This document shows positions 1 to 43,584 of a stretch of 43,584 bases of DNA, piece after piece. Made by a program: the position numbers and the translations under genes. Source of the stretch: a virus. The stretch covers positions 1-43,584 of IMG/VR virus record IMGVR_UViG_3300024262_000067. One strand, given 5' to 3'. Below the pieces are notes generated by a model. That model was not told the DNA's origin, did not search any database, and saw nothing but the letters and a program-made list of their open reading frames with translations. Position 1 is the stretch's first letter. The number at the start of each line of letters is the position of its first letter.

Positions 1-248
1 ACCCATAGTAAACCTAAGTCTGTCGCTGCAAAGGCCGAGCCATCTACCCTTGTAGCTGGCGCGGTGGCCTGAAAGAAACATCTGGCCCCTCCCTGCTTCA
101 AGATACCCTGAAGGCTTGCCTCCCCGCCGGTAGAAAAGTACGTCTCCTTGTTTAGAGCATCCTCGAGCGCCGCCCAGTTGGCCCGAATCTCATCGTTCAG
201 GTCAGGAGCTGGAACACCTTCTGCTATTAGTTCCTTATCCCAAGCCAT
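1..248 (-). CDS. Virion/tail-associated protein, cut by the window edge
   Basis: The reading frame opens at 248 after a good ribosome site (AAAGGAAACC) and stays open for 82 codons to base 1, so the C-terminus is missing. It starts MAWDKELIAEGVPAPDLN and runs into a Gly/Ala-rich stretch ending near LGLLW, a style common in phage fibre-associated proteins. It follows the fibre gene by 16 bases in the same direction and is probably the next gene of the late operon. I do not recognise a family; the functional label rests on position only. Confidence 0.5.
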   Translation of the reverse strand, partial: MAWDKELIAEGVPAPDLNDEIRANWAALEDALNKETYFSTGGEASLQGILKQGGARCFFQATAPATRVDGSAFAATDLGLLW

Positions 249-264
249 TTGGTTTCCTTTCTCT

Positions 265-2418
265 TTACCTCGCCTTCAATTTCTCAACTTCCGCTTTCAA
301 GTCATCAGCCTGTTTTTGCTGCTCCTTCAATGCCTCAGTTAGCAGCGTTATCATTGCACTTAAACTCCTGCCGGAAACTTCCGTTGGTTCGGTAACATCC
401 ACCTCTATTTCTGTGCCATCGAGCAAAATCTCTATCTGCTTTTCGCCGGTTGGTCTTTGTTCGATAACTGTCCTTTGAACGGAAGCCGGATACGAACTAT
501 GCTCTCCAGTTTGTTTAATAGCCAAAACAGCATCCAGAGCTTCTTTGGATGTGCCTTCCCACGCCGACCACTGTGCCCTATCCGTTACATCAAGGGCTGA
601 TATGCTCCCCTCTAAATAAGTATCACTCGTAGCACCCGCTGTATAAATTGCATAATTTGTATCACCGGCCGTCTGGGGCGCTACATAAACCCCTGTAGCC
701 GTAATAATTATATCGTCTGCGTCTTTAGTAATGGTAGCGGCATCAAAACATCTGGCAGCGGTTACTGTAATTGCACCACCATCGGTAACTTCTGTCGTTC
801 GGCAAACTCCGTAAAATCCACCAAGTACAGTAACAACACCCGTACAACTGTCTCTTGCTACCTTGGCCGAACCATAACAGCCATAAATACCAGGCCCTAC
901 TGCCCAATCCTCTGATGGTTCAAAAATGCTTTCAAACGACAATGCCTTCTGATTTCCAGTGGCATAGGCTTGTGTGCTGTCATTTTTAATTACAACATTA
1001 AGACCATCCTCCATAGTTATCTCATCGTAGGTGTAGTCCAAGTCCAACTGTGCATCAAGGTCGAGCGTTCCGCTCAAAGTCCCGCCCGCCAAAGGCAAAT
1101 GACCGACAGCGGAATAGGCCGAGTTGGTTACAACGTCTGCGTGACTTGAGCCATCAGCAGAGACGTGGTCGTAAGCGGTGTTCGCATTTGTAGAGTTGCC
1201 ATCAGTCCAAGTAGCTACACCATTTAGCGTTAAGGTGCTTGAAGTTAATTGGAGTGTATCCGATGTGCCGCCGTCTGCATTTACCCCGCAATACCATCTA
1301 TGACCAGAAGGAGCTTTTGTATAAACGTAATCAACCTCCGTGCCAATACCGTACGCATAAGCGGCGCCAAGTCTATCAGCATAAAGTGATATTTTGTCCT
1401 CGTGTGTAGCATCGAAATCCATCTGGTCGATAGAATGAAGGTCGGCAAAAGTGGGGCCGGAAGTTGTCGTTACATCCTGGTCGATAAAGCTGTGGCTCGC
1501 TCCCGACTCGCCAATGTGGGTATTTGCAGCATCCCAGTCAGATTCATTTATGGCCGTTATTCCATCTAATAAGTTCAGTTCAGCCGCACTTGCAGTTACA
1601 AGCGTGCCGCCAAGCTCAAGTCCGATTGTTCCAGCATTGTGGAATTCAATATCAACATTGCCGGAATGGTCTATTGACATAAATTGTTCAATACCACCTG
1701 TTCCTGCCCGAAATATCAACTTACCCTCATTGTCGCCAGAATCTCGTATAGCTTCTATTTTTGCAATAACACGGTCTACGCCCGAATCATCTTCGATATA
1801 AAAGGGAAGACTTACACCGAAACCATCTTCCATATCATCTGTTGTTGTGTGCTTGAGTGTTAAAACACTTTTTGTTATATTTGTCTCATCAGATATTCTC
1901 TCTATATCTACAAAAGCACATTCAATAACATCACCAATAATATCGTCAAACTCTACATCATCAGTTGTCCGGAGGTTTTGATTACCGGCATAAGTTGCTA
2001 TCGTCCCCAAGCCCAGAGATGTTCGTGCTGTGGCTGGGTTCTCGTGGGCGTAAGTCCCTGCACCCGTACCTACGATGAACTCGTTATCGGCAACCACTGC
2101 TAAAGCGGCGAGGTCATCGAGAACGGCATCGTAGGCTTGTACATCCGTTCCTATCTCCAAATTAACTGTAGCCTTAAAGATAGCTTCATTTGCATCATCG
2201 AAAATAGTGCGGGCAAAAGCGGTAAAATCAGCTAATGCCATTGCCTCTGAACCTGTAAAGTATGGTAATTTGTCGGCGGCGGACACAAGACCTGCAAACG
2301 CTGTCAATTCAGCGTCTAACGGCTGCCACTCAGCGTAATCAAATTCGCCATTGTCCCCTGACAAAAAAAGGGGCACCGTCAGTATTAACAGTAATATCGC
2401 AAAAAGTTTAAACTTCAT
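265..2418 (-). CDS. Tail-fibre-like protein with N-terminal signal-like segment
   Basis: A 717-residue protein with low-complexity, Asp/Gly/Thr-rich beta sequence typical of phage fibres. It includes the fibre phrase ASAAELNLLDGITA (about residue 280) and later LSGTLDLDAQLDLD. The last 30 residues (LTEALKEQQKQADDL and following) form a charged coiled coil suited to trimerisation. Residues 1-20 (MKFKLFAILLLILTVPLFLS) look like a Sec signal peptide or membrane anchor, which is odd for a protein assembled in the cytoplasm. The start is set by AGGGGGTG seven bases upstream. Its 5' end abuts the promoter of the opposite-strand gene at 2517. Role inferred: receptor binding or virion appendage. Confidence 0.7.
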   Translation of the reverse strand: MKFKLFAILLLILTVPLFLSGDNGEFDYAEWQPLDAELTAFAGLVSAADKLPYFTGSEAMALADFTAFARTIFDDANEAIFKATVNLEIGTDVQAYDAVLDDLAALAVVADNEFIVGTGAGTYAHENPATARTSLGLGTIATYAGNQNLRTTDDVEFDDIIGDVIECAFVDIERISDETNITKSVLTLKHTTTDDMEDGFGVSLPFYIEDDSGVDRVIAKIEAIRDSGDNEGKLIFRAGTGGIEQFMSIDHSGNVDIEFHNAGTIGLELGGTLVTASAAELNLLDGITAINESDWDAANTHIGESGASHSFIDQDVTTTSGPTFADLHSIDQMDFDATHEDKISLYADRLGAAYAYGIGTEVDYVYTKAPSGHRWYCGVNADGGTSDTLQLTSSTLTLNGVATWTDGNSTNANTAYDHVSADGSSHADVVTNSAYSAVGHLPLAGGTLSGTLDLDAQLDLDYTYDEITMEDGLNVVIKNDSTQAYATGNQKALSFESIFEPSEDWAVGPGIYGCYGSAKVARDSCTGVVTVLGGFYGVCRTTEVTDGGAITVTAARCFDAATITKDADDIIITATGVYVAPQTAGDTNYAIYTAGATSDTYLEGSISALDVTDRAQWSAWEGTSKEALDAVLAIKQTGEHSSYPASVQRTVIEQRPTGEKQIEILLDGTEIEVDVTEPTEVSGRSLSAMITLLTEALKEQQKQADDLKAEVEKLKAR

Positions 2419-2446
2419 TTGACACCCCCTATTGGTCTGCTATAAT
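2419..2446 (+). promoter_or_regulatory. Consensus sigma70 promoter of the plus-strand HNH-like gene
   Basis: A perfect -35 (TTGACA, 2419-2424) and a perfect -10 (TATAAT, 2441-2446) are separated by 16 bases. Initiation would fall near 2453, and the only plus-strand gene downstream starts at 2517. The -35 box lies in the spacer between the ribosome site and the ATG of the divergent fibre gene. Confidence 0.85.
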
Positions 2447-2451
2447 AAAGC

Positions 2452-2486
2452 GAGCCGACCGCAGGAGTGTGTCCTGCAACCGGCTC
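2452..2486 (+). promoter_or_regulatory. Two-tier hairpin in the 5' leader of the HNH-like gene
   Basis: Outer stem GAGCCG/CGGCTC (2452-2457 with 2481-2486) and inner stem GCAGGA/TCCTGC (2461-2466 with 2472-2477) are separated by symmetric three-base internal loops and capped by a 5-base loop. It begins at the predicted transcription start, so it would form the very 5' end of the mRNA, where such stems often protect transcripts. There is no U-tract, so it is not a terminator. Confidence 0.65.
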
Positions 2487-2516
2487 TAAACACAACCGTC
2501 TATTTAGGAGACGATT

Positions 2517-2975
2517 ATGGCTGAGCAAATCATAACGAAAAGATGTTGCAAGTGCAAAGAAATCAAACCACTTTCGGAATTTTCTAAAGACCAAAGTAGC
2601 AAAGATTGCTATCAACCTCATTGTAAAATATGTCGAAAACAATACCGCCAAAGCGAAAAAGGCAAGGCTTCTCACAAACGCTATAACCAAAGCAAGAAAG
2701 GCAAGGCTTGCCAAAAACGCTATGCAAACAGCAAAAAAGGTAAAGCGACTGTTCTTGCATATACTGTTCGTTATCCCGAGCGCATTAAAGCTCGTCAAGT
2801 TGTCAATGCTGCGATAAAAGAAGATAGATTGCCTCGACCAGATTCGCTGCAATGTTCTTGTAGTAAACAAGCGGCGCACTATCACCATCACAAGGGTTAC
2901 GAACCTAAGCATTGGCTCGATGTTATTCCTGTTTGTTTTGATTGTCATTATGAAGCCCGTCGCACGTCAATATAA
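2517..2975 (+). CDS. Zinc-finger/HNH-like nuclease-type protein (moron)
   Basis: A 152-residue basic protein. An N-terminal zinc finger (CCKCKEIKPLSEF ... CKIC, residues 10-40) is followed by three imperfect repeats around QSEKGKASHKRY, YNQSKKGKACQKRY and YANSKKGKAT. The C-terminus has CSCSKQAAHYHHHKGY and later CFDCHYEARR, i.e. CxC/CxxC plus His, as in His-Me-finger (HNH) homing-type nucleases. The ribosome site AGGAGACGATT precedes the ATG. It is one of only two plus-strand genes, has its own consensus promoter, and overlaps the convergent neighbour's 3' end by 28 bases. The N-terminal finger resembles that of the early protein at 22011-22343. Nuclease activity is inferred. Confidence 0.7.
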   Translation: MAEQIITKRCCKCKEIKPLSEFSKDQSSKDCYQPHCKICRKQYRQSEKGKASHKRYNQSKKGKACQKRYANSKKGKATVLAYTVRYPERIKARQVVNAAIKEDRLPRPDSLQCSCSKQAAHYHHHKGYEPKHWLDVIPVCFDCHYEARRTSI

Positions 2976-3496
2976 ATGTTAGTTGCATTTTGTTTATCCG
3001 TACAAACGAATAAAAATTTGCTATAGCCGTGAGCATTCATTATAAGTCTCGCAATATAATTGGCTTGCGCATCTACGACTCGCGGCGTTGTTGGCCAGTC
3101 ATTGTTCGCCTGTGCGATAGCATCGATAAAATACGCACTGTCATCTCCTTCTTGTGTTCCCTGCGTGCAGGTCAAATCAGCTACCTTCGTATAATGGTCA
3201 ATTCCGGCAGCAGCGAGCATCTGAATCAAAAGGTCATCATCTTCGTTACCATCGGCCCTGAACCTGACCCCAATATTGACCGTGCCATTAGCAGGCTCGT
3301 AAATAACCTTCTTGGAGTCTGCAAGGGCCACAACATCGGCGTCAGACCGCTTATCTTCGTCTATAGGCGCCTGACCGGCGGCAACGACCTCCGTAATAAC
3401 CCCAACATTTACCCAGTCACGCTGGCGGGTATGCCGCTCGCCAGGCCAGACTAATTCTCCCTGTGGTGTTTTAAGGTGTACCTCGTTATGAGCCAT
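2948..3496 (-). CDS. Virion-module protein of unknown function
   Basis: A 182-residue soluble protein beginning MAHNEVHLKTPQGELVWPGE. No signal or membrane segment is visible. It begins three bases after the previous stop (TAATAATGG) with no strong ribosome site, so it is probably translated by coupling. It sits between the tail accessory factor and the fibre, in the late operon. The C-terminal 28 bases overlap the end of the opposite-strand HNH-like gene. I do not recognise the family; a small head- or tail-associated protein is the likely role. Confidence 0.7.
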   Translation of the reverse strand: MAHNEVHLKTPQGELVWPGERHTRQRDWVNVGVITEVVAAGQAPIDEDKRSDADVVALADSKKVIYEPANGTVNIGVRFRADGNEDDDLLIQMLAAAGIDHYTKVADLTCTQGTQEGDDSAYFIDAIAQANNDWPTTPRVVDAQANYIARLIMNAHGYSKFLFVCTDKQNATNIYIDVRRAS

Positions 3497-3498
3497 TA

Positions 3499-3891
3499 TT
3501 ACACACCATAAAGGTCAATATTCACTGTCACATCATTAGTCCCGACGTCTTTATCGGGGTCTATACCAATTGTAATGAGACCGTTGACAGATACTTCATC
3601 AAAGTCCGGGGCCGCTTTTTGAGAGTTCAAAACGGTCTTTGCCGCATCGGCCAGTGATGCTACCGAGACGTGAATTGCGGCATTATCGTCCCGCAACTGC
3701 AGGGTAAAGGATACCGAACCATCTGTCGCCGTGCTTATCCTTACAACAATCGTCTTGATTGTCATATTGATGTTTACGGTCGCCGTAACCTCAAGATGAC
3801 TGCTGTCGGCGGCAAGACAGGTTATGGTTGGCACCTCAACTCTGACTACAGGTTTTTTTCTGCCCTTGTGGCGTTCGTCAATACTCGACAT
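3499..3891 (-). CDS. Small virion-module protein, beta-rich
   Basis: A 130-residue protein. The chosen start (MSSIDERHKG) has AAGGAG six bases upstream; the in-frame ATG two codons earlier would leave no spacing. After a basic N-terminus comes beta-rich sequence (VRVEVPTITCLAAD, TIKTIVVRISTATDGS, VTVNIDLYGV) like phage decoration or joining proteins. It lies between the tail accessory factor and the 182-residue gene. No family recognised. Confidence 0.7.
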   Translation of the reverse strand: MSSIDERHKGRKKPVVRVEVPTITCLAADSSHLEVTATVNINMTIKTIVVRISTATDGSVSFTLQLRDDNAAIHVSVASLADAAKTVLNSQKAAPDFDEVSVNGLITIGIDPDKDVGTNDVTVNIDLYGV

Positions 3892-3901
3892 AATCATCTC
3901 C

Positions 3902-4549
3902 TTAAAAGCGAGGGGTCGCCCGTTGGTTAATTGCTTTCTGCACAAGTTTCTTTTGACTTACCATTTTCTGAAAATACTCGTAAATGGGCGCTAACTCCTC
4001 AGCCGCCGCCCTGTCCATATCTTCCATCTTCATTTCGATTGCCGTACCGTATGCTATACAAGGCCCCCACCGTACATCTACCGGTGCTGTACTCTCAGTG
4101 AGTGCATCGGGCTTTTTTATACAGGCTGCCCTGAACGTGTAAATCGCATCAGGCTCAGGTCGAAGATAGAGTTTGCCGCCATAAAGTAATGCCGCGGCCG
4201 GTCGGGCTTCAGTGGGGTCCGCTTCCTCTGGATATAAATGAAAGAACTCATCTTTATCCTGATAGAACTTGACGGTCGCCAGAACATCATCTGAGTCCAT
4301 AGTTGTCATCGGTGTCATAAGTCTCAGATAGTCTTGGCTGACAGTATATTCCCCACCATCCTCATCCGCCGTAGCTTGAGTGAACCAATCCTCAAACTCC
4401 GCTACATAGACTTCAAGCGGGAAGATATTGCGGTAAAAGTCATTTATCCTGTTATTAAGGTCAGCGTCTTCTATATCCTCTGTTGTCAGTTCACCGGTTA
4501 TCTCGCGTACCTTCGCTCGTATCTCTGCTAATGTCCAGGTTATGGCCAT
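3902..4549 (-). CDS. Head-tail adaptor / tail accessory factor-like protein
   Basis: A 215-residue protein starting MAITWTLAEIRAKVREITG, with AGAGG at suitable spacing; the upstream in-frame ATG lacks one. The N-terminal helices (IRAKVREITGEL, DLNNRINDFYRNIFP) followed by a beta region and a C-terminal helical segment resemble phage adaptor proteins that bind the portal, in the way P22 gp4 does. Position in the late operon, after capsid genes and before tail genes, agrees. The family assignment is by resemblance; the exact homologue is uncertain. Confidence 0.55.
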   Translation of the reverse strand: MAITWTLAEIRAKVREITGELTTEDIEDADLNNRINDFYRNIFPLEVYVAEFEDWFTQATADEDGGEYTVSQDYLRLMTPMTTMDSDDVLATVKFYQDKDEFFHLYPEEADPTEARPAAALLYGGKLYLRPEPDAIYTFRAACIKKPDALTESTAPVDVRWGPCIAYGTAIEMKMEDMDRAAAEELAPIYEYFQKMVSQKKLVQKAINQRATPRF

Positions 4550-4637
4550 TTGAACCTCTATGTGCAAAGTAAATTATGGTCGCTGAATACAGAATCCAGA
4601 AACCTACCGACAACCACAATTTCAGCCAAAAATCCAT
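4491..4637 (-). CDS. Possible small membrane protein
   Basis: A 48-codon frame starting MDFWLKLWLSVGFWILYSA contains one strongly hydrophobic span (residues 3-25) followed by a polar tail. It begins only four bases beyond the terminator hairpin and has no visible ribosome site, and its last 59 bases overlap the adaptor gene. It may be a real micro-membrane protein like the one at 15081-15191 or a chance frame. Evidence is weak. Confidence 0.3.
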   Translation of the reverse strand: MDFWLKLWLSVGFWILYSATIIYFAHRGSNGHNLDISRDTSEGTRDNR

Positions 4638-4640
4638 AGT

Positions 4641-4670
4641 AAAAAGTGGGGGCTATTAAAGCCCCCCACT
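4641..4670 (-). terminator. Rho-independent terminator after the beta-helix gene
   Basis: On the minus strand AGTGGGGGGC, loop, then AGCCCCCACT and TTTTTACT. The stem is 9-10 bp and GC-rich with a U-tract. It lies 16 bases past the stop of the 1311-residue gene, splitting the head genes from the adaptor and fibre genes. Confidence 0.85.
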
Positions 4671-4685
4671 CCTTAAACTTATTAC

Positions 4686-7600
4686 TTATTGTGCCACAAC
4701 TGTTACACCAGGAGCCATCGGTTCGTATGACATATAAACCGTAACCGCTCCGGCACAAGTACCATCGTGGTCAACGTCAAGTTCTACCGAACCGGGTGGA
4801 AGAATCAAACCAACTCCAACAGCTGCGTGTAAAGCAACTCCATTGGTCGTTGCTGTCAGGTCATTGGCAATAACTCCATCCCAAACCAGTACAGTTCCAG
4901 CCGCCATACCATTACACTCTAAAGCGGGCGATGTCTGACCAAATTCTGTATCGGCCGCTGGTGTTGTCGGGTTCATATTGTAACCAATCAGACAACCCTC
5001 GGTGGCGATATTGGTATCAATGTAAGTAACGATGTTCGTTACCAGAATCGGCCCGCCTGCTATCGTAAACAAGCCGTTCATAGCAACATCAACATCAACA
5101 AGAGTAGTTATTGATTTGGAAACGCTGTACTGTTGCTGGATAAACTCAAGACGTTCCAGAACAGAGCCATCAGCATCCAAAGTTACAACAGTAGTGTCCT
5201 GACTCGTTGGTATTGGAATACCGCCCTCGTCAATCGCATCGGTAGCCAGGTTGCCAAAACACTTCAAACCGCCCGGGTCAAGGATAGTCGCTACGGTGTC
5301 GGCGTACAGTCTGTTGTTGGTAAATTCACCGAACGAAGTGTTTGAAGCCCATTTTACAGCATAATCACCAGTTGAAGAATTATGGATAGTGTTGTTGATG
5401 ATTCTCACATTAGTATCGGCCTGGTCGCCTTCGATAGCTGCCGTTGTGAAAGCACCATAAAAGTAACAGTCCTCAATTACCATACCGGTACAAGTACCGG
5501 AGGTGTTCGTAATAGCAGACACATTGCTGCCAGCGGCGGTGTTATTGATAAACCTGCATCTGGTAAATCGGACATTGTCCGTGCCGGACGCTAAAGTAAC
5601 CATATCAACAAATTCATTTGTTGTCGCATTTCGCCACTCGCAGTCCTCGAAAATCGCACCATCAGAACTGGCATCTAAACTAATGCCCACGGTATTGTCC
5701 TGAGTAGAGGGCGTGAAGATAAGGTTTTTATACTTTACATCAGGTACGGTATGAGCAAGGCTATCGTTTGCGGTATCAAACGTAAATATCGGACGAGCTT
5801 CACCAACGCCTAATCCAATTATCGAAATACCAGCCTTATTAACAGCTACAGAGCCGACAATATTCTCTGCGTGATTTGAAGCTACAAATATATAAGCGCC
5901 CGTGTTAGTGGTCGCATCGCCTATGGCAAGAACCAACGTAGCCTCAGCATCAATCCAACTTGTACCAAGTCCACTACCACCAGCAACACTCGCGTCAACG
6001 TAAAATACATTGTCGGCCGTAGAATCTATGCCAAGAACGGATGCGATGTCATCGGTCTGTTTTTGGAGCCATTCGAGCCTCTCGAGGTTAGAACCGGCGG
6101 CAACTTCTGTAACATCCGAAGTCTCGGCGCTTATCGGGATAGCTATTGCCTGCTGGTCAATTGCATCAACACCAAGATTGCCTGAACATTTCAAAGAACC
6201 AGGGTCAAGCATCGTAAGATAAGAGTCGGAGTACAATCTGTTGTTAGTTAATACGCCGGTTGCAGCAGCACTCAACTGGATAGCATATTTGGTCGAGGTG
6301 GTGTTACTTATCACGTTGTCTATAATAGACAGATTCGTCAGAACCTGGTCTGAATAGATACAGCCATTCGCAAATTCACCGAATGCGGTACAGCCGGTTA
6401 TCGTAGTTTGGTCAATAGTGCCGTCCGTAAGGTCGATAAAACAACTGGCGTGAGCGGTTGTAGCGTTTGAATTGTAATATGTGCAGTCCTTAATAGTTAG
6501 CTGTGCGGCGGCGGCGTCAACGTCAATACATATTACAAATTCCTCGTTAGCACCCTCACCTTTAATAAATGAGATATTCTCAAGCGTACAGCCGATACCG
6601 GCATCTTCTACTCGAAAAGCAGTAACCACTTGGTCAGCACCAGCTTGTAACCGAACATTCTTAACCGTAATACCGGCAGCATCTAAGGTAATTTCATCAG
6701 TGCCTGCATCACAGGTCAATAGCGGCTTGGCATCACCTTCACCCATACCGATAAATGAAACATTGGCTACATCTATAACAATATCGCCTATTTCCTCATC
6801 GTGGCCGTCAGCGATATAAACAACATCACCAGCACTACAACCGGCCTCAGCAAGTGCGAAAGTGGCGTAGGCGTTTTCCAACGTCAAGCCTGAACCGTCG
6901 CCGGACGTGCCGCTGTCAACATACCGAATAGTTCCGGCACAACCTAATATCGTTTTATCGTCAAGGTTCAACTCCTCTTTGCGCATAATCCAGATACCAT
7001 CACCGGTTGTTATCGCAGCGCCAGCAGCGACATTGAGTTCAAATGTCCCGGTTCCCGTATCATAATCAATGATGTCGATAATCTCACCTTCGGGAGTGCC
7101 GCCAGCGGTATCAAAGTTAAGAACAACCATCAAAGACCAGCCGGTATTAAAGTAATCATCACCAAAACCGGCCAAAGAAGCGCATACGGCAAAGGTAGTT
7201 CCACCGGCATTAACTTCACAAGTCCCTGCGTAACCGTTAGATGATGCGGTTATAGAAGCGATGGTGTTGTTAATACCTGTCAATGTAGCCGGTAGAGTCG
7301 TTCCGACAGCCGTAATAATAGTGTCGGTATCCGCTCCTAACGCCTGAAGAGACATAGTAGAGGCTCGATAATCACTGGTGTCTGCCCCAGTCGTCATAAC
7401 GTGCGAAAGTGAAGACTTATCAGCTATGTAAGTTGTTAAATCAGCATCTGCGTCAACAGTTGTGGATGCACCGGCAACGTGGTCAAGCTGGTAATCTGTG
7501 AAGTCTGCGAGAATCAGGTCGAGGAGGGCGTCAATAAGAACGAAATCAGCAAAAACGCTATCACCAGCGGTTCCGGCGGCATCGCCCCTGTAAGGACCGA

Positions 7601-8621
7601 ACATAGTCTCAAAGTTCCTCGTTGCCACGTTCTTTGTTTGCATAAACACATTGTCAGGACCTACGAACATAGCAGCAGCGACAAGAGCAAAACTCGTACC
7701 GTTACCGTAGCATTTGTTGTTAATCAGACTACCAGTGGATGCGGCAGAAAAGGACATCAACTTACCAGTCGTATTTACGTTGCAAATCACGTTGTTCTCG
7801 ATGAGCATACTTATGGAAGTAGCCCCATTCGCAATAACATAATCGCTCCATTCGCCAAAAAAGTAGTTGTTAGCGATAACGGACTGGTTTGAAGCGCCTT
7901 CTAAAGCGATAGCAACACTGTCATTTCCACCGTCTATACCGATAAATCTGTTTCCGACAATAACCAGCTCATCGGCAGCAGCCGTTACGGTAATCATTAT
8001 CAGCAGTTCCATATCGTTAGTTGTTTCTCTGAACTGACAACCCGCGATTATTGCGCCGTCACCATTAGCGGTAATATCCAGACATTCGGTTATTCCGTTG
8101 GTGTAAGCGCCCAAGAACCGAAGATTGTAAAGCATCACATCAGCAGCCGAAATCTGGACGGTGGCCGAAGCGGCGGTTATCATAGAAATCGTTGGTTGGT
8201 CCTCACCGTTACCAATACCGACAACAGTGATACCGGCTTTGTCAAAGTTCAGGGCCGCAGCAGAAGCAACGGTTTCTCCGTGGTTCTGTGCGACATAAAT
8301 AACATCACCGGCGTTGTCCGTGCAAAGGTCAACAGCCTCCTGTAATGTATCGACCGCCGTTGCCCAGGTAGTACCTGCGCCATCCGCGGCGGCGCCGCTG
8401 TCGCAATAGAAAATACTGCCCGTGCCGATATTGTCGAACACTCCGCCACTCAGGGCTTCCAGGTCGGATACTTGGTCGTCCAGCGTGCCTATCCTGTCCT
8501 GAAGTAGCCGGGTCAATAAATTAGGATTACTCACGTTCCTGTGGGTAATCGGGTACGGGGCAAAACAGGTGCTGGCTAACAATAGTACCAGAATCGCTAT
8601 TAGTAGTTTCTTACATTTCAT
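4686..8621 (-). CDS. Giant right-handed beta-helix (tailspike/pectate-lyase-fold) protein
   Basis: A 1311-residue protein. Residues 1-20 (MKCKKLLIAILVLLLASTC) look like a signal peptide. The rest holds three related modules starting near residues 68, 567 and 871. Each opens with an F/R-Y-x-D phrase (IFYCDSG, IRYVDSG, VFYVDAS), then a conserved block with GDVIYVA/GDVVYIA and GxGxGEDQP/GMGEGDAKP/GLGVGEARP, then many short Asn/Gly turns typical of parallel beta-helix rungs. Such modules occur in phage spikes and secreted polysaccharide-binding proteins. The C-terminal 130 residues differ and may form a trimerisation or capping domain. The ribosome site GGAG lies within the end of the upstream coiled-coil gene, with an 11-base overlap. 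Enzymatic activity cannot be judged. Confidence 0.75.
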   Translation of the reverse strand: MKCKKLLIAILVLLLASTCFAPYPITHRNVSNPNLLTRLLQDRIGTLDDQVSDLEALSGGVFDNIGTGSIFYCDSGAAADGAGTTWATAVDTLQEAVDLCTDNAGDVIYVAQNHGETVASAAALNFDKAGITVVGIGNGEDQPTISMITAASATVQISAADVMLYNLRFLGAYTNGITECLDITANGDGAIIAGCQFRETTNDMELLIMITVTAAADELVIVGNRFIGIDGGNDSVAIALEGASNQSVIANNYFFGEWSDYVIANGATSISMLIENNVICNVNTTGKLMSFSAASTGSLINNKCYGNGTSFALVAAAMFVGPDNVFMQTKNVATRNFETMFGPYRGDAAGTAGDSVFADFVLIDALLDLILADFTDYQLDHVAGASTTVDADADLTTYIADKSSLSHVMTTGADTSDYRASTMSLQALGADTDTIITAVGTTLPATLTGINNTIASITASSNGYAGTCEVNAGGTTFAVCASLAGFGDDYFNTGWSLMVVLNFDTAGGTPEGEIIDIIDYDTGTGTFELNVAAGAAITTGDGIWIMRKEELNLDDKTILGCAGTIRYVDSGTSGDGSGLTLENAYATFALAEAGCSAGDVVYIADGHDEEIGDIVIDVANVSFIGMGEGDAKPLLTCDAGTDEITLDAAGITVKNVRLQAGADQVVTAFRVEDAGIGCTLENISFIKGEGANEEFVICIDVDAAAAQLTIKDCTYYNSNATTAHASCFIDLTDGTIDQTTITGCTAFGEFANGCIYSDQVLTNLSIIDNVISNTTSTKYAIQLSAAATGVLTNNRLYSDSYLTMLDPGSLKCSGNLGVDAIDQQAIAIPISAETSDVTEVAAGSNLERLEWLQKQTDDIASVLGIDSTADNVFYVDASVAGGSGLGTSWIDAEATLVLAIGDATTNTGAYIFVASNHAENIVGSVAVNKAGISIIGLGVGEARPIFTFDTANDSLAHTVPDVKYKNLIFTPSTQDNTVGISLDASSDGAIFEDCEWRNATTNEFVDMVTLASGTDNVRFTRCRFINNTAAGSNVSAITNTSGTCTGMVIEDCYFYGAFTTAAIEGDQADTNVRIINNTIHNSSTGDYAVKWASNTSFGEFTNNRLYADTVATILDPGGLKCFGNLATDAIDEGGIPIPTSQDTTVVTLDADGSVLERLEFIQQQYSVSKSITTLVDVDVAMNGLFTIAGGPILVTNIVTYIDTNIATEGCLIGYNMNPTTPAADTEFGQTSPALECNGMAAGTVLVWDGVIANDLTATTNGVALHAAVGVGLILPPGSVELDVDHDGTCAGAVTVYMSYEPMAPGVTVVAQ

Positions 8622-8970
8622 TTTCGGTCTCCTTGATACCTAAAAGTTTTCTTGCTTCGAGCAGTTCTTTCGCTTCGGTTTTGGCGTTTGCTTTCGCTTG
8701 CTCTTTTGCCTTTAGCCTGGCCTCCGCCGCTGCAACTATCCGCTTGGCTTCAGCGAACTTGTCTGCTTTGGCCTGGGCTTTGGCCTCTACTTTAGACTGG
8801 GCTTCAGTTTTAGCCTGCTTTTGGGCTCTGGTTGTGGCCTCAACTTCCGCTGCCTGCTCTTTCAATGGAATGAGTGCCAGACTGTTATCATTTACCTCAC
8901 CAACTAATTTGGTGAGATACAAGACAAGCTGTCTGGGCGTATTTACTTCATATGTTGTTGGTGGTTTCAT
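8611..8970 (-). CDS. Ala/Lys/Glu-rich coiled-coil protein
   Basis: A 119-residue protein. About 45 ordinary residues (MKPPTTYEVNTPRQLVLYL and on) are followed by an almost pure Ala-Lys-Glu-Gln helix (residues 45-110) resembling the TolA stalk, certain to be a long helix or coiled coil. It starts after TAGGAGACCAATT. It sits between a head gene and the beta-helix gene and overlaps the latter by 11 bases, so the two are translationally coupled. It could be a spacer or trimeric stalk for the beta-helix protein. Function is inferred only. Confidence 0.65.
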   Translation of the reverse strand: MKPPTTYEVNTPRQLVLYLTKLVGEVNDNSLALIPLKEQAAEVEATTRAQKQAKTEAQSKVEAKAQAKADKFAEAKRIVAAAEARLKAKEQAKANAKTEAKELLEARKLLGIKETENEM

Positions 8971-8987
8971 AATTGGTCTCCTAAAAT

Positions 8988-9428
8988 TTATGCAACTGCT
9001 ACGGCATCGATGTCTTCTTTTTCTACTTCCGTCACACTGAAACGGCGATATTCACCCGCAACCTGCATAGCGTGGCCGGACTCTGCACCTGGAACGTATC
9101 GTTTATAGGGATAGACGACCTTTCTAAGATGATTAACTACGCTTTTCGGCAGCATGTGAACGGCATTGTTGACAAGGTGATAGCTCTTCATCTGCTTTTT
9201 GTCCTCGTCATACTCGAAGCTGAATACCCAATCCACACCGTCTTCGAGGTCCATATTCTTGACGCGGACCGCTATAAGCGGGTCGCCTTCAGCCTGCGCC
9301 TTCTTGGCCAGCCACGCTTGGCATTTCTTGCAGATTACCTTCTGCTCATCTGCTACCGCCGGTCCGTCTTTAGCGCCACAAACAGCTTTCGTTCCATCCG
9401 AAAAATGAATCCCATCCTGCTTTGCCAT
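8988..9428 (-). CDS. Head-module protein with a possible zinc knuckle
   Basis: A 146-residue protein starting MAKQDGIHFSDGTKAVCG, with AAAGGG upstream. Cys17, Cys33, Cys36 and a nearby His could form a zinc knuckle (VCGAK, ICKKCQAW). The remainder is mixed alpha/beta with no motif I recognise. It follows the capsid and decoration genes and a terminator-like hairpin, and precedes the coiled-coil gene. Confidence 0.65.
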   Translation of the reverse strand: MAKQDGIHFSDGTKAVCGAKDGPAVADEQKVICKKCQAWLAKKAQAEGDPLIAVRVKNMDLEDGVDWVFSFEYDEDKKQMKSYHLVNNAVHMLPKSVVNHLRKVVYPYKRYVPGAESGHAMQVAGEYRRFSVTEVEKEDIDAVAVA

Positions 9429-9440
9429 AACAATTCCCTT

Positions 9441-9495
9441 TCAAAATAGAAAACGGCCGTATAGAGAAGGTATAGGCTTCCTATACAAGCCGTTT
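9441..9495 (-). terminator. Compound hairpin, probable terminator after the capsid genes
   Basis: Outer stem AAACGGC/GCCGTTT (9451-9457 with 9489-9495) encloses a perfect 7-bp hairpin GTATAGG-CTT-CCTATAC (9470-9486). On the minus strand the outer 3' arm continues into TTTTCTATTTTG. It lies 29 bases after the stop of the 216-residue virion gene. Confidence 0.65.
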
Positions 9496-9523
9496 CCTGG
9501 TTCCTAACTATTCAGTTTTTAAC

Positions 9524-10174
9524 TTACACGGTGCCGAGGTCGGTGTACTGGTCAGCCTCCCACGCTGTTATAAACAGAGGTATACTGGCTGCGGCGAGAG
9601 TTAAACCTAATGTGATACCAAGACCCTTGTTCGCAACGATGTTCTCTTCGCGGCAGGTCCAGACGTTGTTCGCTGAATCTGTAACAGTTCCGCCTACTGT
9701 TGTAGGCCAGGTGGGTTGTACTGCACAAGCACCTCCTGAAGTGGTACATTCGTAAACATAGCCGTTGGCCGTGTTCGGACGTACCATAGTACCTATTACC
9801 GTTGCGCTTCGGGCCGTTGGCGTTACGGTATTGGCTATCTGGTAGGCATAATTGAAACAGTCTTTCTTGAGGTCGCCCGTTCCTGGTATCGGAGATTCGA
9901 CCAAAACTTGCGGCGTCTTGGCGCCATTATAAGATGATATGCCCGTGTTAGCGTCCGCTTCACTGAAAGTACCACCTGTATCTATGACACCATATTCCTG
10001 GTCGGCTGCATCAACAACAGCATCGTCTTCGTATTCTTTGCCCCACCATTTCAAAAAAGAAGCGCTGGTAATCGTTCCGTGCTGTTTGTAAATCTCTACA
10101 TAAGTGGGGATAAAACCAAGTTCAAGGTTGATAGCGACACCTTGACCAATAAGTGTTCTTTGAACCATTTTCAT
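9524..10174 (-). CDS. Probable capsid-associated (decoration) protein
   Basis: A 216-residue protein encoded immediately after the major capsid gene, with a strong site (AAGGAG, seven bases before ATG). Beta-rich and Thr/Ala/Gly-rich, with a central Cys-containing segment (YVYECTTSGGACAVQ, NVWTCREEN) and a hydrophobic C-terminal stretch (LGLTLAAASIPLFITAW). The central segment resembles small carbohydrate-binding-like virion modules. Position and composition suggest a head decoration or stabilising protein, not a proven family. Confidence 0.6.
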   Translation of the reverse strand: MKMVQRTLIGQGVAINLELGFIPTYVEIYKQHGTITSASFLKWWGKEYEDDAVVDAADQEYGVIDTGGTFSEADANTGISSYNGAKTPQVLVESPIPGTGDLKKDCFNYAYQIANTVTPTARSATVIGTMVRPNTANGYVYECTTSGGACAVQPTWPTTVGGTVTDSANNVWTCREENIVANKGLGITLGLTLAAASIPLFITAWEADQYTDLGTV

Positions 10175-10216
10175 TGTTATACTCCTTAATTTATGCCGTT
10201 TATTACGGCGTTATTT

Positions 10217-11182
10217 TTAGGCCGCCGTTACCTTAAAAACGATAATGTTGTTGTCATTGAGGATTCGGCACACATTCATAAACTTCCAGGCGGCTGTTTG
10301 TCTCTGGTCCATAGGGTCGGCTGAGCCTGCTGAACCTTTGGTGTGGATGATTAACTTGGCGTTTGCCTTCTCTAAAGAAACCACACCGTATCCGTGCCTT
10401 GCGAGTATCGGGATGTAGTAGTAAGTTCCCGCTGTTGATGGGAACGCCTCAGTAGCTGAACCTTCCTTGTGGGCAACTGAACTGGCTAAGAAGCGGACCT
10501 CGTTGACGGAACCTCGCTCGGACTCAAGTACCGTGCCCTGGTTGGCATATTCTGAGGTGTTCATAAAGCCGGTTACAGCCTTCAGGTCTTTATTTAGGGC
10601 CGTGTTCATAATGGCCCAATAAGAAGGAAGAACGGGCGATGTACCTTGACCAACCGATGCCCTAATCAATGGTGTTACCGGAGAGGAATCGTTGTTCTGA
10701 AGAGTATTTGCTATGGTGTCGATGTCGGTCTCATTCAAAGCTGTCGTTGTGGGGTCGCCGTTTGAGGCGGTCAAGCTCGAAGCCGTGCTCACTATGACGT
10801 TTCTTATCAGTTCATCCTCAGTGCGGTACATCTGGTCGTTAAGCTCACTGACACCTACATTGAGAATCTTGTTCTCGCAGGTAAACTGCAATACGTCAGT
10901 GATATGGATGAAGTCGCCATACTGAGCGACTGTGGCGCGAATGTCCTGTTTTGTAAGGTATTTTCCCGGAGGGGTGATACCTTCGAGAATCTCGGTAGTT
11001 GCGGTAGCAATCTGCGCGAACCGGCGCCATACGATAATCTTGCCTACACCGGCTGGAAGGGTTTCACGGTCGGCAAAAAGACCGTGTACGAGTTTTGGTT
11101 TGTTCCGGACGAGCAATAGCTTATTAAAGTAAGCGTTTACCGCCGGAGTAATAATAGAGGTTGTTGTAAAATTATCAGCCAT
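10217..11182 (-). CDS. Major capsid protein, N4-gp56 type
   Basis: A 321-residue protein beginning MADNFTTTSIITPAVNAY. It has the recognised layout of the N4-gp56 capsid family: an N-terminal region with FADRETLPAGVGKIIVWRRF, then ITPPGKYLTKQDIRATV, then the conserved QYGDFIHITDVLQF, and a C-terminal half with ATEAFPSTAGTYYYIPILARHGYG and a conserved IIHTKGSAG stretch. It forms the HK97-fold shell. Upstream scaffold and portal genes and a downstream decoration gene agree. The start has TAGGAG at good spacing. Confidence 0.88.
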   Translation of the reverse strand: MADNFTTTSIITPAVNAYFNKLLLVRNKPKLVHGLFADRETLPAGVGKIIVWRRFAQIATATTEILEGITPPGKYLTKQDIRATVAQYGDFIHITDVLQFTCENKILNVGVSELNDQMYRTEDELIRNVIVSTASSLTASNGDPTTTALNETDIDTIANTLQNNDSSPVTPLIRASVGQGTSPVLPSYWAIMNTALNKDLKAVTGFMNTSEYANQGTVLESERGSVNEVRFLASSVAHKEGSATEAFPSTAGTYYYIPILARHGYGVVSLEKANAKLIIHTKGSAGSADPMDQRQTAAWKFMNVCRILNDNNIIVFKVTAA

Positions 11183-11194
11183 TTTAATTTACTC

Positions 11195-11947
11195 CTACAC
11201 TATGGCCCCGTGTGAGAGTGCAAGTTTGAGGAAATCCGCATCAGACATACCTTCATAACGTCCTTCCTCAGATAGAGCGCCGCCGCCCTTGATATTCGCA
11301 GAGGACTTAACTCGTGCCGCATTCTCGACAGCTTCATCAATTGCGGCCTTGGCATCTTTCGCTTTAACGGGCTTATCAGCGGTCCTTGTCTTCTGCAACT
11401 TCGCAATTTCGTAAGCTGCTAATCGCGGGTCGCCGCTCTTTGCAATCATAGTTAGCAGGGCCGGGTTTTGTTTAATTGCCGCCGCGAGAGGTTCGGCATA
11501 CTTGCCTGACATTATCTCATCGGCGGTTCCTACAAGGTCGGCATAATCCGAATGGGCTTGGTGAAATGCAATCTCGGCCAAACGAGAATCGAAGACCTTG
11601 CCATAATGCTCCAGGATTTGCCTATGCTGCTTTACCGTGGGGACATCATCTTCGTCTTCCAAGCCAGCCTCTTTGAAGATGTCAAACTGCGGAACCCGGG
11701 CCTGTGGGCCTTGTACTGGGTTCGCCCTGGCAAGGGCCATCTGCTGGTTAGCAACTTCGACTTGTCCTTCGAGCCCTTTTACCTTATCGACCATCTCCTG
11801 AAAGCGCTCGTAAGATACGGTCTTAGGTTCTTGGTCTTTAACCTCGCCTGCTGCCTCAACTTCAACTTCTGCCTGAGCTTCAGCTTCTGCCTGAGCTGCA
11901 ATCTGCTCTTCAGTTTGAACTTCTTCTGTTATTTCCAGATCTGCCAT
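11195..11947 (-). CDS. Scaffolding protein
   Basis: A 250-residue acidic, helix-rich protein with start MADLEITEEVQTEEQ (GGGGA seven bases upstream). The first 45 residues are Glu/Ala/Val low complexity, followed by a coiled coil (ERFQEMVDKVKGLEGQVEV), a helical middle and a basic/Gly-rich C-terminal segment (SANIKGGGALSEEG) suited to coat binding. It ends 12 bases before the capsid gene. Length, composition and position match podoviral scaffolds that guide procapsid assembly and leave before DNA packaging. Confidence 0.8.
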   Translation of the reverse strand: MADLEITEEVQTEEQIAAQAEAEAQAEVEVEAAGEVKDQEPKTVSYERFQEMVDKVKGLEGQVEVANQQMALARANPVQGPQARVPQFDIFKEAGLEDEDDVPTVKQHRQILEHYGKVFDSRLAEIAFHQAHSDYADLVGTADEIMSGKYAEPLAAAIKQNPALLTMIAKSGDPRLAAYEIAKLQKTRTADKPVKAKDAKAAIDEAVENAARVKSSANIKGGGALSEEGRYEGMSDADFLKLALSHGAIV

Positions 11948-12044
11948 AATAAAATCCCCTTTCGATAGGGCTCCGGAGTCGGCGAACACTCACGGATTTA
12001 ACGCCATAAGCCCCTAAAAGTTATTTCTTCTTTTGTCATTCTTT

Positions 12045-12413
12045 TTAGTTCAATTCTCTACTTGGATAAATAAGCGGCATACGCATCGCCGCTTTAGCTA
12101 TTGATTCACTTGCCCCATCCGTTACTACTGGCTGAATAGGAGCGTCCTTCGGCAATACCCACAATTCCTTGACCTGGCCGGATTTGTTATCTATCCGCCA
12201 GCACATCGTGTTCAGCATTATTGGCGGGCAAGTTTCCCGCGCTGAAAAGACAGTCCTTAGTTGCTCGCCGTTCTTGTACCAATCAGCAGTAAAAAGAATA
12301 TAATAAGGCTCCCTTCTGTGCTTGTTCTTAGCGACACAGGCCTCAAAGCCTTTCTCAAGCTCCTCTGTCATCATCGGAATAATCTCACCTATCTGGACTT
12401 TACGGATTCCCAT
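12045..12413 (-). CDS. Head-module protein of unknown function
   Basis: A 122-residue protein (start MGIRKVQIGEIIPMMTEE, chosen because its ATG overlaps the upstream stop as TAATG and has AAAGG upstream). It is alpha/beta with Trp-rich middle strands (YYILFTADWYKNGEQLRTVF) and two Cys. It lies between portal and scaffold with a zinc-ribbon micro-protein just upstream. No family recognised. Confidence 0.65.
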   Translation of the reverse strand: MGIRKVQIGEIIPMMTEELEKGFEACVAKNKHRREPYYILFTADWYKNGEQLRTVFSARETCPPIMLNTMCWRIDNKSGQVKELWVLPKDAPIQPVVTDGASESIAKAAMRMPLIYPSRELN

Positions 12414-12568
12414 TACGCTACCTTTGTGACCATAACTTTGCGGAGTCGCCCACAATTAGGACACTTCTGCCTTCTGTTCGTGTATTCGTATATCCTGATA
12501 TCCTTGCCTTTAAGGTGCATCCTCACTGAGCATCTACAGAGAAGGCGGCCTACAGTATAATCCTTCAT
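12413..12568 (-). CDS. 51-residue zinc-ribbon micro-protein
   Basis: A frame starting MKDYTVGRLLCRCSVRM with a good site (GGGAGACGTAA). Two cysteine pairs, CRC near residue 12 and CPNCG near residue 37, suggest a single zinc ribbon; the protein is strongly basic. Its stop overlaps the next start by one base (TAATG), which argues that it is a real, coupled gene. Such rubredoxin-like knuckles are recurrent in this genome. Nucleic-acid or protein contact is likely; the exact role is unknown. Confidence 0.65.
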   Translation of the reverse strand: MKDYTVGRLLCRCSVRMHLKGKDIRIYEYTNRRQKCPNCGRLRKVMVTKVA

Positions 12569-12582
12569 TTACGTCTCCCTAT

Positions 12583-14490
12583 TTACCGTTTCGTCATTGC
12601 CTTTTTCTGGTTTACGCCCTCGAAGGCAATCGCCCTGTCAATAAACTTCAATACTCTATCGAAGCCCATTTCCTCAATCTCTTTGGCTGTCTTGATACGG
12701 CTCAATGCCGCACCTGCCCTGTTTTCTTCCTCTTGCGCCCTGCGTTCCGCCCCCCTGCCGAGGTCAGCGTCAATCTTTGCCATTCTCATCTGGTCGAGTA
12801 ACTGCTTTTCTTTGAGCTGCTCCTGCTGGGCCTGCTGCTGTCGCTGCTCTTCTTCCTTCATCATCTTTAAGAGTTTGTCCTTCATCTGCATCGGGGCGTT
12901 TTCAAATATCATTGTCCAGGTAATCGGAGCACCTTCGGCTTTGGCCTGCCGTAATTCAATGTAGAACATCTGCTGCTGGGTTTCGGTAAGTAGCCCCTCC
13001 TGTGGTACAAGGTCATAGCGGGAAAGGTCTTCAGTATAGAACTGCGGTACGGGCTGCTCGTTGAGTATCCGGGCGACCTTGTTCTTGTTGTAATTTTTCT
13101 GAATGAACTTTGCCAACTTAAAGGTAAAATTCTGCTTGCTGAATCGTAACTTATTGAAAAGTCCACCTTGTGCTATTAAAGCAGCGCCCTGGCGCAGCTT
13201 GGTCAGATAACCAGATACCTGGGCGTTTAATTCGTCCTTGCCAAACAATGCCTCATTTACACCGGCTATGTCATTTATGAATGTCTGAAGGTCCCTGTTG
13301 AGTTGGAATAAACCTTGTGGTATATCTGGGGCGGTAATTCGCTCCACCTTTTTGCCCGACAAAGCTCCTTCTTTTAACCAGATTCCTTTGCCCTGGCCTG
13401 ATGCGTGAATGTCATCAGGATTAACAAGCGTCTTCTCTTCGGCCATAAATCCCGAGCTCACCTGGCTGTCGATAATATCAAGAATCTTAGATAGACGTTT
13501 TGAAACCTCTCTTTGCGGGCCACGTAGGGAACGGACGATACCCTGAAGCTTCAGGGATTGGTCGTCATATTCAGGATACCAATAACCAAAGACACCGATA
13601 AACGGGTAATCATCTATTTTGTTCGGGTCGGGGCCTTTGGTGATGAATTTGCCGTTTACGTAATGTGATAGCTTCACAGTGTCAATGTAATCATCCCATG
13701 ACGTCAACTGCATGGCGTATCGAGCCAGAATCATATCAAGGTCTTCTTTTTTGCCGAGCCAGGGGAAACTGTCTCCTGTCTTGCGGTTGGCTAAAATTTT
13801 AACCTTCTTAGTGTCCCTCTCCCAAAATGCTGAATAATTACATCGCTTATCCTCGCGGCCTTTTCCTTGGTATGCTGAAAATGGCAGGGTTATCTGGGAT
13901 TCAGTCTGCTTTGCGTATGTTTCAATCAGGCTTTCCGAGCCAGGCAGGATACTCTTTACATCGTCAACGAGCATTCCTTCCTCGTGGATGATGATATGTC
14001 CGCAATCAGATAAGTCCTGCTTGGTAAAGCCCGGGTCCAGAAGGAATTTGTTATATGGTTTGCGGCTGAATTGAATATCACCTTTCCGGTCAAGATATAT
14101 TTCTACCAGGTTCAGACCTGTCGTAAGGGCACCTAACTCGAAAGCATCACTTAAAACCTCGTAACCGTGATGGTTCTCCATAAGGGGCATTACAATGCCA
14201 GTCAACTGCGAGGCGACCTTGTCGTCAGAACCTTCAGCCGGTCCGATTTTAAGTGCTAACCGATTCTTGATTTCATAGCCTGAAATCATATTCACGATGC
14301 GGCGAATGATATTGAAGTTGAGAACCTCGCGGTTCTGGTCCTTGAAATACTGCTTGTCCGCGGCCGTCCAGGGGTCGTCTATAGTGTATTTGAAGTCAAG
14401 ATGAGCTTGCTCTATAAAAGGAAACCACCGGTCATACGAATTATTAAAAGCCTCTTCGAAATCTTTCTCTTTGTTCTGGTCTTCCGACAT
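12583..14490 (-). CDS. Portal protein, P22 type
   Basis: A 635-residue protein that forms the dodecameric vertex through which DNA is packaged. Start MSEDQNKEKDFEEAF is preceded by TTGGGAAAAAG; an in-frame TTG nine codons upstream lies in the terminator and is less likely. P22-family features include an N-terminal FKYTIDDPWTAADKQ stretch, LNFNIIRRIVNMISGY, and a middle with NKFLLDPGFTKQDLSDC. The C-terminal third has a long Gln/Glu-rich helix (EEEQRQQQAQQEQLKEKQ), the P22-type barrel region. It lies downstream of terminase and upstream of scaffold, the canonical order. Confidence 0.88.
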   Translation of the reverse strand: MSEDQNKEKDFEEAFNNSYDRWFPFIEQAHLDFKYTIDDPWTAADKQYFKDQNREVLNFNIIRRIVNMISGYEIKNRLALKIGPAEGSDDKVASQLTGIVMPLMENHHGYEVLSDAFELGALTTGLNLVEIYLDRKGDIQFSRKPYNKFLLDPGFTKQDLSDCGHIIIHEEGMLVDDVKSILPGSESLIETYAKQTESQITLPFSAYQGKGREDKRCNYSAFWERDTKKVKILANRKTGDSFPWLGKKEDLDMILARYAMQLTSWDDYIDTVKLSHYVNGKFITKGPDPNKIDDYPFIGVFGYWYPEYDDQSLKLQGIVRSLRGPQREVSKRLSKILDIIDSQVSSGFMAEEKTLVNPDDIHASGQGKGIWLKEGALSGKKVERITAPDIPQGLFQLNRDLQTFINDIAGVNEALFGKDELNAQVSGYLTKLRQGAALIAQGGLFNKLRFSKQNFTFKLAKFIQKNYNKNKVARILNEQPVPQFYTEDLSRYDLVPQEGLLTETQQQMFYIELRQAKAEGAPITWTMIFENAPMQMKDKLLKMMKEEEQRQQQAQQEQLKEKQLLDQMRMAKIDADLGRGAERRAQEEENRAGAALSRIKTAKEIEEMGFDRVLKFIDRAIAFEGVNQKKAMTKR

Positions 14491-14500
14491 CTTTTTCCCA

Positions 14501-14543
14501 AATAAAAAGCCCGACAATCACGATTTCTCGTAACTATCGGGCT
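14501..14543 (-). terminator. Terminator just upstream of the portal gene
   Basis: On the minus strand AGCCCGATA (14543-14535) pairs with TGTCGGGCT (14516-14508), followed by TTTTTATT. The U-tract ends 11 bases before the portal ATG, so it separates the terminase cluster from the head genes or attenuates them. Confidence 0.8.
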
Positions 14544-14587
14544 ATTGCTATTGTGGGCAGTAAGTCCGAACTTACTTAACTAAATTG

Positions 14588-14797
14588 TCAAATTCGCGTC
14601 TCTATATCCTGAGTTTCTTTGAATATTCCGTGCTTCAATTCTCCGCCGTGAGTAAAAAAAACAACAGGCCCGAAATGCCCGTGGGGCCTTCTGCCTGCTT
14701 CGTTACGTAGATTCTGGAGTATCCTTTTCTCATCGTTGGTCGGTATTATATCAGGCACACAGTCTAATGTCAAACTATTTTTTTCCTTATCAGGCAT
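14588..14797 (-). CDS. Small hypothetical protein
   Basis: 69 residues starting MPDKEKNSLTLDCVPDI; mixed charge, with a His/Gly-rich middle (RRPHGHFGPVVFFTHGG). No membrane span and no family recognised. The ribosome site is weak. Part of a run of short genes between TerL and portal, ending before the terminator at 14543. Confidence 0.5.
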   Translation of the reverse strand: MPDKEKNSLTLDCVPDIIPTNDEKRILQNLRNEAGRRPHGHFGPVVFFTHGGELKHGIFKETQDIETRI

Positions 14798-14827
14798 TTT
14801 TATTCTAATTTGCTTATCGGCAAGAAG

Positions 14828-15052
14828 TTAGGTTAAAAGATTTTGTGCGTTTTTAACCGCTTGAACAGCATTGCGAACAGATTCTTTTGGACTAACTTCA
14901 CGACTTTCCACTCTCTTACGCTTACTCAACCTTTCATAATCTGGTATATCTGGTGGCGGCGCATAGAAGATAAAAGGGTCAATCGCGGCCAGGTGTTGGG
15001 AAAAGCCTAAGCTCAATGGCGATTGCCCGAAAAGTTCTTCAAATATTCCCAT
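14828..15052 (-). CDS. Small hypothetical protein
   Basis: 74 residues starting MGIFEELFGQSPLSLGF, with a Pro-rich hinge (FYAPPPDIPDYERL) and a basic helical C-terminus (VRNAVQAVKNAQNLLT). Its leader (CAGATTAGGAGACCTTAAA) is nearly identical to the leader of the gene at 15191. Unknown function; perhaps virion-associated. Confidence 0.55.
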   Translation of the reverse strand: MGIFEELFGQSPLSLGFSQHLAAIDPFIFYAPPPDIPDYERLSKRKRVESREVSPKESVRNAVQAVKNAQNLLT

Positions 15053-15080
15053 TTTAAGGTCTCCTAATCTGCATCTGCGC

Positions 15081-15191
15081 CTACGGTAGCCACTTATCGT
15101 TATGGCCGCTGAATATCCACATATAAAACGATACGACGGTCCGCCACGAAATCACCAAATAAATAATCATTACGATTAAAAGCCACTTCAT
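15081..15191 (-). CDS. 36-residue single-span membrane protein
   Basis: A frame starting MKWLLIVMIIYLVISW has one transmembrane helix (residues 2-17) and a short aromatic tail. A good site (GGAGACC) precedes the ATG, and the leader is shared with the next gene downstream. Too short for a holin in the usual sense; function unknown. Confidence 0.55.
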   Translation of the reverse strand: MKWLLIVMIIYLVISWRTVVSFYMWIFSGHNDKWLP

Positions 15192-15202
15192 TTTAAGGTC
15201 TC

Positions 15203-15346
15203 CTACTCTGTATCTGTCTCTGTGCCAAACTTAATATCAATAGCTTCAAGTGCATTTATCCAGTCCACGATTTCATTGAGCTTGACCGTAACTTGCTCAA
15301 GCCTATCTATCGACAGTTCATTAGGGTTTAAATCTATCTTTTCCAT
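15203..15346 (-). CDS. 47-residue hypothetical protein
   Basis: A frame starting MEKIDLNPNELSIDRLEQ, acidic and helical, with a strong site (TAGGAGACCATA). It ends in GTETDTE just before the next gene's leader. It lies within the TerL-portal run of short genes. No family recognised. Confidence 0.55.
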   Translation of the reverse strand: MEKIDLNPNELSIDRLEQVTVKLNEIVDWINALEAIDIKFGTETDTE

Positions 15347-15359
15347 TATGGTCTCCTAT

Positions 15360-15406
15360 CATTTCTTAATCTCCTAAGGTCTTTTGTGCCGTTCCCATAT
15401 TTCTTA
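15360..15406 (-). repeat. Gene-junction repeat, copy 2
   Basis: About 47 bases, differing at only about three positions from the sequence at 16006-16053 (TerL end plus next leader). Here it encodes the last 12 residues of the 102-residue gene (RNMGTAQKTLGD) in a different frame, followed by the same untranslated leader. Confidence 0.85.
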
Positions 15407-15674
15407 TCTTGTTTATTACATCAACAGCTTCAAGTAATGCTACCATTGCGAGTTTTAGCCTTGTTTCTTTAGATGATTTGGGTTTCCCCGTCTCAAGTTC
15501 GTGAGTCATATCCAATGATATTGCGTAAACTTCTTCATCGGACAGGGCTTCGTATGTTCGCAACAGGTGCCTATTTAACTTATAGGCGGCTTTGTATTCC
15601 TCGGAATCCTCGTCCAAATCTTTATCAATATACGGCCTTCCAAACGGAGGCCACATAATATGTCTTCTAATCAT
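15366..15674 (-). CDS. 102-residue hypothetical protein
   Basis: Start MIRRHIMWPPFGRPYIDKD chosen because AAAGGAG precedes it; longer in-frame extensions run back into the neighbour. Acidic N-terminal half, then helical segments (ALSDEEVYAISLDMTHEL, KLAMVALLEAVDVINKI). The C-terminal 12 residues are encoded by a copy of the TerL-end junction repeat read in another frame, so the tail was probably acquired by duplication. Unknown function. Confidence 0.55.
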   Translation of the reverse strand: MIRRHIMWPPFGRPYIDKDLDEDSEEYKAAYKLNRHLLRTYEALSDEEVYAISLDMTHELETGKPKSSKETRLKLAMVALLEAVDVINKIRNMGTAQKTLGD

Positions 15675-15690
15675 AAAATTCTCCTTTCTA

Positions 15691-15719
15691 TGGTCTCTTG
15701 TGTCTTTCCCATATTTATT
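15691..15719 (-). repeat. Gene-junction repeat, degenerate copy 3
   Basis: A third, more diverged copy (ATATGGGAAAGACACAAGAG on the minus strand) of the junction at 16006-16053. Here it is almost wholly untranslated, lying between the stop of the 97-residue gene and the leader of the next. Confidence 0.6.
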
Positions 15720-16008
15720 CAATCCCTTTCGACTTTTGGTATTTCTTATAAGCATATTTCCAAGCAAATGTAGATTTCTCTCCATCTTCCAAAAATCCTG
15801 TACCTGCGGTGCCGAGTGGGTGAAATATAAATATAACTCCGCTTAAATGGTCAATAGGTATGTAACCGCACATTGCAGCAAGTAAATCAGTTACAGCATA
15901 TTGGTCAACAATTTTATCCCCTGTCAACTCGATAAACTTCGCATAACCACACCGTTCATCAAAAGGCTCTTTGGTCCTAATGCCTTTAATTTCAATACTG
16001 TCTCCCAT
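15715..16008 (-). CDS. 97-residue hypothetical protein
   Basis: Start MGDSIEIKGIRTKEPFDER after TTAGGAGATTAAGAA. Soluble alpha/beta protein with one hydrophobic stretch (HLSGVIFIFHPLGTAG) and a basic C-terminus (YKKYQKSKG). It is the first gene after TerL. I do not recognise it. Confidence 0.6.
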   Translation of the reverse strand: MGDSIEIKGIRTKEPFDERCGYAKFIELTGDKIVDQYAVTDLLAAMCGYIPIDHLSGVIFIFHPLGTAGTGFLEDGEKSTFAWKYAYKKYQKSKGIE

Positions 16009-16053
16009 TTCTTAATCTCCTAAGGCCTCTTGTGCCGTTCCCATATTTCCTTA
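16006..16053 (-). repeat. Gene-junction repeat, copy 1 (TerL end and following leader)
   Basis: Contains the last 11 codons of TerL (KEIWERHKRP and stop), the untranslated AGGAGATTAAGAA and the next ATG. Repeated nearly intact at 15360-15406 and in part at 15691-15719, probably the source of those copies because here it is inside a conserved gene. Confidence 0.85.
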
Positions 16054-17561
16054 CTTTCTTCGGCGGTCATACCGCCGGAGCTTATTTTTTTCAATGCCAA
16101 TGTAAGGTATCTGCCGGCATCTGCATAGTGGCTTGGTTTGTCGTGGGCCGGATGTTCGTCATAAACACCATCTTTTTCTATCCATTCCCGGTGATAACTC
16201 GACCAAGCTGTTATTACAGGCTGGCAATTATCAGCGTCAATATAAATCCTGGGAAATAAGTTCCTGAGTCTTTGGATGCCGTCTATCACCCATTTCTCTC
16301 TGTCCAAGACTGTAAATTTGATGCCCTGCTGCTTGAATGTATCATAAATTGCCTGTCCAGTACCGATTTCGCCTTTTGAAATGTCAAAGGGACAGAAGTA
16401 TTGACCATAGCTGTATTGGTACTTCTCGCGGTAGTTGTCTAACATTCTTTTATAAAACGCCGCACCGCCAGCTATATCATCTTTTTCCGATAGACTGAAA
16501 CAGTTGACTATGTGAACTTCCAAACCGACAGCCTGAAAGAATATCCAGGGCATCCTACTACTGAGTCCGAGGTCGCAAACTGCATGGACAGGGTAGTGAG
16601 GTAAATGCGGCACTCTGCAAATACGTCCTTCCTCTCTCATTTGTGCCATTTCCTCGGCATAGTATGCACCCTCTACGCTGGCGATAAATGCTTCTTCGTA
16701 AGTTGATGGGTGCTCTTTGAACATATCATGCTTGAGCCTTTTCTTCTTTTGGGTGTACCAAGCCCTTTGTTCGGGCGTGATTACCTTGCCGAATATCTTT
16801 TCGAGCTTGTCGAAATACTTATGTAGCTGCTTTGGTGTCTCTACGAAGGACGGGTCTGTTATGTTGCTGTCTTTCTGATGCCAGGCAAAGAAGTGTATTT
16901 TGTAGTCCATCGGGCTTAATGCATCGCCTGTCTGTCTTTTGGTTTCAGCCACATCACACATATCCTTGAAGTCACCGAAATTGCCCTCTGCTGTACTCTC
17001 TACGAATATCACACCCTCCTTGTGTATTGTCTCCATTGCCCCCGTTTTGATTTCCTTTGCTTTCTTTGGGGCGTGGACGCAAAGCCAAGCATACTCTGAA
17101 ACGTGAAGATATTGAAGCGTCCCCGACCGCATAGATGTACCAACGTAAATGCTTGAGTTATTACTAAATAACAACTCTTGAGCATCGTCTTTGATAAGCT
17201 GTCTTGCATCCTTTACATCCGCTGGTAGTCTATCATAAGCAAAATGTATTTTGTCTCTGAATATCTTTTTGGCGTCCGCGAGTTTGTGAGCAATAATGCC
17301 TGCCCGGACATTTGAATTAAACAGACAGGCATCCAATAAGAATATGGCTATGAACGTAGTGATTCCGTGCTGGCGGCTCTTGGGGATTACGTTGAGCCAC
17401 CACAAAGCAAAATAAAGAATCTCCTGAACCTTGTTGAGTTTGAATGGAATCTTCTCCCCTTGCTCGGTTGTTATCCAATAGAGGTTGTTAAGACGCCACC
17501 ACCTATTTCCGAGCGTCTTTTTTCTCTTTTGCGTCAGGGAGTTTACCTTTACTTGTACCAT
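16020..17561 (-). CDS. terL: Terminase large subunit
   Basis: A 513-residue packaging motor. The N-terminal ATPase has a variant Walker A (PKSRQHGITTF, about residues 60-70), a Walker-B-like YLHVSEYAW near residue 155 and a coupling-motif-like FVESTAEG near residue 190. The C-terminal RNase-H-type nuclease shows AVCDLGLSS, FCPFDISKG and HYADAGRY with the expected acidic residues. The ATG at 17561 is preferred to the TTG one codon earlier. It overlaps the 3' end of TerS by 59 bases. Its last 11 codons are part of the repeated junction sequence. Confidence 0.92.
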   Translation of the reverse strand: MVQVKVNSLTQKRKKTLGNRWWRLNNLYWITTEQGEKIPFKLNKVQEILYFALWWLNVIPKSRQHGITTFIAIFLLDACLFNSNVRAGIIAHKLADAKKIFRDKIHFAYDRLPADVKDARQLIKDDAQELLFSNNSSIYVGTSMRSGTLQYLHVSEYAWLCVHAPKKAKEIKTGAMETIHKEGVIFVESTAEGNFGDFKDMCDVAETKRQTGDALSPMDYKIHFFAWHQKDSNITDPSFVETPKQLHKYFDKLEKIFGKVITPEQRAWYTQKKKRLKHDMFKEHPSTYEEAFIASVEGAYYAEEMAQMREEGRICRVPHLPHYPVHAVCDLGLSSRMPWIFFQAVGLEVHIVNCFSLSEKDDIAGGAAFYKRMLDNYREKYQYSYGQYFCPFDISKGEIGTGQAIYDTFKQQGIKFTVLDREKWVIDGIQRLRNLFPRIYIDADNCQPVITAWSSYHREWIEKDGVYDEHPAHDKPSHYADAGRYLTLALKKISSGGMTAEESKEIWERHKRP

Positions 17562-17970
17562 CAACCATATCCAATAATGAATTAGTTATGTTCATCGTTC
17601 CTTCAAATTTCTTCGTGATACGTTTTCTTAAAGCATTAAACTCTCTTATTGCCCCCAGCTTGGCCCCAAAGTCCGCATCTTGAGTTATTAGAAAAGCCAA
17701 TTGCTTGTCAACGTGCGCCTCGTTCAAAGATAAATCAAGTAGTTTGTTGATGTAAGCCAAAAGGTTAACATTGGTTAACAACCGACTTGCCGCTGCTTTC
17801 GCTGATTGATAAGCCCCCTTTGTGCTTAAATCTATGTCATAAGCTTCTGCGTAAGCCTGAACGCCATTGCCAAAAAACTCTCTATCGGTTGCAAAAAGCT
17901 TACAGAACTCCCGTTGTAGAGGGTTTAGTTTGTCCCCTGCCGACTTGGTCTTTGTAGCTTCTTTCTTCAT
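17503..17970 (-). CDS. terS: Terminase small subunit
   Basis: A 155-residue DNA-recognition subunit. Phage terminase-small features: NPLQREFCKLF, then FGNGVQAYAEAYDID, AYQSAKAAASRLLTN and VNLLAYINKLLDLSLNE (helix-turn-helix followed by oligomerisation helices), with a Lys/Asp-rich tail that binds TerL. The gene starts about three bases after the predicted transcription start and has no usable ribosome site, so it appears leaderless. It is the first late gene and overlaps TerL. Confidence 0.85.
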   Translation of the reverse strand: MKKEATKTKSAGDKLNPLQREFCKLFATDREFFGNGVQAYAEAYDIDLSTKGAYQSAKAAASRLLTNVNLLAYINKLLDLSLNEAHVDKQLAFLITQDADFGAKLGAIREFNALRKRITKKFEGTMNITNSLLDMVDGTSKGKLPDAKEKKDARK

Positions 17971-17979
17971 AACACTCGC

Positions 17980-18008
17980 ATTATACCAAAAGGCCGTTTA
18001 TTTTTCAA
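17980..18008 (-). promoter_or_regulatory. Sigma70-like late promoter in front of terS
   Basis: -35 TTGAAA (18008-18003), 17-base spacer, perfect -10 TATAAT (17985-17980) on the minus strand. Predicted start about 17973, three bases before the terS ATG. It would drive the packaging/head/tail genes. Confidence 0.8.
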
Positions 18009-18042
18009 GGCTTTTACTTTTTCGCTTATTTTGCAACTCCCT

Positions 18043-18240
18043 TTAGGGCTTACTAAAACATTTGAAACACATACCATATCTTAATTCTGTATTTTCATCG
18101 CCCTTTCCGCAAAAGCGACATTTGCCACCGCCAATTCTTTCGTGGGCTTCTAATAATGCCTCGTCAAGTTCATCTGGCGTTATTTCAAAACCTGCCTCGG
18201 CTATTGCCTCTCGTAATTTATAACCATCTTTGCTTAACAT
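18043..18240 (-). CDS. Zinc-knuckle micro-protein
   Basis: 65 residues starting MLSKDGYKLREAIAEAG. N-terminal helices precede a C-terminal ribbon with CRFCGKGDENTEL and CFKCF, i.e. two CxxC pairs, so it probably binds one zinc. The leader GGGAGCGTAGCG before ATG is shared with the two genes upstream. Last gene of the early block, 35 bases before the late promoter's -35. Function unknown. Confidence 0.65.
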   Translation of the reverse strand: MLSKDGYKLREAIAEAGFEITPDELDEALLEAHERIGGGKCRFCGKGDENTELRYGMCFKCFSKP

Positions 18241-18242
18241 CG

Positions 18243-18440
18243 CTACGCTCCCTTAAACACAAACTTTGAGAAATAAATATTTTTCCCACATTTAGGACAT
18301 TCAAAACTAAGTAAGATAGTAACTGAATAATATATCTGTACGACCATAAAAACATTTCGGCATTTGGGGCACGTAAAATCATAATCCCCTATCTTAAATT
18401 CTCTTTTCCGAGCTTGCTGCAATTTGATTGTTGTCGCCAT
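18243..18440 (-). CDS. Zinc-ribbon micro-protein (two CPKC motifs)
   Basis: 65 residues starting MATTIKLQQARKREFKIG. Two perfect CPKC pairs (FTCPKCRNVF near residue 24, ECPKCGKNI near residue 50) flank a hydrophobic strand, the layout of a single zinc ribbon. Shares the leader AGGAGCGTAGCG with its neighbours. Nucleic-acid binding is plausible but not shown. Confidence 0.65.
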   Translation of the reverse strand: MATTIKLQQARKREFKIGDYDFTCPKCRNVFMVVQIYYSVTILLSFECPKCGKNIYFSKFVFKGA

Positions 18441-18442
18441 CG

Positions 18443-18655
18443 CTACGCTCCTAATTGGTTCATAAAGTCAAGAATATCGGTAAGGCAGTCCCGACTAAAA
18501 ACAACATCTTCACATTCGGCATTGAAAACGTAATGCCTCCAGGGCTTGTAATACGAAACCGTACCCAAGACAGTTCCGTGTTTATTGTTTATACAATTCC
18601 AAAAGCCGTTAAGAATTGTTTGCTCAAAGTGAATGTATTTATATCTTGTTTTCAT
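18443..18655 (-). CDS. 70-residue hypothetical protein
   Basis: Starts MKTRYKYIHFEQTILNG after GGGAGCGTAGCGAA. Mixed alpha/beta with aromatic residues (GTVSYYKPWRHYVFNAE) and three Cys, but no CxxC pair. First of three genes sharing the same leader. No family recognised. Confidence 0.6.
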   Translation of the reverse strand: MKTRYKYIHFEQTILNGFWNCINNKHGTVLGTVSYYKPWRHYVFNAECEDVVFSRDCLTDILDFMNQLGA

Positions 18656-18669
18656 TTCGCTACGCTCCC

Positions 18670-19122
18670 TTAACTATTCCTGTGGTCGTCATAATCTCGA
18701 TACCCCGCATCGCGTAAAAGTCCCAAATACTTCTCTTTGTACTTTTTTTCAATGGCGCCAAAGTCCATTTCATTATCGTGAATTACTTTTTTGCCGTCTA
18801 TCTCCCATTGCGCAACTAATTCTTTTCCGTATCGCTCCTCCATAATTTTTCTGAATTTCTTATGCCGCCCGTCTCTGCCCTGATTACAGATTCTGCACTG
18901 TGCGCATATCTGCCTGTCATCTTTGGGGAACGTCTTGGCATTGCCGCCACCTGCAAATAAATGACCGGCATCGAGAAAATCTATGTGAAACCTTTTGAGG
19001 CACGTTTTACATAGACCGGCAAAAGGAAAGTTAGTCGTGGCAAGACAATCCCTAATCCGTATGTAACGGCTTAACATATTCCACGCCTTGCGCTTAGCTG
19101 AACTATTTAGGGATTTAGCCAT
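18670..19122 (-). CDS. ninG: NinG-like recombination nuclease
   Basis: 150 residues resembling lambda NinG (Rap), which resolves or processes recombination intermediates. Typical features in order: AKRKAWNMLSRYIRIRDC, GLCKTCLKRFH (CxxC), DAGHLFAGG (conserved Asp-Ala-Gly-His), then ICAQCRICNQG (two more Cys pairs with Asn) and the C-terminal MEERYGKELVAQWE helix. It lies at the late edge of the early block, as in lambdoid phages. The start is weakly supported by a ribosome site and probably coupled. Confidence 0.82.
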   Translation of the reverse strand: MAKSLNSSAKRKAWNMLSRYIRIRDCLATTNFPFAGLCKTCLKRFHIDFLDAGHLFAGGGNAKTFPKDDRQICAQCRICNQGRDGRHKKFRKIMEERYGKELVAQWEIDGKKVIHDNEMDFGAIEKKYKEKYLGLLRDAGYRDYDDHRNS

Positions 19123-19126
19123 TAAA

Positions 19127-19264
19127 CTATCTCTGTCGCAAGGCGAACATTATTCCAAGAAGAATTAGAGCTATTCCCAAAACCTGTATGCTCTGAGTAA
19201 GGTTATTGACTGCCATTTGTTCTGTTAATCCCTCAATTGTCATTGCAATATTCGGGTCAACCAT
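19127..19264 (-). CDS. 45-residue single-span membrane protein
   Basis: Starts MVDPNIAMTIEGLTEQ; one hydrophobic helix (SIQVLGIALILLGIMFAL, residues 25-42) and a basic end. AAAGGAG lies eight bases before the chosen ATG; the ATG two codons earlier is too close to it. Located between small membrane genes and ninG. Function unknown; the topology (polar N-terminus, one helix) is holin-like but not diagnostic. Confidence 0.55.
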   Translation of the reverse strand: MVDPNIAMTIEGLTEQMAVNNLTQSIQVLGIALILLGIMFALRQR

Positions 19265-19266
19265 AA

Positions 19267-19355
19267 TCATTTCTCCTTTGCGATTTGGTTCATTTGGTCA
19301 AGGGCGTCCACCGCCACTTCCAGCATCCGCCTAAAATCATATTCGGGTCGGTCAT
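19267..19355 (-). pseudogene. Small ORF, apparently frameshifted
   Basis: An ATG at 19355 overlaps the previous stop (ATGA) with GGAGG upstream, but the frame (MTDPNMILGG) ends after 21 codons. In the -1 frame the downstream part reads a more protein-like helix (EYDFRRMLEVAVDALDQMNQ then IAKEK) to a stop at 19267, abutting the next leader. A one-base lesion or a sequencing error would explain it. Confidence 0.3.
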
Positions 19356-19498
19356 TTCTGCCTCCAGTAAATGTGCATAATAAAACACACAATAATATAT
19401 AAACACATTGTATTTTCAGACCAGCCGCTCCATTTGGCACCTATATAAGCAATGCCTAAAGTCAATACAAACACGACCCATTTTGCTGGTGGTTTCAT
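19352..19498 (-). CDS. 48-residue two-span membrane protein
   Basis: Starts MKPPAKWVVFVLTLGIAY after GGAAAGGAGAACGA. Two hydrophobic helices (residues 7-20 and 31-43) separated by a short polar loop with Trp and Gly. Encoded just after the replication gene and an intergenic hairpin. No family recognised. Confidence 0.55.
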   Translation of the reverse strand: MKPPAKWVVFVLTLGIAYIGAKWSGWSENTMCLYIIVCFIMHIYWRQK

Positions 19499-19512
19499 TC
19501 GTTCTCCTTTCC

Positions 19513-19553
19513 GGCGGGGCGGGCACTCCGTTGCCCTCCATCCGTGCCCCGCC
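19513..19553 (-). other. GC-rich compound hairpin without U-tract
   Basis: An outer 8-bp stem (GGCGGGGC 19513-19520 with GCCCCGCC 19546-19553) stacks on an inner 5-bp hairpin (GGGCA 19521-19525 with TGCCC 19532-19536). It lies between the stop of the replication gene and the leader of the 48-residue gene. There is no U-run on either side, so mRNA processing or stability is likelier than termination. Confidence 0.6.
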
Positions 19554-19579
19554 TTTCAAATTTCAAAACCCTTTCAAAG

Positions 19580-20422
19580 TTACCTTTCTTTCAAAATTTC
19601 GTCTATCAGCCAATGTGCTATCGAAATCTGGCCTTTGTCCTTTCTCAAATCCTTTAGGGCAGGCGTTGTTTTGGCTCGCAAATAAGCCTCGTAATCCTCA
19701 CGAACCCTCTTGCGGTTTTCTTTTGGGGTTTCGCCACGTCGCGGCTCTGGGGGATTTTCTTTATCGTTACGCCTCGCCCAGCTTAATATCGTGAAATAGT
19801 GAGATTTGTATTTATAACCCTTCGAGCCAATGCCGGTGTTCAATTCCTCAATGAGGTTAGCGGTTCGGGATTCCCCGAATTTTGCTATCAGTTTTGAATG
19901 TTCCTCTTTGGAGATAAAAATAAAATCGAGGAAACGCGTCTTTTCTTTTGGATTGGATTGGATTGGATTGGATTGGATTGGTGTTACGTGTTCGGCCCGC
20001 ACCCGTCCCGTACCCGTTACGGTTTCGTTAAGTTCTTTAACTGTCGTATTTTGTGTAACCAATGGTTCTGTAAATTCGGGAAAACACACTTTGACCGCAA
20101 CATCCTTTCGCAAACTCTTTTTGCAACTATTTATGTGGACATATTCAACCCCCTCGTGTTCGTAAAGAGTTATCAACGTGGCCGTAACAAGTTCGTCCCG
20201 ACAACGTAACACTTTTCGGGCCGTCATCGTTCCATTCTCGTAACGCAAGGCAAAGAGCTTGCCGAGCAACCGTTTCGGTGAACCGTAATAATTCCCTTCG
20301 TCATCGCACTTTGCCAGCAAGCGGCAAAACATAGCCTCTGCGCCTTCACTAACCTTGTTTATCTTCTCCGAATCAGGATAATCACAAAGCAAAGGCACAT
20401 AAGATTCATTCCTTCTGCTCAT
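19580..20422 (-). CDS. Phage replication-initiation-like protein
   Basis: A 280-residue protein. N-terminal half (residues 20-110: INKVSEGAEAMFCRLLAKCD, PKRLLGKLFALR, LITLYEHEGVEYVHI) has the winged-helix layout of phage replisome organisers. There is a variable linker around residue 150 with PIQSNPIQSNPKEK, and a C-terminal helical region (HYFTILSWARRNDKE). Such proteins recognise the origin and recruit host helicase; none of helicase, primase or polymerase is visible here, so host enzymes are presumably used. Its 5' end overlaps the methyltransferase by 17 bases. The linker is encoded by a pentanucleotide repeat. Confidence 0.65.
   Translation of the reverse strand: MSRRNESYVPLLCDYPDSEKINKVSEGAEAMFCRLLAKCDDEGNYYGSPKRLLGKLFALRYENGTMTARKVLRCRDELVTATLITLYEHEGVEYVHINSCKKSLRKDVAVKVCFPEFTEPLVTQNTTVKELNETVTGTGRVRAEHVTPIQSNPIQSNPKEKTRFLDFIFISKEEHSKLIAKFGESRTANLIEELNTGIGSKGYKYKSHYFTILSWARRNDKENPPEPRRGETPKENRKRVREDYEAYLRAKTTPALKDLRKDKGQISIAHWLIDEILKER
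19951..19980. repeat. Pentanucleotide microsatellite, six GATTG units
   Basis: Six perfect copies of GATTG on the plus strand (CAATC on the minus) inside the replication gene, coding for IQSNP repeated. Gain or loss of one unit shifts the reading frame. Confidence 0.95.
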
Positions 20423-21557
20423 TTTTCACGACTCCGTTCCAAACAAGGGCATCTGCCCTCTTAAAAACCAGCACATCTTCATATTCTATCTTTGGCACTG
20501 ACGGATACTTTTGATAATAAATCGTCCGCCAAAATGACTGCTGAGTTAATTTCCTTTTCAGTCTTTCTTTCAGTGTAAATCCTGCGGCCTCACAGAGCTT
20601 TGTGGTATCGGTATCAAGCCTGATAATTTTCTTATCGCGGATAAAATTTTTAACAACTAATACCATAAGCCCGTTATCCTTGAGTACGGAAAAACAGCCC
20701 CGATAAACCTCAAGCATAGCCGCCAAGTAATTGTCGGATTTTAAGTTGCCGATGTTGTCTTGGGTATCTGATTTTGTCCACGAATAAGGTATTAGGTCGG
20801 GCCTATCTTTATTAGTAACTCCACCAATTTTTTTATTATGTGCTTCTTCATACGGCGGCGAGGTAATAACGGCGTCGGCGTATTTGGTAAGCTGCGATTG
20901 GCCGAGCCGAAGATGCTTGCCCCATTTTTCTTTTCCTGATTTACGCTCAACCAGTTTTTCTGATTCAGGAAGCTCCTGACCTGATATGCTCCCTTCATAC
21001 GGCGGGCTTGAGATTATCTTGTCTATCGAGCCGTACTTTAGATTGCCAATGTTGGAGGGGTTGTTGAGTTTTGTAAATATTTGTTTACCAAAACTATTGC
21101 CTATTTCCCATTGTCGTTTTTTTTGAGATGTTTCTTGATTACTTTCTGCGTATGGAGGTGAAAAAATACAGGTGTCTGCCAGCACCTTCGGCAACTGCCT
21201 TGCATCCCCCTGAATTATTGCAGCCTCGCCCATAGTATAGCCGAGCATCGCACCCTTACTCTTTATCTTTTGCCAGTTTTTCTCCATCATATCGCAGAAT
21301 TTCTTTTCCAGCTCCACGCAGATGACATTACGGCCTATTGTCGCGCCAAATAAGGCCGTGCCGCTACCGGCCATCGGGTCAAGTATGGTCTCGCCGACTT
21401 TGGAATATCGCTCGATAAGGTATATCTGCAAACCCAAAATCATTTTAGCTGGATGTGAAAACGACATTCCAGTAAACCAATTCTTGCGCTCAGCCGTATC
21501 CTGCTTAAATTTTATTTCTTCGCACACAATAGAATTTATACAGTCCTCAAACTTCAA
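20406..21557 (-). CDS. DNA methyltransferase (SPPY type) with three SPPY motifs
   Basis: 383 residues, TTG start supported by GGAG nine bases upstream. AdoMet site ILDPMAGSGTALFG (motif I, residues 59-71) preceded by SFSHPAKM (motif-X-like). Catalytic motif SPPY occurs three times, at residues 133, 184 and 233, each after a hydrophobic strand. The order (X, I, then IV) fits the alpha/gamma layout, while Ser in the first position is usual for N4-cytosine or some N6-adenine enzymes. It would methylate phage DNA, perhaps against host restriction; no cognate nuclease is seen. Sits between the pyrophosphohydrolase and replication genes. Confidence 0.8.
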   Translation of the reverse strand: MKFEDCINSIVCEEIKFKQDTAERKNWFTGMSFSHPAKMILGLQIYLIERYSKVGETILDPMAGSGTALFGATIGRNVICVELEKKFCDMMEKNWQKIKSKGAMLGYTMGEAAIIQGDARQLPKVLADTCIFSPPYAESNQETSQKKRQWEIGNSFGKQIFTKLNNPSNIGNLKYGSIDKIISSPPYEGSISGQELPESEKLVERKSGKEKWGKHLRLGQSQLTKYADAVITSPPYEEAHNKKIGGVTNKDRPDLIPYSWTKSDTQDNIGNLKSDNYLAAMLEVYRGCFSVLKDNGLMVLVVKNFIRDKKIIRLDTDTTKLCEAAGFTLKERLKRKLTQQSFWRTIYYQKYPSVPKIEYEDVLVFKRADALVWNGVVKNEQKE

Positions 21558-21574
21558 CTTTTAAGACTCCGTTC

Positions 21575-22009
21575 TTAGGGCTTGATATGTTCTATTACTC
21601 CATATTCGTCAGGCTTGCCCCATTTTCGCTTTAGATTTATTTCGTGCTTCTTTTTGGCTTCTTCAAGCAAATCATATTTGCATTCGTGAGCGTGTTGAAA
21701 CAACAACAATAAGCAATCAGCCGCCTCTTCTGGCCTGTCAGAATCCCGCAATTCACAAACTTCTTTTATTAAATGATTGATAATTCCTATTACTGTTTGG
21801 CCTTTCCCGAAGGTTTCGTTTGCCCACTCGCCCGTTTCTTTTTGTAGATTCAAAATTTCTTTCAGCCGCTCGTTCTCGGCTTGGAGTTGCTTATGTTTTT
21901 GAAGTGCCCAATCTACTCGTTTCGTTGCCTCAAGCAAAAAATGAACTGCTTTTTCCATTGCTTCTATTGATGTTTCTTTTTTTGTTTCATTCTGCGTTTC
22001 TTCATCCAT
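21575..22009 (-). CDS. dATP/dGTP pyrophosphohydrolase-like (MazG-related, DUF550 type)
   Basis: 144 residues; the ATG at 22009 with AGGTG upstream is preferred to a GTG three codons before. The first 65 residues form a helical coiled coil. The C-terminal half has WANETFGKGQTVIGIINHL, then the metal-binding KEVCELRD and EEAADCLLLLF pair, and ends RKWGKPDEYGVIEHIKP, a close match to the DUF550 ending. Such enzymes hydrolyse purine dNTPs and can bias the nucleotide pool of the infected cell. Neighbours are DNA-metabolism genes. Confidence 0.72.
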   Translation of the reverse strand: MDEETQNETKKETSIEAMEKAVHFLLEATKRVDWALQKHKQLQAENERLKEILNLQKETGEWANETFGKGQTVIGIINHLIKEVCELRDSDRPEEAADCLLLLFQHAHECKYDLLEEAKKKHEINLKRKWGKPDEYGVIEHIKP

Positions 22010-22010
22010 C

Positions 22011-22343
22011 TTATTCACCTATAACCTTTCCGTTCTTATCATATTCCGTCTCACACCAGCTACAAATATAGGCGATGTTATCGTTCGGCCTTCGCCAAAA
22101 CCGATTCGTTAGGTTTGGCCTTTTGCAATTAGGACAGATACCAGCTTCGCATAATTGTTGCGGCGTGAGGTCTCTGTATTTAGGATTGCAAGAAAGTGTT
22201 TTTCGTTTTGTTTTTGATATAGCAGCATTTATTTTCGTGCATTGTTTGCAAAACGAACCACAGCCGTCCTTGTGCGTGTCGTTTTTATAGAACTCGCTAT
22301 GGGGCAAGAGTTCTTTGCATTTTGAGCAGCGTTTTTCGTTCAT
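22011..22343 (-). CDS. Zinc-finger protein, HNH-associated type
   Basis: 110 residues. The N-terminal finger CSKCKELLPHSEFYKNDTHK ... CKQC (residues 5-40) is the same module as in the plus-strand gene at 2517. The C-terminal half has ICPNCKRPN and YICSWCETEY, two more CxxC pairs. No complete HNH His/Asn core is clear, so it may be a truncated nuclease or a DNA-binding adaptor. It ends one base before the chosen start of the pyrophosphohydrolase. Confidence 0.65.
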   Translation of the reverse strand: MNEKRCSKCKELLPHSEFYKNDTHKDGCGSFCKQCTKINAAISKTKRKTLSCNPKYRDLTPQQLCEAGICPNCKRPNLTNRFWRRPNDNIAYICSWCETEYDKNGKVIGE

Positions 22344-22361
22344 ATCTTTTCCATTAAATAT

Positions 22362-22778
22362 CTAAATGCCTTTTCCGCCTGTTGGAACCGGCTTGATTTT
22401 TAAGTTCCTTGCATAGCCACACCAATCAGACATTGACGAGCGATGCTTATTGTCCCACTTTTCCACCCGATTTGTATCTGTGCTGTTCTTTGTAAGTTCG
22501 TCATATTCTTCACGAAATCCTGCATCACAAACTGCAAATGTTTTACCGGCAGCAATTACCTCGTTTATTCTTTTGTTCATTGTTTCTTTGAGTCTTTCTA
22601 ATTGGTTCTCTGCTATTCCAGTAATAAAAGTTATTGTGTTAGGCACTTCGTTACCATCGACAGACTTAATGCCCGCCTTGCCATTGCCTACAAAAAGAGC
22701 AATTGCCTCTGCAATATCATTATCTGGTGCATAAAATGTTATAGGGTCGCTTGGTGTTATAAATTCATACAATTTCAC
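22362..22778 (-). CDS. 138-residue hypothetical phage protein
   Basis: GTG start with AAAGGG upstream (MKLYEFITPSDPITFYAP). Soluble alpha/beta protein; middle FITGIAENQLERLKETM and a C-terminal basic region with a conserved-looking SSMSDWCGYARNL. Early-region neighbour of nucleotide-metabolism genes. Not assigned to a family. Confidence 0.6.
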   Translation of the reverse strand: MKLYEFITPSDPITFYAPDNDIAEAIALFVGNGKAGIKSVDGNEVPNTITFITGIAENQLERLKETMNKRINEVIAAGKTFAVCDAGFREEYDELTKNSTDTNRVEKWDNKHRSSMSDWCGYARNLKIKPVPTGGKGI

Positions 22779-22805
22779 AATATTCCCTTTCTATATTCTT
22801 CGGTA

Positions 22806-23219
22806 CTATCCACATTCACAGCGTCCCTGCGTATCGTCCTTTACTTTGGGCTTCTTTTCTGCGTCATACAGACCGTAGATATAACCACAATCCCAGCTTC
22901 TGCGACGCGACCTTTCCTCATAAGGATTTGCACTCCGATATGGCTCTTTGGAATTTAGGCCGAAAGCATATCCGGCCTGATACTCCGGGTAATTCCAGAT
23001 TTGCTCTTGTTTCATTGCGATTGCAAAGTGAAAAACATAATCATCACAAGCCCCGTCACCTCTACATAACCAAATGCCACCGCAAAACTCAAATTTGTAT
23101 TCCGGCAGGAAGTTTTTTGCTTCCTTAACAAGCTCTCTGGCAAGTTTTTTGGGTTTGTGTCCATTAAGCTGGTAACGCTGCAAATCATCCCATCTACTAA
23201 ATCCTTGTTTCTTTGCCAT
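22806..23219 (-). CDS. Hypothetical protein with RMF-like Gly/Tyr motif
   Basis: 137 residues (MAKKQGFSRWDDLQRYQ). C-terminal YQAGYAFGLNSKEPYRSANP followed by SWDCGYIYGL matches the GYxxG ... WxxGY pattern seen in ribosome-modulation-factor-like phage proteins. The N-terminal part has cysteine-containing strands (FEFCGGIWLCRGDGACDDY). A ribosome- or RNA-binding role is conceivable but only by motif analogy. Confidence 0.55.
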   Translation of the reverse strand: MAKKQGFSRWDDLQRYQLNGHKPKKLARELVKEAKNFLPEYKFEFCGGIWLCRGDGACDDYVFHFAIAMKQEQIWNYPEYQAGYAFGLNSKEPYRSANPYEERSRRRSWDCGYIYGLYDAEKKPKVKDDTQGRCECG

Positions 23220-23230
23220 TTTTTAGTCCT

Positions 23231-23473
23231 TTACTTTTTCAATCTCTTTACTGTAATATCTACTACTTGCTTTGAACCCTTGCGGGGTACGAAGCCGAGG
23301 AGCTTGCAGACGCCCTTGAAGTGCAGATAAGGAACATACCAATCGTCTGTGCTTAAAATGCTGTTATGCCTCGAACCGACCCAATCGCCATCTTCTTTAT
23401 ATAAATTTTCAAACGCCCCAATCGGCCACAACTCCATAAATCCATCATCATCTCTTGTAATTACCATTTTCAT
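23231..23473 (-). CDS. 80-residue hypothetical protein
   Basis: Starts MKMVITRDDDGFMELWPIG after GAAAGGAAATATT. Beta-rich N-terminal half and basic C-terminus (RKGSKQVVDITVKRLKK). Small early gene with no recognised family. Confidence 0.55.
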   Translation of the reverse strand: MKMVITRDDDGFMELWPIGAFENLYKEDGDWVGSRHNSILSTDDWYVPYLHFKGVCKLLGFVPRKGSKQVVDITVKRLKK

Positions 23474-23485
23474 AATATTTCCTTT

Positions 23486-23713
23486 CTAAGTTTCGTTGTC
23501 CCCGCTAACAGCTATCCCTACATATTGAGCTATGTCACGAATCCATTGTATCTGTCGTGGGGTAAGATATTCGTCAAGGTCTGTAACACTAAGATTCTGT
23601 GGCAAACCTTGTAACCCATCGAACATATCTTCGACAAATTGCTTTTCTTTTTCACTTCGCAAATCCTGAAAATACTCATCTCGGAGCAACTGCACTAATT
23701 TAATAACTGTCAT
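23486..23713 (-). CDS. 75-residue hypothetical protein coupled to the nuclease
   Basis: Start MTVIKLVQLLRDEYFQDL chosen because its ATG overlaps the nuclease stop (ATGA); a longer in-frame extension runs inside the nuclease gene and is unlikely. Helical, acidic, with the ending YVGIAVSGDNET. The tight coupling suggests a partner or small accessory of the nuclease. Function unknown. Confidence 0.6.
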   Translation of the reverse strand: MTVIKLVQLLRDEYFQDLRSEKEKQFVEDMFDGLQGLPQNLSVTDLDEYLTPRQIQWIRDIAQYVGIAVSGDNET

Positions 23714-24654
23714 TGTATCTTTGTAATTGTGGCCCTCGGATATTCCATCGAATCTTTGTATTGTTCTTTTATCTCTGGCGGAACGGTGTAGATTATTCGC
23801 TTGCACATTGAGAGTTTGACCTGATACTTTCCGCCGACAAGATAAGTACCGGTTTCTGTATGTTTCCAATATTCTTTCAACTTCTTATCTACTGCCTCAT
23901 AGTCCTTTGCGGCCTGTCGTAACTCTTCTCGTTCTTCAAGCAATTCGAGAAGCTCAGTATTGTCTGTAATCTTGATTTGGTCGGAGTCCTCGTCCGGCAA
24001 ACAGATATGTCGAAAATCGCAATACTGACAAACTGTGCGGTCGGAAATACGGTCGGGATATGTCTTTTCGGCCACGTGCTTGTTGACAAGTTCCAACTTT
24101 TTCACCAGCTTATCGGAGTAATCCATATCTATTGTTATCTCTATCTGCTTTAGCTGGCCGCTCTGCTTGTTCTTTAGCAACAATATCATTCGTGGCTGAC
24201 TCATCATCCATAAGTAAAGCTGCAATTGCCCGTACCAGTTCTTTACCCAGATTTTATCTGATGCTTTCAAATCCTCTTGGTTGTTTAATTTTTCCCAAGT
24301 GAATTGGTTAGAAGTCTTGATTTCTATAGGACAAGTCTCACCGTTAAAAGTAAGTTCACCATCTATATGACCCGATGCTTGTATATCTGGCCAACTGAGA
24401 GTCGTCTGCGATTTCGTGAACTCAAACCCTGCATTCATCAACAACTGTATAGTCGCCTTCTCGTGCGTCTTACCTTCCTCGAAGATATAAGCCAAACTAA
24501 GTTCTGGCAAGACAGATTCTTTCCAGTTGAGCCGACTGTAAACCAAACATCTTGCACAAGGAAAACCAACTTTCGAGCCGGTGTTTGCGTAACAAGGACG
24601 ACGTACTCGCTCACCAAGCAGATAGTCAGCTACTTTTTCTACGATGTTAATCAT
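23710..24654 (-). CDS. Cas4/RecB-like PD-(D/E)XK nuclease, Fe-S type
   Basis: 314 residues, start MINIVEKVADYLLGE with GGAGG nine bases upstream. Nuclease core in order: ASGHIDGEL (Asp98), CPIEIKTS (Glu111, Lys113) and YGQLQLYLWM (Gln143, the RecB/Cas4 motif V). Cysteines at about 21, 33 and 36 before the core and CQYCDFRHIC (209-218) after it fit a 4Fe-4S cluster as in Cas4 and AddB. Likely a 5'-3' exonuclease or flap-processing enzyme for phage recombination. No Cas1/Cas2 or CRISPR array is present, so it is not CRISPR-linked. It stands one small gene away from a candidate annealing protein. Confidence 0.82.
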   Translation of the reverse strand: MINIVEKVADYLLGERVRRPCYANTGSKVGFPCARCLVYSRLNWKESVLPELSLAYIFEEGKTHEKATIQLLMNAGFEFTKSQTTLSWPDIQASGHIDGELTFNGETCPIEIKTSNQFTWEKLNNQEDLKASDKIWVKNWYGQLQLYLWMMSQPRMILLLKNKQSGQLKQIEITIDMDYSDKLVKKLELVNKHVAEKTYPDRISDRTVCQYCDFRHICLPDEDSDQIKITDNTELLELLEEREELRQAAKDYEAVDKKLKEYWKHTETGTYLVGGKYQVKLSMCKRIIYTVPPEIKEQYKDSMEYPRATITKIQ

Positions 24655-24811
24655 TTTGTGATGCCTCCAATTCTTCAATATATTTTTCAGCCGAACTTAA
24701 CTCTTTTGCAATCTCATCGATTTGGCCTTGTAAATCGTCTCGTGTATCGCAAACAGGGCATATTCGGCCTTCATAACAAACTTCCTCGTGTTTCTCAGAA
24801 CATAAATCCAT
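24647..24811 (-). CDS. 54-residue zinc-knuckle plus coiled-coil protein
   Basis: Starts MDLCSEKHEEVCYEG. Cys4, His8, Cys12, then CPVC (18-21) form a likely zinc site; residues 26-50 are a charged coiled coil. The ribosome site GGAGAGTAATT is good. The 3' end overlaps the nuclease start by 8 bases, so the two are coupled. It may tether or regulate the nuclease; inferred from coupling alone. Confidence 0.65.
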   Translation of the reverse strand: MDLCSEKHEEVCYEGRICPVCDTRDDLQGQIDEIAKELSSAEKYIEELEASQND

Positions 24812-24813
24812 AA

Positions 24814-25614
24814 TTACTCTCCTTCACCAGGCTCTTTTGCACTTCCGCCAGTCTCGGCCCAATAGCAAATATTTTCATATTGCTTGCCACGCTTAATCTG
24901 TGAGGTCGAATCTACGTTGTGATGCAGAGTCAGATAGGTCTTTAATTGATTTTCGCTCAGACCATTGGCCTTGCAGATTGCAAACAGTCGCTTCTGTTGT
25001 GCTGCTGAGATAAACTCGGTTTTGCCACCGCCCTCCGCACCTTTTTGATAATCCACTTTTGCGATGCCACTAACGCTAATGCCGTTATGTTGCAAATCTT
25101 CGGCGCTCATATTCTTTAAGCCAAGCAAGGCGGTTACTGCCCGGGCCTCCCAGTTTGCAAGAGCCGCTTTCCGAATGTCCATTGGGTCTGGAACCTTATT
25201 GCCATCTTTGCCGGTAAAGAAAGCATCCGAAGATGACCGACCTCCATCAATCTCAATTATTACTTCGCCGTAAAGCTGGTCGAGAACTTTACTTCCGACT
25301 TTGCCGGTTACTATGTAGCTGTAACTACCATCAGGATTGCTTTCTCTTGTTACTTCACGGTCTCGATAATAAATGCCCCAGATAGGCCGTATTTTTTGGG
25401 CACCAGCAGCTTGTAAATAATACGAATCTCCCATTTTCACCCAGTCTTTCGGATTTGTGCGTTGAATTGATACCTTAGCACAACCATCAATTACGTGGGC
25501 AATAGCCGATATACGAGCTATTGCCTTTTGGCTGTCGAGTTCCACTTCGAGCGGAGTGGGCATTCCAACTTTTTCAGCCACTACTTCTTGAATTTCTGTT
25601 TCTGTATCAGCCAT
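24814..25614 (-). CDS. Candidate single-strand annealing/recombination partner protein
   Basis: 266 residues; the second of two adjacent ATGs fits the AAGGAG spacing. Central region WVKMGDSYYLQAAGAQKI, RPIWGIYYRDREVTRE and DIRKAALANWEARAVTALLGL is reminiscent of the helix that follows the beta sheet in Rad52/Erf-type annealing proteins (mixed K/R-A-A-L ... A-L-LG). The C-terminus carries FISAAQQKRLFAICKANG, a helix often linked to recombination-factor modules. Its position beside a RecB/Cas4-like exonuclease strengthens the idea. I do not have a firm family match, so the role is inference. Confidence 0.45.
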   Translation of the reverse strand: MADTETEIQEVVAEKVGMPTPLEVELDSQKAIARISAIAHVIDGCAKVSIQRTNPKDWVKMGDSYYLQAAGAQKIRPIWGIYYRDREVTRESNPDGSYSYIVTGKVGSKVLDQLYGEVIIEIDGGRSSSDAFFTGKDGNKVPDPMDIRKAALANWEARAVTALLGLKNMSAEDLQHNGISVSGIAKVDYQKGAEGGGKTEFISAAQQKRLFAICKANGLSENQLKTYLTLHHNVDSTSQIKRGKQYENICYWAETGGSAKEPGEGE

Positions 25615-25924
25615 CATTTTCTCCTTTCAATTTGTCTGCCTTGGTAAGAGCAGCCTTGACCCTATCGCTTGTTCCAGAATTATGGTACGCATCGTACGCC
25701 TGCTTTTCAGTACAAACTTGGCCTACGCTTTCATTGAAAAAATGGTCGATTTCTTTGCACGCCGCATACAGGTCTGGCGCAGCGGCAATAAGACGAGCGT
25801 TGGCTCTATCTTCTTCTGTTATATCCGTACTGCCGTGGTCAATGTATGCATCGATAGGGGATATGCTTAAATAGCCTTCTGACTCAGTAAATATTTTCCA
25901 TTCACCTTTTGTAAATTCAGCCAT
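25607..25924 (-). CDS. Conserved small phage protein (ARLIAAAPDLY motif)
   Basis: 105 residues, start MAEFTKGEWKIFTESEG. Contains RANARLIAAAPDLYAACKEI, the hallmark of a small protein found in many phage early regions; function is not established. Begins in the overlap with the upstream gene (AATGATGGCTGA) and ends in the same sequence overlapping the next gene. Confidence 0.65.
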   Translation of the reverse strand: MAEFTKGEWKIFTESEGYLSISPIDAYIDHGSTDITEEDRANARLIAAAPDLYAACKEIDHFFNESVGQVCTEKQAYDAYHNSGTSDRVKAALTKADKLKGENDG

Positions 25925-26228
25925 CATTAACCTCGCTTTCGACAATACCGTAATAATTAAGCCCGCTCTTTAACCTTTTGATAACTACCACATTCCAGCC
26001 GACTTGCTGTAAAGCCTGTCTTATTTCCGATAATCGGCCAGTATATTTAAGTGCAATTGCGCTTAGCTCTTTATTGGACGGCGCAGATAAATCCTTATTA
26101 AGCAAACGCCGTAGAATCTTGCGGCATTGCCTGCTAAGTCTCGGCAAATCCTCATCGTCAACAGAAGGATTCAACAAAACCTCCGGCGGGCGGCGTTGCA
26201 ATTGCAAGAATGTCATCTGTGGGGTCAT
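25917..26228 (-). CDS. Helix-turn-helix-like protein
   Basis: 103 residues (MTPQMTFLQLQRRPPEVLL). The C-terminal part, SNKELSAIALKYTGRLSEIR followed by QALQQVGWNVVVIKR and a YYGIV strand, has a winged-helix pattern. It overlaps both neighbours by short ATGA-type junctions. Could be a DNA-binding regulator of early genes; function inferred. Confidence 0.5.
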   Translation of the reverse strand: MTPQMTFLQLQRRPPEVLLNPSVDDEDLPRLSRQCRKILRRLLNKDLSAPSNKELSAIALKYTGRLSEIRQALQQVGWNVVVIKRLKSGLNYYGIVESEVNDG

Positions 26229-26734
26229 TCGCTCTCCTCGTTATTGGGTTCCGTTAATGTTCGTGCCTCTGCTTCTAAATCCTCAAAGCATATTCGGCAG
26301 AGTTTTACATTGTCCCATTCCTTATAAACATCAGGACTGCCACACTTGTCGCATTTCGTCTCCTCTATGAGTTCGGGGGATTCGTGGATGTTGCCGATGA
26401 CTTCAATTAAGCCCCACTCTGATTTTACAAAACAATTATAACCATTCCACGCCCAACCCTCATTTTCTCTGTACTCAAATTTAACAACCCATACATCTCC
26501 TGCTTTGTGTCTTACTATATCCCCCTCGTATATCTCTTTGCCGTTCTTGTCCAAAAGGCCGGTGAACTGGATAATAGTATAACGATTAGTACCCATTAAC
26601 TCGTAAGAGTCTGAATACATCCCTTTGCTATGCTCACAAGTAAACCCACGACCTTCGCCTGTAACATAGAAGTATTCAGGGTTAAGCCAAAAATGCTTTT
26701 TGTTGTCCCACGCTCGATATTTTATAGGTCTCAT
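26225..26734 (-). CDS. YopX-family protein with C-terminal zinc ribbon
   Basis: 169 residues. The YopX signature is clear: MRPIKYRAWDNKKHFW, IIQFTGLLDKNGKEIYEGDI, a VVKFEYRENEG strand and VIGNIHESPELIE. The tail adds CDKCGSPD and LCRICFEDL, a zinc ribbon beyond the usual domain. YopX proteins are common in phage early regions; the biochemical role is unknown. Ribosome site GAGGAGAAGAA; overlaps neighbours at both ends. Confidence 0.78.
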   Translation of the reverse strand: MRPIKYRAWDNKKHFWLNPEYFYVTGEGRGFTCEHSKGMYSDSYELMGTNRYTIIQFTGLLDKNGKEIYEGDIVRHKAGDVWVVKFEYRENEGWAWNGYNCFVKSEWGLIEVIGNIHESPELIEETKCDKCGSPDVYKEWDNVKLCRICFEDLEAEARTLTEPNNEESE

Positions 26735-27042
26735 TTCTTCTCCTCGCCGAGAGCGGCTTTCTTATCAGGCATAATTTGGTCTATAAACTTAATGGCTCTT
26801 TCACAGGCGTCGAGGTCATTAGTGCATAAACCCTCATAAGCCAAACCACACGCCTTCTCCAACGCCTCGATGTAGGCGGCGGCTTGCTCGTAAATTTCGG
26901 CTCCTTCGTTTCCCCGCCAATCATTTGGGAACAATGTTCTTTCTGTTCCAGCTCTTTTTCTTAACCTTTTCGCCAATTCCCCCGTCTGTGTGGCGGGCTG
27001 GTCATCACAAGGAATGGTTTTGCGATGTTCTTTTTTGTCCAT
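26731..27042 (-). CDS. 103-residue hypothetical protein
   Basis: Starts MDKKEHRKTIPCDDQPATQ after AAAGGAGACGAAAA. Helical, with a middle resembling small phage proteins (IYEQAAAYIEALEKACGLAY). The upstream PG-binding-like gene overlaps its 5' end by 38 bases. No family recognised. Confidence 0.55.
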   Translation of the reverse strand: MDKKEHRKTIPCDDQPATQTGELAKRLRKRAGTERTLFPNDWRGNEGAEIYEQAAAYIEALEKACGLAYEGLCTNDLDACERAIKFIDQIMPDKKAALGEEKK

Positions 27043-27343
27043 TTTTCGTCTCCTTTAGCCTCCTCGCCCTGTTTTCTAAATCAGTTACAAGTTTACAAAA
27101 CGCTAATGCAGAGTTTTTGCCCCACTTGCCATCCACACCATCCGGCCCGATGTCGCAGCCAAGCCGACAGAGTTCGGCCTGTGCCGCCTGTATTTTGACC
27201 GGGCTGCTCGTTGAGCAAACAGGGCGAAAGCCGAGAGTGTGATAGAAGCTCACCGGCTTGCTCGCCCAGTAGAGAATGCCAAGACAAAAGCCAAGAACTT
27301 GACAAAGAATGACAACACCAAGATATGTAATTACCTGTTTCAT
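27005..27343 (-). CDS. Membrane-anchored PG-binding-like protein
   Basis: 112 residues, start MKQVITYLGVVILCQVLG after GGAGACCAAA. One N-terminal membrane span (residues 4-26) is followed by VKIQAAQAELCRLGCDIGPD and GVDGKWGKNSALAFCKL, the pattern of a peptidoglycan-binding (PG_binding_1) module: repeated Q-L-G-DG-G. The end is basic. It could help in lysis or in contact with the wall; no catalytic domain is present. It is the only gene here with a wall-binding signature. Confidence 0.6.
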   Translation of the reverse strand: MKQVITYLGVVILCQVLGFCLGILYWASKPVSFYHTLGFRPVCSTSSPVKIQAAQAELCRLGCDIGPDGVDGKWGKNSALAFCKLVTDLENRARRLKETKNGQKRTSQNHSL

Positions 27344-27477
27344 TTTGGTCTCCAGAATTTCCACCATTTGCGGACGTAACAAACCATTTTGCTGTTACCA
27401 TCGGTGACATCCATAAAATGACATTTTGGTTTAATCTTCCACCAAGGCCACCATCTACAATCCCTACATCGTTTCAT
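27340..27477 (-). CDS. 45-residue Trp/Cys micro-protein
   Basis: Start MKRCRDCRWWPWWKIK chosen because GGGAAAAGAAAA precedes it; longer extensions read back into the duplicated leader. CRDC, then Cys and Cys further on (KCHFMD, MVCYVRK) suggest a zinc knuckle, with many Trp. The stop overlaps the next ATG as ATGA. Unknown role. Confidence 0.55.
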   Translation of the reverse strand: MKRCRDCRWWPWWKIKPKCHFMDVTDGNSKMVCYVRKWWKFWRPK

Positions 27478-27506
27478 TTTTCTTTTCCCTTCATAAAAGG
27501 CGGCGG
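27472..27506 (-). repeat. Duplicated leader, copy A
   Basis: A GC-rich start (CCGCCGCC), TTTTATGAA, then GGGAAAAGAAAAATGAA forms the leader and start codon of the 45-residue gene. Nearly identical to 27657-27692. Confidence 0.85.
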
Positions 27507-27662
27507 CTAAAGTTTTCCATAAACATATACAGCAAATACACAAGGCTTTATATTGCATCTATCACATACTTCTGGATGTGTTTTTAACTGCTTGAGTACC
27601 TTTCTTGCTTCTGAATGAGTCAAACCACGATTAGTACAGACTTGTTTAACTTTAGCTTTCAT
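27507..27662 (-). CDS. 51-residue zinc-knuckle protein
   Basis: Starts MKAKVKQVCTNRGLTHSEA with the leader AAAGGGAAAAGAAA. Cys9, then CDRC (33-36) and Cys41 look like a small zinc site; the N-terminus is basic and helical (RKVLKQLKTHP). It is separated from the next gene by a duplicated leader. Function unknown; nucleic-acid binding possible. Confidence 0.6.
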   Translation of the reverse strand: MKAKVKQVCTNRGLTHSEARKVLKQLKTHPEVCDRCNIKPCVFAVYVYGKL

Positions 27663-27692
27663 TTTCTTTTCCCTTTCATAAAAGGCGGCGGC
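27657..27692 (-). repeat. Duplicated leader, copy B
   Basis: Leader and start of the 51-residue gene, differing from copy A (27472-27506) only by small indels. Both carry the CCGCCGCC element and an AAGGG ribosome site. Confidence 0.85.
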
Positions 27693-27763
27693 GGCAGACC
27701 ACGGCGTCTTTCTAACTATATTTTTCCCTCAAACATTCAAAACTTGACCTTTTTACTTTTTTG

Positions 27764-27889
27764 TTATTCTGCCGCCACCTTGTTTCCTTTCCGGCTTTCG
27801 CCGATTAGTTTCATAAAAGCCCGCCCTACCACCCACTTTGCGGGACACCCGCCAGCACATCTGGTCTCGTACCAATCGTCAGTTGCCAT
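27764..27889 (-). CDS. 41-residue protein
   Basis: Starts MATDDWYETRCAGGCPAKW with a near-perfect site (AAAGGAGGTGATATAT). Two Cys (CAGGC) and a helical basic end (FMKLIGESRKGNK). Its leader lies 20 bases beyond a terminator and downstream of a stem-rich untranslated region, so its expression is probably conditional. No family recognised. Confidence 0.6.
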   Translation of the reverse strand: MATDDWYETRCAGGCPAKWVVGRAFMKLIGESRKGNKVAAE

Positions 27890-27910
27890 ATATATCACCT
27901 CCTTTCGTTT

Positions 27911-27952
27911 CAATAAAAGGCTGGGGCTAAGAGTTCTCCTTAACCCCCAGCC
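27911..27952 (-). terminator. Terminator in the leader of the 41-residue gene
   Basis: On the minus strand GGCTGGGGGTTAAGG (27952 on) pairs with the complementary CTTAGCCCCAGCC arm (down to 27919), followed by TTTTATTG. The stem is about 13 bp with one bulge. The sequence on its 5' side (TCATCAC, CTCCTCCGAAG) is shared with the terminator at 30140. Ends 20 bases before the next ATG. Confidence 0.8.
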
Positions 27953-27978
27953 TTCGGAGGAGTGATGATTCAATAAAT

Positions 27979-28066
27979 GGGGCGGGCAGGATTCCCCACC
28001 GTTCACCTGCACGGTCCCGTCTGTTCATCTACTACCAGACATTTTCTACCACTTCACCACCGCCCC
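27979..28066 (-). ncRNA. tRNA-like stem-closed element (non-canonical)
   Basis: 88 bases closed by a perfect 7-bp stem GGGGCGG/CCGCCCC with a following A. Positions 8-26 contain a D-arm-like AGTGGTAGAA; positions 27-31 and 44-48 form a 5-bp stem (GTCTG/CAGAC); GCAGG pairs with CCTGC next to the acceptor, as a T-stem would. The would-be anticodon loop is 12 bases and the T-loop 15, so it fails as a normal tRNA. It may be a decayed or remodelled tRNA or a coincidental structure. Confidence 0.35.
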
Positions 28067-28075
28067 ATAGCTCAA

Positions 28076-28154
28076 ATTGCTGGCGGGCAACCCGTCCTTC
28101 TCGGTGGCCATCTCTAACTCAGGGCTTAAAGGGGCTGCGATTGCCGCCAGCAAT
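28076..28154. other. Long-stem element 2 of the 28 kb array
   Basis: 79 bases closed by an 11-bp perfect stem ATTGCTGGCGG/CCGCCAGCAAT (28076-28086 with 28144-28154), extendable past a one-base bulge by GGCAA/TTGCC on the minus strand. It lies 9 bases after element 1. No ORF with a ribosome site covers it. Confidence 0.6.
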
Positions 28155-28163
28155 AGTTCTTAA

Positions 28164-28228
28164 AACCGGCTGGGCTGGGAACTAAATGTAAAATACTTGA
28201 AGTTGGAGGAGTAGGAACCCCGCCGGTT
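28164..28228. other. Long-stem element 3 of the 28 kb array
   Basis: 65 bases closed by a 7-bp stem AACCGGC/GCCGGTT, again 9 bases from element 2. With elements 1 and 2 it fills the untranslated stretch 27890-28265, where no gene is evident on either strand. Confidence 0.5.
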
Positions 28229-28265
28229 GGAGTAATCAGATTAACTTGTCAATGAGCGATTCTTA

Positions 28266-28676
28266 TTATTGCTTTTTTGCTAATTCCCGACCAGTTTGCA
28301 CCAATTTATGCAGTAAGTCCTTAACATCTCCATCCTCTACGTTTTCTTCGATTTGACGAAAAGTAAAATAACCAACTTCGCCAGCAAATGCTTTCAGTCG
28401 CTCAATCTCGGCGGCCTGTTGCCGGATTTTTCTCTCTTGGTCTGCAATTTCCTGAATCTTCTCTGCGCAAGTACTGCAAATATCAACAATCTCGCCGGTT
28501 ACGGGGTCTGAATCTCTCTCCCTGCACTTGACACAGAACCTATTAGAGCAATAGAAACAGGGGCGTATTTTCTCTGAGTCGAAATATCTCTCGCTGCATT
28601 GCGGGCAAGGATAATCGCCCTTCGGTTCATCTGCTGCGTCCAAAACCTTCTGTTCTAAATCATCTGGATTAGCCAT
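28266..28676 (-). CDS. Multi-zinc-knuckle plus coiled-coil protein
   Basis: 136 residues (MANPDDLEQKVLDAAD). Four Cys pairs between residues 24 and 70: CPQC, CFYCSNRFCVKC and CSTC, consistent with a cross-brace of two zinc ions as in RING/FYVE-like modules. Residues 72-95 are a coiled coil (IADQERKIRQQAAEIERL). The C-terminal helix ends in RELAKKQ. A protein- or nucleic-acid-binding adaptor is likely; the specific role is unknown. Confidence 0.65.
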   Translation of the reverse strand: MANPDDLEQKVLDAADEPKGDYPCPQCSERYFDSEKIRPCFYCSNRFCVKCRERDSDPVTGEIVDICSTCAEKIQEIADQERKIRQQAAEIERLKAFAGEVGYFTFRQIEENVEDGDVKDLLHKLVQTGRELAKKQ

Positions 28677-28678
28677 TA

Positions 28679-28972
28679 TTAGTCCTCAACTTTCTCGTAG
28701 GTTTGTTCAAATATGTCGGGCTTGCAGGGATAAAAATGTTCGCCATCGGGTTCGGCAACAATCCAATCGCCGTCAGACAAGTACGTTTTCTGGTTGTGGA
28801 TAGTATTGACATAGAAACCAGCTCTGTTGCGAATAGTACCTTTGGCCCCCCCAACAGAAAACTCATCTACAAACAAACCTCTTGGCAGATTTTCCGGTTT
28901 ATTGAAAAAATATTCATCCCGCCAAAATTGGTATGCTTCAACGACTATTGGTTTTTTTCTGTATTTAGCCAT
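28679..28972 (-). CDS. Conserved small phage protein (YRKKP / CKPDIFEQTYE type)
   Basis: 97 residues beginning MAKYRKKPIVVEAYQFW and ending SDGDWIVAEPDGEHFYPCKP then DIFEQTYEKVED, an arrangement common to a widespread phage early protein of unknown role. Ribosome site AAGGGGCTAATA. Starts six bases from the end of the neighbouring coding region's leader. Confidence 0.72.
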   Translation of the reverse strand: MAKYRKKPIVVEAYQFWRDEYFFNKPENLPRGLFVDEFSVGGAKGTIRNRAGFYVNTIHNQKTYLSDGDWIVAEPDGEHFYPCKPDIFEQTYEKVED

Positions 28973-29011
28973 TATTAGCCCCTTTTCCGTTCATATCGTT
29001 ACCATTCGTGA

Positions 29012-29323
29012 TTACGTGCCTTGTTTCGGCCTTCGTCCACTGGCGGGCCTCTGGGCAGCCTTCCTGTCGATTCTGTGGGCTTTGCCAGCCTTCTTCTCCG
29101 CCGCTTTTATCCGCTTTTGAGCGGCCACGTCTGCCTTGACCGCCTGAACATAACAACCAGCATAAGTAAGGTCATAAGAACGCTTGCAGCCTTTGGCACG
29201 AAAGCGCAGGATGCTCGGCGGCACAAGCGTAACCACAACTTGCCGATGGTGGCCCGCCTCAAAGACCATTCCGCTATCAACGGCTTGTGCTATTCGAGAA
29301 ACTTGCTTTTTTAGGTCTGTCAT
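29012..29323 (-). CDS. 103-residue basic hypothetical protein
   Basis: Starts MTDLKKQVSRIAQAVDSG after AAAGGCAAATA. Beta segment (HRQVVVTLVPPSILRFRAKG) resembling small DNA-related phage proteins, and a strongly basic tail (KKAGKAHRIDRKAAQRPASG). Probable nucleic-acid contact by charge; family unknown. Confidence 0.6.
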   Translation of the reverse strand: MTDLKKQVSRIAQAVDSGMVFEAGHHRQVVVTLVPPSILRFRAKGCKRSYDLTYAGCYVQAVKADVAAQKRIKAAEKKAGKAHRIDRKAAQRPASGRRPKQGT

Positions 29324-29367
29324 TATTTGCCTTTCCCATTAGCGGCTTCCCTGCCATCAAAAAACTG

Positions 29368-29760
29368 TTATGCTGCTTGTTCCTCTCCGTCAAAGCCCAA
29401 ATCCATCTGCTTTTCTTCTTCTGACAACTGACGCTCATTGACGATTCCCTCGGTATCAAGGCGTATGAGCGTGGCAGATTGTTTGGTGTAATCGAGAATG
29501 AGTTTGCAATCGGTTTGGCGATACTCATACTTGTTGCGGACAAGAAGCTGTTTGGTGGTTATCTCCGCCTCACACATCGCCTCTTTCGCCTTAAAATCCT
29601 TAACGACCGATTCCTTTTCCTCTTGCGCTTGACGCAAATTATCAAGTGCACCTGCAAGTTCATCTCCACATTGCAGAAGCTCGTCCTGGGAAAGTTCGCA
29701 CTTCAAAAGATGCCTTTCGTGAGTGGTTTTTACTTTGTCATTTTCCTTTTGCTTTGCCAT
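29368..29760 (-). CDS. Conserved phage coiled-coil protein, first early gene
   Basis: 130 residues starting MAKQKENDKVKTTHERHL, with AAAGGATAGGAAA upstream. HLLKCELSQDELLQCGDEL begins a helical region, followed by VVKDFKAKEAMCEAEITTKQ and VRNKYEYRQTDCKLILDY, ending in LSEEEKQMDLGFDGEE. This layout is familiar from phage early operons but its role is unknown to me. It is the first gene after the structured RNA, 137 bases beyond its U-tract. Confidence 0.65.
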   Translation of the reverse strand: MAKQKENDKVKTTHERHLLKCELSQDELLQCGDELAGALDNLRQAQEEKESVVKDFKAKEAMCEAEITTKQLLVRNKYEYRQTDCKLILDYTKQSATLIRLDTEGIVNERQLSEEEKQMDLGFDGEEQAA

Positions 29761-29878
29761 TTTCCTATCCTTTCAAAAAACTAATTAGACCTTTAGCATA
29801 AAGGATATAATCTGTCCGATTGTATATGTTATGTTTCATTCAGCTTCGCTGCCCTTATTTTCTATTTACTCGCTGGTA

Positions 29879-29995
29879 TCACCGATGTTTTGGACGAATA
29901 AAAAACAAGCCCCAACAGTTGGACGCAAAGCAACCGCACAAGGCGGCAGATATGCCTGCTGGGGCTAAATTTCGGATAATGTGCTTTGCGTCCAT
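29879..29995 (-). CDS. Possible 38-residue leader peptide
   Basis: A frame starting MDAKHIIRNLAPAGISAAL after AAAAAGGACAAAGCATT. Its start codon lies inside the first arm of a 13-bp helix, and the frame runs through the second helix and the U-tract to a stop at 29879. Composition (Cys/Gly/Trp-rich middle) is not convincing as a stable protein. It may act as a leader peptide that melts the RNA, or be a chance frame. Confidence 0.35.
   Translation of the reverse strand: MDAKHIIRNLAPAGISAALCGCFASNCWGLFFIRPKHR
29897..29994 (-). ncRNA. Promoter-proximal RNA with two interleaved helices and terminator
   Basis: Helix A: TGGACGCAAAGCA (29994-29982) with TGCTTTGCGTCCA (29932-29920), 13 perfect pairs. 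Helix B: AGCCCCAGCAG (29966-29956) with CTGTTGGGGCT (29918-29908), 11 pairs including one G-U, followed by TTGTTTTTTATT. The order A1-B1-A2-B2 means a pseudoknot or alternative folds. A small CCGC/GCGG hairpin sits between B1 and A2. It begins about 30 bases downstream of a near-consensus promoter. It could be an abundant ~125-nt RNA, an attenuator or a processive-antitermination leader. Confidence 0.7.
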
Positions 29996-30032
29996 AATGC
30001 TTTGTCCTTTTTTAAGTTATCATATTATTTGC

Positions 30033-30061
30033 ATTATCGACTATCGAGCCAAGAAAGTCAA
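30033..30061 (-). promoter_or_regulatory. Early promoter, near-consensus sigma70
   Basis: -35 TTGACT (30061-30056), 17-base spacer, -10 GATAAT (30038-30033) on the minus strand, each one base off consensus. Predicted start near 30026. It faces the whole early region and lies about 80 bases after the terminator that ends the late/lysis unit. Confidence 0.8.
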
Positions 30062-30133
30062 ACAAAATCTGGAATTGGACACTTAGTTTTTTAGGACAAA
30101 ATCGTAAAGTCTTATATATGCAATAGTTACAAA

Positions 30134-30173
30134 ATAAAAAAAGCGCTCGTCCCAAGTGGGACGGGACGAGCAC
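30134..30173 (-). terminator. Strong terminator after the lysis-type cluster
   Basis: On the minus strand GTGCTCGTCCC (30173-30163) pairs with GGGACGAGCGC (30153-30143), one mismatch, loop GTCCCACTT, then seven T and ATTTTG. Lies about 50 bases past the lipoprotein stop; probably the end of the late transcript. Preceded by the TCATCAC/CTCCTCCGAAG element also found before the terminator at 27911. Confidence 0.88.
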
Positions 30174-30221
30174 TTCGGAGGAGGGTGATGAAAAGCTAAC
30201 GTACTTTGGCCTTCAGACCAC

Positions 30222-30536
30222 TTACGGTATTGTCGCTGCCGGAGTCATCTGGTATTGAAGAAGCAACTTTATAACTTCTACAAAATTAGAAGTCACATCA
30301 GCAGTAACCTGTGAAGTCGTGGTATTGACCGCACCCGCTTTTATCGTAGTTTTGCCTTGAGGGTCAAGTGACGCCGCAAGGTCGCTACCGGAAAGGTCTT
30401 GACCCATTATACTTACCCTGACGTCATATTTTGTTACTGTGCCATCGGGCGAAGTCCGCGTAGATGTCATTTTACTTGTTGCACAACCAGCCGACAAAAC
30501 CATCACCATCAATAATAAAAAACCTAATCGCTTCAT
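30222..30536 (-). CDS. Small phage lipoprotein
   Basis: 104 residues. Signal peptide with a lipobox LSAGC (Cys18), so a lipid-anchored envelope protein. The mature part is Ser/Thr-rich (TSKMTSTRTSPDGTVTKYD) with a C-terminal hydrophobic helix (NFVEVIKLLLQY). It overlaps the holin-like gene's stop (ATGA). In this position it may be the outer-membrane subunit of a lysis (spanin-like) pair, but it lacks the usual proline-rich sequence. Confidence 0.65.
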   Translation of the reverse strand: MKRLGFLLLMVMVLSAGCATSKMTSTRTSPDGTVTKYDVRVSIMGQDLSGSDLAASLDPQGKTTIKAGAVNTTTSQVTADVTSNFVEVIKLLLQYQMTPAATIP

Positions 30537-30748
30537 TTCTTTTTTCCCTTTCTTATTATGTCATCCTTGGTTTTCCGATTAAGAGCAACATACTTGCTCA
30601 CGAACTTTACAATCTTCAACAAAACAGTGTTGTCCTTCAGGGTTGGTGTCAACTTAACAATCACCGAGGCTGCCGCTATGATGTAGCAAATAATCTTCCC
30701 TATCTCGTCCCAGTGATTCTTCAGTTCCCATAATTGAAAAATATTCAT
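30533..30748 (-). CDS. Holin-like membrane protein
   Basis: 71 residues starting MNIFQLWELKNHWDEIG. A membrane span (KIICYIIAAASVIVKL, 18-33) is followed by a conserved-looking polar segment (TPTLKDNTVLLKIVKFV) and a basic tail (IRKGKKK), as in small class-II/III holin-like phage proteins often sited beside lysis genes. Good site AAAAGGAGAAAAACAA. Holin function is inferred from topology and position. Confidence 0.55.
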   Translation of the reverse strand: MNIFQLWELKNHWDEIGKIICYIIAAASVIVKLTPTLKDNTVLLKIVKFVSKYVALNRKTKDDIIRKGKKK

Positions 30749-30767
30749 TTGTTTTTCTCCTTTTCAT

Positions 30768-30971
30768 TTAACTTTGTCCGTTTTCACTCTCTTTTATGGT
30801 GGCTTTCAGCCCTTCCAATTCGGCCTTGAGCCTTCCAACGTCTTTTTCCGTTTGTTTCAATAAGCCTTCCGGCTTTAAGATGTTATATAGTGAAATAACA
30901 CATCTTTCAGCCTCACAGACAATAGTGTTCAAATCAAAGACGAGCTTATTGATTTCTTCAGTTTGAGTCAT
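30768..30971 (-). CDS. 67-residue coiled-coil protein
   Basis: Starts MTQTEEINKLVFDLNTI; two heptad-rich helices separated by ILKPEGLLKQ. No membrane segment. It overlaps the preceding gene's 3' end by 14 bases, so translation is coupled. Possible periplasmic or cytoplasmic partner in lysis; unassigned. Confidence 0.55.
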   Translation of the reverse strand: MTQTEEINKLVFDLNTIVCEAERCVISLYNILKPEGLLKQTEKDVGRLKAELEGLKATIKESENGQS

Positions 30972-31209
30972 TTAGCTTGACCTCAATCCTCGTTACGCTT
31001 TGCTTGATATACTCGATGTCCGTTTGTATCTTGATAATTGCCTCACCGTGCAGTTCTACTTTGGGGGGGATTTTTTCGAGGGTCTCAACCCTGTGATTGA
31101 GCCGGCCATAACCATAGACTACTGCCACAAGAGCGAGAATCGCCCCCGCTGCAATCTTCAATATCCGCCAAAATTTCTCGTTGTTGCTATTTTTCACTTG
31201 CAATCCCAA
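30958..31209 (-). CDS. Membrane-anchored coiled-coil protein (XhlA/spanin-like)
   Basis: 83 residues from a TTG start (AGGA six bases upstream); a GTG four codons later is also possible. One membrane span (ILKIAAGAILALVAVVYGYG, residues 16-35) precedes a coiled coil (NHRVETLEKIPPKVELHGEA, ending RIEVKLNDSN). This anchored-coil layout is that of hemolysin-XhlA-like or inner-membrane spanin proteins. Its start overlaps the -35 box of the divergent lipoprotein promoter. Confidence 0.6.
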   Translation of the reverse strand: MGLQVKNSNNEKFWRILKIAAGAILALVAVVYGYGRLNHRVETLEKIPPKVELHGEAIIKIQTDIEYIKQSVTRIEVKLNDSN

Positions 31210-31225
31210 TTTTATCCTGTATAAT
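31198..31225 (+). promoter_or_regulatory. Promoter of the plus-strand lipoprotein gene
   Basis: -35 TTGCAA (31198-31203), 16-base spacer, perfect -10 TATAAT (31220-31225). Predicted start near 31232, leaving a short leader with AAAGGAG. The -10 context TATAATAAAG is the same as at 2441. Confidence 0.75.
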
Positions 31226-31247
31226 AAAGAGCGAAAGGAGTTAAGTT

Positions 31248-31628
31248 ATGAAAAAGGTAATAGTGTTTAGTTTGTTGCTTATTGTAAGTTTTTCCGGTTG
31301 TGTTGGCAGTCCTATTCATTCCCACGCTACATACCGTAGTAGAAAAAAAACTATCCGGGAAAATAATATTGCTTTAATGAAATTAACAGTTGGTATAACA
31401 CAAAAGGAAGTGGAGAATGTTATGGGACGACCTACGCGGTCTGAGGGATATCCTTGGGGTTCAGTCTGGCTCTACCGGACAGCAATGAGCAGTGGAATTT
31501 ACTATACTGTTGACTCCGACCTTACCCCTGTGATGTTTGATAAAAATAAAATACTTCACGGTTGGGGACGTAGTTACTTTCAGCAATATGTAAGTAAGTA
31601 TGAACTTACTATAAAGCAACAAAATTAA
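31248..31628 (+). CDS. BamE/SmpA-like lipoprotein (moron)
   Basis: 126 residues. Signal peptide with lipobox FSGC (Cys18), basic linker, then LTVGITQKEVENVMGRPTRS and YPWGSVWLYRT, the beginning of the BamE/SmpA fold (helix, G-x-P turn, strand), and later FDKNKILHGWG. Good ribosome site AAAGGAGTTAAGTT and its own promoter. It lies against the grain of all neighbours, so it is probably expressed from an otherwise silent prophage or throughout infection and may alter the host envelope (e.g. superinfection exclusion). Function is inferred. Confidence 0.7.
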   Translation: MKKVIVFSLLLIVSFSGCVGSPIHSHATYRSRKKTIRENNIALMKLTVGITQKEVENVMGRPTRSEGYPWGSVWLYRTAMSSGIYYTVDSDLTPVMFDKNKILHGWGRSYFQQYVSKYELTIKQQN

Positions 31629-31705
31629 CTTTTCAAAGAGCTAAAGAACCAAATAAACTAAATCCACAAAACTTAATCTGGTGGCCGTGGCATCGAAAAC
31701 AGTAA

Positions 31706-34700
31706 TCATTCCACCATTCTTTCCTTTAATCTTTCTCTTTTTAGACCTTTACCGATAACTGGATGTCTCTCCAACGGGCCTACTGTTATCTTTTTCTCCC
31801 GGTTCCAGTATGCCTCTAAATAGTTTTCCACATTAGCCTGTGTTAGACCAAAATTTCTGAGATATTTAACAGTACGTTGGATTTCCTCTTCTGTTAAATT
31901 CACTTTTGTCAGGAAGTGTGCTTTGTTTTGCAATAGCCTATCAACGTCAATAAGTAGTTTAGGTTTCCATTCTTTACGAAGTTCATTGGGAACGAACTTG
32001 CTCTCAAGAATGTCATTTACGGTTCTGTTATACCGCCCAATCGCAGTCCTTGGATTTTTGATAGTTCCAAGGTACTGGTATAATTCTTCCTGCTGGCCTT
32101 TGAGCGAGAAAATTCTGCTTATGATTTCTTGTTCTCGTTTATCCTTCTCGGTTTTTGTCGGTCTAACACCTAACAAAGACTCCATTGCTGCTATTGTCGT
32201 ATCTATTTCCCTACGTCGCGATTGTTTGAAAACACTAACCGAAATCGGCTCAAGTTTCTTAACTTCGTGTACGGCAAGTTTCATCGCCCGGCGCAAAAAC
32301 GGGTCGGTGATTTCGGTAATTCGGTCGCCCTTCCAATCATATACGGCTCGACCCATTGAAATCAGAGCCAAATCAACAATCATATCTGCTGTCGGAGCTT
32401 TCATACCACCTATTCTTTTAACCGCATTTTTGACAGCCACATCAGGTCTGCCCTTTAATACATTGAAAGCGACTTGCCAATAGTCCTTATCATAAGTCAT
32501 AAGGTCTATCATTATCCGCCGATCCTTATCATCCCTCTTTCCAGTATCAATTTTGAAAAGGTCGCGAACATCCTCTGTTGTTTCGGGCTTTTTAGGCGGT
32601 TCGCCTGTCATAATCATAGTCCCTACTGTCGCCAACATGCCCGTAAGAATCAACGAATTGACAATGTTCGACCGTGAACGGCTTGCTCTAAATCCTTCCT
32701 TGCCCCCCCATTGCGTAACGGCCTTAATCATTGTTCGATAATTACCTTCGGCATAGCCTGGTGATAGAAAATAGAATCTCAATGCCGTTGTTACCGTACC
32801 ACTTCTGCCAAAAAGCCTTTCGTTCATCATGCCGTAAAAGTTCTGACCTTCTTTAATGATTTCTTGGAGTTCTGAATCAGTTAATTCGCGGCCCAATTTC
32901 TTTGCTTGTTCATCATACCACATTTGAGTCTTTGCATATTTGACCTTCGGGATGTAACTATTGAACATCCAATTAACAAAACCTGTCGGGATTCTCAAAG
33001 GCAAGGCCCCTACCCTGATTGCCTTCTGTTCACTGGCGGTAAATTTTTTGATGAATTTATTGAATGCCCTGCGACTTTCAGACTCGACACTGTATCTGTG
33101 TCCGCCGCCATTTCGGAGATAGCGTTTATAAAACGGTGTTATGAATATTGGGTCATTCTTACGAAAGCCGGATGTAATTCCTTGAATCGCTGTGCCTTTT
33201 TTCACACCGAAAGGAATGCGCTCGCCAGGCTTTCTGTAAAATTTTGCAATTTTATAAAATCCCAAGTAACCACTATCGGCAACTGATTGCTTTGCAACAC
33301 TCAGAAGGTGAAAAGCGCTACCAATGAATTTGACTGTCCGCAGGAAATTGTTTACATCGCGCAGGGTTTTGAGAATAGGTATTTTGGTGAGTTTATTTGT
33401 GGCGATGAGATTATTGATTAACTTCGCCAAATCCGGCTCCACTCTCAATCCGCTAAAGGCCGGGTCTTGCACTTTGTCCCATTCGACAGGAGCATCAATG
33501 AAATTATCTATGAATTTGCTTTCTCCCGTTCGCATTAGTTCGTCTTTGAGCCAGTTCATACCTTCAAGGTGGGCTATTGCGACATATTCGGATTTTAAGT
33601 TCCGCACGGGATTGGGATCTTTTATTTCAAGGCCGTAGGATTTTGCATCTGCATAGGTAGGCAACTTCTTTTCTTTTGTGAATCGCTTTGTCGTGCGCCA
33701 GTAATCAAGAAACTTATCAACCTTCTTGGAGTCCTTATAGATACCGTAAAAGTAATCCGCAACCCTATTGATATCGTCACCAACAACAGACTGGAGATAC
33801 TTGTAGTTGAAATCGGCTATGTGCTGGATTGCCTTAATCAATCGCGGACTGCGCAGCTCTTTTGGTAATTTGTTAATTGCATCCCGCTTTATGAGCTGGG
33901 CATTCACCGAAACTGGATTACCTCTGGAGAGCATCAAATTGTCTAAATCTTTATCAGGAAAGCGGTCTAAGTATTTTTCCAGTTCAGCAATGACTTTATC
34001 TTTTTTCGGCAGCTCGGTCTGCTCAAATTCGACCCGTGCCACATCTGTGGCGTGAATGCCTTTTATGACCGCAGCAGCGGCTTCCTTGCCTAATTTTCTC
34101 TCAACGGCCTTGCTCGGCTCCAGAACCCTCATAAAGGTCTTGTGAGCTTCAAGAATAGGAGTTACATCTGCAAAGCCCGGTTTGCCCTTCGGCTTCTCGA
34201 TGGGCTTGTATTCGTATTGCTCCGGCACGGATTTTTTAAGTGTCGGCAACGCTGATGGATTGTAGCCACGTGCTCTCAAGTCCTTATCAATAACATCAAG
34301 GCGAGGCTGATATTCTTTTCTTAATTGCTCAACATTGAATTGTTCACTGTATTCTGCCGCTTCACCTAAAAGCCGTTGTCGTTCATCAAGCAATAAATCT
34401 GTAAAATACTTCCGCTCGGCAGGAGTTTCTTTGGCTATCTGGATAGGAGTTTTCTTTTTGACTATTGGCTTCTGTACCTTGGCCTTTTCCCCCTTCGCCA
34501 GAGCCTCTTGCGCCCACTTCTCGGATTTGTATTCTTCGAGGACGGAAAGGGGGACGGGCTTGCCTTGTGTGATAGCCGCTTTAACAAACTGTTCGTGTAA
34601 ATCAAAAACATCACCGGATTTTTTACTCACAAGATATTCGGTATGTTTCATTTCCCACGGCTCTTTCGCCGCAGGTTTGGCTGCCTCTGCTGCGGGGATT

Positions 34701-36934
34701 TCAGGTAAGATTAGATTGCCAACTTTAATCTTGCCTCGTGCCACCCCTCCTCGTTTGGCAGAATATCTCTTAACCGAAATGACCTCTTGTGGTGACATTT
34801 TATGCAATTCTGCCAAAGTTAAATCCTGTCCATCACCATATAATCTTATTGGAGCTTCGACAATCTTGCCTGCCTTCGTCTTATATGTTCTCGGCTCTTC
34901 AAATAATGGCTTCTCTGCTGGTCCGGGCTTGGCTGCCTCTGCTGCGGGGATTTCAGGTAAGATTAGATTGCCAACTTTAATCTTGCCTCGTGCCACCCCT
35001 CCTCGTTTGGCAGAATATCTCTTAACCGAAATGACCTCTTGTGGTGACATTTTATGCAATTCTGCCAAAGTTAAATCCTGTCCATCACCATATAATCTTA
35101 TTGGAGCTTCGACAATCTTGCCTGCCTTCGTCTTATATGTTCTCGGCTCTTCAAATAATGGCTTCTCTGCTGGTCCGGGCTTGGCTGCCTCTGCTGCGGG
35201 GGGCTTGGCCTCAGGGGCTACCTTAACCGCTTTACGACTATACATTCTTGCTGCTAATCCATCTATTTCAGTTGAAGACATTCCTACTACACCAGTGCTA
35301 TCTTGTGCAACTACAGCAAATGGTATATCAATTCCTAACTTTTTAGCAGCAGCAGCGCGATGAGAACCTTCAAAAATATGAAGGCCGCCATCTGGCATAG
35401 GCATTACTGCAATTGGTCTTTCTAATTCTGTTCTATTGCCTTCTCTATATTCCTTAATCATTAAATCAACAGTCTTAACATCATCGACCGTAGTGAACTC
35501 ATCAACAATTAGAGGAAGCTGTATATCCTTAAATATGTTTGGTGAAATTTGACCAGCATCCCCTTTTTTGAATTTAGGGGCTATTACGGAGGGCTTGGCC
35601 TCTGTAATCGCCTCTGAGGGTACTTTGACACCCTTTTTAGGAGTTACGGCCACAGGCGGGGCAACAGCAGCCTCCAACGGGGTAGTTACGGGCTTCGGTA
35701 AATGCTCTGCTATCGCCTCAAGGCCAGGCTTGGCTGGGGTCGGTGCTGTTGGCGGCTGATATGTTGGTGTAATAATAGGTGGCTTAGTCGGTACTTTTCC
35801 GACTCCGACCGTTGGTTCCGGTGGGGGTTTGGCTGCCGCTGCAATAGGAAGCTGTTTCGGCACTTTATCTACCATTCGCAACCAGACATTTTGAGCAATC
35901 TTATTCACTTTATCGGCGTGTCGAGCAGCCCAAGCATCGTGAGTCATCTTACCGCCGCGAACTAAAGCGGATTCTCGCAGGGCTTGACCGAACTTGAATT
36001 TTTCCGCCGGTTTCAAATGCTTCAAAAACGGCAATTCCTTTGCCAGCTTACTAACGGTTTTGTAATCAATACCTTTACCTACAATGTTAGCAACTCCGGC
36101 AAGTCCGGCGGAAAGACCGCCCATACTGATTATGGATTTGCCAACGTGGGCTGTAATTTCTGTCGGCGTCAATTTTTTGCCCGACATAGCAATATCGCGC
36201 GTAGCTTCCGCTCCACCAATTACCATCAATGGCGGAGCCACCCTCATAAAACGGTCAATGAACTGCAAGCCGACTGGAGCTTTCCAGCCCAAACCCTTTA
36301 GAATACCACTCGCCAAACCATACTTGATTTGAAAGCCGGTTAAATGACCTACCGCTTCCGGCCATTTTTTCTGCCACGGCAGTTTCTCTACTCTTTCAGC
36401 TATATCGGGGGCAAGTTTGCGCCTTACCCCTGGCACAAAAGATTCGGCCATTGCCATATAAGGACGAACGAAAGGAAGTCTTACCCCTGGCTCTTCCATT
36501 CGTGGCGGTTCTACTGGGTCGTGAGGTTGTGGGACGGAATATTCGGGCGGCGGAGATGGTTCCGGCGCCCCTTGTAGCGGAAGTTCGGTTATGCCTACAG
36601 TGGGTTTAGCGGCACCGCGTATTTCCTCAAAGCTGGGGACTGTCTTCCTTGAATAATATCGGCCATCTTTACCTTTTACAATTTCACTACCGCGCCTTTT
36701 TTCTTCATCAATAGTTTTTTGTATGCTTTCGTGCTTTATGCCTTTTAATAACATCCCACTTCGAGGGTCAAGGCTTCCCCAATGTCCTGTTTCGTCAGGT
36801 TTTCCGCCAAATTCTTTCGCAGTTTCATAATCATAACCTGAACCCTCTGGGTCAAATTGAGTTACGCCGCGAAGCTCTTCAAAGCTCGGCACTTTCTTTT
36901 TCTGTCGGATTTCTTCAAAGGTTGCTACTGCCAT
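31706..36934 (-). CDS. Giant polyvalent internal virion protein with ParB-like and LPD38-like regions
   Basis: 1742 residues. N-terminal linear repeats around VPSFEELRG/VPSFEEIRG and TFEEIRQ, with a GHWGSLDPRSGMLLKG segment. About residues 470-560 form a ParB/Srx-like domain (LPLIVDEFTTVDDVKTVDLM, HIFEGSHRAAAAKKLGI). Residues 583-750 contain two identical 84-residue repeats. The C-terminal half (LRTVKFIGSAFHLLSVAKQS, ALRFYFLSPGYAEGNYR, then a membrane-like LILTGMLATVGTMIMTG) matches the LPD38 type of polyvalent phage proteins. Such proteins are packed in the virion and injected. It is the largest gene and sits with two other virion genes; no clear lytic transglycosylase motif is visible. Confidence 0.7.
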   Translation of the reverse strand: MAVATFEEIRQKKKVPSFEELRGVTQFDPEGSGYDYETAKEFGGKPDETGHWGSLDPRSGMLLKGIKHESIQKTIDEEKRRGSEIVKGKDGRYYSRKTVPSFEEIRGAAKPTVGITELPLQGAPEPSPPPEYSVPQPHDPVEPPRMEEPGVRLPFVRPYMAMAESFVPGVRRKLAPDIAERVEKLPWQKKWPEAVGHLTGFQIKYGLASGILKGLGWKAPVGLQFIDRFMRVAPPLMVIGGAEATRDIAMSGKKLTPTEITAHVGKSIISMGGLSAGLAGVANIVGKGIDYKTVSKLAKELPFLKHLKPAEKFKFGQALRESALVRGGKMTHDAWAARHADKVNKIAQNVWLRMVDKVPKQLPIAAAAKPPPEPTVGVGKVPTKPPIITPTYQPPTAPTPAKPGLEAIAEHLPKPVTTPLEAAVAPPVAVTPKKGVKVPSEAITEAKPSVIAPKFKKGDAGQISPNIFKDIQLPLIVDEFTTVDDVKTVDLMIKEYREGNRTELERPIAVMPMPDGGLHIFEGSHRAAAAKKLGIDIPFAVVAQDSTGVVGMSSTEIDGLAARMYSRKAVKVAPEAKPPAAEAAKPGPAEKPLFEEPRTYKTKAGKIVEAPIRLYGDGQDLTLAELHKMSPQEVISVKRYSAKRGGVARGKIKVGNLILPEIPAAEAAKPGPAEKPLFEEPRTYKTKAGKIVEAPIRLYGDGQDLTLAELHKMSPQEVISVKRYSAKRGGVARGKIKVGNLILPEIPAAEAAKPAAKEPWEMKHTEYLVSKKSGDVFDLHEQFVKAAITQGKPVPLSVLEEYKSEKWAQEALAKGEKAKVQKPIVKKKTPIQIAKETPAERKYFTDLLLDERQRLLGEAAEYSEQFNVEQLRKEYQPRLDVIDKDLRARGYNPSALPTLKKSVPEQYEYKPIEKPKGKPGFADVTPILEAHKTFMRVLEPSKAVERKLGKEAAAAVIKGIHATDVARVEFEQTELPKKDKVIAELEKYLDRFPDKDLDNLMLSRGNPVSVNAQLIKRDAINKLPKELRSPRLIKAIQHIADFNYKYLQSVVGDDINRVADYFYGIYKDSKKVDKFLDYWRTTKRFTKEKKLPTYADAKSYGLEIKDPNPVRNLKSEYVAIAHLEGMNWLKDELMRTGESKFIDNFIDAPVEWDKVQDPAFSGLRVEPDLAKLINNLIATNKLTKIPILKTLRDVNNFLRTVKFIGSAFHLLSVAKQSVADSGYLGFYKIAKFYRKPGERIPFGVKKGTAIQGITSGFRKNDPIFITPFYKRYLRNGGGHRYSVESESRRAFNKFIKKFTASEQKAIRVGALPLRIPTGFVNWMFNSYIPKVKYAKTQMWYDEQAKKLGRELTDSELQEIIKEGQNFYGMMNERLFGRSGTVTTALRFYFLSPGYAEGNYRTMIKAVTQWGGKEGFRASRSRSNIVNSLILTGMLATVGTMIMTGEPPKKPETTEDVRDLFKIDTGKRDDKDRRIMIDLMTYDKDYWQVAFNVLKGRPDVAVKNAVKRIGGMKAPTADMIVDLALISMGRAVYDWKGDRITEITDPFLRRAMKLAVHEVKKLEPISVSVFKQSRRREIDTTIAAMESLLGVRPTKTEKDKREQEIISRIFSLKGQQEELYQYLGTIKNPRTAIGRYNRTVNDILESKFVPNELRKEWKPKLLIDVDRLLQNKAHFLTKVNLTEEEIQRTVKYLRNFGLTQANVENYLEAYWNREKKITVGPLERHPVIGKGLKRERLKERMVE
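34681..35184. repeat. Perfect 2 x 252-bp tandem duplication
   Basis: Units 34681-34932 and 34933-35184 read as identical, with about 17 bases of a third start following. Each is 84 codons, in frame, encoding the block from RTYKTKAGKIVEAPIRLYGD through ISVKRYSAKRGGVARGKIK. Confidence 0.95.
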
Positions 36935-37719
36935 CTACTTACCCACTTATTGTAATAGGCTTCTGCCTCTGTCTCATCTTCTATGCTTTGAACTGTTTTG
37001 AGAAATTCTTCCCGACTTTGTGGCTCAGTTGCAGGCGTTACTGACGGAGTTGATTTCCCTTCCCTCTTTTGGAACATAGATAACTTAGTAATCTCATTAT
37101 TTGCCCAGTTCACCAATTTTGGTTGTCGTGGCTCCTTATTCCCACCCGCAACTCCGAAATAAGGGCCTTCACCCCTTTGTTTCAAATTTGATAGAAAGTC
37201 CAATTTTTCGACATCGGTCATACCTTCATAGGTTCTGCGAGAACTTTTACGTGGTTCCATACCAGCCGAAATTAACTTTTCCATTCGCGCAAATTCCGCA
37301 GCTTTCTTTTTGTCATATCCCAGTTCCATATATTCTTGAACACTCTGTTGTATTTTGCTCGGCTTTCCTTGTGCGCCCAATTTGCTCACTCCTAAAGCCT
37401 GCTGCATAGGAATACCTGATTGAAGTGCCTTTTGAAATATCTGCATAGGGGTCAACTGTGCGCCTTGAATCATTCCCGTTTCAGTTGGTTGGCCCCCCAG
37501 CCAGCCTTCTTTCAAAGCACCAAAACCGCCAGGAGTAAAGACACCTTGGCCCCCGGCAGACGGTGTTTGGGTCGGCATTAGACTTTCAGCAAATTTCGTC
37601 ATTTTTCGCTGCTCGCTTTTTTCTTGCCTTTTTTTACCCATCATCTCTGCCATTTGAAGCATATAAAATTTCAGTTCAGCGTTTGGGTCTCTATATTCCG
37701 GTGCAAAATGAACAGCCAT
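36925..37719 (-). CDS. Probable internal/ejection protein
   Basis: 264 residues (MAVHFAPEYRDPNAELKFY), site AAGGAGAAGTTAAA. Helical N-terminus with basic segments (KKRQEKSEQRKMTKFAESLM), Gly/Gln-rich middle (AGGQGVFTPGGFGALKEGWL) and a helical C-terminus (TEAEAYYNKWVSRW). Its stop overlaps the start of the 1742-residue protein by 10 bases. Low-complexity internal proteins in this position are usual in P22/T7-like ejection modules. No domain recognised. Confidence 0.6.
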   Translation of the reverse strand: MAVHFAPEYRDPNAELKFYMLQMAEMMGKKRQEKSEQRKMTKFAESLMPTQTPSAGGQGVFTPGGFGALKEGWLGGQPTETGMIQGAQLTPMQIFQKALQSGIPMQQALGVSKLGAQGKPSKIQQSVQEYMELGYDKKKAAEFARMEKLISAGMEPRKSSRRTYEGMTDVEKLDFLSNLKQRGEGPYFGVAGGNKEPRQPKLVNWANNEITKLSMFQKREGKSTPSVTPATEPQSREEFLKTVQSIEDETEAEAYYNKWVSRWQ

Positions 37720-37720
37720 T

Positions 37721-38914
37721 TTAACTTCTCCTTGATTCTACTTTTTGAGTCAACTCGTTTATAGCGCCGACCAGAAGGCCGATAACGGCATCGAGTCTGA
37801 TGAGTTTTACTCCGTGATGTTCGATAACGGCTTCTGGTAGGACTTTTTCCAGCTCTTGTGCAATAATCCCTGCGCTCCTTTTGTTCTCATTTAGGAAATT
37901 GTAAGTCATTCCCTCAAGCTGATTGACCTTTTCAAGCGCGTTTTCTATTCGGGCAAAATTCTCTTTTAGTCTGGCATCACAGAAGGCTGTTGCGGCCCCC
38001 CACGCATACGGGGCTAACTGGCTGGCTATACTCGGCTCTTGTGGTGACATAACAGTATCAAAAGCTGATATACCAAGGGCAGTGGACAAGTATTGTTGTA
38101 ACCACGGATTCATATAGGGCTGTGCTTCCCCAAATTTTTCTTGTTCAGCACCCAAGAATTGCTGACCTATACCTCGTTGTTCGGCGCCCATACCTGCCAT
38201 TGTTCCTAAACCCTGACCAGCCATTCCTAAGCCCTGACCTGCAAGCTGGCCTGGAATCCCAGCCATCTGGCCAAGCATCCCACCACCCTGTACTTGTCTA
38301 CCTAATTGGGACTGTTGACCGCTGTAAAGAAGATTGGCTAATTGACCGGATAGACTTGTTGCAAGGTCCTCACCGCTTCTTGCCAGTTCCCGCTGCATAG
38401 GCCCGCTATCGGCAGTACCGGCGCTCCGGACGCCCTTTTCCATAATGGCAGGCATAATGTCTTCCCGCCACGTCTCTAAGGCCGGTCGTTTCATAGAGGT
38501 TTCCCAGAACTCCGTTGCCGATGTTGGGTCAAAGGGTCGTGTCGCACCCTGCAAAGCTTGTGCGCCCGCTCCCAGAAGACCCTGCCCTTGCGAAGGGTCG
38601 AATTGGCCAAACCCCTGTAATCCAGCTTGTACTCCAGGTGCAAGACCACCACCCATACCATAAGCGCTTTCCTGTAATGGTGACATCCCCGCCACACGCT
38701 CGCCACCGTAGGGAGTTATACCTTGACCAACCTGTGGTGTAAGTTGGCCGGTAATAGCTTCGAGTAATTCCATTTGTCCTGGGGTAAGTCTTTCAATACT
38801 TGAAGCCTCCCCGCCACCAGTCTCTGTTGCGCCTTTATATCTTCTACTACTTAATGGGCTTATTGATAGCTGGTGTACTATCCCGCTTCGTACTATTTTT
38901 ATTGTTTTTTCCAT
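37721..38914 (-). CDS. Virion protein with C-terminal S74 intramolecular-chaperone domain
   Basis: 397 residues. N-terminal part is Gly/Gln/Ala-rich (QGLLGAGAQALQGATRPFDP) with ELARSGEDLATSL in the middle, a style seen in podoviral internal or fibre-base proteins. The last 90 residues are the S74 endosialidase-chaperone fold: CDARLKENFARIENALEKV, LEGMTYNFLNENKRSAGIIA, QELEKVLPEAV. Here the residue aligned to the self-cleavage Ser is Cys (about 312), with Lys five residues on. The 5' end overlaps the preceding gene by 68 bases. Cleavage and trimer-assembly are inferred from the family. Confidence 0.72.
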   Translation of the reverse strand: MEKTIKIVRSGIVHQLSISPLSSRRYKGATETGGGEASSIERLTPGQMELLEAITGQLTPQVGQGITPYGGERVAGMSPLQESAYGMGGGLAPGVQAGLQGFGQFDPSQGQGLLGAGAQALQGATRPFDPTSATEFWETSMKRPALETWREDIMPAIMEKGVRSAGTADSGPMQRELARSGEDLATSLSGQLANLLYSGQQSQLGRQVQGGGMLGQMAGIPGQLAGQGLGMAGQGLGTMAGMGAEQRGIGQQFLGAEQEKFGEAQPYMNPWLQQYLSTALGISAFDTVMSPQEPSIASQLAPYAWGAATAFCDARLKENFARIENALEKVNQLEGMTYNFLNENKRSAGIIAQELEKVLPEAVIEHHGVKLIRLDAVIGLLVGAINELTQKVESRRS

Positions 38915-39365
38915 TAGGTTCCCTATTGTCTTTCCACTCCATTAAAGTTCTTTTTGAACGTTTTAATCCAATTGCCTTATGCTCAGTTGAGATATCTGAG
39001 TGAAGGGTTAAAAAATGTATCTCTTTTTTTAGTTCAGGTCCCGTTTTTAAGTTGACCAGAAAATCCCCTACTTTGAGAAGGATCCCATTAGTCGGAGATT
39101 GATATTCTTTGTCTAATGATAAAACTCTGATAAAAATTATGGCCTCGATGATATCTATGGCGGCCCAAAGTACTCCTTTTATCTTATAATCCATATCCAC
39201 CAGAACATACAATAAAGTCAACGGACTACTTGCGAACATTGCCCCAAAGTTGTAAATTCGGTCAATCTCAACCGAATCAAGCTCCTCGACCTGCTCAAAC
39301 AAATAACGAGGTATATGGCGGAAATCGAAGGTGCGAACAAATTCTAATTCGTTAATATTACGCAA
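38847..39365 (-). CDS. Virion-module protein of unknown function
   Basis: 172 residues from a TTG start with AAGGAG seven bases upstream (MRNINELEFVRTFDFRHIP); an in-frame ATG 14 codons earlier lacks such a site. Helical with a hydrophobic stretch (MFASSPLTLLYVLVDMDYKI, GVLWAAIDIIEAIIFIRVL) and a basic, Lys/Asn-rich C-terminus. It overlaps the ATP-grasp stop by 8 bases and the next gene by 68. Could be membrane-associated; no family recognised. Confidence 0.6.
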   Translation of the reverse strand: MRNINELEFVRTFDFRHIPRYLFEQVEELDSVEIDRIYNFGAMFASSPLTLLYVLVDMDYKIKGVLWAAIDIIEAIIFIRVLSLDKEYQSPTNGILLKVGDFLVNLKTGPELKKEIHFLTLHSDISTEHKAIGLKRSKRTLMEWKDNREPNGKNNKNSTKRDSTPAINKPIK

Positions 39366-40668
39366 CCTTAAGCTCCTTAATTCTCTTAGCGTGCTCTTTG
39401 AAAGCATCTGGGCGATATTGTAGATAAGAACATATTTTCAATTTATCAATAGCGCCACTGACCTTGCCCCAGGCCGCTTCGAGATTCTCGTCATGGGCGC
39501 TGACTACTCCTAAGATTCCATCAGCACCAGCACATTTGAGCTTACCGGCATCACTATAAATATCTTGTGCCCAGAAAAACGGCGTTCTCTCAAGGCGGTT
39601 CATTATAGAAACGTCCTTAGCGAAATCGTGGCGCAAGCGTGGATTGGCATAGGGATAAGGTGGAATGCTTATACGCTGTGAACACGCATAGCCATTGTTA
39701 AAATCAGCCTTGAAATCCTTTAGAAAGAAATCCGATAATTTGCCTTTAATGAGGGTTAGCAGACAGTAAAGTGCATCGTATCCGAACCTCGGCGTCCATT
39801 CTAAAAAGTACGGAGTAGAACCTTTTACGATACAGTTGGCATCACACGGACCAATGTAACCTTTCGATTTCAAGTAGGCCGCCATCTTTTTAAGCGGTTC
39901 AATCAATAGACCAGAGTCTTTACCCATCCAGATTGTGTTACTCTGTGAGCCGATCGCCGGTCCAAGATTGCCGGCCATAAGCCTTTTACTCTCCAATGTA
40001 TGATTGAAATGGACAGGCCCCTGCTCACCAATCCATACTTCGCTTGAGACTTCTACACCCTCGATTTTTTTCTGCAAGACATATTCACATTTATCACTTA
40101 TCCTGTGGAGCCATTCATCGAGCATCTTGGTTAGAATCTCATTAGGAAATTTCTCAACATAGGTTAAATCAAGGTCTTGATTATTTTCCGGCTTGAAAAC
40201 CCATAAATCGTTGCGGTCTTTGAGGAACTTCGCACCGTCTTTTAAGTTCGAAAACTCGTGATGTTCAGGAATGGCAAAGCCTACCTTCTTGGCAAGGTCG
40301 ATTCCCTTGTGGCGGTCAAGTTCCAGTTCCTCAGTCAGGGTCGAGACGCCGATAACTTTATGGTCTTTGCGGAGCGTATCTGCAACTGGCCCGAAAACCG
40401 ATGGCAGGGTTGATTTGAGTCCGAAGGTCTTTAATAAGATAACATCTTGCTTATTTCGCTCGTTAGGGCGTGTGATGTCAAATATCACAAGGTCAGTTTT
40501 CTTGAGTTGTTTTTTCAAATCCTTGACGGATAACTTTGGCAAAATGCCATCGTAGTTGTGGCGATACTGCGGGTGATGTATGTAAATTCCGGCGTCAACG
40601 CCCTCGCGCCTTAATCGCCAGACAATCGGTAATGATTCGCCGCTATTTGACATAAATATCACATCCAC
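39358..40668 (-). CDS. ATP-grasp ligase, PurD/GARS-like
   Basis: 436 residues from a GTG start overlapping the preceding stop (TAGTG), with GAGGAAGC upstream. N-terminal Rossmann-like MDVIFMSNSGESLPIVWRLR matches the GARS N-domain. The ATP-grasp part has DLWVFKPENNQDLDL (phosphate clamp), CEYVLQKKIEGVEVSSEVW and GYIGPCDANCIVKG, and PYFLEWTPRFGYDA, the counterpart of the LEfNxRfGDPE magnesium site of PurD. It forms an amide or peptide-type bond using ATP; the acceptor is unknown. Unusually placed inside the virion operon, coupled on both sides. Confidence 0.75.
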   Translation of the reverse strand: MDVIFMSNSGESLPIVWRLRREGVDAGIYIHHPQYRHNYDGILPKLSVKDLKKQLKKTDLVIFDITRPNERNKQDVILLKTFGLKSTLPSVFGPVADTLRKDHKVIGVSTLTEELELDRHKGIDLAKKVGFAIPEHHEFSNLKDGAKFLKDRNDLWVFKPENNQDLDLTYVEKFPNEILTKMLDEWLHRISDKCEYVLQKKIEGVEVSSEVWIGEQGPVHFNHTLESKRLMAGNLGPAIGSQSNTIWMGKDSGLLIEPLKKMAAYLKSKGYIGPCDANCIVKGSTPYFLEWTPRFGYDALYCLLTLIKGKLSDFFLKDFKADFNNGYACSQRISIPPYPYANPRLRHDFAKDVSIMNRLERTPFFWAQDIYSDAGKLKCAGADGILGVVSAHDENLEAAWGKVSGAIDKLKICSYLQYRPDAFKEHAKRIKELKVA

Positions 40669-41153
40669 TATGCTTCCTCTGTCCAAGTCCCATATTTGGC
40701 TATCGTGTACCAATCGCCATCCGAATCGCTGATAATTTGCAGACATTCGCCGATAGCATTTGCTGATTTATACTTATCAGCCGTCTGGCCGCTGTCGTCT
40801 CTGATTGTCGCCGTACCCGGGTCAACCCTTAACTCCTGAGCGGCCTGTACCGCAAAAGTGAATTTGATACCGGCCTTTGTCACGGTCGGTAAAGTCAAAG
40901 TTACCGCCCCTGTGGCTCCTAAGTTTGAATACACACTGCCAGTTTCGTGTTCGGTTAAGGTATCATCCGAAGTATGGACCTCAACGGTATTGGTCATAAG
41001 CCAGTTTATCCGGCTGGCTATCTCCTTATATATTTTCTCTACCCAGATGACCAGTTTGCGCAGATATTTCGGCAGCTCCTCTAAGGACGGGGGCAAAGAG
41101 CCTTTCTCCGGTTTGAAAATAATAAACCTGTTTTCAATCTTTAATTTTTCCAT
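40668..41153 (-). CDS. Virion-module protein with fibre-like beta domain
   Basis: 161 residues (MEKLKIENRFIIFKPEKGS), starting one base after the preceding stop, hence coupled; a longer in-frame version reads back into the hub gene and is unlikely. N-terminal helices (SLEELPKYLRKLVIWVEKIY) then a beta domain GATGAVTLTLPTVTKAGIKF, ending in YTIAKYGTWTEEA, as in small phage fibre/base proteins. It lies between the hub and the ATP-grasp enzyme. Confidence 0.6.
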   Translation of the reverse strand: MEKLKIENRFIIFKPEKGSLPPSLEELPKYLRKLVIWVEKIYKEIASRINWLMTNTVEVHTSDDTLTEHETGSVYSNLGATGAVTLTLPTVTKAGIKFTFAVQAAQELRVDPGTATIRDDSGQTADKYKSANAIGECLQIISDSDGDWYTIAKYGTWTEEA

Positions 41154-41154
41154 C

Positions 41155-43011
41155 TTATTTAATCTGTCCCGCCCGTCGAGAATGCAGCACAAGAGCGTGT
41201 ATCCTGGGTCTGGCGCCAACGGTGTCGTGGTTAATTTCGATACTGTGAAAATCCGCAACGGTGCCGCATTTTGCGGTTCGCCAAACCGTCTTTCGGCTTA
41301 TATCATCATCACTACAATCAATGGTCTTGGTCTGATAAGAGCTTGACCTGCTGTTTTTGAAAAATTGAACATCAAATGTAGTGTTGACACGGTCTACGAG
41401 GAAGTCGATTTTTTTTAACCTCGCCTGCTTATTTTCTTTGAAATAGGGGTTCCATCTTCCGCCCTTCGCCTTCATTTCAATAGCTTCGCCGTCATCGGAA
41501 CCTCCGTCATTCATTTGATAAATCTTACCATTACGGCAACCCATAAGACTTGTGGGGTATCCAGCCTGGAGTTCCTTGTCATCTAAAGAGTAATCCAAAT
41601 CGTCTAAACTGATTCCGACCATATCATCGGTGCTTGGCGTCTCTATTAAAGACGAATAGCCCATAACGTGAATAGGTAAGTTAAAGATAGCAAAATTGTT
41701 CTCTTCATAATTAAGAGCCAAAGCCTTGTCTGGCTTGTCTGCGCTCGCCGAGGCATACGAAAAAAGGGCCTGCCGGAGTTCCTCCATAACCAGTGAAAAA
41801 CAGTATTTGACCGCCGTTTGCTTGAAGGTAAGCATAAGGTCGGGAATCTTTTCATCAATGCCTGTAACCTCACGCCCGTCACACGTCAGAAACCTTGTCG
41901 GTCCCACCCCTATTATCTCATCTGAAAAAGCCGCCAAAGACATAGTTGCGTAGCAGCCCTCGACCGAATCTACCTTTTCCCACCTAAAAGGAGTGTCAGG
42001 GTCGCCGGTATAAACAATTTTCATTATACCCTGCTGGAACCAAACGATAAGTTCCCCACCGATAAAGTCCGCAGCCATAATCCAGTCGTCTCGCGGAGCA
42101 TCTGAATAGTTCGAGTCTTTAGCAGAGGTAGAGTTTATTTCAAACCATCGTAATCGCTGGTTATAGGCAATGCCCCTCTCAGTGGTTCGTAATAGAATTA
42201 ACCGCCCTTCCATGTGAAAGATTAAAAGACAGGTATTTACATCGTTATCCGGCCCGCCTTCTACATCAAGGTCGATATTGAACTTGGTTACATAAGAGCC
42301 GTCATACTTACGAAGCTGGTCCTGATTATTAGTAAAGTATCCCACTCCCTTCCAGTTCTCGAACCAGAAGAAATCGGCATCAACGCCGGTAAACTCCCCG
42401 TAAGAGCAGCTTTCCGTCAGGGCGGCTACCGTTGAGCCGTAGACGGTGATATTCTCACCATCGGCCTCAAAATCACCTTCTGTGGCACTCGACAGGATAA
42501 GCGTCCCAGAGGCATCAGAGTCCGCCCAGGCCCCTTTATCGAGCACCACAGCTACTATAATGGCCGTATCGCCGCTTGTGGCGCCTGTGATAGTATCTCC
42601 TTCCAATATCTCAGTCTGGCCGGACTTAAATCTGACGTTAAGGGTCGTAAGGTCATCGCATAGCCCTGTGGCGATGTTGTACTTATTGACCCTGCGGGTA
42701 TCCATAAAAAGGAGCCTCTCAAGGACCCCTTTGTAGAAGTTATAAATACCCATTATTGGATAGCCCGGCTTGGTCTCAACTCTGCCGATACCGAACTTGC
42801 CTGCTCCGAATTTACCTGACCCAAAAGGCGCAGGGTTTACGTGGACGAAATCTGCAAACTGCGTATAACCGTGACGCTTCTCTAAAACACCCCTTTGTAG
42901 AAAGCTATCCTCAAGCTTCTCGAAGGCGTCCTGTGGAAGTAACCAGGGTTCCTTGTCCAAGCGTAACCCCGAACTCATATCGTAAATAAGATGGGTTTCG
43001 TAGCTACTCAT
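41155..43011 (-). CDS. P22-gp10-like tail hub / DNA-stabilisation protein
   Basis: 618 residues (MSSYETHLIYDMSSGLRLD). An all-beta protein of repeated strands with a Gly-rich loop near residue 60 (FGSGKFGAGKFGIGR), FFWFENWKGVGYFTNN and GRLILLRTTERGIAY blocks, consistent with the beta-propeller-like hub proteins that plug the portal after packaging. Length and position beside other tail genes fit P22 gp10. The homology is by pattern and size; a search would be needed for proof. The start overlaps the upstream stop (TAATGA). Confidence 0.6.
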   Translation of the reverse strand: MSSYETHLIYDMSSGLRLDKEPWLLPQDAFEKLEDSFLQRGVLEKRHGYTQFADFVHVNPAPFGSGKFGAGKFGIGRVETKPGYPIMGIYNFYKGVLERLLFMDTRRVNKYNIATGLCDDLTTLNVRFKSGQTEILEGDTITGATSGDTAIIVAVVLDKGAWADSDASGTLILSSATEGDFEADGENITVYGSTVAALTESCSYGEFTGVDADFFWFENWKGVGYFTNNQDQLRKYDGSYVTKFNIDLDVEGGPDNDVNTCLLIFHMEGRLILLRTTERGIAYNQRLRWFEINSTSAKDSNYSDAPRDDWIMAADFIGGELIVWFQQGIMKIVYTGDPDTPFRWEKVDSVEGCYATMSLAAFSDEIIGVGPTRFLTCDGREVTGIDEKIPDLMLTFKQTAVKYCFSLVMEELRQALFSYASASADKPDKALALNYEENNFAIFNLPIHVMGYSSLIETPSTDDMVGISLDDLDYSLDDKELQAGYPTSLMGCRNGKIYQMNDGGSDDGEAIEMKAKGGRWNPYFKENKQARLKKIDFLVDRVNTTFDVQFFKNSRSSSYQTKTIDCSDDDISRKTVWRTAKCGTVADFHSIEINHDTVGARPRIHALVLHSRRAGQIK

Positions 43012-43442
43012 TATGTAGGCTTATAAATTCCCATTACACTGATTCTGGCAGTTAAAGCCGCTCCGTTTGCCTGAGTTATCTCCATTGCGAAAAACTCACC
43101 GGCAACAAGGATGCAATTTATTACCGGCGTAGAGGCCGGAACTGGTTGCAGAATAATGGATTCGCTGGCGTATGCAGCAGTGATAGCCGATAGTGTCTGG
43201 TCGCCTAAAAACTCATCACAATCACCGTCATATATACCCAAAGTTATTACGGGCGGTGTTGCGTGTTCATCCGCGGAAAATTCGTCCAGAATAACCGCAA
43301 CGGGGATGAATGTAAAACCTGTCGGCACTGCCGAGGTGAGCTTTTTCTCCGTACCTGCAACTGCCGCTAAATTACAGGCGTCCTCTTGGCCAGCCATACA
43401 TATTGTGTTACAGCTTAAAATTGTCGGATTTTCTATGGTCAT
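43011..43442 (-). CDS. Small virion-module protein, beta-rich
   Basis: 143 residues (MTIENPTILSCNTICMAGQ) with AGGAGAATAAAA upstream. Cys-containing N-terminus (SCNTICMAGQEDACN), then a beta region (GFTFIPVAVILDEFSADEH, ISVMGIYKPT). Resembles decoration or head-completion proteins in composition only. Coupled to the hub gene by TAATGA. Confidence 0.6.
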   Translation of the reverse strand: MTIENPTILSCNTICMAGQEDACNLAAVAGTEKKLTSAVPTGFTFIPVAVILDEFSADEHATPPVITLGIYDGDCDEFLGDQTLSAITAAYASESIILQPVPASTPVINCILVAGEFFAMEITQANGAALTARISVMGIYKPT

Positions 43443-43444
43443 TT

Positions 43445-43584
43445 TTATTCTCCTGAATTGACTACAACCTGGCCTTGGTTTGTTACAACCTGGCCTTCAT
43501 TAACTACAATTGCTAAAGAACCGGCAAGAGTACCTGTCCGGAAAAATTCCTGTTTGAAAAACGCTATTAACATGGCGCCCCAAG
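43445..43584 (-). CDS. Virion-module protein, N-terminus cut by the window edge
   Basis: An open frame entering at 43584 and stopping at 43445, so the N-terminus is missing; the visible part ends in GQVVTNQGQVVVNSGE, a short repeat from a duplicated DNA segment (about 43462-43505). Contains a hydrophobic start (WGAMLIAFFKQEF). It precedes the 143-residue gene in the same operon. Identity unknown; it could belong to the gene that runs off base 1 only if bases are missing at the join. Confidence 0.45.
   Translation of the reverse strand, partial: WGAMLIAFFKQEFFRTGTLAGSLAIVVNEGQVVTNQGQVVVNSGE

Follow-up and report, generated by a model that had tools for sequence, protein, structure and literature searches.

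An RNA in which two long helices are interleaved lies at the head of a gene block in a 43,584-base virus record, the whole of which (the window) was analysed here. Judged by comparison with its relatives, on which both the fold and the membership rest, this RNA belongs to a family of phage RNAs that has no match in Rfam. Copies of the family precede various phage genes, most prominently those for HNH endonucleases. Probably the RNA acts in cis, as a pseudoknotted terminator leader with a core of about 95-100 nt that sits at the 5' end of phage transcription units and limits the gene that follows.

Gene context and structure of the window RNA

The window comes from a tailed phage according to its portal, major head, terminase and tail-fibre matches. 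On the (-) strand, a gene block from 43442 to 30222 with virion and tail-fibre matches is followed by a terminator-like hairpin, the RNA and a block of mostly small genes, which include a YopX match, a Cas4-like nuclease, a DNA methyltransferase and a replication protein (Table 1). From this gene content we read the first block as late and the second as early. The first gene of the early-type block, about 140 nt past the RNA, might carry a promoter of its own. A twin contig, 99.98% identical across about 10 kb, carries the identical RNA and, being nearly identical to the window, provides no independent evidence. Searches with the genes at 29371-29760 and 24817-25617 returned this twin only. 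The terminase gave no match against genome contigs, hence no host link, and megablast of positions 20000-43000 against 50,697 phage records gave none either.

Table 1. Features of the RNA and its surroundings in the window, in the order of transcription
Feature	Positions	Strand	Remarks
Strong terminator-like hairpin	30140..30176	(-)	15 pairs, T-run; closes the preceding gene block
Sigma-70-type promoter TTGACT-17-GATAAT	30033..30061	(-)	10/12 consensus matches; predicted RNA start near 30026
Shine-Dalgarno-like AAGGA	30005..30009	(-)	9 nt 5' of the leader AUG; sequence
Leader ORF, 38 codons, MDAKHIIRNLAPAGISAALCGCFASNCWGLFFIRPKHR	29879..29995	(-)	Frame usually open in relatives, peptide unconserved
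Helix A, 5' arm (A1) TGGACGCAAAGCA	29982..29994	(-)	13/13 complementary to A2
Helix B, 5' arm (B1) AGCCCCAGCAG	29956..29966	(-)	11 pairs with B2, one G-U
Hairpin C (CCGC-CTTGT-GCGG)	29934..29946	(-)	Between B1 and A2
Helix A, 3' arm (A2) TGCTTTGCGTCCA	29920..29932	(-)	Pairs with A1
Helix B, 3' arm (B2) CTGTTGGGGCT	29908..29918	(-)	One base past A2
U-rich run TGTTTTTTATT	29897..29907	(-)	End of the terminator-like element; sequence
First gene 3' of the RNA	29368..29760	(-)	130 aa, no Pfam/PHROG match; head of the early-type block

The first-pass annotation, made from the letters of the window, had described a near-consensus promoter, a helix A of 13 perfect pairs and a helix B of 11 pairs in the order A1-B1-A2-B2, followed by a U-rich run, with helix A over the start codon of a 38-codon ORF. 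All of these elements were found as described; the UG of the leader AUG at 29995 forms the first two pairs of helix A, the first at 29994. Absent from that list was hairpin C, whose stem CCGC/GCGG pairs 29946-29943 with 29937-29934 and whose loop in several relatives is, by eye, GNRA or UUCG. The complete order is thus A1-B1-hairpin C-A2-B2-U-run.

Promoter-like sites as such are not rare, 15 occurring in positions 26000-32000 compared with 9.9 in shuffles. Interleaved stems (each of at least 10 pairs and one of at least 12, within 130 nt) were found once on the two strands of the window, and in none of 30 whole-window dinucleotide shuffles scanned in the same manner on both strands. Folded alone, the RNA stretch is modestly better than its shuffles (z -2.15, 4/200 as good) by a program that cannot form the pseudoknot. 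The G+C-rich 11 pairs of helix B directly followed by TGTTTTTTATT give the layout of an intrinsic terminator; its 37-nt loop exceeds the 3-8 permitted by the terminator scan, in which it was not listed. When the helices of the window are folded singly, B (-32.1 kcal/mol) is more stable than A (-31.7 kcal/mol) by 0.4. Of 14 members folded, 12 have B as the stabler helix by itself. Both helices together would be lower in energy if the cost of the pseudoknot is modest, their combined energy being taken as nested fold plus duplex sum, which is not a true pseudoknot energy.

Other sequence features near the RNA

A stretch TTTTCAT(C/T)ACCCTCCTCCGAA lies just 5' of a terminator-like hairpin in the window (30194-30174 (-)) and in L091 (8258-8278), with 20/21 letters equal between the two. 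It recurs exactly in L098 (13495-13515), there behind the RNA and not ahead of it, and more loosely in L089 (15581-15600) and L105 (14645-14665). It resembles the anti-Shine-Dalgarno end of 16S rRNA and might pair with ribosome-binding sites. Behind the RNA, GAAACATAACATAT is shared by the window (29837-29824 (-)) and L098 (13144-13157) within otherwise dissimilar surroundings, 158 nt and 172 nt from the AUG, respectively.

Further along the window, a tRNA-like stretch GGGGCGGTGG...CCTGCCCGCCCCA at 28068-27981 (-) was not called by ARAGORN, and a tRNA-end-like GTTCGAATCTCTCCAGCTCC is found in L098 near 13720. A direct repeat, CCGCC(GCC)TTTTATGAA(A)GGGAAAAG, precedes two small genes at 27692-27657 and 27507-27472 (-), and more hairpins followed by TTTATTG are located 5' of window genes; these repeats and hairpins may be a shared leader or terminator signal.

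Relatives by position and by architecture

Positional relatives were collected in two scans with the C-terminal 600 residues of the 1742-aa protein encoded upstream of the RNA as a query, which returned 23 relatives (L086-L108) besides the twin. Four of them (L091, L097, L098 and L105) show an interleaved pair behind the large-protein gene. The syntenic L098 has the same helix order together with a Shine-Dalgarno (AAAGGA) before its AUG, and the other three have other spacings. L092, L096 and a second place in L097 reached the threshold elsewhere and were taken as chance. Since the remaining relatives, some with flanks that end early, show no interleaved pair at the thresholds used, the element is not universal even among phages with the large protein. 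Two other structures of this group are not interleaved and stand outside all counts, namely a hairpin before a gene in L086, and in L087 (14175-14335), behind the large-protein gene, a promoter-like TTGACA-16-TAGAAT with an 18-bp helix enclosing an ATG and a separate strong terminator.

A descriptor demanding an ATG at A1 was run over 1.25 Mb of loci, duplicates included, and found the same layout in L006, L007 and L046, phages that had been picked solely for sharing another small gene. It gave about fifty rows, many of which repeated a locus already listed; from these, those with long stems and a fitting tail were kept and the others set aside as chance, with no null computed. From a second architecture search, which made no demand for an ATG, the rows of L109, L111 (three), L173 (two) and L130 were kept. 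The three copies of L111 (969, 2898 and 4187) precede three different genes, by eye including a coiled-coil protein and a replication protein, and L173 has two copies. Other copies precede genes for lipoproteins (L046, L142) and a replication protein (L097), again by eye.

With blastn and E up to 10, the window RNA gave 98 records with short matches, the 15 listed having E 2-7; the L007 RNA gave no match up to E 1, and the leader peptide none up to E 10.

Covariation of both helices

With their AUGs set in register, window and L098 differ on both sides of 9/13 helix A pairs, while 4 pairs are the same and none is broken. In two alignments of three sequences each, made regardless of structure, 7/25 pairs are changed on both sides with 98.7% of cells paired (A6), and 3/29 with 98.9% paired (A5), the latter equalled by 8-20 of 500 shuffles.

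A covariance model (R1) restricted to helices A and C, built from A6 and without the window, was run over 94 of the 201 loci plus the window (686401 bases). Of its nine matches up to E 1, one is the window RNA at 29997-29902 (25 bits, E 0.0018), which had no part in building the model. The same scan missed L098, L105, L091, L097 and most of the look-alikes upstream of HNH genes. A second model (R2), built from eight matches including the window and excluding L098 and L111 2894-2985, gave six matches up to E 1 over 86 sources (985 kb). Two of these were unseen, L098 (36 bits, E 2e-5) and L111 2894-2985 (E 7e-7); L046, L105, L091, L097, L117, L118, L130, L132, L135, L165 and L192 were missed. 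What these looser look-alikes have in common with the family is architecture alone, a common ancestry being putative. With all filters off, R2 marks one place in the window at 56.5 bits, the next reaching 12.5. A scan of 392 genomes from the phylum of G028 with R2 returned none and says little, its first pass having also lost L098 and, with R1, the window.

In an alignment of 13 members (A11), 95.9% of cells are paired and 21/25 pairs are changed on both sides; none of 500 shuffles was as good, and slid versions reached at most 41.7% paired. A11 was fitted to helices A and C, leaving helix B outside the model, and in helix B 92% of cells are nevertheless paired and 9/11 pairs changed on both sides. 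Selection therefore acts on both crossing helices in these 13 members. The window itself is found by a model built without it, and keeps both helices through two-sided changes. A2 and B2 are 0-2 nt apart in 12/13 of the A11 members (5 nt in L142). This abutment, with C against A2, fits a C-A-B stack in which the helices would coexist in one pseudoknot.

The comparison of relatives that the first-pass annotation had proposed thus favours its pseudoknotted RNA of about 125 nt, both helices being kept by compensatory changes. The case it had named as contrary, homologues that retain the coding potential and not the pairing, is found reversed: the pairing is kept and the peptide is not.

Association with HNH endonuclease genes

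In L006, L007 and L091 an HNH endonuclease gene begins 7-18 nt past helix B. We scored interleaved stems over the 150 bases 5' of the HNH start in 80 loci drawn from an HNH alignment, among which L109 is L007 again and some contigs are near-duplicates. A score of 20 was found in 16/80 of these stretches and 24/911 controls, and a score of 24 in 10/80 and 2/911, the controls being stretches elsewhere in the same loci, mostly coding and not other gene-upstream regions. Each of the 16 cases beats all 40 of its own shuffles, and in all of them helix B ends 9-24 nt 5' of the HNH start codon. The RNA thereby extends beyond what could be seen from the window, as it recurs before HNH endonuclease and other genes in other phages. 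The phage G007 has two RNA and HNH pairs, and a pattern search of the viral collection returned six stretches, each followed by an HNH-type gene; three of the six were new. By their gene tables, seven of eight HNH regions from named phages have no gap before the HNH gene in which such an RNA could lie, and the 150-nt gap of the eighth (L213) gave no R2 match. The window has no HNH gene of the RNA-linked family (best tblastn E 0.22).

Leader AUG, promoter spacing and reading frame

The distance between an ATG and the first helix A pair is at most 3 nt in 20/24 copies and at most 12 nt in 22/24, a share that is biased upward in the first group of members because the search for them demanded an ATG. 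The first pair of helix A at the ATG, as in the window, is accordingly usual and not general in the family; six look-alikes have no ATG near A1 (L130, one L192 copy and, as scored, L155, L138, L118 and L124).

In 13/22 members, the -10 box of a promoter with at least 9/12 matches has its end 5-11 nt upstream of an ATG near A1, compared with 104/4760 control ATGs from the same loci, up to two ATGs having been tried per member. This spacing suggests an RNA start at or close to the AUG. In the window and L098 no promoter is found at such a distance from the AUG; their leader is longer and has a Shine-Dalgarno, and by the predicted promoters some 30 nt or more of its 5' sequence are unpaired.

When the ATG nearest the first pair is taken, its frame is open through helix B in 17/22 members compared with 12/44 of the other frames (p 0.0002). 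This count took 10/16 of the score-20 HNH cases and omitted L155, L137, L138, L118, L124 and L113, whose scored pair is ambiguous. Tested later, four of these six rows lacked an ATG near the first arm and two had a closed frame; with those two and L218, L220 and L222 added to the 22, 20/27 AUG frames are open compared with 16/54 others (p 0.0003). Some leader frames are short (12 codons in L097, 12-13 in L119). In several HNH copies a leader frame continues into the HNH gene or ends at its ATGA, an overlap that often follows from the frame alone because these HNH genes begin ATGAA. The substitution pattern of five close members gave no sign of protein-level selection, 30/300 permutations being as good as the best frame.

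Translation may therefore matter, and the peptide itself does not appear to. The translation-coupled control raised in the first-pass annotation may be at work, as an AUG in helix A recurs and its frame is more often free of stops than the other two.

Comparison with known RNAs

The whole window has no Rfam match at gathering score. At low threshold, ten matches came up in 29850-30250, all far below their gathering scores and the majority over the terminator at 30140-30176; a PAGEV match on the other strand overlaps the RNA at 13.7 of the required 61.1 bits (E 0.33) and is sub-threshold. The RNAs of 12 look-alike loci likewise had no match at gathering score in a scan of 17 loci to which L098, L006, L206 and L142 did not belong. 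The openly licensed literature, by titles and the starts of abstracts, yielded no RNA of this kind, and a description elsewhere is possible.

HDV-like ribozymes, which have a similar helix order, were considered and rejected for the length of helix A (10-13 bp) and because A2 and B2 give no space for another helix. The put RNAs of phage HK022 act in cis at early phage promoters and promote antitermination, so that polymerase resists downstream terminators; to our knowledge they have no terminator of their own. The first-pass annotation had named them as a precedent. Its reading stands in the part that places a pseudoknotted RNA of about 125 nt past a promoter and before early-type genes, and is not supported in the analogy with put: the position at an early phage promoter is alike, but the window RNA has no Rfam match and ends in its own terminator-like hairpin. 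The C4 antisense RNA of phages P1 and P7 is a leader RNA with stretches a' and b' complementary to a and b, and represses an anti-repressor gene as antisense. In contrast, the window RNA is without an Rfam match and has its four stretches within 90 nt, helix B ending in a U-run. PMC2864571 gives both names, C4 antisense RNA (RF01695) and c4-a1b1. The same paper describes the STAXI motif (RF01728) as a pseudoknot with frequent UUCG loops near genes of DNA-handling proteins; it occurs there as two or usually three tandem repeats, whereas the RNAs considered here are single copies behind separate promoters and have no Rfam match.

RNA hairpins upstream of the T4-type homing endonuclease genes I-TevI, mobE and segB limit their expression, according to PMC2988022. 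These too are structured RNAs before phage endonuclease genes, but they are simpler, cover the gene's own ribosome-binding site and are absent from late transcripts, whereas the window family combines a pseudoknot with a promoter of its own, a leader AUG and frequently a U-run.

The int-alpA RNA (RF02996) resembles the window RNA in being a small RNA directly before HNH genes of the same family, whose outer helix, by eye, begins at an ATG or close to one, past a promoter. In our reading of its consensus, a CCUU loop could also pair with a downstream AAGG, which makes an order A1-B1-A2-B2 readable. It differs in that B1 would lie in the loop of an inner hairpin and that the outer helix is 7-8 bp and encloses two hairpins, whereas helix A of the window encloses hairpin C and the B1 arm. 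Consensus letters such as CGAAAAG are missing from the window RNA, and the int-alpA model gave no match in the window at gathering score and none up to E 10 at 29850-30250. The int-alpA RNAs directly upstream of HNH genes are located at L136 636-706, L143 2913-2981 and L145 2910-2976; L123 and L128 have similar letters by eye, below gathering score. The L145 contig also has a Type II hammerhead ribozyme match (42.0 bits) at 6307-6371 (-).

Proposed function and alternatives

In the terminator leader that we propose, helix B and the U-run would form an intrinsic terminator, so that most transcripts would end short and the next gene (in the window, the block from 29760) would be reached via read-through only. 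A run of five or more T stands at the end of helix B in 13/22 members, counted without a computed control, and suggests termination in these; the other 9 (for example L091, L117 and L135) have no run of five. Less certain than the terminator, helix A would close the AUG once A2 is transcribed, about 75 nt past the AUG. Similarly less certain, a ribosome on the AUG before A2 appears would keep A and B open and transcription would continue; in the HNH copies coupled translation perhaps continues too. The polarity could be reversed if A and B exclude each other. The two options of the first-pass annotation, a small RNA or a switch, need not exclude each other.

A wider reading, possible and for now tentative, is that these RNAs are a general device of phage gene control that measures translation through a race of the first ribosome against RNA polymerase. 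An early ribosome on the AUG at or near the 5' end would prevent the pseudoknot and terminator, and the early, replication or endonuclease gene would be read; with no early ribosome the AUG would be locked and the transcript would end. The time before A2 emerges is a second or two at usual transcription speeds. As only the architecture is conserved and not the letters, each copy would be private in such a race, without cross-talk within one phage.

The alternative that survives best, though we regard it as unlikely, is a free-standing small RNA, in which the terminated RNA of about 125 nt would act in trans on RNA or protein of host or phage, with a separate promoter serving the next gene. It would account for the promoter and terminator-like end of the RNA itself, for the predicted start near the first helix A pair in 13/22 members and for the distance of about 140 nt between the window RNA and the next gene. 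However, relatives differ freely in the letters of A and B, which therefore retain no constant seed, and the 9-24 nt between helix B and the HNH start in the 16 cases point to action in cis.

Rather improbable is that the RNA travels as part of a mobile HNH cassette, as a control element or cofactor of the endonuclease, with the window copy being one without its nuclease. The RNA is found directly before HNH genes in many contigs, twice in one phage and three more times by pattern search. On the other hand, the window lacks an HNH gene of that family, the RNA heads other genes too (gene types by eye), 64/80 HNH-upstream stretches remain below score 20, and the HNH regions of named phages provide either no gap (7/8) or, in L213, no R2 match.

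A pseudoknot near the 5' end might shield phage messenger RNA from decay, read-through being normal. The predicted RNA start close to the first helix A pair in the same 13/22 members is in line with this protective role, but the T-runs that suggest termination and the long unpaired leaders predicted for the window and L098 argue against it, and we hold it to be very unlikely. Least probable is a type I toxin messenger with a hydrophobic peptide silenced by helix A: the short ORF with its hidden AUG and the partly hydrophobic peptides (by eye) of the window and L091 would suit it, but other members encode basic, non-hydrophobic or very short peptides, the peptide is not conserved, and no + strand promoter of at least 9/12 lies over the RNA, the nearest toward it (29569-29597) being some 300 nt off.

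The window RNA and its relatives make up a family, matched by none in Rfam, in which both helices of a pseudoknot covary strongly. One architecture thereby links the head of a phage early block with that of HNH endonuclease genes, and offers a concrete and readily testable means by which a phage may couple early transcription to the loading of ribosomes. Should the RNA indeed act as a terminator, pseudoknotted terminators past promoters would form a class that escapes simple hairpin scans.

Follow-up and report, generated by a model that had tools for sequence, protein, structure and literature searches.

A predicted PurD-derived ATP-grasp ligase with altered substrate-site residues, encoded among virion genes of uncultured phages

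Phage ligases and the locus analysed

Among the closest described systems are the sets of amidoligase, ATP-grasp and GATase genes of LUZ24- and phiEco32-like phages (Iyer 2009, cited in PMC10580990), which in UFV-P2 (ATP-grasp of 291 aa, amidoligase and GATase) are located in the early region (PMC3890496). Another group, the R2K ATP-grasp family of phages, consists of predicted protein-modifying ligases (PMC4431377, PMC7824862). In the excerpts considered, neither the amidoligase sets (PMC3890496, PMC10580990) nor R2K (PMC4431377) are described as PurD-derived or as linked to a virion operon. In addition, a global ocean survey found GART to be virus-enriched and interpreted it as purine synthesis; the same work also reports creatine-pathway and carbamoyl-phosphate synthase genes as virus-enriched (PMC11360552).

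The ligase described here resembles the LUZ24- and phiEco32-like sets, as they appear in the excerpts, in being a phage-borne ATP-dependent amide-forming enzyme (in our case a predicted one). However, whereas the excerpted account of UFV-P2 gives a 291-aa ATP-grasp protein with its partners in the early region, here we have a full PurD-type protein in the late region, and no such partners were found. With R2K, as excerpted, it shares the condition of a phage ATP-grasp ligase, but R2K is described as a different ATP-grasp clade and not as a derivative of PurD.

The window, by which we mean the whole stretch of DNA analysed, is a 43.6-kb virus record (43,584 nucleotides; IMG/VR IMGVR_UViG_3300024262_000067) whose main genes, called mechanically, all share one strand. 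It encodes a terminase-like protein, a P22-type portal, an SU10-type adaptor, a capsid, a tail stabilisation-like protein, an S74 protein and a 1742-aa protein. No family of the early-type amidoligase/GATase set appeared in the survey of the window. The features around the ligase are the following:

41155..43011, minus strand: tail stabilisation-like virion structural protein (phrog_3287; PHROGs E=7.5e-13)
40668..41258, minus strand: putative fibre-like protein upstream of the ligase
39358..40668, minus strand: predicted PurD-derived ATP-grasp ligase, 436 aa, GTG start (ORF, profile, AlphaFold2 fold, residue alignment)
38847..39365, minus strand: divergent GNAT-fold acyltransferase-like protein, TTG start at 39365 (AlphaFold2 fold, weak Pfam)
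37721..38914, minus strand: protein in the position of the first ejection protein; Peptidase_S74 chaperone domain at its C-terminus (clusters with same-position genes of other phages)
36925..37719, minus strand: second putative ejection/internal virion protein (assigned by position only)
31706..36934, minus strand: putative large internal virion (ejection) protein, 1742 aa (cluster common to related phages at the last ejection-protein position)

A first-pass annotation of this DNA had proposed a PurD/GARS-like ATP-grasp enzyme, translationally coupled on both sides to structural genes, and gave no strand. The gene is on the minus strand, from a GTG at 40668-40666 to a TAA at 39360-39358. There is an alternative in-frame ATG at 40746 that would give a longer form, and we have preferred the GTG because relatives begin at or near this position. 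The coupling was confirmed on both sides: the TAG of the fibre-like gene (40670-40668) and the GTG have one base in common (TAGTG), and the TTG of the GNAT-like gene (39365-39363) overlaps the 3' end of the ligase by 8 nt, an overlap that is identical in loci L002 and L009. A purine-rich stretch lies ahead of both the GTG and the TTG. The placement among virion genes stands as well, the neighbours in the late region being tail stabilisation-like, fibre-like and ejection-like. The fibre-like product has an N-terminal helical segment common to the upstream genes of L008 and L009, a variable C-terminal part, and no match in Pfam or PHROGs. As for the Peptidase_S74 intramolecular chaperone domain at the ejection-protein position (37721-38914), it is typical of tail fibres, and one would not expect it in an internal virion protein.

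Kinship with PurD and residues of the substrate site

Searched alone, the window protein gave PF01071 at E=0.26 in Pfam, no match in the PDB by phmmer and no match to TIGR00877 at E<=1. The best family member matched TIGR00877 at E=1.1e-12, and the copy in L061 scored 25 bits, below the curated cut-off of 288 bits. A profile of the family retrieved the PDB PurD structure 2yw2 at E=1.6e-5 when made from five rows and at E=1.1e-17 when made from ten, with an alignment of positions 54-431 to 42-423 of 2yw2, that is, over the ATP-grasp and C-terminal domains. The homology of the N domain to PurD was seen by fold, in an AlphaFold2 model from 29 rows (pLDDT 88.3, pTM 0.88, poor in loop 230-239 only). 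The top 15 PDB matches of this model were all PurD/GARS (E 5e-23 to 5e-18, TM about 0.6-0.7), followed among the matches listed by biotin carboxylase, PylC and PurK, and there were 575 matches at E<=0.001. Profile and fold agree with the proposed PurD/GARS type and, judging by the model, the window protein is a member of the ATP-grasp superfamily.

We compared the residues of 60 non-redundant phage homologues with those of five PurD references. E116, K159, G204, E226, K228, G236, G240, E290, R294, G296, R419 and D421 were invariant in 60/60 phage rows; the pattern used to collect many of the loci demanded YxGxxDxN or xLE[FW][TS]xR, and in those rows the invariance of D276, N278, E290, T292 and R294 was partly imposed by it, the first two clades (nine close contigs and the 49 of the second clade) having been gathered with other patterns. 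E206 is not universal in the family. Like PurD (TIGR00877; PF01071 and PF02843), the phage family has a near full-length fold including the C-terminal domain, and it keeps in 60/60 rows the ATP-binding Lys (K159), a second Lys (K228), the metal Glu (E290), the carboxylate Arg (R294) and the RxD of the terminal YRxD motif. The suggested metal site, PYFLEWTPRFG, is indeed present at residues 286-296 and holds E290 and R294.

Unlike PurD, the family has lost several characteristic elements. The R, E and H of the N-domain GxGGREH loop are not kept, the GGMGAYSP loop is missing from the 60 homologues, and the R-[LF]-G-D-P-E signature (RFGDPE) is replaced by sequences such as RFGYDA or RPGWPL, with its Asp and Glu in 0/60; the Glu that is the glycine-amine ligand of PurD (E295) has become A, L, T, S or C, and is never E. 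Further replacements against all five references are universal in the phage rows: K to R at 119, E to Q at 199, D to E at 226, Y to D at 276, G to N at 278 and N to T or S at 292. The glycine contacts of Aquifex PurD, from a simulation on the 2YW2 structure, are Asp212, Arg287 and Glu292 (PMC8880213). They correspond to E226, R294 and A299 of the window protein, so that the Asp has changed to Glu, the Arg is kept and the Glu is lost (60/60). With R294 retained, and with Asp to Glu being a conservative exchange at the glycine site, the carboxylate substrate could still be glycine or a different small amino acid. Far from being fully conserved, the PurD substrate residues are changed in the 60 phage rows, while genuine PurD copies in other records retain every PurD motif.

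Family, cellular relatives and gene neighbourhood

At least 558 viral contigs in IMG/VR encode the family by profile search, of which 80 were kept. The window gene has nine close relatives among viral contigs, and a second clade of 49 contigs was gathered with GenBank MW202796, from Manatee Spring, as its seed. At the thresholds used this is the only GenBank phage record with the family, and its complete family member (MW202796.1, 42140-43468) is without an annotated gene. Other GenBank phage matches had lower similarity, several being annotated purD or having true PurD motifs (motifs checked in five), and these matches look like bacterial sequence inside phage collections. In a tree of the 60 phage rows and the five PurD references the phage family is apart from PurD with support 100/100 and contains several deep clades. 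The dN/dS values of four close pairs were 0.037-0.087, and therefore the ligase gene is under strong purifying selection. The carriers are uncultured phages, mostly short-tailed. The phage ligase forms a deep branch of the PurD superfamily that is widespread, almost without cultured members and, within the open-licence PMC literature, undescribed.

Homologues that carry most of these substitutions were also found on plasmids of Halarchaeum, Roseomonas and Sphingomonas, and in two of the bacterial genomes sampled. The proteins of the Halarchaeum and Sphingomonas plasmids, named "Phosphoribosylglycinamide synthetase C domain-containing protein", share with the phage family E226, K228, T292, R294 and the lost PurD glutamate, but they belong to cellular replicons and have no adjoining virion genes; alphaproteobacterial copies differ from the phage family by N at 276 and M at 199. 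Each of these cellular relatives stands as a single gene, in the vicinity of methyltransferase, type III polyketide synthase, SET-domain or sugar-metabolism genes. Such neighbours are unrelated genes and are not conserved, so that no pathway is defined by them, and since there are no virion genes among them the chemistry of the ligase is not tied to virions. In one case (L148, G134:C45) the bacterial ligase copy, on the reverse strand at 9145-10452, adjoins a methyltransferase-like gene (8509-9132) that by eye resembles guanidinoacetate methyltransferase, with marginal Pfam support. In another, a Sphingomonas daechungensis plasmid (L153, 7001-8301), the homologue is annotated as two adjacent pieces beside a SET-domain gene and may be split or frameshifted.

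Deeply diverged phage relatives show the same linkage to virion genes. A virion gene cluster, assigned by PHROGs matches and sequence inspection, was found within three genes of the ligase in 105 of 126 loci, an approximate count in which the other 21 are unassigned and should not be taken as non-virion. The arrangement varies. In the clade of the window the order is stabilisation, fibre-like, ATP-grasp, GNAT and S74/ejection proteins; in a lake clade, stabilisation, GNAT, ejection proteins, ATP-grasp, fibre and lysozyme; in a third clade, ATP-grasp, fibre-like and stabilisation; and in a fourth, TerL, (lysozyme), ATP-grasp and portal-like. Other loci have the ATP-grasp gene beside adaptor or capsid genes. 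The neighbours are mostly on the same strand, and the start of the next gene often falls at most about 10 nt from the stop. From this position and coupling the ligase would be made late.

The gene directly downstream of the ligase in most loci of the window clade encodes a GNAT-like protein. Weak GNAT matches in Pfam were obtained for 4/9 members, and a profile search of the PDB gave no match. Its AlphaFold2 model (pLDDT 74) had only GNAT structures among the Foldseek PDB matches listed (E about 1e-4, TM about 0.5), and on this model the protein is a divergent GNAT, predicted to be acyltransferase-like. Of the 77 loci that comprise at least 12 genes, 32 had a recognised GNAT, and no convincing profile match linked the two main GNAT clusters; on these grounds we have rejected the GNAT as an obligate partner of the ligase. 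The GNATs may simply be part of the ejection-gene module. In several lake-clade loci (L047, L048, L057, L134 and others) the slot after the tail stabilisation gene, in this clade usually that of a GNAT, is occupied instead by a cupin-like or a cupin-SET protein (apparently a fusion to a SET-domain methyltransferase), both names coming from reading the sequences. In sequence terms, this slot looks like a swapped enzyme position within the virion operon.

Predicted chemistry and possible targets

Residues and model together make it quite probable that the protein is an active PurD-derived ATP-grasp carboxylate-amine ligase with a substrate other than that of PurD. In the standard ATP-grasp mechanism Mg-ATP is bound, a carboxylate is converted into an acyl phosphate, and the attack of an amine produces an amide. 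The phage ligase would bind Mg-ATP and phosphorylate its carboxylate to the acyl phosphate, the invariant R294 would take over from the arginine with which PurD binds the carboxylate of glycine, and an amine would attack the acyl phosphate with predicted formation of an amide. The ligase probably links two molecules through an amide, and it is unlikely to serve purine synthesis. One could still think of an authentic PurD (GAR synthetase) with which the phage raises purine synthesis, encoded by an auxiliary metabolic gene that sits in the late region by chance; the homology to PurD is full-length, C-terminal domain included, and phosphoribosylamine-glycine ligase is virus-enriched in the ocean survey (PMC11360552). 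However, RFGDPE, the REH loop, the GGMGAYSP loop and the glycine-amine Glu are absent from 60/60 phage sequences, the motifs are all retained in true PurD copies of other records, the phage family is a deep separate branch, and no other purine-pathway family was found among the window ORFs scanned. We reject purine synthesis on the substrate-site residues, and consider a genuine PurD very improbable. DNA hypermodification was also set aside, as the Pfam matches in the window show no enzymes for it, only a methylase and a dATP/dGTP pyrophosphohydrolase.

With regard to what the ligase acts upon, it appears about as likely to modify a virion protein by attachment as to synthesise a small molecule. 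A possibility that we hold tentatively is that a virion protein of the same operon (fibre, ejection or head) receives an amino acid or some different carboxylate during assembly, the fibre or ejection proteins encoded next to the ligase being the foremost candidates. It is consistent with the persistent, tightly coupled late-operon location across diverged phages, with a fibre-like gene as immediate neighbour in three different arrangements, and with other modification-type enzymes (GNAT, cupin, cupin-SET) filling a slot in the same operon. On the other hand, the adjoining virion gene varies by clade (TerL/portal, fibre, ejection, capsid), the GNAT is not a constant partner, and the cellular homologues sit away from virion genes; it is mainly for this last reason that we do not commit ourselves to a virion-protein target. 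Metabolic genes in the late region are known in other phages, e.g., psbA in cyanophages, and therefore location alone is no proof of such a target either. It is rather doubtful that uncultured phages, as one large family, devote this PurD-derived ligase to the covalent coupling of an amino acid, or of a different carboxylate, to one of their own virion proteins during assembly.

The late-operon place might instead reflect timing only, the product being an amino-acid conjugate, a cofactor or a modified metabolite needed late in infection. The PurD ancestry is one of small-molecule chemistry, late metabolic genes as in cyanophages offer a precedent, and the cellular relatives are single genes close to methyltransferase, polyketide synthase, SET-domain and sugar-metabolism genes. 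Against this, those neighbours define no pathway and the phages have no constant partner metabolic gene, so that this proposal, too, is only tentatively held. A target in the host envelope, a host defence component or something else is somewhat unlikely. Within this range, an enzyme that is packaged with the ejection proteins and acts on a component of the host directly upon injection, or one that modifies the host envelope, seems improbable: the ligase adjoins putative ejection-protein genes in the window and lake clades, and PMC10580990 cites phage amidoligases as proposed to modify the host wall against superinfection, but other clades put the ligase beside terminase/portal or fibre genes.

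Annotation pipelines may label members of this PurD-derived branch as genes of purine synthesis, in which case the numbers given for viral "GART/PurD" auxiliary metabolic genes (e.g., the enrichment in PMC11360552) may partly reflect a different chemistry. For the phages that carry it, the ligase is a specific and testable candidate for enzymatic modification of the virion or for production of a late infection-specific metabolite.
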